Positions 1 through 44,251 of a stretch of 44,251 nt of DNA are shown in pieces. The translations under genes and the position numbers were made by a program. Source of the stretch: Thermoflexibacter ruber (GTDB taxonomy: Bacteria; Bacteroidota; Bacteroidia; Cytophagales; Thermoflexibacteraceae); assembly GCF_900113045.1 (NCBI RefSeq), contig NZ_FONY01000002.1, positions 1 to 44,251 on the forward strand. Reading direction: 5' to 3'. The number at the start of each line of letters is the position of its first letter. Positions within the stretch are counted from its first letter, which is position 1. A model generated the notes under the pieces. It saw only the letters and a program-made list of their open reading frames with translations, did not search any database and was not told the origin of the DNA.

Positions 1-2
1 AC

Positions 3-671
3 ATCCCTAACTTTTGCTATTTATTTAAACTTTATAACTCAACAACCTATCTTAGATATAAAAAACTTTATATTTTAACTAGCACAATTGGTTACGCAAG
101 CATAAAAATAGATTTTTCGGGCAACGGAAAAGAAGTTTCGGCACAAGTTATTCACTTGCCTAAATTGATGCAAATTACAGAATTAAAGAACCTATTTGAA
201 AGGCAAGGCTATGCCACAGATTTTAAAGTTAATGATTATATCATTGCCCCCGAAATTTTTAATAATATCTATAAAGGTGCTTTGGGAGAGGTAATTGGAA
301 AATACATTTTTGAAAAATATGTTTTACCCAATACTAAGTTACAAGAACTACCCAACGAAATTTTTGAAAGATTTGATTTTGAGTTAGATAAAGGCGTTTT
401 CATTGATTTCAAGTTTTGGAATGAAGAAAATAGCCAAGAGCAACAAACGCAAATTGAGAAAATATTTGGCTTAAAAGTGCCTGATATTCAACAAAAAGGA
501 TTTGAATTTAGTAAAGTTTTCATCATCAATATTTTGGCAGATAGTCGTTTTCCTATCCGAACAAGTCAGAACGGGCAACTCATTGAAGTTCCGTATTTGA
601 TTGACAGCAGTAGTTTTGCGATTGCTGAAAATGTTATTTTTGAATTACGTAACCTTTTAAGCACGAAATAA
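3..671 (+). CDS. Left-truncated protein with PD-(D/E)XK-like nuclease core
   Basis: The frame is open to the left edge, so this is the C-terminal part of a longer protein; an internal TTG at 156 is the first in-frame start-like codon but not a convincing start. The visible part has a conserved-looking helix GALGEVIGKYIFE (candidate catalytic Glu) followed about 50 residues later by a strand FIDFKFW. That E ... D-x-K arrangement is typical of a PD-(D/E)XK restriction-type fold. The remainder is alpha/beta with no membrane segment. The stop codon overlaps the start of the next gene by one base (TAATG), so the two are almost certainly co-translated. I infer a DNA-acting enzyme, perhaps the nuclease end of a helicase-nuclease, in a defence operon. 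The family itself is not recognised with confidence. Confidence 0.6.
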   Translation: MPNFCYLFKLYNSTTYLRYKKLYILTSTIGYASIKIDFSGNGKEVSAQVIHLPKLMQITELKNLFERQGYATDFKVNDYIIAPEIFNNIYKGALGEVIGKYIFEKYVLPNTKLQELPNEIFERFDFELDKGVFIDFKFWNEENSQEQQTQIEKIFGLKVPDIQQKGFEFSKVFIINILADSRFPIRTSQNGQLIEVPYLIDSSSFAIAENVIFELRNLLSTK

Positions 672-2890
672 TGCAGTACAAAACCAACCAATTAGAAAAA
701 ACTGTTTTGTTCTCAAACGAGAACTTTCAACATATTACACAAGATTTTTGGGTATATAAATTCACTACCGTAAATCCGTCCTATCAATATTCTTTGATAG
801 ATGATTTAAAGCAAGATTTACCAAATGTAAAGTCTGTTGTTTATCTGCAAGGCAAGGCTTTTTATACGTTGTTTGAAAAAGCAAAATTCAAAAATGATTT
901 TGAATTAGAAGACAAGATAAAATCAGTTATCAATAACAGTGAGGAAGTACAATTTTCTCAAATCACCAATTTGAGAGATGAAAACGAAATAGACAAATGC
1001 CATTTAGCCCAACTTTTATTCAATAGTTTAGCAAATACTTCATCTAAAAATGCTAAATGCTCAAATATTACAGGTAGTTTATATTGGGTAATAAAAGCAG
1101 TTGAGGCAAAAGAAAAAGAGGATAAAGCCAAAATGACGTGGCAATATATTACCCTGAAATTAGAATTAGACTATCATTTGCACCTAAAAATAGAGGTAAA
1201 AACCTTTTCTAATCTTTTGATGACGGGTAAAATGAATTTTGCCAATAGAAAAACACAGTTAAAAGATTATTTGCAATATGAAATACTTTCGGGCAATATT
1301 CGCAGTATGCGAAGACTAAAAAGTAAGGAATACAATAAAAAACCTGAAACAACGTACATTTTAGCCCAAGCAGACGGCAAGAAAAGCACCGTTTCATTTT
1401 TAGATTTTTCAGATTGGAATAGTTTTGAAATGTCCAAAAGCGGTGTTTTGTATCTTTTTTTGAAAGAAGTACAAGAGCAGTTATCTAAATACATTACGAT
1501 TAAGTTTGTAGAATTACCTTTTAGCCAAGAGAAAACGGAGTTTGATAAACAATTATCAGACAGCGTAAAAGCCAAAATAAAGGAGTTTTACCAAAACAAA
1601 CCTATTGTTATCAATATCGCAGACAGCCTAAAAGACAACCAAGAGGCAAAGCAATTAGCCCAAGATTTGCAAACCTTTCTCACAGACAAAGAACGAGAAT
1701 ATAAAGCAAAGAATGTAACTTTTGGTAATTTATCTGAAAGTGCTTTGAATATTCGTATTATTCGTAGCAAGGAAAATTATGACGAACAAAATGATGAGCA
1801 TTGCAATAAATACCAAAATGGTAAATATAGAAATTTCTTAGTTCATCATATTACCACAGATGACTTTGATATTGAATTAGAAAAAACCAAGAATGGTGAA
1901 ACAAAAAAAATACTTTCAAACCCTGCTATTGATGTGATTTTGAAAGAAAGTTACATCAAAAATGATATTAAGCAAGGGAAAATCACTATTTTGGATTGGA
2001 CTTTTGGCGAGTGGTTATTTATGGGAAAAGAGGAGATAAAAGAAGAAAACCAAAGTAGTAAGGATAAAAAATATGCTTTCCATTTGTTGAAAGTCTTAGA
2101 AAATGGCAATTTAGAATTTACAACTTGCCTACCCGACCAAGTTTTCAGTAATTCCGATTATGAAAGACTGAAATCAATTTATCAAACTTACGATAAATTC
2201 AATGGCAGGGAGTTTTTGAATTGTCTTTTGGTTTCAAACCATCAAGATGTTAACTTGATATTTGAAACACCACGTTTCACTATTCAAGAAATTGAAAAAA
2301 TTGGAGAAAAATTGGAGTTAGAGGCACAAGAAACCGAATTACAAAAAAGCCAAGTATTGGCAATTCTTGAAAAGTTTGTTGCAGAAAATCAAAGTTTTGC
2401 GAGTGATGAAAAGTTACAAAACACTATCAATCACCTAAAAAATTTCAGAGATAAGTTAAGTAAAGACGAGTTAAACAATATTTTTAAGGAACAGGGTTTA
2501 ATCAACCGCACCAAAATCAAAAAAGCCTTTTGCGATTTTTACTATCAAAATTCAGAACAATATTTAGGAAGAAAAGACGTATTGCATCATTTTTTCAAGG
2601 GTAAAGAAGAAATAGAAGAACTATTCGCCTCTAACACAAATATTTATTATCAAAATGAAAATGCAACAGAGGCTTTCTATTTTGTAGGAGTTGTACCCAA
2701 GCAAATACAAACAAGTTTCCAAAATGCAACCAACATTCGCAAAATAAAAGCAGTTAAGAACCTGAAAGGACAACAAAGCCGACTTGTATTTGACCAACTT
2801 TTACAAACAATGGCAGTAGATTTCGTAAAACAAGGAAGTTTGACAGTGCTACCGTTTCCGTTTAAGTACCTGAGAGAGATACAAAAGTAA
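671..2890 (+). CDS. Large protein of unknown family, probable defence-operon partner
   Basis: This 739-aa soluble protein has no signal peptide or membrane segment. I do not recognise a family. Visible parts are an N-terminal alpha/beta region; a beta-rich stretch near residues 155-185 (WQYITLKLELDYHLHLKI); a strand-helix region near 235-285; a Rossmann-like strand near 315 (PIVINIADS); an Arg-rich strand NIRIIRS near 365 followed by YRNFLVHHIT; a helical, charged region around 555-620; and a basic C-terminus. This order loosely recalls prokaryotic Argonaute/pPIWI proteins, including the pPIWI-RE group that travels with a helicase and a restriction-like nuclease, but no canonical DEDX tetrad is visible, so this is only a candidate. 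The 1-base overlap with the preceding nuclease-like gene supports a joint function. Confidence 0.6.
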   Translation: MQYKTNQLEKTVLFSNENFQHITQDFWVYKFTTVNPSYQYSLIDDLKQDLPNVKSVVYLQGKAFYTLFEKAKFKNDFELEDKIKSVINNSEEVQFSQITNLRDENEIDKCHLAQLLFNSLANTSSKNAKCSNITGSLYWVIKAVEAKEKEDKAKMTWQYITLKLELDYHLHLKIEVKTFSNLLMTGKMNFANRKTQLKDYLQYEILSGNIRSMRRLKSKEYNKKPETTYILAQADGKKSTVSFLDFSDWNSFEMSKSGVLYLFLKEVQEQLSKYITIKFVELPFSQEKTEFDKQLSDSVKAKIKEFYQNKPIVINIADSLKDNQEAKQLAQDLQTFLTDKEREYKAKNVTFGNLSESALNIRIIRSKENYDEQNDEHCNKYQNGKYRNFLVHHITTDDFDIELEKTKNGETKKILSNPAIDVILKESYIKNDIKQGKITILDWTFGEWLFMGKEEIKEENQSSKDKKYAFHLLKVLENGNLEFTTCLPDQVFSNSDYERLKSIYQTYDKFNGREFLNCLLVSNHQDVNLIFETPRFTIQEIEKIGEKLELEAQETELQKSQVLAILEKFVAENQSFASDEKLQNTINHLKNFRDKLSKDELNNIFKEQGLINRTKIKKAFCDFYYQNSEQYLGRKDVLHHFFKGKEEIEELFASNTNIYYQNENATEAFYFVGVVPKQIQTSFQNATNIRKIKAVKNLKGQQSRLVFDQLLQTMAVDFVKQGSLTVLPFPFKYLREIQK

Positions 2891-3116
2891 ATGCGTGCAT
2901 CATTGCATTTGTGGCAAGCGGGGCGACAGTGCTTAATTGAAGTTTTGTGCTTTCTATTTACATTTGTGCTTGCCGACAGATTAGTGCTTCTAAGCCCTGC
3001 CTTCGCCAAGCCTTTTCCGTTAGGCACAATTTTAAAAAGCCAAAACAGGGAAAGCAAAACTAAAAATTAGCAGCCTAACTACTGAACAGTTTGAATTTTA
3101 ATCACACTTAAAATAG
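2891..3116. other. Gene-free GC-richer spacer after the defence-like pair
   Basis: No open frame here looks genuine. The stretch 2892-3040 is visibly richer in G and C than its AT-rich surroundings and contains GTTAGGC (about 3024) and its inverse GCCTAAC (3073-3079). Similar GC-rich spacers often sit beside accessory genes in Bacteroidota genomes, from memory and not checked. It may be a dispersed repeat or recombination scar, but only one copy is visible. Confidence 0.3.
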
Positions 3117-3269
3117 TTAGCCCAATGGGAAGACAAATTCATTATTTATGAAAAAGTATTTACCCAAGAGGAAATCAAGATGGATTTAGGAGGCTTGAAC
3201 AAAGGAGCTTATTTTATTGAAATTGAAGATAGTAGAGACAAACAAGTCAGGAAAGTGGTGAAAGAGTAG
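3117..3269 (+). pseudogene. Relic of a type IX secretion C-terminal sorting domain
   Basis: A frame bounded by in-frame stops (3114-3116 and 3267-3269) and lacking a plausible start encodes about 50 residues ending in LNKGAYFIEIED...KQVRKVVKE. This is the typical end of a type A T9SS sorting domain: a 'L-x-x-G-x-Y' turn, an alternating beta strand and a basic terminal strand. No cargo domain precedes it, since the upstream bases are the GC-rich spacer. It is therefore most likely the tail of a deleted secreted protein, with deletion or insertion of the neighbouring accessory genes as the probable cause. A consistent terminator follows at 3298. Confidence 0.55.
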
Positions 3270-3297
3270 AGAAAAAGTTATCAAAAGAAAATAGAGA

Positions 3298-3340
3298 AGC
3301 CCCCACAATGATTTTGGAGATGATTGTGAGGGCTTTTTTT
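3298..3340 (+). terminator. Rho-independent terminator
   Basis: A 12-base stem with one mismatch pairs AGCCCCCACAAT (3298-3309) with ATTGTGAGGGCT (3323-3334), followed on the plus strand by seven T. It lies just after the sorting-domain relic, so it probably terminated that lost gene. It also faces the end of the convergent Uma2 gene. Confidence 0.75.
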
Positions 3341-3351
3341 CTTTGGATAGC

Positions 3352-3837
3352 TTACATAAAAACATCTTCAAACTCTATTTCTAAGTCGTTGGCAAGGTCA
3401 GTAATTTTACCAGAAGAATATACTTTTTGGTTTCTCAAACTATCCTGCACAATTACTATTTTAGTAGAAGGAATGACAATCCAGCAAGATTTTACACCCC
3501 AAGAAAAATAAATTTTAGATTTACTTGTCAAATCAGTCAAAAACTGTTTGGGAGAAAGTATCTCGATAGCGATGAGTGGTGGCGTATCCACATAAATTTG
3601 GTCATCTGCTGCCCAATCTACTTCTTGGGCAGGAAAAACACATACATCTACTACGTATTCTTTTCCATTTACACTTAGCGAAAGTTCTGTATAAGCATCA
3701 AACTTACTTTTATATTTACTTCTGATAGCATAACTAATATTAGACTGTAAACGGGCATGAAATAAACTTGGTATATCTTTGCTTTCATTAAAATCTTCTA
3801 TTTCGTATTTTTCAATCAGGTCTGTGGTCAGTTCCAT
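3352..3837 (-). CDS. Uma2 family endonuclease (DUF820)
   Basis: This 161-aa protein has the Uma2/DUF820 pattern, a PD-(D/E)XK fold: VVDVCVFPAQE (strand carrying the Asp), PPLIAIEILSP (Glu strand), then a Lys-containing segment SKSKIYFSWGVKSCWIVIP and a terminal hydrophobic strand. Family members are about 180-200 aa, so this one is compact but appears complete. The role is unknown; these genes are abundant in cyanobacteria and Bacteroidota and often lie in variable regions. It stands alone, convergent to the upstream operon, with a plus-strand terminator beyond its stop. Confidence 0.85.
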   Translation of the reverse strand: MELTTDLIEKYEIEDFNESKDIPSLFHARLQSNISYAIRSKYKSKFDAYTELSLSVNGKEYVVDVCVFPAQEVDWAADDQIYVDTPPLIAIEILSPKQFLTDLTSKSKIYFSWGVKSCWIVIPSTKIVIVQDSLRNQKVYSSGKITDLANDLEIEFEDVFM

Positions 3838-4243
3838 ACAATTTTCTCATTTTTTGATATTGTTAAGATACAATTATTTTTGCTATGAATCAAGAAAATA
3901 AAAGTTCTTCATAAAAAATTTCTCCTTCCTTGCTCAAAAAATCCAAGGAGATTCCCTTAATCTTGTATTACAAGGGGTAGAGGAGAACCTGATAGCCTCT
4001 GGAGAACATAAACAAAAACAACGGCAAGCAAAGGCAAAACAAAACTCGAGCAAACTCAACACTAACCTTCAACTTTTGTTGTTTGATAGACTAATTATTT
4101 ATTAAAATTCGATAAAGTTTTGGATTTTACATAATTTTGCATAAAATTACCAATTCTTACCACTATTCTCACATATCGCCTATACTGTCTTAGGAACTTC
4201 AATATGTAAAAAATGATTATATATTTACAAGACTAATTTAAGT
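3838..4243. other. Intergenic region with a possible ORF relic
   Basis: This 406-bp stretch separates two divergently transcribed genes. From about 3902 to 4105 one plus frame stays open for some 65 codons (ending ...LLLFDRLIIY, stop TAA 4103-4105) with a basic, Gln/Lys-rich middle, but it has no ATG, GTG or TTG in a sensible place and I do not recognise it. The rest is AT-rich and presumably holds the promoters of the two flanking genes. No RNA gene or strong hairpin is seen. Confidence 0.3.
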
Positions 4244-6214
4244 ATGAAGGAAATTGCTATGGTACGAGGAGCAACAAACACAAGGCAAAATTGGTGTTTA
4301 TGGGGTGTAATTGCTGTTTTGATGCTTGCTTGTAGCCCTAATGCCTTGGACAAGGGCACATCCACATCAAAGCATAAAATCTATTCGGCAGAGGATTTTT
4401 TTAGTACTCCTCATCTCAAAAAACCCATCTTTTCCCCCAATGGAGAAAAGATACTTCTTTCTACCAATAAGAATGGTACTTTTGACGTATTTGAACTTAC
4501 CATAACTACAGGCGAACTCACTCAACTTACAGAATATGCTTCTAAATCGGCTTACGGCATTTCTTACTTCCCCAAAGACGAGCGTTTTTTGTATTCTTTG
4601 GACTTAGGATTAGACGTATCGCACATTTTTGTTCGCAATCTTGATGGAACTTCTACCGATTTGACCCCAGACTCGACAGCGAAAGCCATGTTTATGAAAT
4701 GGAGTGAGGATAAAAAATCTTTTTATTACCTATGCAACAAAAGAGATAATCGTTATTTTGACTTGTATAAATTAGAGATAAAAAGTATTGATAAAAAAGA
4801 TTTACGTTCAATCTTACTTTATGAAAACAAAGAGGGTTACGAAATACAAGGGATAAGCAAAGATGAAAGGTATTTGGCATTGGGCAAACTCTTTAACAGG
4901 AATCAGTCAGATGTTTTCATACATGATAGGCAGACAGGTCAGACTCAAAAAATCGTTGGGGACAACCAAGCATATAACTGGGCAGTAGGAGTGGACAATA
5001 ATGAAAGCAAACTGTATTATCTGACCAACGCCGAAAGCGAGTTTTGCTACCTGAAAAGCTATGACTTTGATACAGAAAAGCATGAGGTCATTGCCAAAGA
5101 AGCATGGGACATCAACTATGTATTTTTCTCCCCCCAAAATACCTACCGAGCATTGCTTATCAATGAAGATGCACAAACCAAGCTAAAAATCTATCGAGAG
5201 GCAGATAATCAACTCATTAAAATTCCAGACCTCCCTTGCGGTGATATTAGTATGTTCAATTTTTCCGAAGATGAAAAAATGTGTTGCTTTATCCTCAATA
5301 CGCCTACTTCGCCTAACGACTTGTATGTTTATGACTTTCAAACCCAGAAAGTTAGAAAAGTCAATATGGGAATAAGCACAGTACTGGACTATAAAAATCT
5401 ATCAGAGCCAGACTTTGTTAAGTTTCCCTCTTTTGACGGCATGGAAATACCTGCGCTGCTTTACAAACCACTTCACCTTAAAGAAAATCAAAAAGTTCCT
5501 GCTTTGGTTTGGGTACATACTCCACTTGGAGGTCAAAATCGCGCTACTTACACGCCTATGATTCAATATCTTGCCAATCAAGGCTATGCAGTTTTAGCAG
5601 TAAATAATAGGGGTAGTTCTGGGTATGGAAAAACCTTTGCTGACGCTGATGAGGGCAAAGTAGGGGAAATTGACCTGAAAGATTTGATAGCAGGCAAGCA
5701 ATTTTTAGAAAAGACAGATTTTGTTGCCAAAGGTAAAATAGGTATTATAGGGGCTGGGGCTTATGGTGGCTACATGTCTTTGTCTGCTTTGACTTTTGCA
5801 CCGACTGAATTTGCCGTAGGGGTGGACTTATTTGGCATTACTAATTGGTTCAGAGTATTTAACAATCTTCCTGCTGCCGCCCAAGCAAGCAAACCTCTGC
5901 TCTACAAAAAAATAGGCAATCCAGCAACAGACTCTATTAGTATATACAATAAATCGCCCCTGTTTTTTGCCAAAGAAATTACCCGACCGCTGATGATAGT
6001 GCAAGGTGCCAATAATCCACGCGTGAACAAATCAGAAACAGACCAAATAATTAACGAGCTAAAAACCAATAAAATACCATACGAATATTTGCTTTTCCCT
6101 GATGAGCCTTACTTTTTCATAAAAAAAGAAAATGAAATTAAAGCTAATAAAGCTATCATCAAGTTCCTGAATAAGTACCTAAGAGGAGAAGTCAAAACCG
6201 AAACTTTGCAATAG
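4244..6214 (+). CDS. S9 (prolyl oligopeptidase)-fold lipoprotein, catalytically degenerate
   Basis: This 656-aa protein begins with a lipoprotein signal (hydrophobic run ending LMLAC), so it is probably anchored in an envelope membrane. Residues about 45-390 form WD40-like/beta-propeller repeats (SPNGEKILLST, SEDKKSFYYL, SKDERYLALG). Residues about 400-656 are an alpha/beta hydrolase domain of the S9 family (dipeptidyl peptidase IV / acylaminoacyl peptidase type). All three catalytic positions are replaced: the nucleophile elbow reads G-A-G-A-Y-G-G-Y (Ala506 for Ser), the acid loop reads G-A-N-N-P-R-V (Asn591 for Asp), and the His loop reads P-D-E-P-Y-F-F (Tyr623 for His). The fold is otherwise complete with no frameshift. 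I infer a pseudo-peptidase with a binding or scaffolding role. Confidence 0.85.
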   Translation: MKEIAMVRGATNTRQNWCLWGVIAVLMLACSPNALDKGTSTSKHKIYSAEDFFSTPHLKKPIFSPNGEKILLSTNKNGTFDVFELTITTGELTQLTEYASKSAYGISYFPKDERFLYSLDLGLDVSHIFVRNLDGTSTDLTPDSTAKAMFMKWSEDKKSFYYLCNKRDNRYFDLYKLEIKSIDKKDLRSILLYENKEGYEIQGISKDERYLALGKLFNRNQSDVFIHDRQTGQTQKIVGDNQAYNWAVGVDNNESKLYYLTNAESEFCYLKSYDFDTEKHEVIAKEAWDINYVFFSPQNTYRALLINEDAQTKLKIYREADNQLIKIPDLPCGDISMFNFSEDEKMCCFILNTPTSPNDLYVYDFQTQKVRKVNMGISTVLDYKNLSEPDFVKFPSFDGMEIPALLYKPLHLKENQKVPALVWVHTPLGGQNRATYTPMIQYLANQGYAVLAVNNRGSSGYGKTFADADEGKVGEIDLKDLIAGKQFLEKTDFVAKGKIGIIGAGAYGGYMSLSALTFAPTEFAVGVDLFGITNWFRVFNNLPAAAQASKPLLYKKIGNPATDSISIYNKSPLFFAKEITRPLMIVQGANNPRVNKSETDQIINELKTNKIPYEYLLFPDEPYFFIKKENEIKANKAIIKFLNKYLRGEVKTETLQ

Positions 6215-6233
6215 CAAAGCAAAACATACACTT

Positions 6234-6860
6234 ATGACAACAAAGCAAAAAGCAAAAGAAATTGCCAAAATCTTAGACCATTACTTCCCCAATCCTCCTA
6301 TTCCTCTACATCACCAAGACGCATATACCTTACTGATTGCAGTATTGCTTTCTGCACAGTGTACTGATGAGCGTGTAAACAAAATTACCCCATTGTTATT
6401 TGCTAAGGCGGACAATCCTTTTGATATGCTAAAACTCAGCGTAGAGGAAATCAGAGAAATAATCAAACCTTGTGGACTTTCTCCCCGCAAATCGCAGGCA
6501 ATTTATGACCTTTCTAAAGTCTTGGTAGAGAAATATGCGGGAAAAGTTCCTAATACCTTTGAGGAGTTAGAAGAACTATCAGGCGTAGGGCATAAGACGG
6601 CTTCGGTAGTCATGTGTCAATGGTATGGCATACCTGCTTTTCCTGTGGATACACACATTCATAGATTAGCGGCACGCTGGGGGCTATCCAATGGCAAAAG
6701 TGTGGAAAAAACAGAAGAAGACTTAAAGAACCTTTTTCCTAAGTCTTCTTGGAACAAATTGCACTTACAAATTATTTATTTTGGACGCAGCTTCTGCCCT
6801 GCTCGCGGACACAAAAAAGAAGAATGTCCTATTTGTAGCAAGTATGGGGTCGCTGACTGA
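6234..6860 (+). CDS. nth: Endonuclease III (DNA glycosylase/AP lyase)
   Basis: This 208-aa enzyme removes oxidised pyrimidines in base-excision repair. It carries the helix-hairpin-helix LSGVGHKTA with the catalytic Lys and the following Asp in PVDTHIHRL. LLSAQCTDERVN near residue 40 is the usual N-terminal signature. The C-terminal iron-sulfur loop is unusual: Cys188, Cys198 and Cys201 are present with nine residues between the first two, and the fourth Cys of the classical C-x6-C-x2-C-x5-C motif is absent because the protein ends seven residues later. The cluster may therefore be missing or differently bound. It begins 19 bases after the S9-like gene and may share its transcript. Confidence 0.93.
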   Translation: MTTKQKAKEIAKILDHYFPNPPIPLHHQDAYTLLIAVLLSAQCTDERVNKITPLLFAKADNPFDMLKLSVEEIREIIKPCGLSPRKSQAIYDLSKVLVEKYAGKVPNTFEELEELSGVGHKTASVVMCQWYGIPAFPVDTHIHRLAARWGLSNGKSVEKTEEDLKNLFPKSSWNKLHLQIIYFGRSFCPARGHKKEECPICSKYGVAD

Positions 6861-6865
6861 GTTAC

Positions 6866-7378
6866 TTACTCTTCTATACTTTCTGTTTGCAAGTAGGGTT
6901 TCCATGTATCATCACCGATACCTGAGAAATCCCGCAAGAATACAACAAAAGAAGGCTTGAAAGGAGCATAAGGCAATCTCATGCCCGCTTCTTCTGGGGT
7001 GTAATCCCCTTTGCGAGCATTACACTTCTTGCACGCTGTAACCAGATTAGTCCACTTAGTTTTTCCACCTCTGGAACGTGGCATGACGTGGTCAATGGTC
7101 AAATCTTCGCGAGAACTGCAATAAACGCATCTATGCCCGTCGCGTTTGAAAATGTTATGACGATTCAACATAACACTTTTATAAGGCATATTCACATAGC
7201 TATACAAGCGAATCACTGATGGCATAGGAAAAGACTGACTGACACTTCGCAAAAAAGTGTTTTCTACTTGATTAACCACCTCTGCCTTATCGAGAAATAC
7301 CAGTAAAAACGCCTTGTAAACGCTACAAACTGTCAAGGCTCGGTAATCTGAATTAAGTACAAGTACTTTTCTTGCCAT
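6866..7378 (-). CDS. HNH endonuclease family protein
   Basis: This 170-aa protein has an N-terminal alpha/beta region (VLVLNSDYRALTV) and a C-terminal HNH nuclease. The nuclease has zinc-binding CVYC and CKKC pairs, the DH of LTIDHVMPRSRGG, and the Asn of WTNLVTACKKCN. This family is conserved as a chromosomal gene in Bacteroidota and cyanobacteria; its cellular role is unsettled. It is convergent with nth, with only 5 bases between stops. A -7 element lies about 30 bases upstream. Confidence 0.88.
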   Translation of the reverse strand: MARKVLVLNSDYRALTVCSVYKAFLLVFLDKAEVVNQVENTFLRSVSQSFPMPSVIRLYSYVNMPYKSVMLNRHNIFKRDGHRCVYCSSREDLTIDHVMPRSRGGKTKWTNLVTACKKCNARKGDYTPEEAGMRLPYAPFKPSFVVFLRDFSGIGDDTWKPYLQTESIEE

Positions 7379-7407
7379 AAGTTTTAGGTTTATAGTTCCT
7401 TTCCCTA

Positions 7408-7415
7408 CAAAGATA
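7408..7415 (-). promoter_or_regulatory. Bacteroidota -7 promoter element (HNH gene)
   Basis: TATCTTTG on the minus strand fits TANNTTTG. It lies about 30 bases before the HNH gene start. No clear TTTG -33 box is seen at the usual spacing. Confidence 0.5.
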
Positions 7416-7611
7416 AAGTTTTATTACAAACTTAATATTAATTTTATGTTAATAATTAAAAGAGTATATCAACTACCAAATTATTGTATTTCAACTATAT
7501 TTTTAGATTTTTAGTTCAAAAGTTACTTTGAAAATTTATAAATTAGTTTTGATTTTCTTCTTCAAACTCGTAAATTAGAGGAAAGTCAAAACTAATTCTA
7601 CTAAAAATCCC

Positions 7612-8124
7612 ATGAAAAAATATTATTTTCTGCTTGTGCTATTCTTAGGGCTAAGCCCATACTTTACAGAAGCACTCGCCCAGACCACCAAAACTGTACC
7701 TCTGAGAGGAATTACCGTACAAAGCGATTTTCTAAAGGATTCGTATTACTACGGCACTAAAAAACTCAATAGTTCTTATGATTTGACTATTCCCTTTATG
7801 GAGATAGGTGACAAAGAAGTAGATAGGCTATTTCAATCTGCTAAAACCATGCGTACGCTCCAAACAGCATCTTCCCTTTTGCCACTTTTATACTTTTCTT
7901 ATGCCTTGAGAAACACAAGCGCACTTTACAATCTTGCTCCTTTTTACTGGGTACTCGGAGGCTCTTTGTCTATCAATATAGGTCTGGGGATATGGGGACG
8001 TGCCAATATCAGAAAAGCGATTCACCGATACAATGAACTGATTATGATTGATAATACCCCACAGGCTATATATGCTATGCCCCAGTTCCAAGGCGTACAT
8101 TTGACTTGGCGATATAAGTTTTAA
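7612..8124 (+). CDS. Small envelope protein, unknown function
   Basis: This 170-aa protein starts with a clear Sec signal (MKKYYFLLVLFLGLSPYFTEALAQ). Residues about 90-108 and 115-135 are hydrophobic and could be two membrane helices, giving a short periplasmic domain, a hairpin in the membrane and a tail. The end (HLTWRYKF) is beta-like with a terminal Phe, which would also fit an outer-membrane-associated protein. I do not recognise a family. It is monocistronic, between the HNH gene and the mutase subunit. Confidence 0.6.
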   Translation: MKKYYFLLVLFLGLSPYFTEALAQTTKTVPLRGITVQSDFLKDSYYYGTKKLNSSYDLTIPFMEIGDKEVDRLFQSAKTMRTLQTASSLLPLLYFSYALRNTSALYNLAPFYWVLGGSLSINIGLGIWGRANIRKAIHRYNELIMIDNTPQAIYAMPQFQGVHLTWRYKF

Positions 8125-8155
8125 AAATCTTGTAAACTAATTTAAGACATTCCCT

Positions 8156-8163
8156 TATCTTTG
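8156..8163 (+). promoter_or_regulatory. -7 promoter element (mutase subunit gene)
   Basis: TATCTTTG fits TANNTTTG, 30 bases before the ATG at 8194. A TTG lies 23 bases further upstream, somewhat wider than usual. Confidence 0.45.
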
Positions 8164-8193
8164 CTTTTATCTTTATAAACGCATATAGACATC

Positions 8194-9330
8194 ATGTTCG
8201 AAGAATTTGCAAAGTTTTTAAATGAGCAGTGGGAGGAGGTAGCCGCCCAAGAAGCCAAAGGCAAAGACCTCAAAGAAACCATCACTTGGAAAGTGGAAAA
8301 TATGGAATTAAGAGCCATTTACACGGAAGCGGACTTAGCTAATATTTCCTATCTTCAGACTTTTCACCAAACCCTCCTCAATCCTGATGCTCCACAAAGA
8401 ACATGGAGAAATGCTCAAAAAATCATCGTTTCAACGGAAAAATATGCCAATGCGTTGGCACTCGAAGCCCTCAATGGAGGAGTAAATGAAATTATATTTG
8501 AGGTAAGTCAGATAGAAAAACTTGATATAGAAATTTTACTTGCTGAAATTCTCCTGCCTTATTGTGCAGTTTCTTTTGTTTGTAAGGAAAATCAAGCTAC
8601 CCAACTACTTGATGGCTATCTTTCATACGCAAAAAAATATAACTACGATGTTTCTGCTTTAGTTGGGTCAATAGCTTTTTCAGATGTTTCTGTGCCAAAC
8701 ATAGAAGTCTTGAGAAACTTATTTGCTCTTACCCAATCCGCACCTAACTTTTTAGTGATAAATTTGCTTTCCACAGAAACACACATAACAGATAGGTATG
8801 CAAATTTACTTCTCAAAGCTACCCATGTCATAGACTCACTGCTGAGAGAGGATTTCACTATTGCACAAATTGCTCAAAAAATACAATTTACCATTGGACT
8901 TAGCAATGCTTATTTCTTAGAAATAGCTGGGCTAAGAGTATTGAGAATGCTTTTTACTGAGATAGTCAAAGAATATGGACTCGAGGATTACAAGCCGTAT
9001 CAAGTGCTGCTACAAGCCAACACGACCATTAGTACAGATGAAAAAACAATCCAAGAACCTGATTGGAATATGCTCAGCAATACTACCCAAGCCATGTCTG
9101 CTATCATTGGGGGGTGCGATGTACTTTGCGTAATACCTCATAATGAAGGAATTGGTGAAGTGAATAGCTTTTCGCATCGCATAGCGCGTAACGTGCATAA
9201 CCTTTTGGCAGAAGAATCTTATTTTGATAAAGTCATAGATGCAGGTGCAGGGGCTTATTACATAGATGTCCTTACAGACAAACTCGCTGAGAAGGTTTGG
9301 GAGCAGTTTACTGCACAACAAGCCCTTTGA
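8194..9330 (+). CDS. mutA: Methylmalonyl-CoA mutase small (beta) subunit, short form
   Basis: This 378-aa protein matches the small subunit of methylmalonyl-CoA mutase (succinyl-CoA / methylmalonyl-CoA interconversion). An N-terminal segment with EAKGKDLKETITWKVE leads into a TIM-barrel with LSNAYFLEIAGLRVLRMLF, NTTQAMSAIIGGCDVLCVIPHNE and the closing AGAYYIDVLTDKLAEKVW. The small subunit does not bind B12. The protein stops just after the barrel, whereas small subunits usually carry a further C-terminal domain; the usual large-subunit gene is not next to it (the neighbour is a convergent permease). Either the large subunit is elsewhere or this is an orphan. The reading frame is intact. Confidence 0.85.
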   Translation: MFEEFAKFLNEQWEEVAAQEAKGKDLKETITWKVENMELRAIYTEADLANISYLQTFHQTLLNPDAPQRTWRNAQKIIVSTEKYANALALEALNGGVNEIIFEVSQIEKLDIEILLAEILLPYCAVSFVCKENQATQLLDGYLSYAKKYNYDVSALVGSIAFSDVSVPNIEVLRNLFALTQSAPNFLVINLLSTETHITDRYANLLLKATHVIDSLLREDFTIAQIAQKIQFTIGLSNAYFLEIAGLRVLRMLFTEIVKEYGLEDYKPYQVLLQANTTISTDEKTIQEPDWNMLSNTTQAMSAIIGGCDVLCVIPHNEGIGEVNSFSHRIARNVHNLLAEESYFDKVIDAGAGAYYIDVLTDKLAEKVWEQFTAQQAL

Positions 9331-9394
9331 TTATTACTATTTTAACCTCCCTCTCAGAAGGGGAAGAGCTGGGCGGTTATTTGAACTACTTACT

Positions 9395-10702
9395 TTACAC
9401 AAACAGATGCAATATCAGTACCCCAATTAGCCCTACAATAGACACAAGGGTTTCCATAACCGTCCAAGTTTTCAATGTTTCCTTGATAGTCAGGTTAAAA
9501 TATTCTTTGAAAAGCCAAAAACCTGCATCGTTCAGATGAGAAAACATCAGGCTACCTGCCCCAATCGCTAAGACCATCAACTCGGGTTTGATGTGCGTTT
9601 GTTGTTGAATCATCGGAGCAAGAATCCCTACTACTGTCAGTCCTGCTACGGTAGCTGAACCTACCGCTACTCTGATAGCCCCTGCGATTGCCCAGCTCAG
9701 CACTAAGGGAGAAATAGGAATGTATTGCAACTGCTCGCCTATGTACTTGCTAATCTGACTGTCATTAAGGACTTGTTTCAAAGCACCTGCCCCTGCTACG
9801 ATGAGCAGAATAGTAGAAGTCGATTTGAAAGACTCCTCCAATTTTTTCATCACCGTTTTCATGTCATAGCCTTGCCTTAGCCCAAGCAGATAAATAGCCA
9901 AGAGTACAGACAGTAACATTCCAATATACGGCTCTCCAAGTAGTTGTAAAACAGGGGATTGGAAATTAAAACTTTTGATGATAGCAGTAAGCGAGAACAA
10001 GAGCAAAGGCAATAAAGTCGTTACGATACTTATTCCCAAAGAAGGCAGTTTTTCTTGTGGCAATACATTGACTTGGAAAGGGGAATCTCCTTCTCGGTAT
10101 TGGTATTTTCTCAATGTTTTGCCAAAGATAGGACCCGCTACTACAATAGCTGGAATGGCTATCACTATGCCATAAATTAGCACTAAGCCCATGTCTGCCC
10201 CGATTTGCGTGGAAATAGCTACAGGAGAGGGGTGGGGGGGAAGGTAGCCATGCGCCACTGACAACGCCGAACACATAGGGATAGCGATGTATAAAATAGG
10301 CAATTTAGTAGAAGATGCCACAGCAAAAATCAGTGGGACAACGATGATAAAACCTGCATTGTAAAACAGGGGAATCCCAATGATAAAACCCGCTAATGCC
10401 AGACCCCATTGCACATTTTTGACTCCAAAAATAGAAATGATAAACTGGGTAATTCGCTGTGCCGCACCACTATCCGCCACCAACTTCCCCAACATTGCTC
10501 CAAAGCCAATAATCAGAATCAAATCGCCCAAAGTATTCCCAATGCCTACTTGAATCGACTTGCCAATGGCGGGAACAGACATTCCTGTAAGAAAACCTAA
10601 ACCCAGTGCCACCAAGATAAAAGAAATAAAAGTATCTAATTTGATGTATGTAATGAGAAAAATAAGGACTAAAATCCCAATGAGCGCGTATAGAATAGGC
10701 AT
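9395..10702 (-). CDS. gntP: GntP-family gluconate/sugar-acid permease
   Basis: About 435 aa with 12 or more hydrophobic segments and the GntP landmarks GFGAMLGKLVADSGAAQRI, FYNAGFIIVVPLIF, HGYLPPHPSP and VGSATVAGLTVVGI. It is an inner-membrane proton symporter for gluconate or a related hydroxy-acid. I place the start at the ATG at 10702 (MPILYALIGIL) rather than 15 codons upstream, because the upstream extension passes through an 11-A tract and encodes an unlikely FFFLNLN leader. No gluconate kinase or regulator lies nearby, so the substrate is unproved. Confidence 0.88.
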   Translation of the reverse strand: MPILYALIGILVLIFLITYIKLDTFISFILVALGLGFLTGMSVPAIGKSIQVGIGNTLGDLILIIGFGAMLGKLVADSGAAQRITQFIISIFGVKNVQWGLALAGFIIGIPLFYNAGFIIVVPLIFAVASSTKLPILYIAIPMCSALSVAHGYLPPHPSPVAISTQIGADMGLVLIYGIVIAIPAIVVAGPIFGKTLRKYQYREGDSPFQVNVLPQEKLPSLGISIVTTLLPLLLFSLTAIIKSFNFQSPVLQLLGEPYIGMLLSVLLAIYLLGLRQGYDMKTVMKKLEESFKSTSTILLIVAGAGALKQVLNDSQISKYIGEQLQYIPISPLVLSWAIAGAIRVAVGSATVAGLTVVGILAPMIQQQTHIKPELMVLAIGAGSLMFSHLNDAGFWLFKEYFNLTIKETLKTWTVMETLVSIVGLIGVLILHLFV

Positions 10703-10879
10703 GAGAATTTTGACATTTAGATTTAAAAAAAAAAATACAATACGCACAAAGTAAATTGCTTTTAGGAAAAAATGCGAATTTTGTCTTTGGAAAAAGCAAA
10801 CATTTTTTACAATCCAAGAGATGTTTTTTTACCTTTACAAAATTTTTATCAGACAATCAGCATAAATTCATTTTAAGCT

Positions 10880-11482
10880 ATGTTTATCAAATACTTTCGG
10901 TTTATTCTTTTGTTGTTCTTCTTGGCCGCCTGTCAGTCCAAGCAAACAAGTAAGGAAGATTTTAATAAAGTATTGCAGTGCTTTAAAAAAGTAGAACTGC
11001 CTTACAAGATTGAAGCAGGGCATGGGAGCGAAAACTTGTTAGATTCTGCCTTTTTCCATGAAAAAATTTTTTCTTCTCCGCTCAAATGGTATCAACTCCC
11101 TTCCCAATCAGGTTTGAGCATAGAAGGGCTGGCACCTTCGCATGAAAATGTAAACTGCGGTTACTTAATGTTTGAAAATGAAAGATTTGTGGTCATAGAT
11201 ATTCAAGATACACGCATCGGTTTTGACCGCTATTTGTTAGTTTTTTCCAAAGCAGGCGATTTGATTGACGGTATTCCTGTAGCCCATCTCAGCAAAGGCA
11301 GGAATGGTGATGAGAGCTTTGAAATTGAGCAGTTTAGTGAAATAGACCAGAATTTAGTAATTAGAATGACAGAAAACATCAAACACTCTTTCTTAGAAAC
11401 TACATCTTCGGAAGAGAAAGTTACTAAAACGGCTACTTATCAGATTAAAGAGGACGGAAAAATTCAATTTGTAAAGAATTGA
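10880..11482 (+). CDS. Lipoprotein, unknown function
   Basis: A 200-aa protein with a lipobox (LLFFLAAC, Cys18) after a short hydrophobic signal; mature protein probably lipid-anchored in the envelope. The body is mixed alpha/beta with several alternating beta strands (RFVVIDIQDTRIGFDRYLLVF, KTATYQIKEDGKIQFVKN). I do not recognise a family. Its stop is only 9 bases from the stop of the convergent gene. Confidence 0.65.
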   Translation: MFIKYFRFILLLFFLAACQSKQTSKEDFNKVLQCFKKVELPYKIEAGHGSENLLDSAFFHEKIFSSPLKWYQLPSQSGLSIEGLAPSHENVNCGYLMFENERFVVIDIQDTRIGFDRYLLVFSKAGDLIDGIPVAHLSKGRNGDESFEIEQFSEIDQNLVIRMTENIKHSFLETTSSEEKVTKTATYQIKEDGKIQFVKN

Positions 11483-11491
11483 CCGAACCTA

Positions 11492-12055
11492 CTAAGTATT
11501 AAGCAAATCTTTGTCTGATAGATAATAAGTAATTGTACCTGTTTCAGTTACATCTATTTCAAAGATTTCTTTTTTATAGAGTTCGTCTAACTTTTTCTTT
11601 GCTTCATCTATGGAAATATTCAATTTCAGGCAAAGAGCCGCAGGGGTAATTTTCCCTTTGGACTGCACAGCTACCGAGATGACATCAGCGTCTGTAATAG
11701 CTTTTCCTTTCTTGCCCTCAATGGAATTGTAGTTTTTTGTAGCGTCTTTGAGTACGTACCTGTGCTTAGAACCTGACCAATCACTCCAATCCCATTTCTG
11801 ATGAATGATGCCTGACATAAGTAAGCTATTAATCTTTGTTTGTGCCTCATCTAAGGAAAGGTCTGTTTTTTCACAAAGCAAGACAGCACTAATCTCACCT
11901 CCATTTTGTCTTGCAATCTCAATTACTTCTTTGTCAGAAACCATAGCACTAATTTTTTTAGTCTTTTCCAAATGTGATTTGATAGCAAAAAAAATAACAC
12001 TTCCTGCAACACCTAATCCCAAAATAACAGCTATCAAAGTAATTATCATGCTCAT
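11492..12055 (-). CDS. Membrane-anchored protein with two winged-helix-like repeats
   Basis: A 187-aa protein. Residues 3-26 form one transmembrane helix. Two similar segments follow, about residues 40-105 and 122-184, each with the pattern D-x-x-[EV]-I-x-[IV]-A-x-Q-x-x-G-x-I, then [AL]-L-C-x-K, then S-x-D-E-A and a terminal beta pair. Both read as small winged-helix domains of the kind that scan by 'DEA..KL..L'. The duplication is seen directly; DNA binding at the membrane is inference. There are no recognised partners. A candidate -7 element (TATTTTTG, minus strand, 12081-12088) lies 26 bases upstream. Confidence 0.65.
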   Translation of the reverse strand: MSMIITLIAVILGLGVAGSVIFFAIKSHLEKTKKISAMVSDKEVIEIARQNGGEISAVLLCEKTDLSLDEAQTKINSLLMSGIIHQKWDWSDWSGSKHRYVLKDATKNYNSIEGKKGKAITDADVISVAVQSKGKITPAALCLKLNISIDEAKKKLDELYKKEIFEIDVTETGTITYYLSDKDLLNT

Positions 12056-12176
12056 ATTTTTAATATTTTCTTACTTTTTACAAAAATACAATTCTTTATT
12101 TTTATTTTATCGAATAGGCAAAACAAAAATGCGAGTATTAAAGTAGTATCATTACCAAGTTTATGGATACATTTCG

Positions 12177-12184
12177 TATTTTTG
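12177..12184 (+). promoter_or_regulatory. -7 promoter element that decides the ligase start
   Basis: TATTTTTG fits TANNTTTG. It covers the TTG at 12182 that would otherwise be the most upstream start of the ligase frame. With transcription starting near 12190, translation should begin at the GTG at 12200. Confidence 0.5.
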
Positions 12185-12199
12185 CCCAAAAACTATCAA

Positions 12200-13789
12200 G
12201 TGAAACAATTTGCCGCTCTTATTTTTGAATTAGCCAATAGCACTAAGACCAACGATAAATTACAGACTTTGGTGGAGTATTTTTCCACTGCCTCCAAAGA
12301 CGACCAAATCTATACTTTGGCTCTTTTTACAGACAGAAGACCTAAAAGGGCTGTGAATACTACTAAGTTGCGAGAGTGGTGTGCGGAGCTGGCAGGGATT
12401 CCGCTTTGGCTTTTTGAGGAATCTTATCAGCACGTAGGGGATTTGTCAGAAACCATTGCCTTAGCATTGGGTACACAATTATCTGAAAAAGAACATGGTG
12501 CAGAAAAATCGCTTAAAGAGTGGATTATTTTTCTTCAGGACTTGCAAAATAAAACAGAGGAGGAAAAAAAAATAGCCATTACCCAAGCATGGAAAAGTTT
12601 AGATAAAAATGAATGTTTTGTTTTTAATAAACTCATGGGAGGAAATTTTCGTGTGGGCGTTTCCAAGGCTATGATAATCAATGCTCTATCCAAAGTGTAT
12701 AAAATTGATGCTCAGGTAGTAACTCATCAAATTAGTGGGAATTGGCAAGTAGAAAATACCTCTTTGGAGGAACTCGTTCAAGGCAATGTAGGCGAAACCG
12801 ATATTTCTAAGCCTTATCCTTTTTACTTAGCGTATCCTTTGGAAAGCGAAATCCACACCTTAGGAAATCCACAAGGCTGGCAGGCAGAGTGGAAATGGGA
12901 TGGTATTCGCGGGCAAATCATCAAAAGAAATGGAGAAATCTTCGTGTGGAGTAGAGGAGAGGAACTTATTACGGACAAATTCCCAGAGTACGAAGTCCTA
13001 AAAAAACTGCTTCCTGATGGCACAGTATTAGACGGAGAAATCTTACCTTTTAAGGATAATAAGCCTCTTATTTTCAATGTCTTGCAAACAAGGATAGGAA
13101 GGAAAAATATTACAAAAAAAATCTTGCAAGACGCACCCGTAATTTTTTATGCTTATGATTTATTAGAGTACAAAGGCAAGGATATTAGGCAAGTGCCTTT
13201 AAGCCAACGGCGAGAATTGTTAAATCAAATGATAACCAACTTACCAAACGAAATACTGAGGCTTTCTCCTTTAGTAGATTTTGCAACTTGGGAAGAATTG
13301 GCTAACTTACGAGAAAAAGCACGCGAAAATGGAAGCGAAGGTTTGATGCTCAAAGCAAAAAATTCTATTTATCAAGCAGGACGCAGGCGAGGCGATTGGT
13401 GGAAATGGAAAGTTCATCCCCTTTCTATTGATTGTGTGCTGGTGGCAGCACAAAAGGGACACGGAAGGCGAGCCAATCTTTACACAGATTATACCTTTGC
13501 GGTGAAAGATGGAGAAAAATTTATTACTTTTGCCAAAGCCTACTCAGGACTGACAGACAAGGAGTTTGAGGAAGTAAATGTTTTTATTCAGCAAAACATC
13601 ATAGACAAGTTTGGACCTGTAAGAACCGTAAAACCTGAATTGGTGTTTGAATTGGGTTTTGAAGGAATTGCTCCCAGCAATCGGCACAAATCAGGCATTG
13701 CCCTCCGTTTCCCAAGAATTTTACGGTGGCGAAAAGATAAGAAGATAGATGAAATCAATACGTTGGAAGATTTAAGGAAAATGTTATGA
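12200..13789 (+). CDS. ATP-dependent DNA ligase
   Basis: A 529-aa ligase of the archaeal/LigB type joining nicked DNA with ATP. An N-terminal helical DNA-binding domain (1-200) precedes the adenylation domain with motif I EWKWDGIRGQ (catalytic Lys), WSRGEELITDKFPE, VLDGEIL, EGLMLKAKNSIY and WWKWK; an OB-fold follows (DCVLVAAQKGHGRR to about 520). In Bacteroidota this ligase usually lies beside an exonuclease and a helicase of a ligase-associated DNA repair set. Those are not here; instead the nucleoside deaminase overlaps its last codon. I chose the GTG at 12200 because the upstream TTG lies inside a promoter element and the resulting start (MKQFAALIFEL) looks like the usual family start. Confidence 0.92.
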   Translation: MKQFAALIFELANSTKTNDKLQTLVEYFSTASKDDQIYTLALFTDRRPKRAVNTTKLREWCAELAGIPLWLFEESYQHVGDLSETIALALGTQLSEKEHGAEKSLKEWIIFLQDLQNKTEEEKKIAITQAWKSLDKNECFVFNKLMGGNFRVGVSKAMIINALSKVYKIDAQVVTHQISGNWQVENTSLEELVQGNVGETDISKPYPFYLAYPLESEIHTLGNPQGWQAEWKWDGIRGQIIKRNGEIFVWSRGEELITDKFPEYEVLKKLLPDGTVLDGEILPFKDNKPLIFNVLQTRIGRKNITKKILQDAPVIFYAYDLLEYKGKDIRQVPLSQRRELLNQMITNLPNEILRLSPLVDFATWEELANLREKARENGSEGLMLKAKNSIYQAGRRRGDWWKWKVHPLSIDCVLVAAQKGHGRRANLYTDYTFAVKDGEKFITFAKAYSGLTDKEFEEVNVFIQQNIIDKFGPVRTVKPELVFELGFEGIAPSNRHKSGIALRFPRILRWRKDKKIDEINTLEDLRKML

Positions 13790-14262
13790 AAGAAGAAAAG
13801 TATCAATTTATGTCTGAGGCAGTTAGACTCTCTTTAGAGAATATACATACAGGTGAAGGCGGTCCTTTTGGAGCAGTTATCGTAAAAAATGGACAAATCA
13901 TTGCCAAAGGTAACAATCAAGTGTTAAAGACCAAAGACCCTACGGCTCATGCGGAGATAGTAGCGATTCGCGAAGCCTGTAAAGTATTGGGAACGTTTCA
14001 GTTAGAAGATTGCGAGCTTTATACAAGTTGCGAGCCTTGTCCTATGTGTTTAGGAGCTATCTATTGGGCAAGACCTGCCAAAGTGTATTATGCCAATACT
14101 CGCCAAGAGGCAGCATCAATAGGCTTTGATGATGCCTTCATTTACCAAGAAATAAATACACCTTTTGAGCAGAGGAAAATTCCTATGGAATATCTGCCTC
14201 ACCAAGAGGCAATTATTGCTTTTCAACAATGGACAGAGAAAAGCGACAAAACCCTTTATTAA
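13786..14262 (+). CDS. Nucleoside deaminase (guanine/cytosine deaminase family)
   Basis: A 158-aa CDA-fold zinc deaminase. It shows the catalytic pair H-A-E in TAHAEIVAIREAC and the zinc cysteines in SCEPCPMCLGAIYWARPAKVYYAN. The ASIGFDDAFIY and short C-terminus fit guanine deaminase (GuaD) or a related base deaminase better than the tRNA adenosine deaminase TadA, but the substrate cannot be fixed by reading. The ATG overlaps the ligase stop by four bases (ATGA), so the two are translationally coupled. Confidence 0.88.
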   Translation: MKEEKYQFMSEAVRLSLENIHTGEGGPFGAVIVKNGQIIAKGNNQVLKTKDPTAHAEIVAIREACKVLGTFQLEDCELYTSCEPCPMCLGAIYWARPAKVYYANTRQEAASIGFDDAFIYQEINTPFEQRKIPMEYLPHQEAIIAFQQWTEKSDKTLY

Positions 14263-14386
14263 ACTTTACACCTGAAGAATATTTGAACCTCTCGCATAGT
14301 TTATTTGTTAGTTAGGTTATAGTTGGAAAATCTATATTTTTATTTACGTATTTATCTAATTGAAAATCATAATTTTATAGTATAAA

Positions 14387-15499
14387 ATGAGTACAAGAGG
14401 TAGAGTGTTAGTAGCGATGAGTGGTGGAATAGATAGTTCCTTAGCGGCGGTGCTACTGCACGAACAGGGTTATGAGGTAGTAGGAATGACCATGAAAACA
14501 TGGGATTATGCTTCTTCGGGAGCGAAAAAAAAAGAAACGGGTTGTTGTAGTTTAGATTCCATTAACGATGCTCGCAATGTAGCTGTAACTTTGGGGTTTC
14601 CACATTATATCTTGGACATTCGCGAAGAGTTTGGAGATTACGTAATTGACCATTTTACAGGAGAATACTTAGCAGGACGAACTCCGAATCCATGTGTACT
14701 TTGCAATACGCATATCAAATGGGACGCTTTGCTGAGAAGAGCCGACAAACTCAAATGCGACTACATTGCCACAGGACATTATGCCAACGTCAGAGAGGAA
14801 AACGGTAGATTTGTTATTTCCAAAGGCTTAGACCAAGCCAAAGACCAATCCTATGCACTTTGGGGAGTATCCCAAGAAAGCCTTAGCCGAACCATTTTCC
14901 CCTTAGGAAAATTGAGAAAAACAGAAATTCGCCAAATGGCAACAGAAAGAGGTTTCATAGATTTGGTTAATAAGTCAGAGTCTTATGAAATCTGTTTTAT
15001 CCCTGATAACGATTATCGCGGTTTTTTGAAAAATCGCGTGCCAGATTTGGAAACAAGCGTTGATGGGGGAGAATTTGTTTTAGAAGATGGAACAGTGGTA
15101 GGTAGGCATCAGGGCTATCCATTTTACACCATTGGGCAAAGAAAGGGCTTAGGCATTGCCTTGGGCTATCCTGTCTTTGTTACTGAAATTCAAAAAGATA
15201 CCAATAGAGTCGTCTTAGGGACTTACAAAGAGTTGGCAAAAGATGGTATGTGGGTGCAGAAACTAAACATGATTAAATACGCAGACTTGCAAGACAAACA
15301 GGTAGAAACCATTACCAAAATTCGCTATAATGATAAAACAGGTACACCTGCGCTCATTACCCAAGAAGGCGACCGCATGAAAGTACTGTTCCACAAAGAG
15401 GTGTACGCCATTGCTCCCGGACAGGCAGCAGTATTTTATGAAGGCGATGACGTAATTGGGGGGGGCTGGATTATGTCAAGTTTTAAACAAGAAAAATAG
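14387..15499 (+). CDS. mnmA: tRNA-specific 2-thiouridylase MnmA
   Basis: A 370-aa enzyme that makes the 2-thio group of wobble U34 in tRNA for Lys, Glu and Gln, using sulfur relayed from a cysteine desulfurase. The N-terminal PP-loop ATPase reads MSGGIDSSLAAVLL. The catalytic Cys pair is visible as NPCVLCN near residue 105 and SYEICFIPD near residue 205. GHYANV, DQSYALWGV and GQRKGLGIA are further family landmarks, and the C-terminal beta-barrel is complete. Upstream is a 124-bp AT-rich gap; downstream is a hairpin terminator. Confidence 0.95.
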   Translation: MSTRGRVLVAMSGGIDSSLAAVLLHEQGYEVVGMTMKTWDYASSGAKKKETGCCSLDSINDARNVAVTLGFPHYILDIREEFGDYVIDHFTGEYLAGRTPNPCVLCNTHIKWDALLRRADKLKCDYIATGHYANVREENGRFVISKGLDQAKDQSYALWGVSQESLSRTIFPLGKLRKTEIRQMATERGFIDLVNKSESYEICFIPDNDYRGFLKNRVPDLETSVDGGEFVLEDGTVVGRHQGYPFYTIGQRKGLGIALGYPVFVTEIQKDTNRVVLGTYKELAKDGMWVQKLNMIKYADLQDKQVETITKIRYNDKTGTPALITQEGDRMKVLFHKEVYAIAPGQAAVFYEGDDVIGGGWIMSSFKQEK

Positions 15500-15543
15500 C
15501 CTTTTGATAGATAATGGTTTGAAAATTGATAATTTAATCTTTG

Positions 15544-15589
15544 CAAAAGACCTATCAGGCTTGAGTATCTCAAATCTTATGGTCTTTTG
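15544..15589 (+). terminator. Probable terminator after mnmA
   Basis: A 9-bp perfect stem pairs CAAAAGACC (15544-15552) with GGTCTTTTG (15581-15589), with a nested TTGAG/CTCAA hairpin in the loop. The T-rich right arm fits intrinsic termination after mnmA. Confidence 0.5.
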
Positions 15590-15610
15590 TAAGGATAACT
15601 TCTGTAAAAC

Positions 15611-16147
15611 ATGATTGAAATGAATATGAAAAAAATATTTTCTTTGCTTTCCATTACACTATTACTCTTTGTATTAACATCAGCAAGGTATGAAAACCTT
15701 TTGGATAAAGGGAAACTTCCTGAACTCAAAGTAGAGGTCTATAACAATGGTAAAAAAGTTTCTTTTATTAGGAAAAAGTTACAGAACATTCCCGCTAATA
15801 CCACTACAGGCTGGGTAAAGGAAAATGTAAGTCCAAAAGAATTGGGAAAATTGGAAGTGAAAATTCTTAACGAACAAGAGGTAAATCAAGTACTGCGTCA
15901 AAATTATAGATTGATTATCAATCAGTTGGATATTATGTTGGTCAGAGGTGAGCGATTAATAGGCAACCCACAAACCTTTGCTGACTATCGTGATGCAGCT
16001 CAGTTTCCAATAAACGAATGGCTGGGCAATCAGAAATATACCTCCAAAGACCGAGTAGTAGTGGCTTTAAGCTATGTCTATCAAATGCAGGACAATCCTG
16101 CACTAAGTGAACAAAAGGCTTTTGTAGTAAATTTTGAGCTACGATAA
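15611..16147 (+). CDS. Exported protein, unknown function
   Basis: A 178-aa protein with an N-terminal Sec-type signal (MKKIFSLLSITLLLFVLTSA); the better start may be the third ATG at 15626. The body alternates beta strands and helices (LPELKVEVYNNGKKVSFI, RVVVALSYVYQMQD, KAFVVNFELR) with no zinc or nuclease motif. I do not recognise a family. It ends 13 bases before the GSCFA gene start, so they may form an operon. Confidence 0.6.
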   Translation: MIEMNMKKIFSLLSITLLLFVLTSARYENLLDKGKLPELKVEVYNNGKKVSFIRKKLQNIPANTTTGWVKENVSPKELGKLEVKILNEQEVNQVLRQNYRLIINQLDIMLVRGERLIGNPQTFADYRDAAQFPINEWLGNQKYTSKDRVVVALSYVYQMQDNPALSEQKAFVVNFELR

Positions 16148-16160
16148 ATCATTACTTTTC

Positions 16161-17129
16161 ATGTTTCGCACTGAACTGCAAGTTTTTCCTGCTAAAACCC
16201 AAATTTCTTTGCAAAATCCTATTTTGCTTTTAGGTTCTTGCTTTTCAGATAATATAGGTAAACTGCTACAAGAAAACAAGTTTTCTGTTCTGCCTAACCC
16301 TTTCGGGGTCATCTATAATCCTATTTCTATTTTCAATTTGTTAGAAAGTAGTATTTTAGGCAAATCAAATCTTAATGATTTTTTTCTGCAAAGAGAAGAA
16401 ATTTGGTATCACTATGATTTTCACTCGGGAATCTCAGCACTAAGAAAAGAGGACTTAGAAAAACAAATCTTGGAAAAGTTCAAACAAGTAAATCATTTTT
16501 TTTCCTTTTCAAATACTACTACTTTTTTAATCCTTACGCTGGGAACGGCTTTCGTGTATGAACTCAAAGGGAAAGAGAAAATCGTTGCTAACTGCCATAA
16601 AATGCCATCTTCGCTTTTTGAAAAGCGACTGCTTTCTCCCGAAAATATGGTCAAGGAATTTGAAAAACTATATGAAATACTACCCCAAAATCTACATATC
16701 ATATTGACAGTCAGTCCTGTAAGACATATCAAAGATACTATCCCTCTCAATTCAGTAAGCAAATCAGTCCTTCGCTTTGCTTGCTACCAAATAGCAGAAG
16801 AATTTGAAAATGTGAGTTATTTTCCTGCTTACGAATTGATGATAGACGATTTGCGAGATTATCGTTTCTATGAAGCTGACATGTTACACCCTAATTCACA
16901 AGCAATCAACTATATTTTCCATAAGTTTGTTGAGATGTATTTAGATACTCCTGCTTTGATGTTCTTAAAAAAATGGGAAAAAATTTACAAATCCTTGCAA
17001 CACAAGCCTTTCTATCCACATACTTCTGCTCACCAGCAGTTTTTAAGGCATCTTCTCCAACAGTTAGAAGCGATTACAGAAGTAGAAGTAAGCGAGGAGA
17101 TTCATCTGGTCAAAGAGCAAATGATTTAG
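16161..17129 (+). CDS. GSCFA domain protein
   Basis: A 322-aa protein named by its N-terminal motif LLLGSCFSDNIGKLL, part of an SGNH/GDSL-hydrolase-like fold. NPFGVIYNP, LTLGTAFVYE, LTVSPVRHIKD and the closing YEADMLHPNSQAINYIF (Asp/His of the catalytic end) are all present. The family is mostly found in Bacteroidota; its substrate is unknown. I place the start at the ATG at 16161 (MFRTELQVFPAKT), because that is the usual family start and it avoids overlap with the preceding gene. Its 3' end overlaps the convergent HD gene by 20 bases. Confidence 0.85.
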   Translation: MFRTELQVFPAKTQISLQNPILLLGSCFSDNIGKLLQENKFSVLPNPFGVIYNPISIFNLLESSILGKSNLNDFFLQREEIWYHYDFHSGISALRKEDLEKQILEKFKQVNHFFSFSNTTTFLILTLGTAFVYELKGKEKIVANCHKMPSSLFEKRLLSPENMVKEFEKLYEILPQNLHIILTVSPVRHIKDTIPLNSVSKSVLRFACYQIAEEFENVSYFPAYELMIDDLRDYRFYEADMLHPNSQAINYIFHKFVEMYLDTPALMFLKKWEKIYKSLQHKPFYPHTSAHQQFLRHLLQQLEAITEVEVSEEIHLVKEQMI

Positions 17130-17688
17130 ATAAATGCTTGATAGCCATTTGTTTATATTTGTTTAGTTCAGGCAAGGCTACCCCGATTTCCTTTGCTTTC
17201 TCGTCCCAAGTTCGCATCTGGATAGAAAGTGAAAAAAGCGTGTCGTTCTCAAAATTAGTGGCTTCCATTTCTGTCATTTTTCCGCCTTGAAACTCCAGAG
17301 TCTTTTTGCTTGCCTCTGAAAGTGCCTGATAATAAGTAGGATACTTGAAAGTCAAGTAACGTTTTGCCTGCACGTGATTTTCCACTAAACGAGCAGTTTT
17401 TTCTGAAAAACCTTTACTTCTGAGAAAATCTGCCCCGATTTGTTCGTGTCTTTTTACTCCATAGCCGTCCATGCTCTCAAAAATGCCTTCTTTGGCGCAT
17501 AGATGCCCAATATCATGAAAAAAAGCGGCTAAGATAACTTCTTCATCAAACCCTTCTTCTTCCGCTAATTGTGCTGATTGGCAGGCGTGTTCTATTTGGG
17601 AGATAGGCTCTCCGATATAGTCCTCTTTGCCATATTTATCAAAAAGTATAAATACCTCATGAATAGTTTGTTGGATTTTTTCTTGCAT
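17110..17688 (-). CDS. PhnZ-like HD-domain diiron oxygenase
   Basis: A 192-aa HD-fold protein. The metal set of PhnZ-type mixed-valence diiron oxygenases is visible: H in ISQIEHACQSA, HD in AAFFHDIGHL, H in VKRHEQIGADFL, H and K in ENHVQAKRYL, and a late Asp in MRTWDEKAKE. Known relatives cleave 2-amino-1-hydroxyethylphosphonate. No phosphonate dioxygenase (PhnY) or transporter lies nearby, so the substrate may differ. I chose the ATG at 17688, which leaves 11 bases after the TonB receptor stop on the same strand; a longer frame would overlap it. Confidence 0.8.
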   Translation of the reverse strand: MQEKIQQTIHEVFILFDKYGKEDYIGEPISQIEHACQSAQLAEEEGFDEEVILAAFFHDIGHLCAKEGIFESMDGYGVKRHEQIGADFLRSKGFSEKTARLVENHVQAKRYLTFKYPTYYQALSEASKKTLEFQGGKMTEMEATNFENDTLFSLSIQMRTWDEKAKEIGVALPELNKYKQMAIKHLSKSFAL

Positions 17689-17699
17689 AATGTTATGTA

Positions 17700-19952
17700 T
17701 TAAAACTGTAACCTTGTTGTTAGCCAAAAATGCCTACCATAGCCATCTACGCCAGAGCCATGAATGCGATACAACACATTAAAAATGTTGCCTAAACCTC
17801 CTACAAAGCGGATATTTTTGTAAGTATAACCTAAGTGGAGATTGACCACCTTCCAACTTGGCGTTCCTTCTTTGCCTATTCGGTTATCATCTTTGTCCCC
17901 TTGCGCTAATCGGTCTTGCTTTCCTGCAAAAAGATATTCTAAGTTAGCATAGAATTGCTTTTGTGAGTAAAAAAGGCTGAGTTTTCCATTCAAGGGAGGT
18001 ATCCTACGTACAGGCTCATTATTAGTTTTATTTTGCCCATAAAGATAAGTTATGTTGCCTAAAATTGTAAATTTAGAGGAAATCTGATAGGCAAATTCTG
18101 CTTCTGTTCCTCTGATAACTGCCTCAGCTACATTTTCCTTGCGGTACACTTGGTAGCCTTGTATAGAATCTCTGCCTTGTCTTACTCGATTTATCAAATT
18201 GCTCAATTGATTTTGAAAAACAGCAAAGCTACTTGAAAATCTGCCTGCATTAGCTTTCCAAGCTATTTGTGTATTTAGTGATTTTTCAGGCTGTAAGTTA
18301 TTGGTTGGCAGTTCATAGCGAAAATCTACAATGCCCAAAGTACCTAAGTCATCTACGTTAGGACTGCGAAAGGCAGTATTAGCAGAAGCAATCAATTTGT
18401 GATTTTTATGGAATCGGTATGCCAAAGAAATATCGCCTACCAATGCACTGGGAGAGATAACAGCTTTGCCAATAGTTTGCTCAGGAATACTCAAGCGAAT
18501 GAAATTATAACGCAAACCAGAAGAAATATTGAATTTGCTGAATCTGAACTGGTGCAAAGTAAAAAACGCCAAATTGTCCATAGTGGACTTGTCAGGATAC
18601 AAGCCTCTTTTATAAGTTGGGCTAAGGGTCTGTGGATTGAACTCCAAACGCATGCTACCGACTTTGTCAAAGTAATATTCTGCCCCAGACTGAATTTCCC
18701 AAAAGTGGGTGGGGGCAGAGTGTATTTGGAAAATTAAGGCTTGTGTACGAGTTTTATCTTCCTCATAAACAAGAGTTTGACTTTGATTTCTTCGGTTATA
18801 CCTGCCCTCATGCGAGAAATGATAGCTGTAAGTAAGTTCTACTTTTTGGAAAAGTCTGCTTTGATAAAACCCTGCTAATCTGGCGTAGAAAAGTTGTCTG
18901 TCTTGTGGGTCAAAGTAAGAAAATAGGTAATTTTCTAAAACTACTCTGTGGTACAAAGGAACTTGATTTTGCTCTACATACTGATAGTTCAGTGTAAGTA
19001 AGTAGTTGTTTGATAGGCGAAAGCGGGCTTTGGTATTGAAAGTGAGTTCGTTGTAGCCTGTAGGAGTCAGTTTACCCTTGCCTCCTCCTGCTAAAATATC
19101 TCCAAAATTGCGATAAGAAAGTCCCGTTTGCACGGCTATATTTTTGCTGGAGAGTTCTATTTCGCCTCTTCCGCTCTGTTCCATGCCGCTACTCATCATT
19201 TTGCCATACAGATTTCCATTGATAGTGAGTTTGTCAGAAAAAGTAGGATTTTTGGTAAACACCTGCACCAAACCGCCAATAGCATCGCTACCGTATTGCA
19301 CTGAGCCAGCCCCTCTGATTACTTCTATCCGCTCCAGACTTAGCGGGTCTATCGTGTTGAAATACTGATTGGGACCTGAGCGAAAAGTAGCATTGTTTAA
19401 GCGTATGCCGTCAATCATAAGCAAAGTCTGTTGCCCTGTCAGACCTCTGACGAAGGGCGAACCTCCACCGTGATTAGTCTTTTGCACAAATACCCCCGTA
19501 GTTCCCATCAAAATCTCAGGCGTAGAACGTAGGGTATTTTGAAAAAGTTGGGTAGCAGACACTACTGAAGTAATAGCATTAGTTTCAAACTCATTCTGCT
19601 CGTAGCGATTGGCACTGACAATGACCTCTTTGTGCAAAGAAAATGTAGCAGCTCGCATGGGGATTGCTAATATCTCTGACTGCTCATTCACTTGAATCTC
19701 CTTTTGCAAGGTTTCGTATCCTACACAAGAAATTTGCAGAGTAATTTTTTGAAAGTTAGGTAGTTGAATACTAAAACTCCCCTCTTTGTCGCTGGATACG
19801 CCCAAAGAAGTTTGCAGAATAATAATATTGGCTCTTTCAATGTTTGTTTGGGTTTGGCTATCGTAAACCCGACCTCTAAGTAAGAGATTTTGCCCTTGCA
19901 GACAAAAAACAAAGGAGCAGAAAAAGAGAATAAGTAAAAAAATTTGCTTCAT
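17700..19952 (-). CDS. TonB-dependent outer-membrane receptor
   Basis: A 750-aa receptor with a Sec signal (1-21), an N-terminal carboxypeptidase-regulatory-like domain (about 24-105; LLLRGRVYDSQTQTNIERANI), a plug (about 125-235; PEILMGTTGVFVQKTNHGGGSPFVRGLTG, LSLERIEVIRGAGSVQYGSDAIGG) and a 22-strand-type barrel ending in RLQF with the usual terminal Phe. It imports an unknown ligand across the outer membrane with TonB energy. No SusD partner follows, so it resembles a heme/siderophore/cobalamin-type receptor more than a glycan-uptake SusC. The HD gene follows 11 bases after and may be co-transcribed. Confidence 0.93.
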   Translation of the reverse strand: MKQIFLLILFFCSFVFCLQGQNLLLRGRVYDSQTQTNIERANIIILQTSLGVSSDKEGSFSIQLPNFQKITLQISCVGYETLQKEIQVNEQSEILAIPMRAATFSLHKEVIVSANRYEQNEFETNAITSVVSATQLFQNTLRSTPEILMGTTGVFVQKTNHGGGSPFVRGLTGQQTLLMIDGIRLNNATFRSGPNQYFNTIDPLSLERIEVIRGAGSVQYGSDAIGGLVQVFTKNPTFSDKLTINGNLYGKMMSSGMEQSGRGEIELSSKNIAVQTGLSYRNFGDILAGGGKGKLTPTGYNELTFNTKARFRLSNNYLLTLNYQYVEQNQVPLYHRVVLENYLFSYFDPQDRQLFYARLAGFYQSRLFQKVELTYSYHFSHEGRYNRRNQSQTLVYEEDKTRTQALIFQIHSAPTHFWEIQSGAEYYFDKVGSMRLEFNPQTLSPTYKRGLYPDKSTMDNLAFFTLHQFRFSKFNISSGLRYNFIRLSIPEQTIGKAVISPSALVGDISLAYRFHKNHKLIASANTAFRSPNVDDLGTLGIVDFRYELPTNNLQPEKSLNTQIAWKANAGRFSSSFAVFQNQLSNLINRVRQGRDSIQGYQVYRKENVAEAVIRGTEAEFAYQISSKFTILGNITYLYGQNKTNNEPVRRIPPLNGKLSLFYSQKQFYANLEYLFAGKQDRLAQGDKDDNRIGKEGTPSWKVVNLHLGYTYKNIRFVGGLGNIFNVLYRIHGSGVDGYGRHFWLTTRLQF

Positions 19953-20039
19953 GTCAGTTTAGATTACATCAGTCATAAAAGCAAATAAAGAGAAAATAAA
20001 AGAATTAGATAGGAAGAGAAGTTTAAGTTTTAATGAACT

Positions 20040-21119
20040 TTATCTTGGTACAGTTTTGTAAAGCAGGACAGCAATGCCAGCAAAAAGTAGCGGAGGTATC
20101 AAAGCGGCGGTCAAGGGTTCTAAACTTCCTGCCTGCCCCATGCTTTTGCACATACGCACCAAAGTAATAAAGACAAAAGCCAGAAAAAAGCCCAAAGCGA
20201 TTTGCCAACCTGTCCCTTGCCGAGATTTTCGGGCTGAGACAATTACGCCCATAATGGTCAGAATGATGATGGCAAAGGGATAAGTATATTTTTCGTACAT
20301 CTCCACTGCAAAGATACCCACATTCGTATTCCCGCGAGAAAGCTGTTTGTTGATGTATTCTTTGAGTTCGGGCAAGGTAAGAGCCGTTTGGAGTTCGTGA
20401 GTGCTTTCAAAATCATTGGGGCTGAGGTTTAAGGCAGTATCTAAGGCATTGCCGCTTTCTATTTTTTCCTGCTCGCCGTCAAAAGTATGCAGTTTATAAT
20501 AATCGACTTTCCACGTGTTTTTAGTAGTATCATAGGTAATGCGATCTGCCACTAACTTAGCTTCTAACCTGTTCCCTCGTAACTTTTCTATGGTAAAAAG
20601 ATAGCCTACTTTTGAGATATTGTTATAGCTTTGCATATAGATAAAAGTTTCTGGGGCTACTTTCATGTGAATATCTCTTTGGTCAAAGTAGTATTGCCCT
20701 CTGATGTACTTGCCTTCAAAAGCTACACGTATCTTATTGGCTTTGGGGATAATCCAAGCATTGAGGAAAAAAGTAGCAATCGCTAAAATGACTGCCCCTA
20801 CTACATAGGGAACGAGCAGACGCATAAAACTCACGCCTGAAGCCAGAATAGCTACTATTTCTGTGCGGGCTGCCATGCGAGAGGTAATAAAAACTACAGC
20901 AATAAAAACCAATATGGGGCTGAGCATATTGTTGATATGCAGGGTAAAATTGAGATAATAGTCAATCAAAATGAGGTCAAAAGGGATTTTTTTACTGATA
21001 AAGTCATCAGTTTTTTCTCCAAAATCAATCACATTGATAACCGCCAAAATTATCAAAGTAACAAAAAAGAAAGTAGAAAAAAACTTTTTAAGTATGTATT
21101 TGTCAATGAGTTTTATCAT
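20040..21119 (-). CDS. LptF/LptG-family lipopolysaccharide export permease
   Basis: A 359-aa YjgP/YjgQ family protein: three N-terminal membrane helices (MIKLIDKYILKKFFSTFFFVTLIILAV..., NNMLSPILVFIAVVFITSRMAA, VPYVVGAVILAIATFFLNAWIIP), a periplasmic beta-jellyroll (about 125-265) and three C-terminal helices. The SRMAARTEIVAILASGVS loop is typical. With LptB it would pull LPS from the inner membrane towards the outer membrane. The start at 21119 places the first helix immediately at the N-terminus, as usual for the family; a longer frame adds an unlikely Cys/Ser-rich leader. Confidence 0.9.
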   Translation of the reverse strand: MIKLIDKYILKKFFSTFFFVTLIILAVINVIDFGEKTDDFISKKIPFDLILIDYYLNFTLHINNMLSPILVFIAVVFITSRMAARTEIVAILASGVSFMRLLVPYVVGAVILAIATFFLNAWIIPKANKIRVAFEGKYIRGQYYFDQRDIHMKVAPETFIYMQSYNNISKVGYLFTIEKLRGNRLEAKLVADRITYDTTKNTWKVDYYKLHTFDGEQEKIESGNALDTALNLSPNDFESTHELQTALTLPELKEYINKQLSRGNTNVGIFAVEMYEKYTYPFAIIILTIMGVIVSARKSRQGTGWQIALGFFLAFVFITLVRMCKSMGQAGSLEPLTAALIPPLLFAGIAVLLYKTVPR

Positions 21120-21211
21120 TCTTGTTATTTGGGTTAAGTAGTCCAACTTAGGAGAATAGCTGCTCGAGCAGCGGTTCAAATATAAGGCAAAAGCTAAATC
21201 AAAGCAAACAT

Positions 21212-21241
21212 ACTAAAAATCTTGCTTTAACTCCCTCAAAA
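21212..21241. repeat. 30-bp direct repeat, copy 1
   Basis: Perfectly identical to 24179-24208, same orientation. This copy overlaps the last eight codons and stop of the restriction-modification gene (C-terminal LRELKQDF). Confidence 0.85.
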
Positions 21242-24098
21242 CCGTATCGTACAGTTCAGGTAGGATTTCGCTGATTTCGCCTTTTTTGTAGCCCAGCACT
21301 TCCAAGATAGCCCTGTCCATGGCTACCCTGCCCTCAAAACGCTTTTCTATTTGCTCTACTATGCTTGGAAACTCTACGCTACTCCACTTGTCAAAGACTG
21401 CTAATAACTTTTCCTTTTCTTTGTCTGTGAGTTTTTCATAATCAAGGAGTTGGAAGTTGAGAAGGTCAGTTTCTTTAATATGTGCATACATTCCTGTTGC
21501 TTGGCTTTTATTCACGATAACTTGTATCAAATGTAAAATACTATTAAAGTTCAAACATAGGATTTTGGCTTGTTTATTTGAAATATTGGGTACTATTTTA
21601 AATACATCTGCTTGTAAAAAATCATTTTCTGAATAAATTGCTAAAAAAGATGTATTGGGAGAATAAATATTAATTTTCATTGCAACAGCTAAATTCACAA
21701 ACTTATTTTTTGCTTTCTTCTGTGCCAATTCCCAATCAAAATCTTGCTTATCTTTTAGTTTGGGCGATAGTTTTTTAATTTGCTCAAAATCAGGAAATTT
21801 ATCAGAAATCCAGTAATCATGCTGTTCCTTGATTTCAAAAGTTTTAACACCTGTAATCGTTCTCAATGCTTTTTTTACTACTTTTTTAGGCACTCTATAG
21901 CGCAAATCTGTTTTACCCAATCTGATGTTTAAATAATTTTCTTTTTCACTTTCCAAAATCATAAATGCTCTTTCTATTCTGCTTTTTTCGTTTATTGGAT
22001 TTGTAATAAAGGTTGCGTCCATTAAACCTCCATAACCCGCAGAAGTATAACAATCTCGTACAAAATTTTTAGGAAAATTCATTAACTTACTTTTATTCAG
22101 CTTCTTATAAAACTCATTAATAGTTTGGTAGCTTTTCAGTGTGCTTGCCCAAAGGAAATACATCAAGTTAGTATGTTTTTCTTGGAGTTGCTCTTGTGTT
22201 ACAGTAAAAATGTCAAAAGTTTCATTGCTTTCGTTTTCCGCCTTGCGGATTTGGTTGTAGAGTTTGGGCATCTCCTCATTTTTGAAACTTCTGATGCTTT
22301 TCTTGAAATACACGATTTTGCAAGTGTCCTCTGCCTCTGGCTTTTTCTTTTCTGTGATGAGCAAAATATCCCTAAATGCCGCCCCTTCGCTGAAAGCCAA
22401 ATCACCTACGGGCTTTACTATGTACCTGACTGTATGGTTTTTAAAAATAAATTCTCTGATTTTTTCGCTTGCCTGCCCTCTGGCAAAATTGATAGGGATA
22501 ACCGAACCCACTAAACCATTTTCTTTGACCAATAAATCACCCAAAACCAAGAAATAGCCCCACAAATTGACCAAGTTACCGCAATGCTTGTTAAGTGTTG
22601 TATTTTGGTTTAGCTTTTCTTGCATGGATTTAGGCATTTTCTCTCTGTCAGAATAGGGTGGGTTCATAATCACCACATCAGACAAGTTGAGAGTAAAACC
22701 TGCACTCTCTCCTTCGGGATTGATAGCCCCTTTTTTTACTTTTTTGCTTTCATAAATTTTGAAAATTGTGCCTTGTATGGTTTCGTTGTAGCCTTCTATG
22801 TCTATGCCAAAGTCAGTTACTCTCTCTCGATTCAGTGGACTTGCCAACTCCAAAGAATCACGCGTAGCAAAGCGCACTACATTGGTAACTTGCTCGATGT
22901 TTTGCATAGTGAGGTTTATCGTGCTGATATGCGCCGCAAAAGGCATGATGTCAATACCTGTAATGTCATTTTCTATGAAATCCTTGTGCATTTGAGCTTG
23001 GTTAGCATAGCCTAACATTTTTTCGTAAAGCCACTGCTTGCGTTTGTAAGCGGCGACCAGTAGCGTTCCAGAACCGCAAGCAGGGTCAATCAAGGTATCT
23101 TCATAACTCTCAATAAGCAAACCAGCCAAAAGGTCTGCGGCGTTGGGGTGAGTATAAAATGCGGCTAAGACTTTGCGAACCTCATGCGGTATGAGTTCGT
23201 GAAAAAAGCGACCCGCCAAATCGTGGGTGATGTACTCTGCGCGCAAAGACTTGATACCCAAAATCAAATCATTGAGTTTTTGAATAAAAAAAAGTTCGTT
23301 AGGGATATGTCCTAAGATATTGACCTTATAAATAGACTTGTAATCAATGAGTTGTATTTCATCAAAATACTTTTGAATGTCTTTGACGTGCTTGATTTCT
23401 ACAATTTCTGGAACTCTATTTTCTGTTTTTCTATGAAAAATATGGTAAAACAAAATTTGATTAAAAAGTAAAAAAGAAGCAAGGTTAAGCACCTGTTTTT
23501 GAGCAGTTTCCTTATCTTTGAAGTCGCCAATAGAGGAAAACAAATCCAGTTTGCTTACTATTTCTTCTGTGAGGCTTTCTTGATTAAAACGGTAAACCGC
23601 ACTATTAAAGTCAGTTACGTAGTCATTAATACGGTTTACAGTTGATTTGAAGTCAATACTTGGCTTTTCTTGTATAAATTTTTCTTTGAGCTGTTTGATG
23701 AAATTGATAAGGGTAGTTTTAGGTATATTTTCAGACCATTTTTCAGTAGCTACATAGGCATAAATCTGGGTTTTCAATACAACATCACTAAAAGGAGTGC
23801 TACCAAACAGGCTTTCTTGTTTGAGTTTCTTGGGAAAAACAAAGACAATAAAATTATTTGTTCCCAATTTTTGAGCATACCTATATGCTTGTACGGAGGC
23901 ACTTGGTAATACTTTTTCATCATCAAGTTTGACCTCTACTACAAATTTTTGCCCTTCGTATTCAAACAAAATATCTGGTCTTGTATTTATATCTTTGAAT
24001 TTCGTTTCTCCAATCGCATCAAAACCCTCATTGCGAAGGTATTGGATTATTTCAGGGTAGAGGGTGCTTTCTTGGATTTGAGGTGTTTGTTGAATCAT
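21213..24098 (-). CDS. Single-chain restriction-modification enzyme (N-terminal nuclease, N6-adenine methylase)
   Basis: A 961-aa protein. An N-terminal PD-(D/E)XK nuclease (RPDILFEYEG ... VVEVKLD; residues about 40-57) precedes a helical linker and a gamma-type N6-adenine methyltransferase with motif I DPACGSG (about 338-344) and motif IV NPPY (about 479-482). The C-terminal 350 residues are the likely target-recognition part. This is the layout of type IIG-like single-polypeptide systems, where one chain cuts and methylates. I place the start at the ATG at 24098: a TTG further up lies in the -7 promoter element. It has no separate specificity or helicase gene, and it is bracketed by a perfect 30-bp repeat, which suggests transfer as a unit. 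Confidence 0.88.
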   Translation of the reverse strand: MIQQTPQIQESTLYPEIIQYLRNEGFDAIGETKFKDINTRPDILFEYEGQKFVVEVKLDDEKVLPSASVQAYRYAQKLGTNNFIVFVFPKKLKQESLFGSTPFSDVVLKTQIYAYVATEKWSENIPKTTLINFIKQLKEKFIQEKPSIDFKSTVNRINDYVTDFNSAVYRFNQESLTEEIVSKLDLFSSIGDFKDKETAQKQVLNLASFLLFNQILFYHIFHRKTENRVPEIVEIKHVKDIQKYFDEIQLIDYKSIYKVNILGHIPNELFFIQKLNDLILGIKSLRAEYITHDLAGRFFHELIPHEVRKVLAAFYTHPNAADLLAGLLIESYEDTLIDPACGSGTLLVAAYKRKQWLYEKMLGYANQAQMHKDFIENDITGIDIMPFAAHISTINLTMQNIEQVTNVVRFATRDSLELASPLNRERVTDFGIDIEGYNETIQGTIFKIYESKKVKKGAINPEGESAGFTLNLSDVVIMNPPYSDREKMPKSMQEKLNQNTTLNKHCGNLVNLWGYFLVLGDLLVKENGLVGSVIPINFARGQASEKIREFIFKNHTVRYIVKPVGDLAFSEGAAFRDILLITEKKKPEAEDTCKIVYFKKSIRSFKNEEMPKLYNQIRKAENESNETFDIFTVTQEQLQEKHTNLMYFLWASTLKSYQTINEFYKKLNKSKLMNFPKNFVRDCYTSAGYGGLMDATFITNPINEKSRIERAFMILESEKENYLNIRLGKTDLRYRVPKKVVKKALRTITGVKTFEIKEQHDYWISDKFPDFEQIKKLSPKLKDKQDFDWELAQKKAKNKFVNLAVAMKINIYSPNTSFLAIYSENDFLQADVFKIVPNISNKQAKILCLNFNSILHLIQVIVNKSQATGMYAHIKETDLLNFQLLDYEKLTDKEKEKLLAVFDKWSSVEFPSIVEQIEKRFEGRVAMDRAILEVLGYKKGEISEILPELYDTVLRELKQDF

Positions 24099-24146
24099 TG
24101 TTTTACTTTGTACTGTGTTTGCTTCCTCCTCGGCAAAGGAAAAATT

Positions 24147-24178
24147 CAAAAATAATCAAATTTTATCTCAAAACCAAA
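24147..24178 (-). promoter_or_regulatory. Promoter of the restriction-modification gene
   Basis: On the minus strand TTTG (24175-24178), a 20-base spacer and TATTTTTG (24147-24154) match the Bacteroidota -33/-7 consensus. The promoter sits directly inside the upstream copy of the 30-bp repeat, so the repeat pair encloses a complete transcription unit. Confidence 0.6.
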
Positions 24179-24208
24179 ACTAAAAATCTTGCTTTAACTC
24201 CCTCAAAA
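24179..24208. repeat. 30-bp direct repeat, copy 2
   Basis: Identical to 21212-21241. Read on the minus strand it again spells the eight C-terminal codons and stop of the restriction-modification gene, here with no gene attached, as if it were the tail of an earlier copy. Confidence 0.85.
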
Positions 24209-24232
24209 TAGAAATAAAGCATTGTGGACAAT

Positions 24233-26470
24233 TTACTTCTTGGCTATTTGTATAGTTTGCAAGCTATTATTTGCCTGATAATGAATAGTTAAGGTGCGAC
24301 TAATCTGATGGAATACATCAATATTAGGATTTTTGGCAATATCCAAAAGGTAATATCCGAAAGAGCGGATATGGTGCGATTGCGTCCAAAATGCTTGCAT
24401 CTGCTCAAAACTCTTTTGAATTACCTCCTCGTAAGGGAGTTCGCTCCCTATGCCTTTTGCCAAAAGATTAGCCCCTGCCACAAAACTCTCCACTTGGGTA
24501 GCTGTATTAGGATTCAACTGAATCAACCCTTGAAAGTAGTTGTATCCCCCTACGCTGTTTCTCTGATAAGAGCCTTCGTAATTTGCCAAGTCTTTGTGCT
24601 GACTTTTTAGGTGTGTTTGAGCCAAACTTGCCCAGTTGATATTTTCCTCATATTTAGAGAGATAAGTTGCCCAAAGGGGAGCGTATAGTTCCGCTCGCTT
24701 TTCTGCCACCTTACGTGCATCAAAATAATTCAAAAAGTTCATTCCTGCTCCTAACGCCTTGCCTATCAAGGTATTAATTTTTCTTGAAAGTACAGGTAAA
24801 AGCATGACAAATGCCTCATTAGGCACTTGGATTTGGAAAACATAAGAAATATTTTTGGTGTTGCCCAAAGTATTTTCAAGCTCAAGTGCGTATTTGTCAA
24901 ACTCCTCTTCGGTTATTATCCCCCAAAGCACTGCCAAGTCTATGATTTGTAACAGTTCTTCTTTGTCTGTTTCGTTCTCAGTCTGCTCCCAAATCACTTG
25001 CAAGCCGTACTGAAATTCATGGGCTTTAGCAATATTTTCAAAAGAAAAATTAGGCATTTGTGCAGTAAAACTTACACCCCAATTCACTTTGTTTTTCCAT
25101 TCCGTAGCCTTGTAGATACGCGTGCCTACAAATGAAACTTGTTGCTTTAACTGAGCATTTTGTCGTATAGACCATTCTACACTTTTGTTATCCTTACCTG
25201 CCAATGCTCCCCAACGCCCAAAATCCAAGCCTAACCCCCAAGCTACTCTTTTTTGGTAACGAGTTTCATGCAGATATTTTTCTATTTTAGCACCTTCTTT
25301 GTCTATCAAATTACTTAGCAAATCATTGATTTTGAAGAATAAAATATTTTGGTGGTTTTGTTCTAAAATAGACTGGCTCACTACGGCTTGTAAAAAAGCA
25401 TCTTCACTTTTTAGTCTTTGGTATTCAAAAGAAAAGCCTAATTGCACCTTAGTTTGCGCGATATTTTTGACCAGTTCCAACACGCTTTTTTCTGTTTCCT
25501 CTATTTTTTGAGGAATCTGCTTGATGTCCATGCCTTGCGACAGTCCCAATCGCTTGATAATCACACCAACTGCCTGACGTTCAGCTTCATCAAGCCATTG
25601 GTCAGCTTTGATTTTTTCCCCAATTTCTTTGAGTTTATTCTCGGGCAAGTCAAAAATCCCTTCTATCATAGGGGCAAGCATTCGCATCACTTGGGCAGAA
25701 TTTTGCAAACTTACTCCTATATTTAAGTCGGCTTTTGCTGAAATATTTTGGGCTACCGCTTTTGTCAAGCTAATTTTGTATTGATTATCAGCGATTTTAC
25801 ATATTACTAAGTTAAAATCGTCTTTGACTTCTATGCTAAAATCTGCTTCTGCTTTTGCTCCTAACTGGACTTTGATGCTTTCGTTGCTACCCAAAAGTTT
25901 CCCTAATTGGTTCAAACTTCCTGCAAAAATATCAGCCCATCTGACAGTAGCAGAAGTTTTGAACTTTCCCGCTACTTGCATAGAAACTGCCTCATTGATT
26001 TGCAAGTTATTTAGTACTTGACTTTTAGAAAAAATCACCACAAAGTCTTTTAGGTCTTGGAAAATCGCTTGGGGAAGGGTTTGGCTGTCAGTGTGGACTT
26101 TATAAGAATTGAAAATTATTTTTTTATCCACGTCAAAATTAATTCCTAACTGGCTGATTAGTTTGGGATTATCAATGTCTAAATGACTTTCTGAGGAATA
26201 CGCTAACCATGCCTCTCCTTGCTTGGGAGCTAATAAGTTCCGCACATTAGCATCGCTGGGCTGTATCGTTTTATTATCGGCAAGGTCAAAAAGTCGGACT
26301 TGGAAATTGCTTAGTGCTTTGATAGGCAGTATTCCGTTTTCACCGAAAGAAAGTGGAGTATCCAAAGAAGCTTTTTTCAAAAGAGGCAGAGGTAAGTCTT
26401 TGTCTTTAAAGGTTTTACTGCTTAGTAAGCGGTCTATTTCTTCTGCGTTGATATGTTGTAACAGGTTCAT
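24233..26470 (-). CDS. Large orphan protein, unknown function
   Basis: A 745-aa protein without signal peptide or membrane helix that I do not recognise. Residues about 40-245 are rich in long alternating strands (SIKVQLGAKAEADFSIEVKD, QYKISLTKAVAQNISAKADLNIGV). Residues 255-330 are helical and charged (LPENKLKEIGEKIKADQWLDEAERQAVGVIIKRLGL). Another strand-rich part (about 335-500; KVQLGFSFEYQRL, RVAWGLGLDFGRWG, KNKVNWGVSFTAQMPNFSF) is followed by a mostly helical C-terminal 250 residues. The repeated strands with Gly and aromatic ends resemble a beta-barrel or beta-sandwich more than an enzyme core. It lies alone upstream of the R-M module; a contractile, toxin or storage role cannot be decided. 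Confidence 0.6.
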   Translation of the reverse strand: MNLLQHINAEEIDRLLSSKTFKDKDLPLPLLKKASLDTPLSFGENGILPIKALSNFQVRLFDLADNKTIQPSDANVRNLLAPKQGEAWLAYSSESHLDIDNPKLISQLGINFDVDKKIIFNSYKVHTDSQTLPQAIFQDLKDFVVIFSKSQVLNNLQINEAVSMQVAGKFKTSATVRWADIFAGSLNQLGKLLGSNESIKVQLGAKAEADFSIEVKDDFNLVICKIADNQYKISLTKAVAQNISAKADLNIGVSLQNSAQVMRMLAPMIEGIFDLPENKLKEIGEKIKADQWLDEAERQAVGVIIKRLGLSQGMDIKQIPQKIEETEKSVLELVKNIAQTKVQLGFSFEYQRLKSEDAFLQAVVSQSILEQNHQNILFFKINDLLSNLIDKEGAKIEKYLHETRYQKRVAWGLGLDFGRWGALAGKDNKSVEWSIRQNAQLKQQVSFVGTRIYKATEWKNKVNWGVSFTAQMPNFSFENIAKAHEFQYGLQVIWEQTENETDKEELLQIIDLAVLWGIITEEEFDKYALELENTLGNTKNISYVFQIQVPNEAFVMLLPVLSRKINTLIGKALGAGMNFLNYFDARKVAEKRAELYAPLWATYLSKYEENINWASLAQTHLKSQHKDLANYEGSYQRNSVGGYNYFQGLIQLNPNTATQVESFVAGANLLAKGIGSELPYEEVIQKSFEQMQAFWTQSHHIRSFGYYLLDIAKNPNIDVFHQISRTLTIHYQANNSLQTIQIAKK

Positions 26471-26567
26471 GTTAGTTTTTAGTAGTTAAGTGTTTGGTGT
26501 TTAGTATTTTACTTTCAAAAGATAAAAAAATTACCTTACTTTTATTGAAGCATAAATTTACAAAAAA

Positions 26568-27446
26568 TTACACCACATTGTTCAACTGTTCTTTCATTTT
26601 TTCTAACTCATCTTTCATCTGTACTACTAAGTGTTGAATCTGTGCGTCATTGGCTTTTGAACCAATGGTATTAATTTCTCTACCCATTTCTTGGGTAATG
26701 AAATTGAGTTTTTTTCCGTTAGAGATAGGTTCGTTAAGGGTTTCTAAAAAATAGTTGAGGTGGCTTTTAAGGCGAACCTTCTCCTCGTTGATGTCTAATC
26801 GCTCTACATAGTAAATGAGTTCTTGCTCAAAACGGTTAGCATCAAAATGTTCACTGCTGATAAAATCTTTGACTTGTTGGTGGAGTTTTTCGCGAATAGT
26901 AATCAATCTTTGCGGGTCAAACTTTTCTATTTCTGTTAGTAGCTTGGTAATTTTGTTTGTACAGTCTTTCATCATTTGAAGCATCACTTCTCCTTCTATA
27001 CAGCGAAAATTATCACATTTTTTTAAAGCTACTAAAAAAGCCTCATATATTATTTGCCATTCCTCTTCGCTAACCGCTGCAACGGGAGAAACCGTATAAG
27101 CATCGGGCATCATCATTGCTAAGCGGAATAGGTCTTGCTCGTCTGCGCCTACTGCTTGGGCAGTAGCTTTCAAATCTTTGTAATATTGTCCTACTAAATC
27201 CTTGTTTACTACGGCTCTTTCTGCGGTATTTTTTTTATTGGTGTAAATCACTAAAAGATTGATTTTGCCACGTTCTAAGACTTTTCCGAGGTGGTTGCGT
27301 AGTTCTACTTCTTTTTCAGAAAGGGCATGGCTCACTTTTGAGGATATGTCTAAGCCCTTAGAGTTCAGGGATTTGATTTCTATAAGCAAATTCATGGATT
27401 CGTTGTCAATATTGACAGAGCCGAATCCTGTCATAGATTTTAGCAT
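26568..27446 (-). CDS. yicC: YicC-family endoribonuclease
   Basis: A 292-aa YicC/YloC protein with the hallmark start MLKSMTGFG, the early SLNSKGLDIS and the C-terminal domain (INEEKVRLKSHLNYFLE ... GKKLNFITQEMGREINTIGSKAND). Family members are metal-dependent endoribonucleases involved in stationary-phase survival and RNA turnover. Length and both conserved ends are normal. It follows the thioredoxin gene on the same strand, but a strong terminator lies between them. Confidence 0.92.
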   Translation of the reverse strand: MLKSMTGFGSVNIDNESMNLLIEIKSLNSKGLDISSKVSHALSEKEVELRNHLGKVLERGKINLLVIYTNKKNTAERAVVNKDLVGQYYKDLKATAQAVGADEQDLFRLAMMMPDAYTVSPVAAVSEEEWQIIYEAFLVALKKCDNFRCIEGEVMLQMMKDCTNKITKLLTEIEKFDPQRLITIREKLHQQVKDFISSEHFDANRFEQELIYYVERLDINEEKVRLKSHLNYFLETLNEPISNGKKLNFITQEMGREINTIGSKANDAQIQHLVVQMKDELEKMKEQLNNVV

Positions 27447-27489
27447 GAAAAAGTTTTTGAAGTTGTATTTTGGATAAAAAATTAAACAA

Positions 27490-27522
27490 AACCCGCAAGG
27501 TTATTGGAAAACCTTGCGGGTT
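27490..27522 (-). terminator. Rho-independent terminator of the thioredoxin gene
   Basis: A perfect 13-bp stem pairs AACCCGCAAGGTT (27490-27502) with AACCTTGCGGGTT (27510-27522) around a 7-base loop. Minus-strand sequence beyond it is T-rich (TGTTTAATTTTTT), fitting the gene ending at 27543. Confidence 0.85.
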
Positions 27523-27542
27523 AGTAAAGATAAAAAAATTGA

Positions 27543-28085
27543 TTATTGTAATAGTTTCATAATATCTTCGTAAGTTTTGCTGGAACCAGGTCTGCTGGCA
27601 TCTGGATTGACGATTTTCCCATTTTTGTCTATGAGCAAGTATCTTGGGATACCTTCAATCTGAAATTGATTTCGCATGATTTGCTCTTGACTTTCAGTGG
27701 GATACCAATGATAACCCTCCAGTTCAAAGTTTTCTATGCCTTCTTTCCATCTTTCCTCAGAATCTTTTACCACTATATACAGAAAAGCAACAGGTTGGTC
27801 TTTGAGTTTTTCATGTAATTTTTTAGAGTGAGGAAACTGCGCCCTGCAAGGTCCACACCAAGTTGCCCAGAAATCTACATAGACTACCTTGCCCTTGAAC
27901 TCACTGATGACCTCAGAGAAAGATTTATCCGTGCCATCTGCCCTTTTAGGATTGATATAAACTATTTTTGCGCTTGACTCTATAGGATTACTCTTACTAA
28001 TTTCAGAGTAGGAACTCATACTCACTAAAGCAAAGCACACTGCCACTAAAGCAAGTGCGACAATTTTAATAAGATTTTTTCTCAT
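27543..28085 (-). CDS. TlpA/ResA-like thioredoxin-fold protein
   Basis: A 180-aa exported protein: an N-terminal signal or anchor (KIVALALVAVCFALVSMSS), then a thioredoxin fold with the redox motif WATWCGPC and the cis-Pro loop IEGIPRYLLIDKNGKIV. Such proteins reduce disulfides in the envelope, for example during cytochrome c maturation; no cytochrome genes lie nearby. It has a good promoter upstream and its own terminator downstream, so it is probably monocistronic. Confidence 0.9.
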   Translation of the reverse strand: MRKNLIKIVALALVAVCFALVSMSSYSEISKSNPIESSAKIVYINPKRADGTDKSFSEVISEFKGKVVYVDFWATWCGPCRAQFPHSKKLHEKLKDQPVAFLYIVVKDSEERWKEGIENFELEGYHWYPTESQEQIMRNQFQIEGIPRYLLIDKNGKIVNPDASRPGSSKTYEDIMKLLQ

Positions 28086-28126
28086 ACATCTATGAAAGTT
28101 TATACAGTTAAACGAGAAAAATAGAC

Positions 28127-28158
28127 CAAAGTTAGTTAAGAAAATTTAATGAGTCAAA
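28127..28158 (-). promoter_or_regulatory. Promoter of the thioredoxin-fold gene
   Basis: Minus strand TTTG (28155-28158), 20-base spacer and TAACTTTG (28127-28134), a close match to the Bacteroidota -33/-7 consensus, 42 bases before the start codon. Confidence 0.65.
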
Positions 28159-28264
28159 ATAGATTTTGCCTTTCAAAATCAGGTAGTTAGGTGTTTTTTT
28201 TTCACAAAACAAAAACAAATGTATAAAAAAAAATTTATTTGTCAATAAAAACGCCAATTAGTTT

Positions 28265-29932
28265 TTACTTGCCTTTGACTAAGGGCTTGCTCTCTAACCT
28301 TGTTGCTTCATCAAAAAGTGTCATTGCCTTTTGTACAATCGCATCTTCCTGATTCCAAACAGCAAAAGCCGCTTCGCTATCCCATACCATTCTCCCTATA
28401 AAAGCTTTGATATTATTTTTGATGTATTTTTTAGATTTTTCAAAGCCTTTTTCGTGATACTTAATGCTTTGCTTTTCACACATCTTAATAAATTTTTTAA
28501 GCATGTCATCGCTGACTTGGAAATCTCTCACATAGTTTCTGATACCCATGCTTAGCAATTTATTTTTGTGTTCGTTGGCATAGTCCAAAGCAAACTCTCT
28601 GATGATTTCATGCACAGTGCCGATGGTCTGAACAGTCAAGAAGTCACTGATATGGCTGGTATCCACCGCAACGAAATAATCAGGCATGATGCCTCCACCG
28701 CCATAGACTGTTCTTCCCTTAGAAGTTTTGTACTGCTGATTGCGGTCTATTCTGTTGCTATCGGCGTAGAAAAGTTCCCCATTGCTGTATCTTTTCTCTT
28801 CTTCTGCGTAGTACTCCTCGCGATGTCCCATGACGTAAGGCTTTTGGATAGAACGACCACTTGGGGTGTAATATCTTGAAATAGTGATTCTTAGCTCTGA
28901 GCCATCAGAAAGAGAAATAGGTCGCTGTACCAGACCTTTTCCAAAAGAACGTCTGCCTACGATTAAAGCTCTGTCATTGTCTTGTAATGCTCCTGCTACA
29001 ATTTCTGAGGCAGATGCGCTCTCTTCGTCTATCAATAACACTACAGCCCCTTGCTCGAATATCCCTCTACTCTTAGTTTTGTATTTTTCATCATACTTGT
29101 CCAATTTGCCGTCAGTATAGACGATGAGTTTTTCTCCCCCCACTAATTCATCTACGATATTTACAGCCCTGTCCATGTATCCGCCTCCATTGTCGCGCAA
29201 GTCTATCATTACTTGCTTCATACCTTGTTTGAGCAGTTTTTCTAAAGCAGTCTTGAACTCATCGTAGGCAGTAGCCCCAAAGCGAGAAATTTTGATGTAC
29301 CCTGTCTTGCTATCAAGCATGTAAGCGACATCTATGCTGTGTTGGGGAATTTTGGCTCTGGTAATGTTGAAAACAAGGGGGTTGGCTTCTCCCTTGCGCA
29401 GGACTGTGATTTTGACTTTTGTGCCTTTTTTCCCTCTGAGTCTGTCAAAAACTCCACGATTAGTCAGCCCTACCCCTGCAATGTTTTCATCATTGACTTT
29501 AATAATTTTATCCCCTGAGCGAAGTCCTGCCTGCTCGGAAGGACCGCCCCCAATGACTGTTTCTATGTGCAAGGTATCGTGGAAAATCTGGAAACTTACT
29601 CCAATACCTTCAAAATCACCGTCTAACTGTGTTCCCAGATATTCCATATCTTTGGCAGGAATGTAGGAGGTGTGAGGGTCTAATTTTTGTAACATTTGTT
29701 GTATAGCATGGTCGGTAAGTGCATTTAGATCAGTACTATCTACGTATTCGTTATTAATATGAGTAAGCACTTCTCTAAGTCTGCTTATGTTAGCATTAAT
29801 ATCGCCTTTGGACGTTTTTCCATCGCCAAACATTTTTGCACCTACGAAAATTCCTGCACATATTGCAATCGCCAGAATGATAGGCAATCTGACGTAGAAA
29901 TTATTATGATTATTGCTCATGTTAGTCATCAC
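28265..29932 (-). CDS. ctpA: C-terminal processing peptidase (S41 family)
   Basis: A 555-aa S41 serine protease. An N-terminal membrane anchor (about 13-30; FYVRLPIILAIAICAGIFVG) is followed by a PDZ domain (about 85-175; GIGVSFQIFHDTLHIETVIGGGPSEQAGLRSGDKI) and the protease core, with the catalytic Ser in DEESASASEIVAGAL and the Lys in RRSFGKGLVQ. It trims or degrades envelope proteins from their C-termini. The helical C-terminal 120 residues (VRDFQVSDDMLKKFIKMCEKQ...) are typical of Bacteroidota members. The upstream start MMTN could equally be the second Met. Confidence 0.94.
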   Translation of the reverse strand: MMTNMSNNHNNFYVRLPIILAIAICAGIFVGAKMFGDGKTSKGDINANISRLREVLTHINNEYVDSTDLNALTDHAIQQMLQKLDPHTSYIPAKDMEYLGTQLDGDFEGIGVSFQIFHDTLHIETVIGGGPSEQAGLRSGDKIIKVNDENIAGVGLTNRGVFDRLRGKKGTKVKITVLRKGEANPLVFNITRAKIPQHSIDVAYMLDSKTGYIKISRFGATAYDEFKTALEKLLKQGMKQVMIDLRDNGGGYMDRAVNIVDELVGGEKLIVYTDGKLDKYDEKYKTKSRGIFEQGAVVLLIDEESASASEIVAGALQDNDRALIVGRRSFGKGLVQRPISLSDGSELRITISRYYTPSGRSIQKPYVMGHREEYYAEEEKRYSNGELFYADSNRIDRNQQYKTSKGRTVYGGGGIMPDYFVAVDTSHISDFLTVQTIGTVHEIIREFALDYANEHKNKLLSMGIRNYVRDFQVSDDMLKKFIKMCEKQSIKYHEKGFEKSKKYIKNNIKAFIGRMVWDSEAAFAVWNQEDAIVQKAMTLFDEATRLESKPLVKGK

Positions 29933-30034
29933 AAAACTTTTAATTGTAGAAAGGTAAACGATTTTATAATCATTTTGGTTAAGCTAAAATAACTTTTTTA
30001 TTGTTATATATCAAAAATAAGACAGTTTATTTTG

Positions 30035-30961
30035 CTATACCGTCCATTCTCCATTGGCTATCCACTGTATTTTTCCACCTACTTTGAGGAGATAAGTTCC
30101 CTGTTCGTCCAATTTGCCTTTCAGATATAGTTTGGAAGGTCTTGCGATTTCATAGCCCTGCTCTACAGAAATAGCTAAGTCTTTGCTTTGTAAAAAATTG
30201 TTTTTCAGTAGATAAGCTAATAAACAGGCATTAGCACTGCCTGTAGCGGCATCTTCCCTGACCATACCGTTTTCAGGGAGCAGCATTCTCGCATTGATTT
30301 GATTTTCTGAGAAATACGTTTCTCTTGAAAAAATAAAAAGCATAGTATGTACGCCTATGGGGCTATTGTCTTTGTGTAGTTGATTTTTAAGTAAGAAATT
30401 TTCATAACCTTCTAAATTCACTTTTACTTGCTTGACAGCTTGCAAGCTTTTTAGTGGGACTATCATGAAACCTATACCTGTGGAAACGACTTCCACAGGA
30501 TAGTTTTCTTCTATATCATTTGGAGCTATGCCGAGCAGTTGGGCTAAGGCTTCCTTATCATAATTCCCACTGAAAGCGGGAGATTTGGCAGTGAGCCAAG
30601 CAATTTCCGATTGGTCTGTCTGGGGAACGAACTCCACAGGAATAGTGCCTACTTGGAGGTCTAAATCCAACTTTTCTGCCTTGCCTCCCAATAAGATTTC
30701 TTTGATGACCGTAGCCGTGCCAATAGTCGGGTGTCCTGCAAAAGGCATTTCATATTCTGGAGTAAAAATCTTGACCTTGAAGCCTTTATCCGTTGGGGTA
30801 TTGCCTAAGACAAAGGTACTTTCTTGGAAATTGATTTCCTTAGTAATGGTCTGCATTTCTTGCTGGGAGAGTGTTTCTGCATTGAAAAACACAGCCAACT
30901 GGTTGCCTTGATATTTTTTTTCTGCAAAGACATCTACGATGTAAAAGGGTATTTTTTTCAT
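30035..30961 (-). CDS. PhzF-family isomerase/epimerase-like protein
   Basis: A 308-aa protein with the PhzF double hotdog-like fold: FYIVDVFAEKKYQGNQLAV at the start, the catalytic Glu in INFQESTFVL, FTPEYEMPFAGHPTIGTA, and the second-half mirror DAATGSANACLLAYLL. The family includes a phenazine-pathway isomerase, but most members have unknown substrates and no phenazine genes are present. It follows the PhoD gene by 19 bases and may be co-transcribed. Confidence 0.9.
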   Translation of the reverse strand: MKKIPFYIVDVFAEKKYQGNQLAVFFNAETLSQQEMQTITKEINFQESTFVLGNTPTDKGFKVKIFTPEYEMPFAGHPTIGTATVIKEILLGGKAEKLDLDLQVGTIPVEFVPQTDQSEIAWLTAKSPAFSGNYDKEALAQLLGIAPNDIEENYPVEVVSTGIGFMIVPLKSLQAVKQVKVNLEGYENFLLKNQLHKDNSPIGVHTMLFIFSRETYFSENQINARMLLPENGMVREDAATGSANACLLAYLLKNNFLQSKDLAISVEQGYEIARPSKLYLKGKLDEQGTYLLKVGGKIQWIANGEWTV

Positions 30962-30980
30962 TCTTGCTTATTGTTAGATG

Positions 30981-32333
30981 TTAGTTGTTAGCTAAATCTT
31001 GGGCTAAGATTTCTTTTTTCCAAAGTTCTTTGCCCTTGGTATCAAAAATAGTAATAGTGAGTTTGCGATTTTTCCTTTCTCCTGTAACTTGTAAAGTGGC
31101 AAAATTTCTTTCTCTTATCAAAGTATTTTCCACGCGGTTAGTATTGTTTTCTCTTGGATTGGCTGTACCAGAAGTAAGCGGGGAAACAGTTAAATCATAC
31201 AAAGGATAGACTTTGTCGTTTTCTTTGAGCATGCTCAATTCGGTATGATGACGGTCGCCAGAGAGAAAAAATACTCCTTTTACCCCAGATTGGCGAATCA
31301 AGGAAAGTAATTTTTCGCGTTCCTCAGGGTAGGTAGCATAATTTTCAAAAACTTGGGCAGGATTGATTACCTGTCCGCCGATGACTACAAACTTGAAAGT
31401 AGCTTGGCTGTACGTCAAAGCATCTATGAGCCAGTTGATTTGTTGTTCTCCAAGGACTTCTCTTTTGCTTACGTGATTGTCATTGGGAGTGCGAAAATAG
31501 CGATTGTCTAAGAGGAAAAACTGCACATCTGCCCAGTAAAAAGTTCCGCAAATACCTTTGCCGTCCGTACCTACTCCATAGTTTGGATTGCCCCAAAAGA
31601 GTCTAAAAGCCTCAGTAGTAAGGTCTTTGAAAGCATAACCTCTATCGGCATCATTAGGTCCGAAATCGTGGTCGTCCCAAATAGCGTAGTGATGCACAGA
31701 CCCAAGCAAAGGCTGAAGCTCTGGCAACGAACGAGCATGAGTATTTCTGTGTAAAATTCCAGAGCGGGAGTCATAATCCACCTCCCTCAAATAAATATTA
31801 TCTCCTCCCCAAAGCATAAAATCGGGCTTTTTTTCATAAATAGAAGTAAAAATCTCATAGCTTCCTCCATAAGGCGTACCGGGTCTGTCGTATTTATCCT
31901 CGTTGATATAGGCACAACTTCCAAAAGCAAACTTAAAATCAGGAGGCTCTTTTCGCCAATTCCACAGTTCTTGGGTTTGGAAAGCTAAAGGATAATTTCT
32001 AATGGCTTTTTTTCCGTTAATAAATAACTCATATTCGTATTTTGTACTTGGCTCTAAATTATCTATGACTATTTTTGCAACAAAGGCATCTACCTTTTTG
32101 GTAACATAACTTTCTGATTGGTTTCGCTTTTGAGGCTGACTTTTTTCCCAGTACTCAAAATATACCGTAGCAGGCTCGCTGGTTTGTACCCAAAGCAATA
32201 CCTCTCGCATGGCGGAATATCCTACCATAGGACCTGATTGCAAGAGGTTTTTTTGTGCAAAAATTAGCGGATTGGACAGAAAAATACTAAAAACAAAGAG
32301 AATGCTTAGTTTGAAATAATAATTTTGTTTCAT
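30981..32333 (-). CDS. phoD: Alkaline phosphatase D family metallophosphoesterase
   Basis: A 450-aa exported PhoD-like enzyme. The start at 32333 yields a Sec signal ([26 protein letters not shown]). An N-terminal fibronectin-like domain (about 35-125) is followed by the metallophosphoesterase core with [39 protein letters not shown] and [13 protein letters not shown], which supply the metal ligands. It hydrolyses phosphate diesters or monoesters in the envelope. The longer frame upstream would add a non-hydrophobic leader and overlap the divergent methyltransferase promoter, so I prefer the shorter start. Confidence 0.92.
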
Positions 32334-32431
32334 TTTAATATAATTTTGTTGTTGAAAATTTAGATTCTTGTTTTTTGTTTGCAGGCTTCTTGTTACCAAA
32401 ATTAATAAACCAGATATATAATAAATTAATT

Positions 32432-33082
32432 ATGAATGATAAAAACATAGACTTTTACAAAAAGATAAACCTCGATAAGTTCAAGGAGTTTGCACGACTG
32501 ATGGGTTTAGATACAAAAATAGACATTGATTTTATATATCCTTATATACAATCAGCAAAAATCTTAGTAGAGTTAGGCGCAGGTTATGGGAGGGTGATAG
32601 AGGCTCTCTTAGAGAAAGGCTTTCAAGGTCAAATAGTTGCTTTTGAGCGAGTTTCAGAATTGATGAACCACCTTAGGAGTCAATTTGATAATGAAAAATT
32701 TAACAGGAAAATAACACTCATAGAAGCTGATTTCAAGTACTATCCATTCCCAGAAAAAGTAGATGTGGTGCTTTGGCTTTGGTCTGGTTTTTTAGAATAT
32801 TCTAAAATAGAGCAGATACAAAATGTAAAACGCATTTATGCCAATTTGACGGACAAGGGAGTATTAGTCATAGAAATTCCCATAGAGGTCAAGCACTTAG
32901 GTAAGCATGAAGACCATCAAATCATCAAAGTAGAAACAGAATGGGGGACAATAGAAGCCTATATGCCTCGCTATGAGGAACTTTTGGACTATGCGGCGCA
33001 AGCAGGTTTTGCAGGGGTAGAACGTCTTGACTATGCCACCACTACTAACTTAAAACGAGCTATTTATATTTTTAGAAAGTAG
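32432..33082 (+). CDS. Class I SAM-dependent methyltransferase
   Basis: A 216-aa methyltransferase with a Rossmann core: motif I AKILVELGAGYGRVIEALL, the acidic residue ending strand 2 (IVAFERVSE), TLIEADFKYYPF and the substrate-side VDVVLWLWSGFLE. The target is unknown. The start at 32432 (MNDKNIDFYKKINL) is preferred because the upstream extension is mostly promoter-like AT-rich DNA. Divergent from phoD. Confidence 0.85.
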   Translation: MNDKNIDFYKKINLDKFKEFARLMGLDTKIDIDFIYPYIQSAKILVELGAGYGRVIEALLEKGFQGQIVAFERVSELMNHLRSQFDNEKFNRKITLIEADFKYYPFPEKVDVVLWLWSGFLEYSKIEQIQNVKRIYANLTDKGVLVIEIPIEVKHLGKHEDHQIIKVETEWGTIEAYMPRYEELLDYAAQAGFAGVERLDYATTTNLKRAIYIFRK

Positions 33083-33136
33083 CTAAGGTAGGATTACGCT
33101 TCTTTTTCTTTTCCGTGCTTGTTTTTTACCAACTTA

Positions 33137-33167
33137 TTTTCATTCATAAAATTAGATACTAACTTTG
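33137..33167 (+). promoter_or_regulatory. Promoter of serS
   Basis: TTTT (33137-33140) in the -33 place, 19 bases, then TAACTTTG (33160-33167), an exact TANNTTTG -7 element, 42 bases before the start codon. Confidence 0.6.
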
Positions 33168-33208
33168 CAGACTTTACATATTTTTTGACAAAACTTACCT
33201 AATGATAT

Positions 33209-34492
33209 ATGTTACAGCTTTCATTTATTCGTGAAAATAAAGAACTGACTATTAAAGGATTACATAAAAAAAGAGTGAAAAATCCTGAGCAAATCATAGA
33301 TGACTTGCTTGCCTTAGACAACAAGCGACGAGAAACACAAACAGAGAGAGATGGTGTACTGGCAAGGTCAAACTCAATTTCAAAGGAAATAGGGGGGCTG
33401 ATGAAAGCAGGTAAAAAGGAAGAAGCTGAGGCAATGAAAGCAGAAACTTCTCTACTAAAAGCCAAAGAAAAAGAATTGACAGAACTGCTCAACGATTACG
33501 AGGCAAAGCTAACACAGATGCTCTATCAAATTCCGAACCTGCCTCACGAGACCGTACCCGAAGGAGCAGGTGCAGAGGACAATGAAGTAGTTTTTCTCTC
33601 ACAAAATGCTCAAAATCTACCTGTTTTAGAGGGAAATCCTTTACCTCATTGGGATTTGATAAAAAAATATGACATTATAGATTTTGACTTAGGGGTAAAA
33701 ATTTCAGGGGCAGGTTTTCCTGTTTACAAAGGCAAAGGAGCAAGATTACAACGTGCCTTGGTCAATTTTTTCTTAGATGAGGCTATCAAAGCAGGTTATA
33801 CAGAAATTCAACCTCCTATCGTAGTGAACGAAGACTCAGGCTATGGCACAGGACAACTCCCTGATAAAGAGGGACAGATGTATTTTATCAATGCAGACGG
33901 TTTATATCTCATTCCTACTGCCGAAGTCCCTATTACCAATCTTTATCGCGATGTCATTGTCAAAGATGAAGACCTGCCCATCAAAAATGTGGGCTTTACG
34001 CCTTGTTTTAGGAGAGAGGCGGGTTCTTGGGGGGCGCATGTCAGAGGCTTAAATCGCTTGCATCAGTTTGACAAAGTGGAGATTGTGCAGATTACTAAGC
34101 CCGAAGATTCTTATAAGACTCACCAAGCAATGTGCGACTATGTAGCTGGTATTTTGGACAAGTTAGAGCTGCCTTATCGTATTTTGCGTCTTTGTGGAGG
34201 CGATATTAGCTTTAATGCTGCGCTCTGCCACGATTTTGAGGTGTATTCTGCTGCACAGCAACGCTGGTTAGAGGTAAGTTCTGTAAGCAACTTTGAAACC
34301 TTCCAAGCCAATCGCCTGAAACTAAGATATAAAGACGAAAACGGCAAAACTCAACTGCTTCATACCTTGAATGGGAGTGCTTTGGCGCTGCCGCGCATCT
34401 TGGCGGCTTTGTTAGAAAATAATCAAACAAACGAAGGCATCAAACTTCCTAAAATTATTCATGCTTATACAGGATTTGATATAATTAATTAA
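33209..34492 (+). CDS. serS: Seryl-tRNA synthetase
   Basis: A 427-aa class II synthetase charging tRNA-Ser. The N-terminal two-helix tRNA-binding arm is seen at about 30-100 (EQIIDDLLALDNKRRETQTERDGVL ... LLKAKEKELTELL). In the core are motif 2 FRREAGSWGAHVRGLNRLHQFDKVE and motif 3 LNGSALALPRILAALLEN. Length and all landmarks are standard. Confidence 0.96.
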   Translation: MLQLSFIRENKELTIKGLHKKRVKNPEQIIDDLLALDNKRRETQTERDGVLARSNSISKEIGGLMKAGKKEEAEAMKAETSLLKAKEKELTELLNDYEAKLTQMLYQIPNLPHETVPEGAGAEDNEVVFLSQNAQNLPVLEGNPLPHWDLIKKYDIIDFDLGVKISGAGFPVYKGKGARLQRALVNFFLDEAIKAGYTEIQPPIVVNEDSGYGTGQLPDKEGQMYFINADGLYLIPTAEVPITNLYRDVIVKDEDLPIKNVGFTPCFRREAGSWGAHVRGLNRLHQFDKVEIVQITKPEDSYKTHQAMCDYVAGILDKLELPYRILRLCGGDISFNAALCHDFEVYSAAQQRWLEVSSVSNFETFQANRLKLRYKDENGKTQLLHTLNGSALALPRILAALLENNQTNEGIKLPKIIHAYTGFDIIN

Positions 34493-34503
34493 TGCAAAAA
34501 TAA

Positions 34504-34534
34504 TTTTTTATTTCAATAATAATTTATAATTTTG
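34504..34534 (+). promoter_or_regulatory. Promoter of the DUF4494 gene
   Basis: TTTT (34504-34507), 19 bases, TAATTTTG (34527-34534). The -7 box covers the TTG at 34532 that begins the longest frame, so translation should start at the ATG at 34556. Confidence 0.55.
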
Positions 34535-34555
34535 TTATTTAAAATTGTAAAAAAT

Positions 34556-35155
34556 ATGACAACTTGGTTTCTTTGCACTATCCAATATATTAAAATATTA
34601 GAAAACGATAAGGCTAAAAACGTAAGTGAGCAGTATTTGGTTGATGCAGTGTCTTTTACAGATGCCGAAACTCGCCTTTACCGCAGTTTAAGCAGCGCGA
34701 TTAAAGACTTCATTATTACGCGAGTAAGCAAGACCAACTACATAGATGTTTTCAACTACGAAGATTGCGAAACATGGTACAAGTGCAAAATTTCCTATTT
34801 AGATGTAGATGAGCATAGTGGCAAAGAAAAACGGGTCAGCAAATATATGCTCATAGCCGCCCCTAACCCAAGAGAGGCTTATGACCGTTTGCAAGCGCAA
34901 CTTAGCACTTGGGTAATTCCTTTTGAAATTACAGACATCAATCTCAGCCCTATTTTGGAGGTAATTCCTTATGTATCAGGAGAGGAATTATTAGAAAATA
35001 CCAACTTGAAGCCTATCAAGCAAATCGCAGGAGCTACCGAAGCTGACTATGAGAAAGCGGAATTGGAAGCAGAAATAGAGGAAGAAATCGTAGAAGAGGA
35101 GGAAATCATAGATGATGAAACAGGAGAGATTATAGAAGACAGCACCGAAGCCTAA
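34556..35155 (+). CDS. DUF4494 domain protein
   Basis: A 199-aa protein with the Bacteroidota-specific DUF4494 domain (MTTWFLCTIQYIKILENDKAK ... VSEQYLVDAVSFTDAETRLYRSL ... FEITDINLSPILEVIPY), followed by a highly acidic tail (EAEIEEEIVEEEEIIDDETGEI, residues about 170-195). The function is unknown; relatives appear as single small cytoplasmic proteins. The start at 34556 is chosen because the upstream TTG lies in the promoter. Confidence 0.85.
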   Translation: MTTWFLCTIQYIKILENDKAKNVSEQYLVDAVSFTDAETRLYRSLSSAIKDFIITRVSKTNYIDVFNYEDCETWYKCKISYLDVDEHSGKEKRVSKYMLIAAPNPREAYDRLQAQLSTWVIPFEITDINLSPILEVIPYVSGEELLENTNLKPIKQIAGATEADYEKAELEAEIEEEIVEEEEIIDDETGEIIEDSTEA

Positions 35156-35313
35156 CCTTTTATTTTATTGGGTTTTATTGATAAAAATTTGTATTTTAAT
35201 ATGAATTTTTCAAAAGATTATTTTTATCTTGCAAGAAATATACCTTATTAAATTAAAATAAATAGATTACAAAGGTCTATTTACGAATATATTATCAATT
35301 TACCCCTTAGAAA

Positions 35314-37893
35314 ATGAACGTTAGTAAAGTAGTTATTAGTGGAATAACTATACTTTTTTGTTGTACTCTTTATGCTCCTCTTATAGCACAAAATGAAAGA
35401 GGTTTTGTGAGTGGTGCGGCAATGAATAGCCCTTCAAGCCATCGTAGCTTTACAGAACTCATAGACGGGGCTTACCAAAGTTTAAGTATTAAGAACTACG
35501 AAAAGGCTTACCTTGAGTTTAAACTTGCCTTCCAAGATGCCAATATCGCTAAGTACCGCAATGCCGATGATGTCAATTGGCAAGCTATCAATAATGATTT
35601 TGGGGTAGTATGTGATACTTTGGGAACGCGTCTGCTAAGCACAGAGAGGCACGTAGAGGCGATTAGATATTTTGTAGAAGCAACAACGCCTTACCTAAGA
35701 GCTGATAACCAAGAAGCTGTGTTTGATATTACTAAAAAAATGGCACAGATTAGCCTTGCCACTAATCCCGCTCCTGAAAAATACGACAATGCTATCAAGA
35801 AATATCAAGATTTTCTCACTTTCAGACGCATCAAAGATATAGATTTGATAGCACAAGCCCACTATGAAATTGCAGTCTTGTACTTAGAAAAAGGAGAAAA
35901 GGAGAAAAGCATAAGTTTTTTGCAAGAAAGCATAAAAAACTTTGAGAAAGAGGAAGAGAAAATAGCCATTTATAAAAAGTTAGCTAATTTTTACAAATAT
36001 TTAAAAGAACAAAAAGGTTATTCTAATCTCATCTACGAAGAAGCGACCAATTTCCTCAAAGAAGAAATAGATAAAACTCTTGACCACGAACTAAAAGCAA
36101 ATCTTTACCTGATTAAAGCAGATTTTGAACTCAAAAGAGGCAAAAGTGGGAGTTTTTACAAAGATTACACCTCTGCCATTAACCTTTTCCAAGAGGACAA
36201 TAACCCACTCGGGGCGGCAAATACTTGCATCAAAGCTGCTCAGACACTCTACGAAGCGGCAGAGTACTCCAAAGCCAAAGCCTATCTTGAAGAAGGTAAA
36301 AAGCTGATTACCACCATGAAAAATAAGAATCACCCTGACGTAAAGCATACAACTATGCTTCTCCAAGATATGCTCGAGGACGTACAACGCAGGGAAAAGT
36401 TAGAAACTATTGAGGGAAAGGCTGGCACGCTTGACGAGCAGTTAGAGGAACAGCAAAGACAGTTTTTGACTATTATTTCTCTGGTGCTGATGTCTGCTTT
36501 GGTGTTTGTAGGGATTAGCTTTTACAATGCTCGCAAGAACAATAAGTTATTGCATAGGAAAAACATAGAAATTTATTTCCAAAAAGAGCAAATTTCCCAA
36601 CAGCACAATAACATCGTCAAGCAGAAAGATGAGTTAGAAACCTCTTATAGGAATATTAGCTTGCTGAGTGAAATTGGTCAGAAAATTACCGCTACCTTAG
36701 ACATTGATTCTGTGGTACATTTGGTACATGAGTGTTTCAGTGGACTGGTAAGCACAGATATTTTTGCAGTGGGCGTATATAATCCTACGATAGAAAGAGT
36801 AAATTTTATTTATCATGTAGAAAATGGAACTGAACTTGCTGAGCATGGTATCAATCTACAAAGGCAAGAAAATCAGTTCCTTGCTAAATGTCTCAAAAGT
36901 GGGAGAGAATTAGTCCTCTCAGATGAAGAAAAAGAGATTAAGTCCCAGTTATTTCTGCCTTTGTCTGCCAATAACAAGGTTACAGGCATAATTACTGTGC
37001 AAAGCAAAAAAGCCAATGCCTACTCCAAAAGAGATTTGAATCTACTCAAAGCCTTAGCTTCCTATACTTCGGTTGCCCTTGCCAATGCCAATGCCTACCA
37101 AATCATTGAAAACAAAAATAAGCACATTACCGACAGCCTACGCTACGGCAAGACTATCCAACAAGCGCTTCTGCCAAGTAAGGAAAAACTGGAAAGCGTA
37201 TTCAAAGAGAGTTTTATTTTTTTCCGTCCCAAAGACATTGTTTCAGGAGATTTTTATTGGTTTTCAACAGTTTATAATAAAAATATAGTGGCGGCTGTGG
37301 ACTGTACAGGGCATGGTGTACCCGGCGCATTTATGAGTATGATAGGGCATACCTTGCTCAATGAGATAGTCAATCAGAACAAAATTACTGACCCTGCCCA
37401 AATTTTAGGATTACTGCACGCCAATATTCGTAAAGCCTTGAACCAAAGTGCAGAAAGTGGCAATGCCAATGATGATGGCATGGATGCGGCTATTTGTGTG
37501 ATAGAATCTATCTCTGACGAGCAGACCAAAGTAACTTTTGCTGGAGCAAAGCGTCCTTTGGTCTGTATCCCGTATCCTCATACAGAAATTAAGCATATTA
37601 GGGGGGACAGGAAATCCATAGGCGGTTTGCAAAAAGAAGAATACAGGGTTTTTAATAATCACGAATTGATACTGAACAAAAATAGCCTTATTTATCTATT
37701 TACTGATGGTTTTCCAGACCAGAATGGCATAGACAAGGGTAGCTTTAGCACTAAACGCTTTGAAAACCTGCTTTTACAACACGCCTCTGAACCTTTGGCG
37801 AGCCAAAAAGAAATACTGCGCAGGGAGTTAGCACATCACCAGCAAGAGGCAGAGCAGAGAGATGATATGACTATTATTGGGATTAGGGTGTGA
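35314..37893 (+). CDS. TPR/GAF/SpoIIE-type PP2C phosphatase, membrane-bound sensor
   Basis: An 859-aa signalling protein. A Sec signal (about 1-26) is followed by a periplasmic TPR-rich helical domain (about 40-370), a transmembrane helix (about 384-404; ISLVLMSALVFVGISFY), a coiled coil (about 405-440), a GAF domain (about 450-595) and a SpoIIE/PP2C phosphatase (about 615-859). The phosphatase has SGDFYW, DCTGHGVPGAFMSMIGH, GMDAAICV, TDGFPDQNG and RDDMTIIG, which carry the metal-binding Asp residues. This arrangement, periplasmic TPRs coupled to a cytoplasmic PP2C output, is common in Cytophagales and probably controls an anti-sigma or anti-anti-sigma type switch. No partner is adjacent. Confidence 0.9.
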   Translation: MNVSKVVISGITILFCCTLYAPLIAQNERGFVSGAAMNSPSSHRSFTELIDGAYQSLSIKNYEKAYLEFKLAFQDANIAKYRNADDVNWQAINNDFGVVCDTLGTRLLSTERHVEAIRYFVEATTPYLRADNQEAVFDITKKMAQISLATNPAPEKYDNAIKKYQDFLTFRRIKDIDLIAQAHYEIAVLYLEKGEKEKSISFLQESIKNFEKEEEKIAIYKKLANFYKYLKEQKGYSNLIYEEATNFLKEEIDKTLDHELKANLYLIKADFELKRGKSGSFYKDYTSAINLFQEDNNPLGAANTCIKAAQTLYEAAEYSKAKAYLEEGKKLITTMKNKNHPDVKHTTMLLQDMLEDVQRREKLETIEGKAGTLDEQLEEQQRQFLTIISLVLMSALVFVGISFYNARKNNKLLHRKNIEIYFQKEQISQQHNNIVKQKDELETSYRNISLLSEIGQKITATLDIDSVVHLVHECFSGLVSTDIFAVGVYNPTIERVNFIYHVENGTELAEHGINLQRQENQFLAKCLKSGRELVLSDEEKEIKSQLFLPLSANNKVTGIITVQSKKANAYSKRDLNLLKALASYTSVALANANAYQIIENKNKHITDSLRYGKTIQQALLPSKEKLESVFKESFIFFRPKDIVSGDFYWFSTVYNKNIVAAVDCTGHGVPGAFMSMIGHTLLNEIVNQNKITDPAQILGLLHANIRKALNQSAESGNANDDGMDAAICVIESISDEQTKVTFAGAKRPLVCIPYPHTEIKHIRGDRKSIGGLQKEEYRVFNNHELILNKNSLIYLFTDGFPDQNGIDKGSFSTKRFENLLLQHASEPLASQKEILRRELAHHQQEAEQRDDMTIIGIRV

Positions 37894-37932
37894 GGTGCTA
37901 AAATCCCAATTTTCTAAAGTTTGGAATCATAC

Positions 37933-39159
37933 TCAATCAAAATACTCTGTTCCCTCTTTGTCTATGTAGCCATATAGTTTGTTGAAAACCACTTTTGCCA
38001 AGCCTTTCTGAAAGTCATAAATCTGTAAGTATTTGGCAGGTATAACTTCTATGCCTTTGCTATCTATGCACCCCCACTTGCCGCTGATTTTGACGGCAAA
38101 CAAGTTCTCGCCTATGTATTTTAAATCATCATAGCGATATTCAGTAATTTCCTTCCCGTTGCTACTCAACAAGCCCCATTTTTTACTCATTACTCCTGAG
38201 AAACCATTTTTGAACGAGGTTGCCATGTTGAACTTAAACGGAATGAATAACCTGCCTGTTTTGTCTATGTAACCCCACTTGTCATTGCTTTTGACTGCGG
38301 CAAAACCTTCGCTGAAGTCCAGTACTTCGTTGTAGGCTGGTGGGACTATTTCCTTGCCTTGCTTGTCCACGAAACCCCACATTCCCCCAGACTTTACCGC
38401 TCCCAGCCCCTCACTGAAATTTCTTGCCTCTTCGTATTTAGGTTCTATTATTTCATTGCCTAACTTGTCAATGTACCCCCACATATCATTATTTTTGACT
38501 GCGGCAATGCCTTCTTTGAAATCTAAGGCGGCTTGGTAAAAATAGCCACTGCCAATTTCTCTGCCTTGTTTGTTCAGGTAGCCCATTTTCCCACTAAAAT
38601 TTACTACTACCAACCCCTCGTTGCAGTCCCCAACATAGTCGTACTGACTTCCTACTACCTCTACACCTTGTATATTGAGTAGTCCCCATTTGCCTTTGAG
38701 TTGGAAAGCGGCTAAACCTTCTTTGAAGTCCCTAACTTTGTCATACTTAACAGGTACTATCACTTTGGATTCTTTGTTAATAAAGCCTTCTTTTTGGTTT
38801 TGCCTTACTTTGGCAAGTCCATTGCTGAAGGAGCTAACCGTATCGTATCTCAACGAAATCGTAGCAATACCTTGCTGATTGACGAATCCCCAGCGATTAT
38901 CTAATTTGACAGCTCCTCTATCTTCTGAAAAAGGTTGAACCTCATCATACCCCCAGTGTACTATCCATTCTCTTTGCTTATTCATGTACCCCCATTCTTT
39001 TCCTTTGCGTGCAGGGTAGAGTTCCATGTTTTTTACATTTGCATTTTTTTGCGCAGCAGAGGGTTGGGTAATAAGTAGAATAAAAGAAAATAAAAACATC
39101 AAAAAATAAGCTGATAAATAGCGTAGGAAAAAAAACAAAAAGTTGATAATTTTCGCCAT
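37933..39159 (-). CDS. Exported WG-repeat protein
   Basis: A 408-aa protein with an N-terminal signal (YLSAYFLMFLFSFILLITQPSAAQ) followed by about eleven WG-type beta repeats of roughly 30 residues, for example GKEWGYMNKQREWI, NRWGFVNQQG, DMWGYIDKLGNEII, GMWGFVDKQGKEIV, DKWGYIDKTGRLFI and KLYGYIDKEG, spaced by 'F-x-E-G-x-A-x-V' linkers. These form repeat scaffolds in the envelope or outside the cell; ligands are not known. Reads as a complete gene with no frameshift. Confidence 0.9.
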   Translation of the reverse strand: MAKIINFLFFFLRYLSAYFLMFLFSFILLITQPSAAQKNANVKNMELYPARKGKEWGYMNKQREWIVHWGYDEVQPFSEDRGAVKLDNRWGFVNQQGIATISLRYDTVSSFSNGLAKVRQNQKEGFINKESKVIVPVKYDKVRDFKEGLAAFQLKGKWGLLNIQGVEVVGSQYDYVGDCNEGLVVVNFSGKMGYLNKQGREIGSGYFYQAALDFKEGIAAVKNNDMWGYIDKLGNEIIEPKYEEARNFSEGLGAVKSGGMWGFVDKQGKEIVPPAYNEVLDFSEGFAAVKSNDKWGYIDKTGRLFIPFKFNMATSFKNGFSGVMSKKWGLLSSNGKEITEYRYDDLKYIGENLFAVKISGKWGCIDSKGIEVIPAKYLQIYDFQKGLAKVVFNKLYGYIDKEGTEYFD

Positions 39160-39246
39160 GTTTTTTTTTTGTTTACATTTTTGTATAAATTTAAGAGAAA
39201 ATCAAGGAGGTATTTATTACTTTTATAGACTTTTACTTAAATCAAC

Positions 39247-40830
39247 ATGAAGACGTTACTAACGCAGTATTGTAAATTCACGATATTTTTTAGCTGTATC
39301 CTTTTCCTATGCTTTCATTCTCCTATCTTCGCACAGAGCGACCTGAGTGCTTTTACCGCTACAGGACGCGGTGTAGCTACTACCTTTACTACTGACTATC
39401 AGACTATTGGTATCAATCCCGCCAATTTGGGTTTTCGCCGTAGCTTCCGCGACCCTTTGCTAACCATAGGCTTTTTTGAGCAAAGTAGCTCGTTTTTTTC
39501 TGGTGCGCTTAGTCGTGGAGATATAATTAAAACCGTATTGAACCCTTCTGATTTTAACTTCTCCTTAGAAGAGAAAGCAAGAGCCGTTCCAAAGTTACAA
39601 AACCGAGCTCTTGCGGCAAGTATAGATTTTATGATTGTGGGAGTGGGACTAAGCATTCCAAAAGTTGGAGGTTTTGCATTTAGTATGCGAGATAAGATTC
39701 AATTTTTTACTCGTTTAAATCCTACCGTAACAGAGATAGCTTTTTTAGGACACAACGCAAGCTATTTCCCCGAAGTGGAACTTTCTAATGGAAGAATTAT
39801 ACCTAATAGTCCCAATCTCCCAGATAGAATCAGAGAGCAAGTAGTCGGTGGGGGCTTCTACAACAATCCGCAAAATGCTAAAAGCTACGGGGAGATACTT
39901 AATGACTCGCGTCTATCTGCCGCTTGGTACAGAGAATACAATTTTAGCTATGGCACAAAAATCATAGACCAATACAATTTAGCCGTTCACATTGGGGGAG
40001 GAGTAAAACTGCTTAGAGGGATTGCTTTAATAGACCTTTTGGCTGAGAACAACCAATTAGTCCAAGATAATATTTCTCTTTCTCCTACTTTTGGGCTTAC
40101 CTTTGGAGAAGACCCTGACAAACCTACCGCTCCCGGATTTATCAATCCCGAAGTCGGAGCCTCGAGATTCAGGAAATACCTCGCTGCAACACCCGTAGGT
40201 ACAGGAGTAGGTTTTGATATGGGGATAAACTTTGTTATCAAAAAAAATCTCTATTTTGGGGCTGCTCTGACCAACATAGGTTCTATTAACTGGACAGGGA
40301 ATGCCTACAAGTTAAGCAATGGAAGACTGGAACAGATAGAAGGCTCAGGATTAAATACTTATAATATATTTGCCGCTTCAGAGGAAAATATACGTTTTGG
40401 TGGAGATAAGTCCCTGTTCCAACTCAATGGGGTGAATGAAATACGCACCCAGCTGCCAAGTACCCTGCGTATTGGCGGTAGTTATGAGTATTTTCGCACG
40501 TTTCATATAGGTTTTGATGTTATCGTGCCTCTCAATGATGTTTCAGGAAACTTTAATGAAGTGTGGTACGGTATAGGAGGCGACTGGCGCGTCAATCGTT
40601 GGTTCAAGTTTTCCATGGGCTTCAATACAGGCGGGAATCAAGGCAACAAGGTCAATATCCCAATGGGCATTACCTATAACGGAAGTCGCCGTTGGTATGA
40701 AATGGGCATTGCGACACGCGATATTTCTTCTTATGTTGCAAGTAATTTTGCAGGGGGAACGACTGTATCTTTCGCTTCTGGTTTTCTTAGGTTCAAAATC
40801 AATGAGATTAGGTTGAGGAAAGCGAGATAG
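39247..40830 (+). CDS. DUF5723-type outer-membrane protein
   Basis: A 527-aa protein with a Sec signal ending IFAQS, then SAFTATGRGVATTFTTDYQTIGINPANLGF, the usual start of a Bacteroidota outer-membrane porin-like family (PorV/SprF-like or DUF5723). Repeated amphipathic strands (GFAFSMRDKIQFF, TGVGFDMGINFVIKKNLYFGAALTNIGS, IGGSYEYFRTFHIGFDVIV, WFKFSMGFNTGGNQ) end with GFLRFKINEIRLRKAR. Predicted beta-barrel. Such proteins often assist gliding or type IX secretion, but nothing adjacent proves it. Confidence 0.8.
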   Translation: MKTLLTQYCKFTIFFSCILFLCFHSPIFAQSDLSAFTATGRGVATTFTTDYQTIGINPANLGFRRSFRDPLLTIGFFEQSSSFFSGALSRGDIIKTVLNPSDFNFSLEEKARAVPKLQNRALAASIDFMIVGVGLSIPKVGGFAFSMRDKIQFFTRLNPTVTEIAFLGHNASYFPEVELSNGRIIPNSPNLPDRIREQVVGGGFYNNPQNAKSYGEILNDSRLSAAWYREYNFSYGTKIIDQYNLAVHIGGGVKLLRGIALIDLLAENNQLVQDNISLSPTFGLTFGEDPDKPTAPGFINPEVGASRFRKYLAATPVGTGVGFDMGINFVIKKNLYFGAALTNIGSINWTGNAYKLSNGRLEQIEGSGLNTYNIFAASEENIRFGGDKSLFQLNGVNEIRTQLPSTLRIGGSYEYFRTFHIGFDVIVPLNDVSGNFNEVWYGIGGDWRVNRWFKFSMGFNTGGNQGNKVNIPMGITYNGSRRWYEMGIATRDISSYVASNFAGGTTVSFASGFLRFKINEIRLRKAR

Positions 40831-40869
40831 GTTTTCGTGTTATTAATGACAGACGCTACCCTATGTATA

Positions 40870-41661
40870 TTAGGTTACTTTGGCTTTTCGTAGTATGCGA
40901 GAGAAAAGTTGAGGGAAGAGTCTTTTGAGATAAACTGCATAAATTTCTCTACCTCCTATATATACTTCTTCTCTGTCTGCTAAGATAGCTTTGATGATTT
41001 TCTCAGCACATTTTTCTGCACTCATACCTTTAGCTTGGGCATCGTCCATTTTGTTTTGTTTGTCGCCTTTGGCGGTAAGGGCATTGATAGAAACCTGCGT
41101 TTTGATAAATCCCGGACACACGATTAGCACTTTTAAGTTTTCTTGCCAACACTCGGCTCTTAAAGAATCAAAAAAACCATGCAACGCGTGCTTAGCCGCT
41201 GCATAAGCAGACCTAAGTGGCGTTCCAAATTTGCCTACTAAGCTCGTAATGACCACTATTTTTCCTGATTTTCTTTGGAGCATCAAAGGCAGTACTGCTT
41301 TGGTAAGGGCAAGCGTTCCAAAATAGTCTATTTCCATGATTCGCCTATCTACCGCTAAGTCTGTATCCTTTGCCAAAGAGCGTTGGCTGATGCCTCCGTT
41401 GTTTATCAAAATGTCTATGTGAGCAAAATGCGCAATAGCTTGGGCTACTTTTTCTGGAAATTCTGCTTGCTTTTCCAAATCTAAGGGAAGCACCAAAATA
41501 TCCCCGTCTGCTCTTTGACAAGCACTTTTTACCCTGAAAAGTTCCTCTTCTCTACGAGCAGAAAGGATTAGCTTAGCACCTTTCCGAGCCAAACTATACG
41601 CTAAGGCTTCTCCTATTCCTGAGGAAGCACCTGTAATCCATATTACCTGCCCTTGCATCAT
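40870..41661 (-). CDS. Short-chain dehydrogenase/reductase
   Basis: A 263-aa classical SDR: cofactor motif TGASSGIGEALA, INNGGISQRS, catalytic Ser in VVITSLVGKFG and Tyr/Lys in SAYAAAKHALHGFFDSLR. The Ala-Arg-Arg after the second strand (LSARREEELF) suggests NADP(H). Substrate unknown; the C-terminal basic stretch is typical of the DHRS7-like subgroup. Three bases separate it from the bifunctional-nuclease gene upstream, so they form an operon. Confidence 0.9.
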   Translation of the reverse strand: MMQGQVIWITGASSGIGEALAYSLARKGAKLILSARREEELFRVKSACQRADGDILVLPLDLEKQAEFPEKVAQAIAHFAHIDILINNGGISQRSLAKDTDLAVDRRIMEIDYFGTLALTKAVLPLMLQRKSGKIVVITSLVGKFGTPLRSAYAAAKHALHGFFDSLRAECWQENLKVLIVCPGFIKTQVSINALTAKGDKQNKMDDAQAKGMSAEKCAEKIIKAILADREEVYIGGREIYAVYLKRLFPQLFSRILRKAKVT

Positions 41662-41664
41662 ACT

Positions 41665-42252
41665 TTATTTATTGCGAAGGTTAATCTCGTCGCGAATTTT
41701 GGCTGCCTTTTCGTAGTTCTCTTCCGCTAAGGCTTCTTGCAGTAGTTCCTCTAACTCCTCGGTAGAGTATTCCTTCAAACTGCCAGAGGAGGAAGCCTTT
41801 TTCTCGCTTTTGCGTTTGGGAGCGTCCTCTTCCTCATCAGAAAGCACAATACCCGCCTCAGAAAGGATATGCTCATAGGTATAAATAGGCACGTTGAAAC
41901 GCAAACCAATAGCAATAGCATCAGAAGGACGAGAATCTATTTCAATACGTCTATAAGAATTATTGGAGGAGCAGATAATCTTGGCAAAAAACACGCCTTC
42001 GCGTAGGTCTGAAATGATAATCTCGTGAATATTGTAATTAAAGGCTTCGGCAAACGACTTAAAGAGGTCGTGTGTCATAGGACGATTGGAGGTAATTTTT
42101 TCTAACTCAATCGCAATCGCCTGTGCCTCAAACATTCCTATAATGATTGGTAAGCGGCGATTCCTACCTTCCTCGCCCAGTACCAAAGCAAAAGAACCTT
42201 GTTGTGATTGACTTGATGAAAGCCCAAGTATTTCTAATCTAATTTTTTCCAC
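41665..42252 (-). CDS. Bifunctional nuclease family protein (DUF151) with UVR motif
   Basis: A 195-aa protein: N-terminal DUF151/bifunctional nuclease domain (about 1-140; LGEEGRNRRLPIIIGMFEAQAIAIELE, REGVFFAKIICSSN, IEIDSRPSDAIAIGLRFNVPIYT), then an acidic/basic linker and a C-terminal UVR helix pair (LEELLQEALAEENYEKAAKIRDEI) as in UvrB/UvrC-interacting proteins. DUF151 proteins have been reported with RNase and DNase activity. It leads the operon with the SDR. Confidence 0.9.
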   Translation of the reverse strand: MEKIRLEILGLSSSQSQQGSFALVLGEEGRNRRLPIIIGMFEAQAIAIELEKITSNRPMTHDLFKSFAEAFNYNIHEIIISDLREGVFFAKIICSSNNSYRRIEIDSRPSDAIAIGLRFNVPIYTYEHILSEAGIVLSDEEEDAPKRKSEKKASSSGSLKEYSTEELEELLQEALAEENYEKAAKIRDEINLRNK

Positions 42253-42297
42253 AGCGATATATGCTTATTCGTCTATTTGACTTTGATAAAATGACAG

Positions 42298-42305
42298 CAA
42301 AGTTA
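42298..42305 (-). promoter_or_regulatory. -7 promoter element (bifunctional nuclease/SDR operon)
   Basis: TAACTTTG on the minus strand fits TANNTTTG, 46 bases before the start codon. No exact -33 TTTG; a weaker match lies 17 bases further upstream. Confidence 0.5.
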
Positions 42306-42443
42306 TAAAAATTATTAAAATACAACAATTTTTTAGAATAGATACGGATAGTTGATAGAAAAACTTTAGATACAGACTTTTAAGCAATAATTTATTGTTA
42401 AGCAAAAAAAATATATATTTATGAACTAAAAAAGTTTTGAGTT

Positions 42444-43940
42444 ATGCAATTAAATACTATTACTTTGACAGTTAAACTTCAAATAAGACCCTTAGGGGAT
42501 AAAGAAGCCCAAAACGAAGTTTGGAGAAATCTGAGAAATATCAATAGAGATGTTTTCAAAGCCGCTAACCTTCTCATGTCCCACCTGCACTTTGTAGAAG
42601 CCTTTGAGCATCAATTTATGCAGACGGATAGAATTCTGGAAAAAGAAATGCTTGATAGGGAGAATAAAAAGAAAAATAAAAAACTCAATGCTCAGCAAAT
42701 AGAAACCATAGCACAAGAAATCGCAGAAATCAAACAAAAGCGCAAAGAACTTAAAATAGAAGTTGCAGAAAAAGTAAAAATCTTTTACAATGGAAAAAAT
42801 GAAAGTTTTGCATATAATTTTATACGCCATGAATACCCTCAAATCCCCTCTTATTCTGTAAGTATTCTTGTTAAGACAGTACAAAATAAGTTTAAAGAAG
42901 AATGGAAGGAGGTAAAAAAAGGAGAAAAATCCATTAGTAACTTTAAAAAGACGATACCTATTCCTATTGATGATAAACAAATCGCTAATACAGATAAGGG
43001 AAAGAAACTTTGTTACATAAAAAAAGAAGGAGAAAAGTTTGTTTGGGAGTTAAATTCTCTGGAAGCAAAGTTTGAAATTGTTACAGGAAAATACAAGCAG
43101 TCAAAATATATGGGAGAAGATAAAAATAAGCGCACTACTTTGGAAAGAGTGATGAATTTTGAATACAAAGTAGCAGACTCGTCCCTAAAGATAGAAGAAA
43201 ATAAAATCTTCTTGTTGCTCGTTTGTAAGATTCCCCAACAGCAAGCTACCAGCCTACCCAATGTTAGTATAGGAGTCGACTTAGGCATTCGTACTCCCGC
43301 TTGTATTGCCTGTAATGATGGACTACGAGTAATTTCACTTGGTTCAAAACAAGATTTTTTAGCCATAAGGCAAAGGTTTTACGAGCATAGGAAAAGACTA
43401 CAAAAAAGCCTTGCTATGACCAAAGGAGGAAAAGGAAGAGAAAAAAAACTCAAAGCCCTTGAAAAACTGAGAAAAGCAGAAAGAAATTGGGTAAGAACTT
43501 ATAATCATACTTTAAGCAAAAAAATTATTCATTTTGCCATCCAATGTAGAGCAAGTAGGATACAGATAGAATTGTTAGAAGGCTTTGGCAGGAACGAAAA
43601 TAAGGTAGATGAAAAAGGAAATTATTTATTGGGCAAATGGAGTTATTACGAGCTTCAAAATATGATAAAGCAAAAAGCAGAACAGTACAAACTTGTAGTT
43701 ACAACTATAGACCCTTATCATACCAGCAAGACCTGTCATGTGTGCGGAGAATTGGGGTATAGGAAGGGAGCAGACTTTTTCTGCCAAAATGAACGATGTA
43801 AAGAATATCAAAAAAGACAGAATGCCGACCACAATGCCGCTTTCAATATTGCTAAAAGTACGACTTTTGTTGCTAAAAAAGAGGATTGTACTTATTTCAA
43901 GTTGGAGCAAGAAAAAAAGAGTAAAAAAGAAGAAGAATAA
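42444..43940 (+). CDS. Cas12f/TnpB-type RNA-guided nuclease
   Basis: A 498-aa RuvC nuclease of the TnpB/Cas12f lineage. The N-terminal half (1-265) is helical and basic with a coiled-coil insert at about 60-110; SISNFKKTIPIPIDD (about 163-177) resembles the 'S-x-P-S-Y-K-R-x-I-P-L' segment of Cas12f1. The RuvC core shows Asp279 (SIGVDLGIRTPA), Glu376 (IQIELLEG) and Asp462 (NADHNAAFNIA), all intact. The zinc ribbon has Cys431, Cys434, Cys447 and Cys452. At 498 aa it is larger than typical TnpB (about 400) and in the Cas12f range. No TnpA transposase lies beside it. A structured RNA candidate follows immediately. Cas12f with an array beyond the window, or a domesticated TnpB, are both possible. 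Confidence 0.88.
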   Translation: MQLNTITLTVKLQIRPLGDKEAQNEVWRNLRNINRDVFKAANLLMSHLHFVEAFEHQFMQTDRILEKEMLDRENKKKNKKLNAQQIETIAQEIAEIKQKRKELKIEVAEKVKIFYNGKNESFAYNFIRHEYPQIPSYSVSILVKTVQNKFKEEWKEVKKGEKSISNFKKTIPIPIDDKQIANTDKGKKLCYIKKEGEKFVWELNSLEAKFEIVTGKYKQSKYMGEDKNKRTTLERVMNFEYKVADSSLKIEENKIFLLLVCKIPQQQATSLPNVSIGVDLGIRTPACIACNDGLRVISLGSKQDFLAIRQRFYEHRKRLQKSLAMTKGGKGREKKLKALEKLRKAERNWVRTYNHTLSKKIIHFAIQCRASRIQIELLEGFGRNENKVDEKGNYLLGKWSYYELQNMIKQKAEQYKLVVTTIDPYHTSKTCHVCGELGYRKGADFFCQNERCKEYQKRQNADHNAAFNIAKSTTFVAKKEDCTYFKLEQEKKSKKEEE

Positions 43941-43952
43941 TTAGAAAAATTG

Positions 43953-43960
43953 TATCTTTG
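43953..43960 (+). promoter_or_regulatory. -7 promoter element of the structured RNA
   Basis: TATCTTTG is an exact TANNTTTG match 12 bases after the nuclease stop codon. It would start transcription near 43967, at the first hairpin of the RNA. The -33 region lies in the last codons of the nuclease and has no TTTG. Confidence 0.45.
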
Positions 43961-43967
43961 TTCTAAC

Positions 43968-44148
43968 TACATCATAGATGTATTCTATCAGAAAGAGATA
44001 GACGCTTCGGGTGCTTGTGTAGGTCTTCCTCCTCATAAGAGGAAGTTTGTTGGCGAAACAACCCTAAGCCTATACCGATAAGGTAGCAGGCTCATCCGTA
44101 GGCGGGGAGAAAGCATTAGATTTATAATGCATATTCTACCTTTGCAAT
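43968..44148 (+). ncRNA. Structured RNA, probable tracrRNA/omega RNA of the nuclease
   Basis: The sequence is much richer in G+C than its surroundings and packed with helices: TACATC/GATGTA (43968-43982); TCTATC/GATAGA (43984-44002); a multibranch closed by GCTT and AGG (44013-44023) with CCTAAGC (44063-44069) that encloses CTTCCTC/GAGGAAG (44025-44045) and GTTG/CAAC (44049-44062); CCTaTACC/GGTAgcAGG (44069-44090); GCATTA/TAATGC (44113-44130); and a weaker ATATT/AATAT. The segment ending GGTAGCAGGCTCATCCG recalls the core of Cas12f tracrRNAs. Position directly 3' of the nuclease is that of a Cas12f tracrRNA or a TnpB omega RNA. Ends are estimated. Confidence 0.65.
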
Positions 44149-44163
44149 ATACTTTCAAATCTT

Positions 44164-44232
44164 TTTTTAACAAAAAAAATGCTCTTTGACATAACGCTTG
44201 AGGTCAAAATCCTTCAGTTTTTTTGTTAAAAA
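44164..44232. repeat. 15-bp perfect inverted repeat at the window edge
   Basis: TTTTTAACAAAAAAA (44164-44178) is the exact reverse complement of 44218-44232. Between the arms lies a second stem, TTTGAC/GTCAAA (44185-44190 with 44203-44208). It could be an anti-repeat and the first CRISPR repeat, a transposon-end hairpin, or an intrinsic terminator-like structure. Only 19 bases follow before the window ends, so these cannot be separated here. Confidence 0.6.
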
Positions 44233-44251
44233 CTATAAATAAGCTGCTGTT

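What the first reader, a model, noticed from the sequence alone, without database searches (positions are those of the whole stretch)
42444..44251. Compact Cas12f/TnpB nuclease with adjacent structured RNA, cut by the window edge
The protein has an intact RuvC triad and zinc ribbon, a Cas12f-like helical N-terminus and a size above typical TnpB. It has no TnpA partner, and a separately promoted, strongly folded RNA lies directly 3'. Known Cas12f loci place a tracrRNA and array here; TnpB loci place an omega RNA that ends at the transposon right end. A Cytophagales-like nuclease in between could be a Cas12f with a short array, a transitional tracr-using TnpB, or a domesticated RNA-guided protein. 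No Cas1/Cas2 is seen.
Basis: partly seen in the sequence, partly recalled or inferred. Interest (0 to 1): 0.82.

Follow-up and report, generated by a model that had tools for sequence, protein, structure and literature searches.

The report
Cas12f CRISPR locus in a Bacteroidota bacterium
This is a small CRISPR immune system of the known Cas12f kind, with its guide-RNA scaffold next to it and its spacer array apparently lost in a run of undetermined bases just past the window edge; it is an ordinary but rare member of its family.

Summary
The 498-aa protein at 42444-43940 is a Cas12f with an intact RuvC triad and zinc ribbon; its best solved relative is Al3Cas12f (phmmer 5e-64). The contig continues past 44251 into 1600 N; one base after them stands a 36-nt sequence that agrees at 30 of 36 positions with the CRISPR repeat of a same-genus genome, G002. 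There a 56%-identical Cas12f is followed by a non-coding scaffold and an array (20 full repeats on two contigs). A same-family genome, G003, has a third such locus with a different repeat. In G002 and G003 the scaffold pairs with its own repeat and not with the other's. The window's scaffold keeps two helices in all 33 pair cells across the three loci, but its own anti-repeat match (10 nt) is only suggestive. A tree places the protein with Cas12f, apart from the TnpBs sampled. So this is a type V-F CRISPR-Cas locus with a tracrRNA, a new member of a known kind; the transitional and domesticated readings are not supported. The array itself, targets, PAM, activity and spacer acquisition remain unseen or untested.

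The parts
42444..43940 (+). cas12f gene, 498 aa, with RuvC D279/E376/D462 and CxxC zinc ribbon 431-452
   Evidence: tree
43953..43960 (+). TATCTTTG, candidate -7 promoter box for the tracrRNA; a TAnnTTTG box lies just after the stop codon in 3 of 3 loci
   Evidence: 3.0-3.4% of shuffles each; consensus recalled
44008..44145 (+). tracrRNA scaffold core: helix 1 44008-44012 with 44094-44098; helix 2 44102-44107 with 44140-44145
   Evidence: 33 of 33 pair cells standard in three loci, two pairs changed on both sides; the helices were drawn by me from these sequences
44149..44173 (+). candidate anti-repeat; 44152-44161 is a perfect 10-nt complement of the repeat beyond the gap; end approximate
   Evidence: 17 of 2000 shuffled repeats reach it in this place; whole-duplex energy is not better than shuffles
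44164..44232 (+). inverted repeat with A-run and T-run between tracrRNA and array; leader or terminator, unresolved
   Evidence: A-run, TCTTTGA and T-run shared by the three loci in the alignment

Best explanation
The locus is a type V-F CRISPR-Cas system: cas12f, then a tracrRNA gene with its own promoter, then a leader and a CRISPR array hidden in the N-run. Most likely the array is transcribed and each repeat pairs with the tracrRNA anti-repeat to form a crRNA:tracrRNA guide. Two Cas12f subunits would bind it, recognise a PAM 5' of the target (T-rich by analogy with Al3Cas12f) and cut double-stranded phage or plasmid DNA with RuvC. Shown here: protein family, intact catalytic residues, order of parts, scaffold conservation, a repeat at the far side of the gap, arrays in relatives. 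Inferred from characterised Cas12f: dimer, PAM type, cleavage, immunity. The locus shows no adaptation genes, so new spacers would have to come from another system, such as the Cas9-linked Cas1/Cas2 on contig C120, or none are now acquired.
For: Match to Al3Cas12f over residues 27-480 (5e-64) and to two PADLOC profiles (Cas12f, Cas12u3) over residues 7-479 at about 290 bits, where 4 of 4 Bacteroidota TnpBs tested get 97-157 bits on the C-terminal part of the same profiles. RuvC triad. G002: 56% identical Cas12f plus scaffold plus array, 15 full repeats on C29 and 5 on C148, 18 complete spacers of 29-30 nt, all different. G003: Cas12f in two pieces plus three copies of another repeat, the last imperfect. 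The window genome's single 36-nt repeat copy begins one base past the N-run. Own-repeat pairing in G002 (-30.8 kcal/mol, 0 of 200 shuffled repeats as good) and G003 (-27.7, 1 of 200) but not with each other's repeats (-12.5 and -18.1). Two scaffold helices kept in 33 of 33 cells against 33-48.5% when slid. The scaffold pattern is found in 2 of 98 genomes, both Cas12f carriers (the backward control also matched twice, and G003, with a gap of 46, falls one base outside the range I set). Tree: window, G002 and G003 form one clade (100/99), and the 15 TnpB-like rows lie on one side of a branch (86/92).
Against: The window genome's array is not read: one repeat copy is seen, and I cannot tell whether the N-run is an assembly gap or a withheld stretch. 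The window's RNA region pairs with that repeat no better than with shuffled ones (-15.5, reached by 84% of 200), and no better than with the G002 and G003 repeats (-18.6, -19.0); only the placed 10-nt match is unusual (17 of 2000; 49 of 2000 over the whole 311 nt). With three sequences the column shuffles reach the observed covariation in 58 of 500, and I drew the helices from the same sequences. No protospacer was found. Branches inside the Cas12f part of the tree are poorly resolved, the Cas12f-labelled rows are not one clade apart from the dead relatives, and AsCas12f1 joins at 86/92 only.
Confidence: 0.92

Rival explanations
1. It is an ordinary IS605/IS607 TnpB with an omega RNA, and the repeat beyond the gap belongs to another CRISPR system.
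For: NCBIfam guided_TnpB is met (135 bits, cut-off 100), the NCBIfam Cas12f2 model is not (82 bits, cut-off 450), and TnpB and Cas12f share the C-terminal part.
Against: Full-length Cas12f match, tree, one match in the genome, no TnpA recognised nearby, and the order Cas12f-scaffold-array in two relatives, with the G002 repeat 30 of 36 identical.
Confidence: 0.03
2. It is a transitional system that uses both an omega-like RNA and a CRISPR array, in the manner of TranC.
For: The scaffold lies directly 3' of the gene, as in TnpB, and nuclease-dead relatives have a like scaffold there with no array seen.
Against: Scaffold and array are separate parts in G002 and G003, with a repeat-specific anti-repeat; LaTranC is not among the PDB matches at E up to 1.
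Confidence: 0.02
3. It is a degraded or inactive Cas12f locus, for example with a dead array.
For: No adaptation genes at the locus; the visible repeat fits the window's anti-repeat over 10 nt only; the G003 gene is interrupted in its assembly.
Against: The window ORF is open with all catalytic residues, and the scaffold helices are kept.
Confidence: 0.08

Closest known systems
Al3Cas12f (Alistipes sp., PDB 9NZO/9NZR; PMC13186708)
   Same: Best solved relative, aligned over residues 27-480; also from Bacteroidota (taxonomy recalled); nuclease gene with tracrRNA and array; large guide RNA
   Different: An insert before RuvC-III in Al3Cas12f is missing here; activity shown there, untested here
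497-aa Cas12f1 of PDB 8HR5 (SpCas12f1, name recalled) and RhCas12f1 (PDB 9NZP)
   Same: Type V-F effectors, same domain order, phmmer 1e-51 and 2e-49
   Different: Form a separate clade in the tree
Nuclease-deactivated Cas12f of PDB 9N9C and the ~365-aa relatives in Bacteroidota
   Same: Homologous protein, and in 7 of 8 loci a scaffold with the landmarks CTTGT, CCG and CTCACT after the gene
   Different: In 5 of 5 aligned the RuvC-II glutamate, RuvC-III and the zinc ribbon are gone, and in 4 of 5 the RuvC-I aspartate; the window protein is intact
IS605/IS607 TnpB
   Same: Shared RuvC and zinc-ribbon part
   Different: Here no transposase was recognised, one copy, a Cas12f-type N-terminal part, a tracrRNA scaffold and a CRISPR repeat

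Membership tests
Type V-F CRISPR-Cas (Cas12f) | Effector homologous to Cas12f over its full length | tested here: met
   NCBIfam's Cas12f2 model is not met (82 of 450 bits); that model is for one subgroup
Type V-F CRISPR-Cas (Cas12f) | Intact RuvC D-E-D and zinc ribbon | tested here: met
Type V-F CRISPR-Cas (Cas12f) | CRISPR array beside the gene | tested here: inconclusive
   One repeat beyond the N-run; arrays in relatives G002 and G003
Type V-F CRISPR-Cas (Cas12f) | tracrRNA whose anti-repeat pairs with the repeat | tested here: inconclusive
   Met in G002 and G003. In the window the scaffold is conserved, but the anti-repeat test with the one visible repeat is weak
Type V-F CRISPR-Cas (Cas12f) | Guide-dependent DNA cleavage by a dimer | not testable with these tools
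   Needs biochemistry
IS605/IS607 TnpB element | Protein groups with TnpBs | tested here: not met
   the 15 TnpB-like rows lie on the other side of a branch (86/92)
IS605/IS607 TnpB element | TnpA partner and multiple copies | tested here: not met
   One match in the genome; no TnpA-like gene recognised in the stretches inspected
IS605/IS607 TnpB element | Transposon ends | not tested
   Element ends were not searched systematically
TranC (LaTranC) | Close sequence relation to LaTranC | tested here: not met
   9jfo is not among the 19 PDB sequences at E up to 1
Nuclease-dead Cas12f (9N9C type) | Loss of RuvC residues and zinc ribbon | tested here: not met

The most novel reading that the evidence does not exclude
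These V-F loci of one Bacteroidota family and the nuclease-dead, sigma-factor-linked Cas12f proteins seem to share one guide scaffold (GGGT-CTTGT, CCG, GGTGAG...CTCACT), and 5 of 8 dead-protein loci carry TATACAAC after it, like the 3' ends of the G002 and G003 repeats (ACTACAAC, ACCACAAC). The single guide of the dead proteins could thus be a tracrRNA fused to one repeat-spacer unit of such a CRISPR locus, which would make this locus a living relative of the ancestral immune form.
Probability: 0.35. Interest if true: 0.45.

Novelty: new member of a known kind. Interest (0 to 1): 0.3.

Why it matters
It adds a small Cas12f clade with its tracrRNA scaffold and repeats. Cas12f proteins are sought as compact genome editors, and the closest characterised one, Al3Cas12f, is reported as highly active in human cells (PMC13186708, abstract and section 6). 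The clade is rare: 3 of 390 genomes of the order carry an intact-type relative, counting the G003 copy that is split in its assembly. Its scaffold resembles that of the nuclease-dead relatives, which makes a step from immunity to regulation open to test.

Tried and rejected
Rfam: no family at gathering score in the window, and only three hits below gathering score in the RNA region, E 0.1 to 0.78. Sigma-70 promoters: no excess. Close relatives by peptide patterns: none in genome contigs with the single protein, one with the alignment (JAAFJS010000124.1, taken to be G002's contig C29 because both are 17,665 bases long), none in viral contigs. By tblastn, 8 phage and 22 plasmid records match, 0 of them over 80% of the protein in one place, and none above 60% identity; nucleotide search of plasmids gave nothing. 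Protospacers: the G002 array stretch on C29 gave only four phage records at E 4; the first 20 nt of 6 of the G002 spacers gave one match among viral contigs, which agrees over 21 of 30 nt, then stops, and is taken as a GC-rich chance match. PADLOC Cas12f labels alone were rejected as proof because TnpBs also score with them; one PADLOC 'Cas12f' profile, PDLC01691, fits the 4 TnpBs better (159-177 bits) than the window protein (82). Synteny: the neighbour gene for a bifunctional nuclease (PF02577) is found in 1 of 3 relatives, G002, on another contig than its Cas12f and with no Cas12f within 1.5 kb, and G002's Cas12f has other neighbours, so the two loci are not at a shared site. Helix counts for the nuclease-dead loci were spoilt by patterns that matched off by one base or in the wrong place; one search counts plain landmarks instead. 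A first try at the sigma-factor test used wrong coordinates and was repeated with the right ones. A structure prediction was not run, as the sequence match to solved Cas12f was taken as sufficient.

Full report
What is there. The ORF 42444-43940 encodes a 498-aa protein of the RNA-guided nuclease family. NCBIfam calls it TnpB family in the broad sense (135 bits, cut-off 100) and does not pass it for the Cas12f2 subgroup (82 bits, cut-off 450). PADLOC gives about 290 bits to two profiles, Cas12f and Cas12u3, over residues 7-479. Those labels alone do not separate Cas12f from TnpB: 4 of 4 Bacteroidota TnpBs tested score 97-157 bits on the same two profiles, but only on their C-terminal part, and fit another 'Cas12f' profile, PDLC01691, better (159-177 bits) than the window protein does (82). 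The best solved relatives are Al3Cas12f (9NZO, 9NZR; 5e-64), a 497-aa Cas12f1 (8HR5) and RhCas12f1 (9NZP). The identity of 9NZO, 9NZR and 9NZP was read in PMC13186708 (outline with abstract, sections 6 and 8, passages by search). RuvC residues D279, E376 and D462 and four zinc-ribbon cysteines are present.

Tree. In a 30-row maximum-likelihood tree the window protein, G002 and the C-terminal piece of G003 form one clade (100/99). They lie with Al3Cas12f, 8HR5, RhCas12f1, a dead homologue of G063 and seven ~365-aa relatives (91/90, an open fork). AsCas12f1 joins them at 86/92, and all 15 TnpB-like rows lie on the other side of that branch. The order inside the Cas12f part is not resolved, and the Cas12f-labelled rows do not form one clade apart from the dead relatives.

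Beyond the edge. Two features that belong to the system lie outside the window, in contig C55 coordinates, which equal window coordinates: a run of 1600 N at 44252-45851 where the array should lie, and, one base after its end, a 36-nt sequence at 45853-45888 on the + strand, presumably the last repeat. The contig is 246,709 bases long. A 27-base pattern from the repeat finds no other copy in the genome within three mismatches. The 36 nt agree at 30 positions with the repeat of G002. I cannot say whether the N-run is an assembly gap or a withheld stretch. The Cas13b-like gene of this genome also stands beside a long N-run, and its Cas9, Cas1 and Cas2 genes stand at a contig start, which fits arrays that were not assembled.

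Relatives. G002 (same genus; probably record JAAFJS010000124.1, a Cytophagales metagenome bin) has a 56%-identical Cas12f, then about 285 nt without a called gene, then the array: 15 full repeats to the contig end and 5 more on contig C148, followed there by an imperfect one. The 18 complete spacers are 29 or 30 nt long and all different. G003 (same family) has a Cas12f that is split by a 23-bp duplication and a 10-N gap in its assembly, followed by three copies of a different 36-nt repeat, the last imperfect. An intact-type relative is found in 3 of 390 genomes of the order (own, G002, G003); the two other matches at E up to 1e-20, G063 and G632, lack catalytic residues. In a phylum sample 19 of 395 genomes matched and only the own one over the full length. 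Seven of the other 18 hold the ~365-aa relatives, which end before the zinc ribbon (four of them in the alignment); nine hold TnpB-like ORFs; two (G154, G393) were not examined.

Guide RNA. In G002 and G003 the non-coding stretch holds an anti-repeat that pairs with the locus's own repeat (-30.8 kcal/mol, reached by 0 of 200 shuffled repeats; -27.7, reached by 1 of 200) and not with the other's (-12.5 and -18.1, within the shuffles). The two repeats differ much, so this is pairing kept through change. For the window, the only repeat in view gives -15.5, no better than shuffles (84% reach it) and no better than the foreign repeats (-18.6 and -19.0). At the homologous place, right after a conserved CAAT, the window has a perfect 10-nt complement (44152-44161), reached by 17 of 2000 shuffled repeats there, or 49 of 2000 over the whole 311 nt. 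The visible repeat is probably the last of the array and may have drifted; this is inference. Two helices of the scaffold (44008-44012 with 44094-44098; 44102-44107 with 44140-44145) form standard pairs in 33 of 33 cells in the three loci, against 33 to 48.5% when slid, with two pairs changed on both sides; column shuffles reach this in 58 of 500, as three sequences hold little power, and I drew the helices from the same sequences. The scaffold pattern occurs in 2 of 98 genomes, G000 and G002; the backward control also matched twice, and G003 falls one base outside the gap I allowed. A TAnnTTTG box lies just after the stop codon in all three; the motif is in excess in the window as a whole (115 against a mean of 63), as expected of Bacteroidota (consensus recalled).

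How it works. By analogy with the Cas12f orthologues of PMC13186708, two subunits would bind one crRNA:tracrRNA guide, read a PAM (T-rich for Al3Cas12f and its kin there) and cut the target. None of this is tested here. No targets of the G002 spacers were found. No adaptation genes were seen at the locus. The genome has one Cas1, beside Cas9 and Cas2 on contig C120; no Cas1 was found in G002 or G003 (7 of 13 genomes searched had one; G003 is 89% complete), so how spacers are gained is open.

Known or new. PMC10606334 (outline with abstract, section 3.3, tables, passages by search) counts 14 Cas14-like proteins from Bacteroidetes, one of them as putatively functional; none of the repeats in its Table 1 equals these. 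A paper search for Cas12f with Cytophagales gave none, in a library that lacks most subscription papers and all preprints. The locus is a new member of type V-F. The likeness to the scaffolds of the nuclease-dead Cas12f relatives is the one point of wider interest: 7 of 8 such loci have CTTGT and CTCACT after the gene, 6 of 8 GGTGAG, 5 of 8 TATACAAC, and the gene upstream is a sigma-70 family protein over Pfam's cut-off in 2 of 3 tested, weak in the third. The published account of such regulators is recalled only; one search gave one paper, unrelated by its title, and the 20 listed of 954 papers of the other had no occurrence of dCas12f.

Mended: the dead relatives' lost residues (one of five aligned keeps the RuvC-I aspartate), the unexamined phylum matches, the window's pairing with foreign repeats, and landmark counts. 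The confidence of the best explanation went from 0.93 to 0.92 because the window's own scaffold pairs with its one visible repeat no better than with foreign ones.

Noticed in passing
G000 contig C120:89-4971 (L072): Cas9 (1120 aa), Cas1 and Cas2 genes at the start of a contig, probably type II-C (inferred); no array was found in the first 15 kb of the contig.
   Followed up: partly
G000 contig C52, L007:2-1420 minus strand: Cas13b-like gene (473 aa in view, 268 bits) next to a long N-run; a third CRISPR type in the same genome.
   Followed up: partly
L042:5847-7139 minus strand (G063): Cas12f homologue of 430 aa that has lost the RuvC-I aspartate and the zinc ribbon; downstream are two imperfect 24-nt direct repeats 64 nt apart, perhaps a relic array. 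No sigma-factor-like gene was recognised by eye among the neighbouring ORFs listed.
   Followed up: partly
L110 (G632) and L077-L082, L085: Eight ~365-aa nuclease-dead Cas12f relatives, 7 of 8 followed by a guide-like scaffold; the gene upstream is a sigma-70 family protein in 2 of 3 tested (L110, L077).
   Followed up: partly
L041:754-2216 minus strand (G003): Cas12f gene split by a 23-bp tandem duplication and a 10-N gap, by mutation or assembly error.
   Followed up: no
L074:9871-13900 (G001): Long array with 66-nt period (53 copies reported) in a same-genus genome, close to a Cas1 gene on the same contig; CRISPR type not determined.
   Followed up: no
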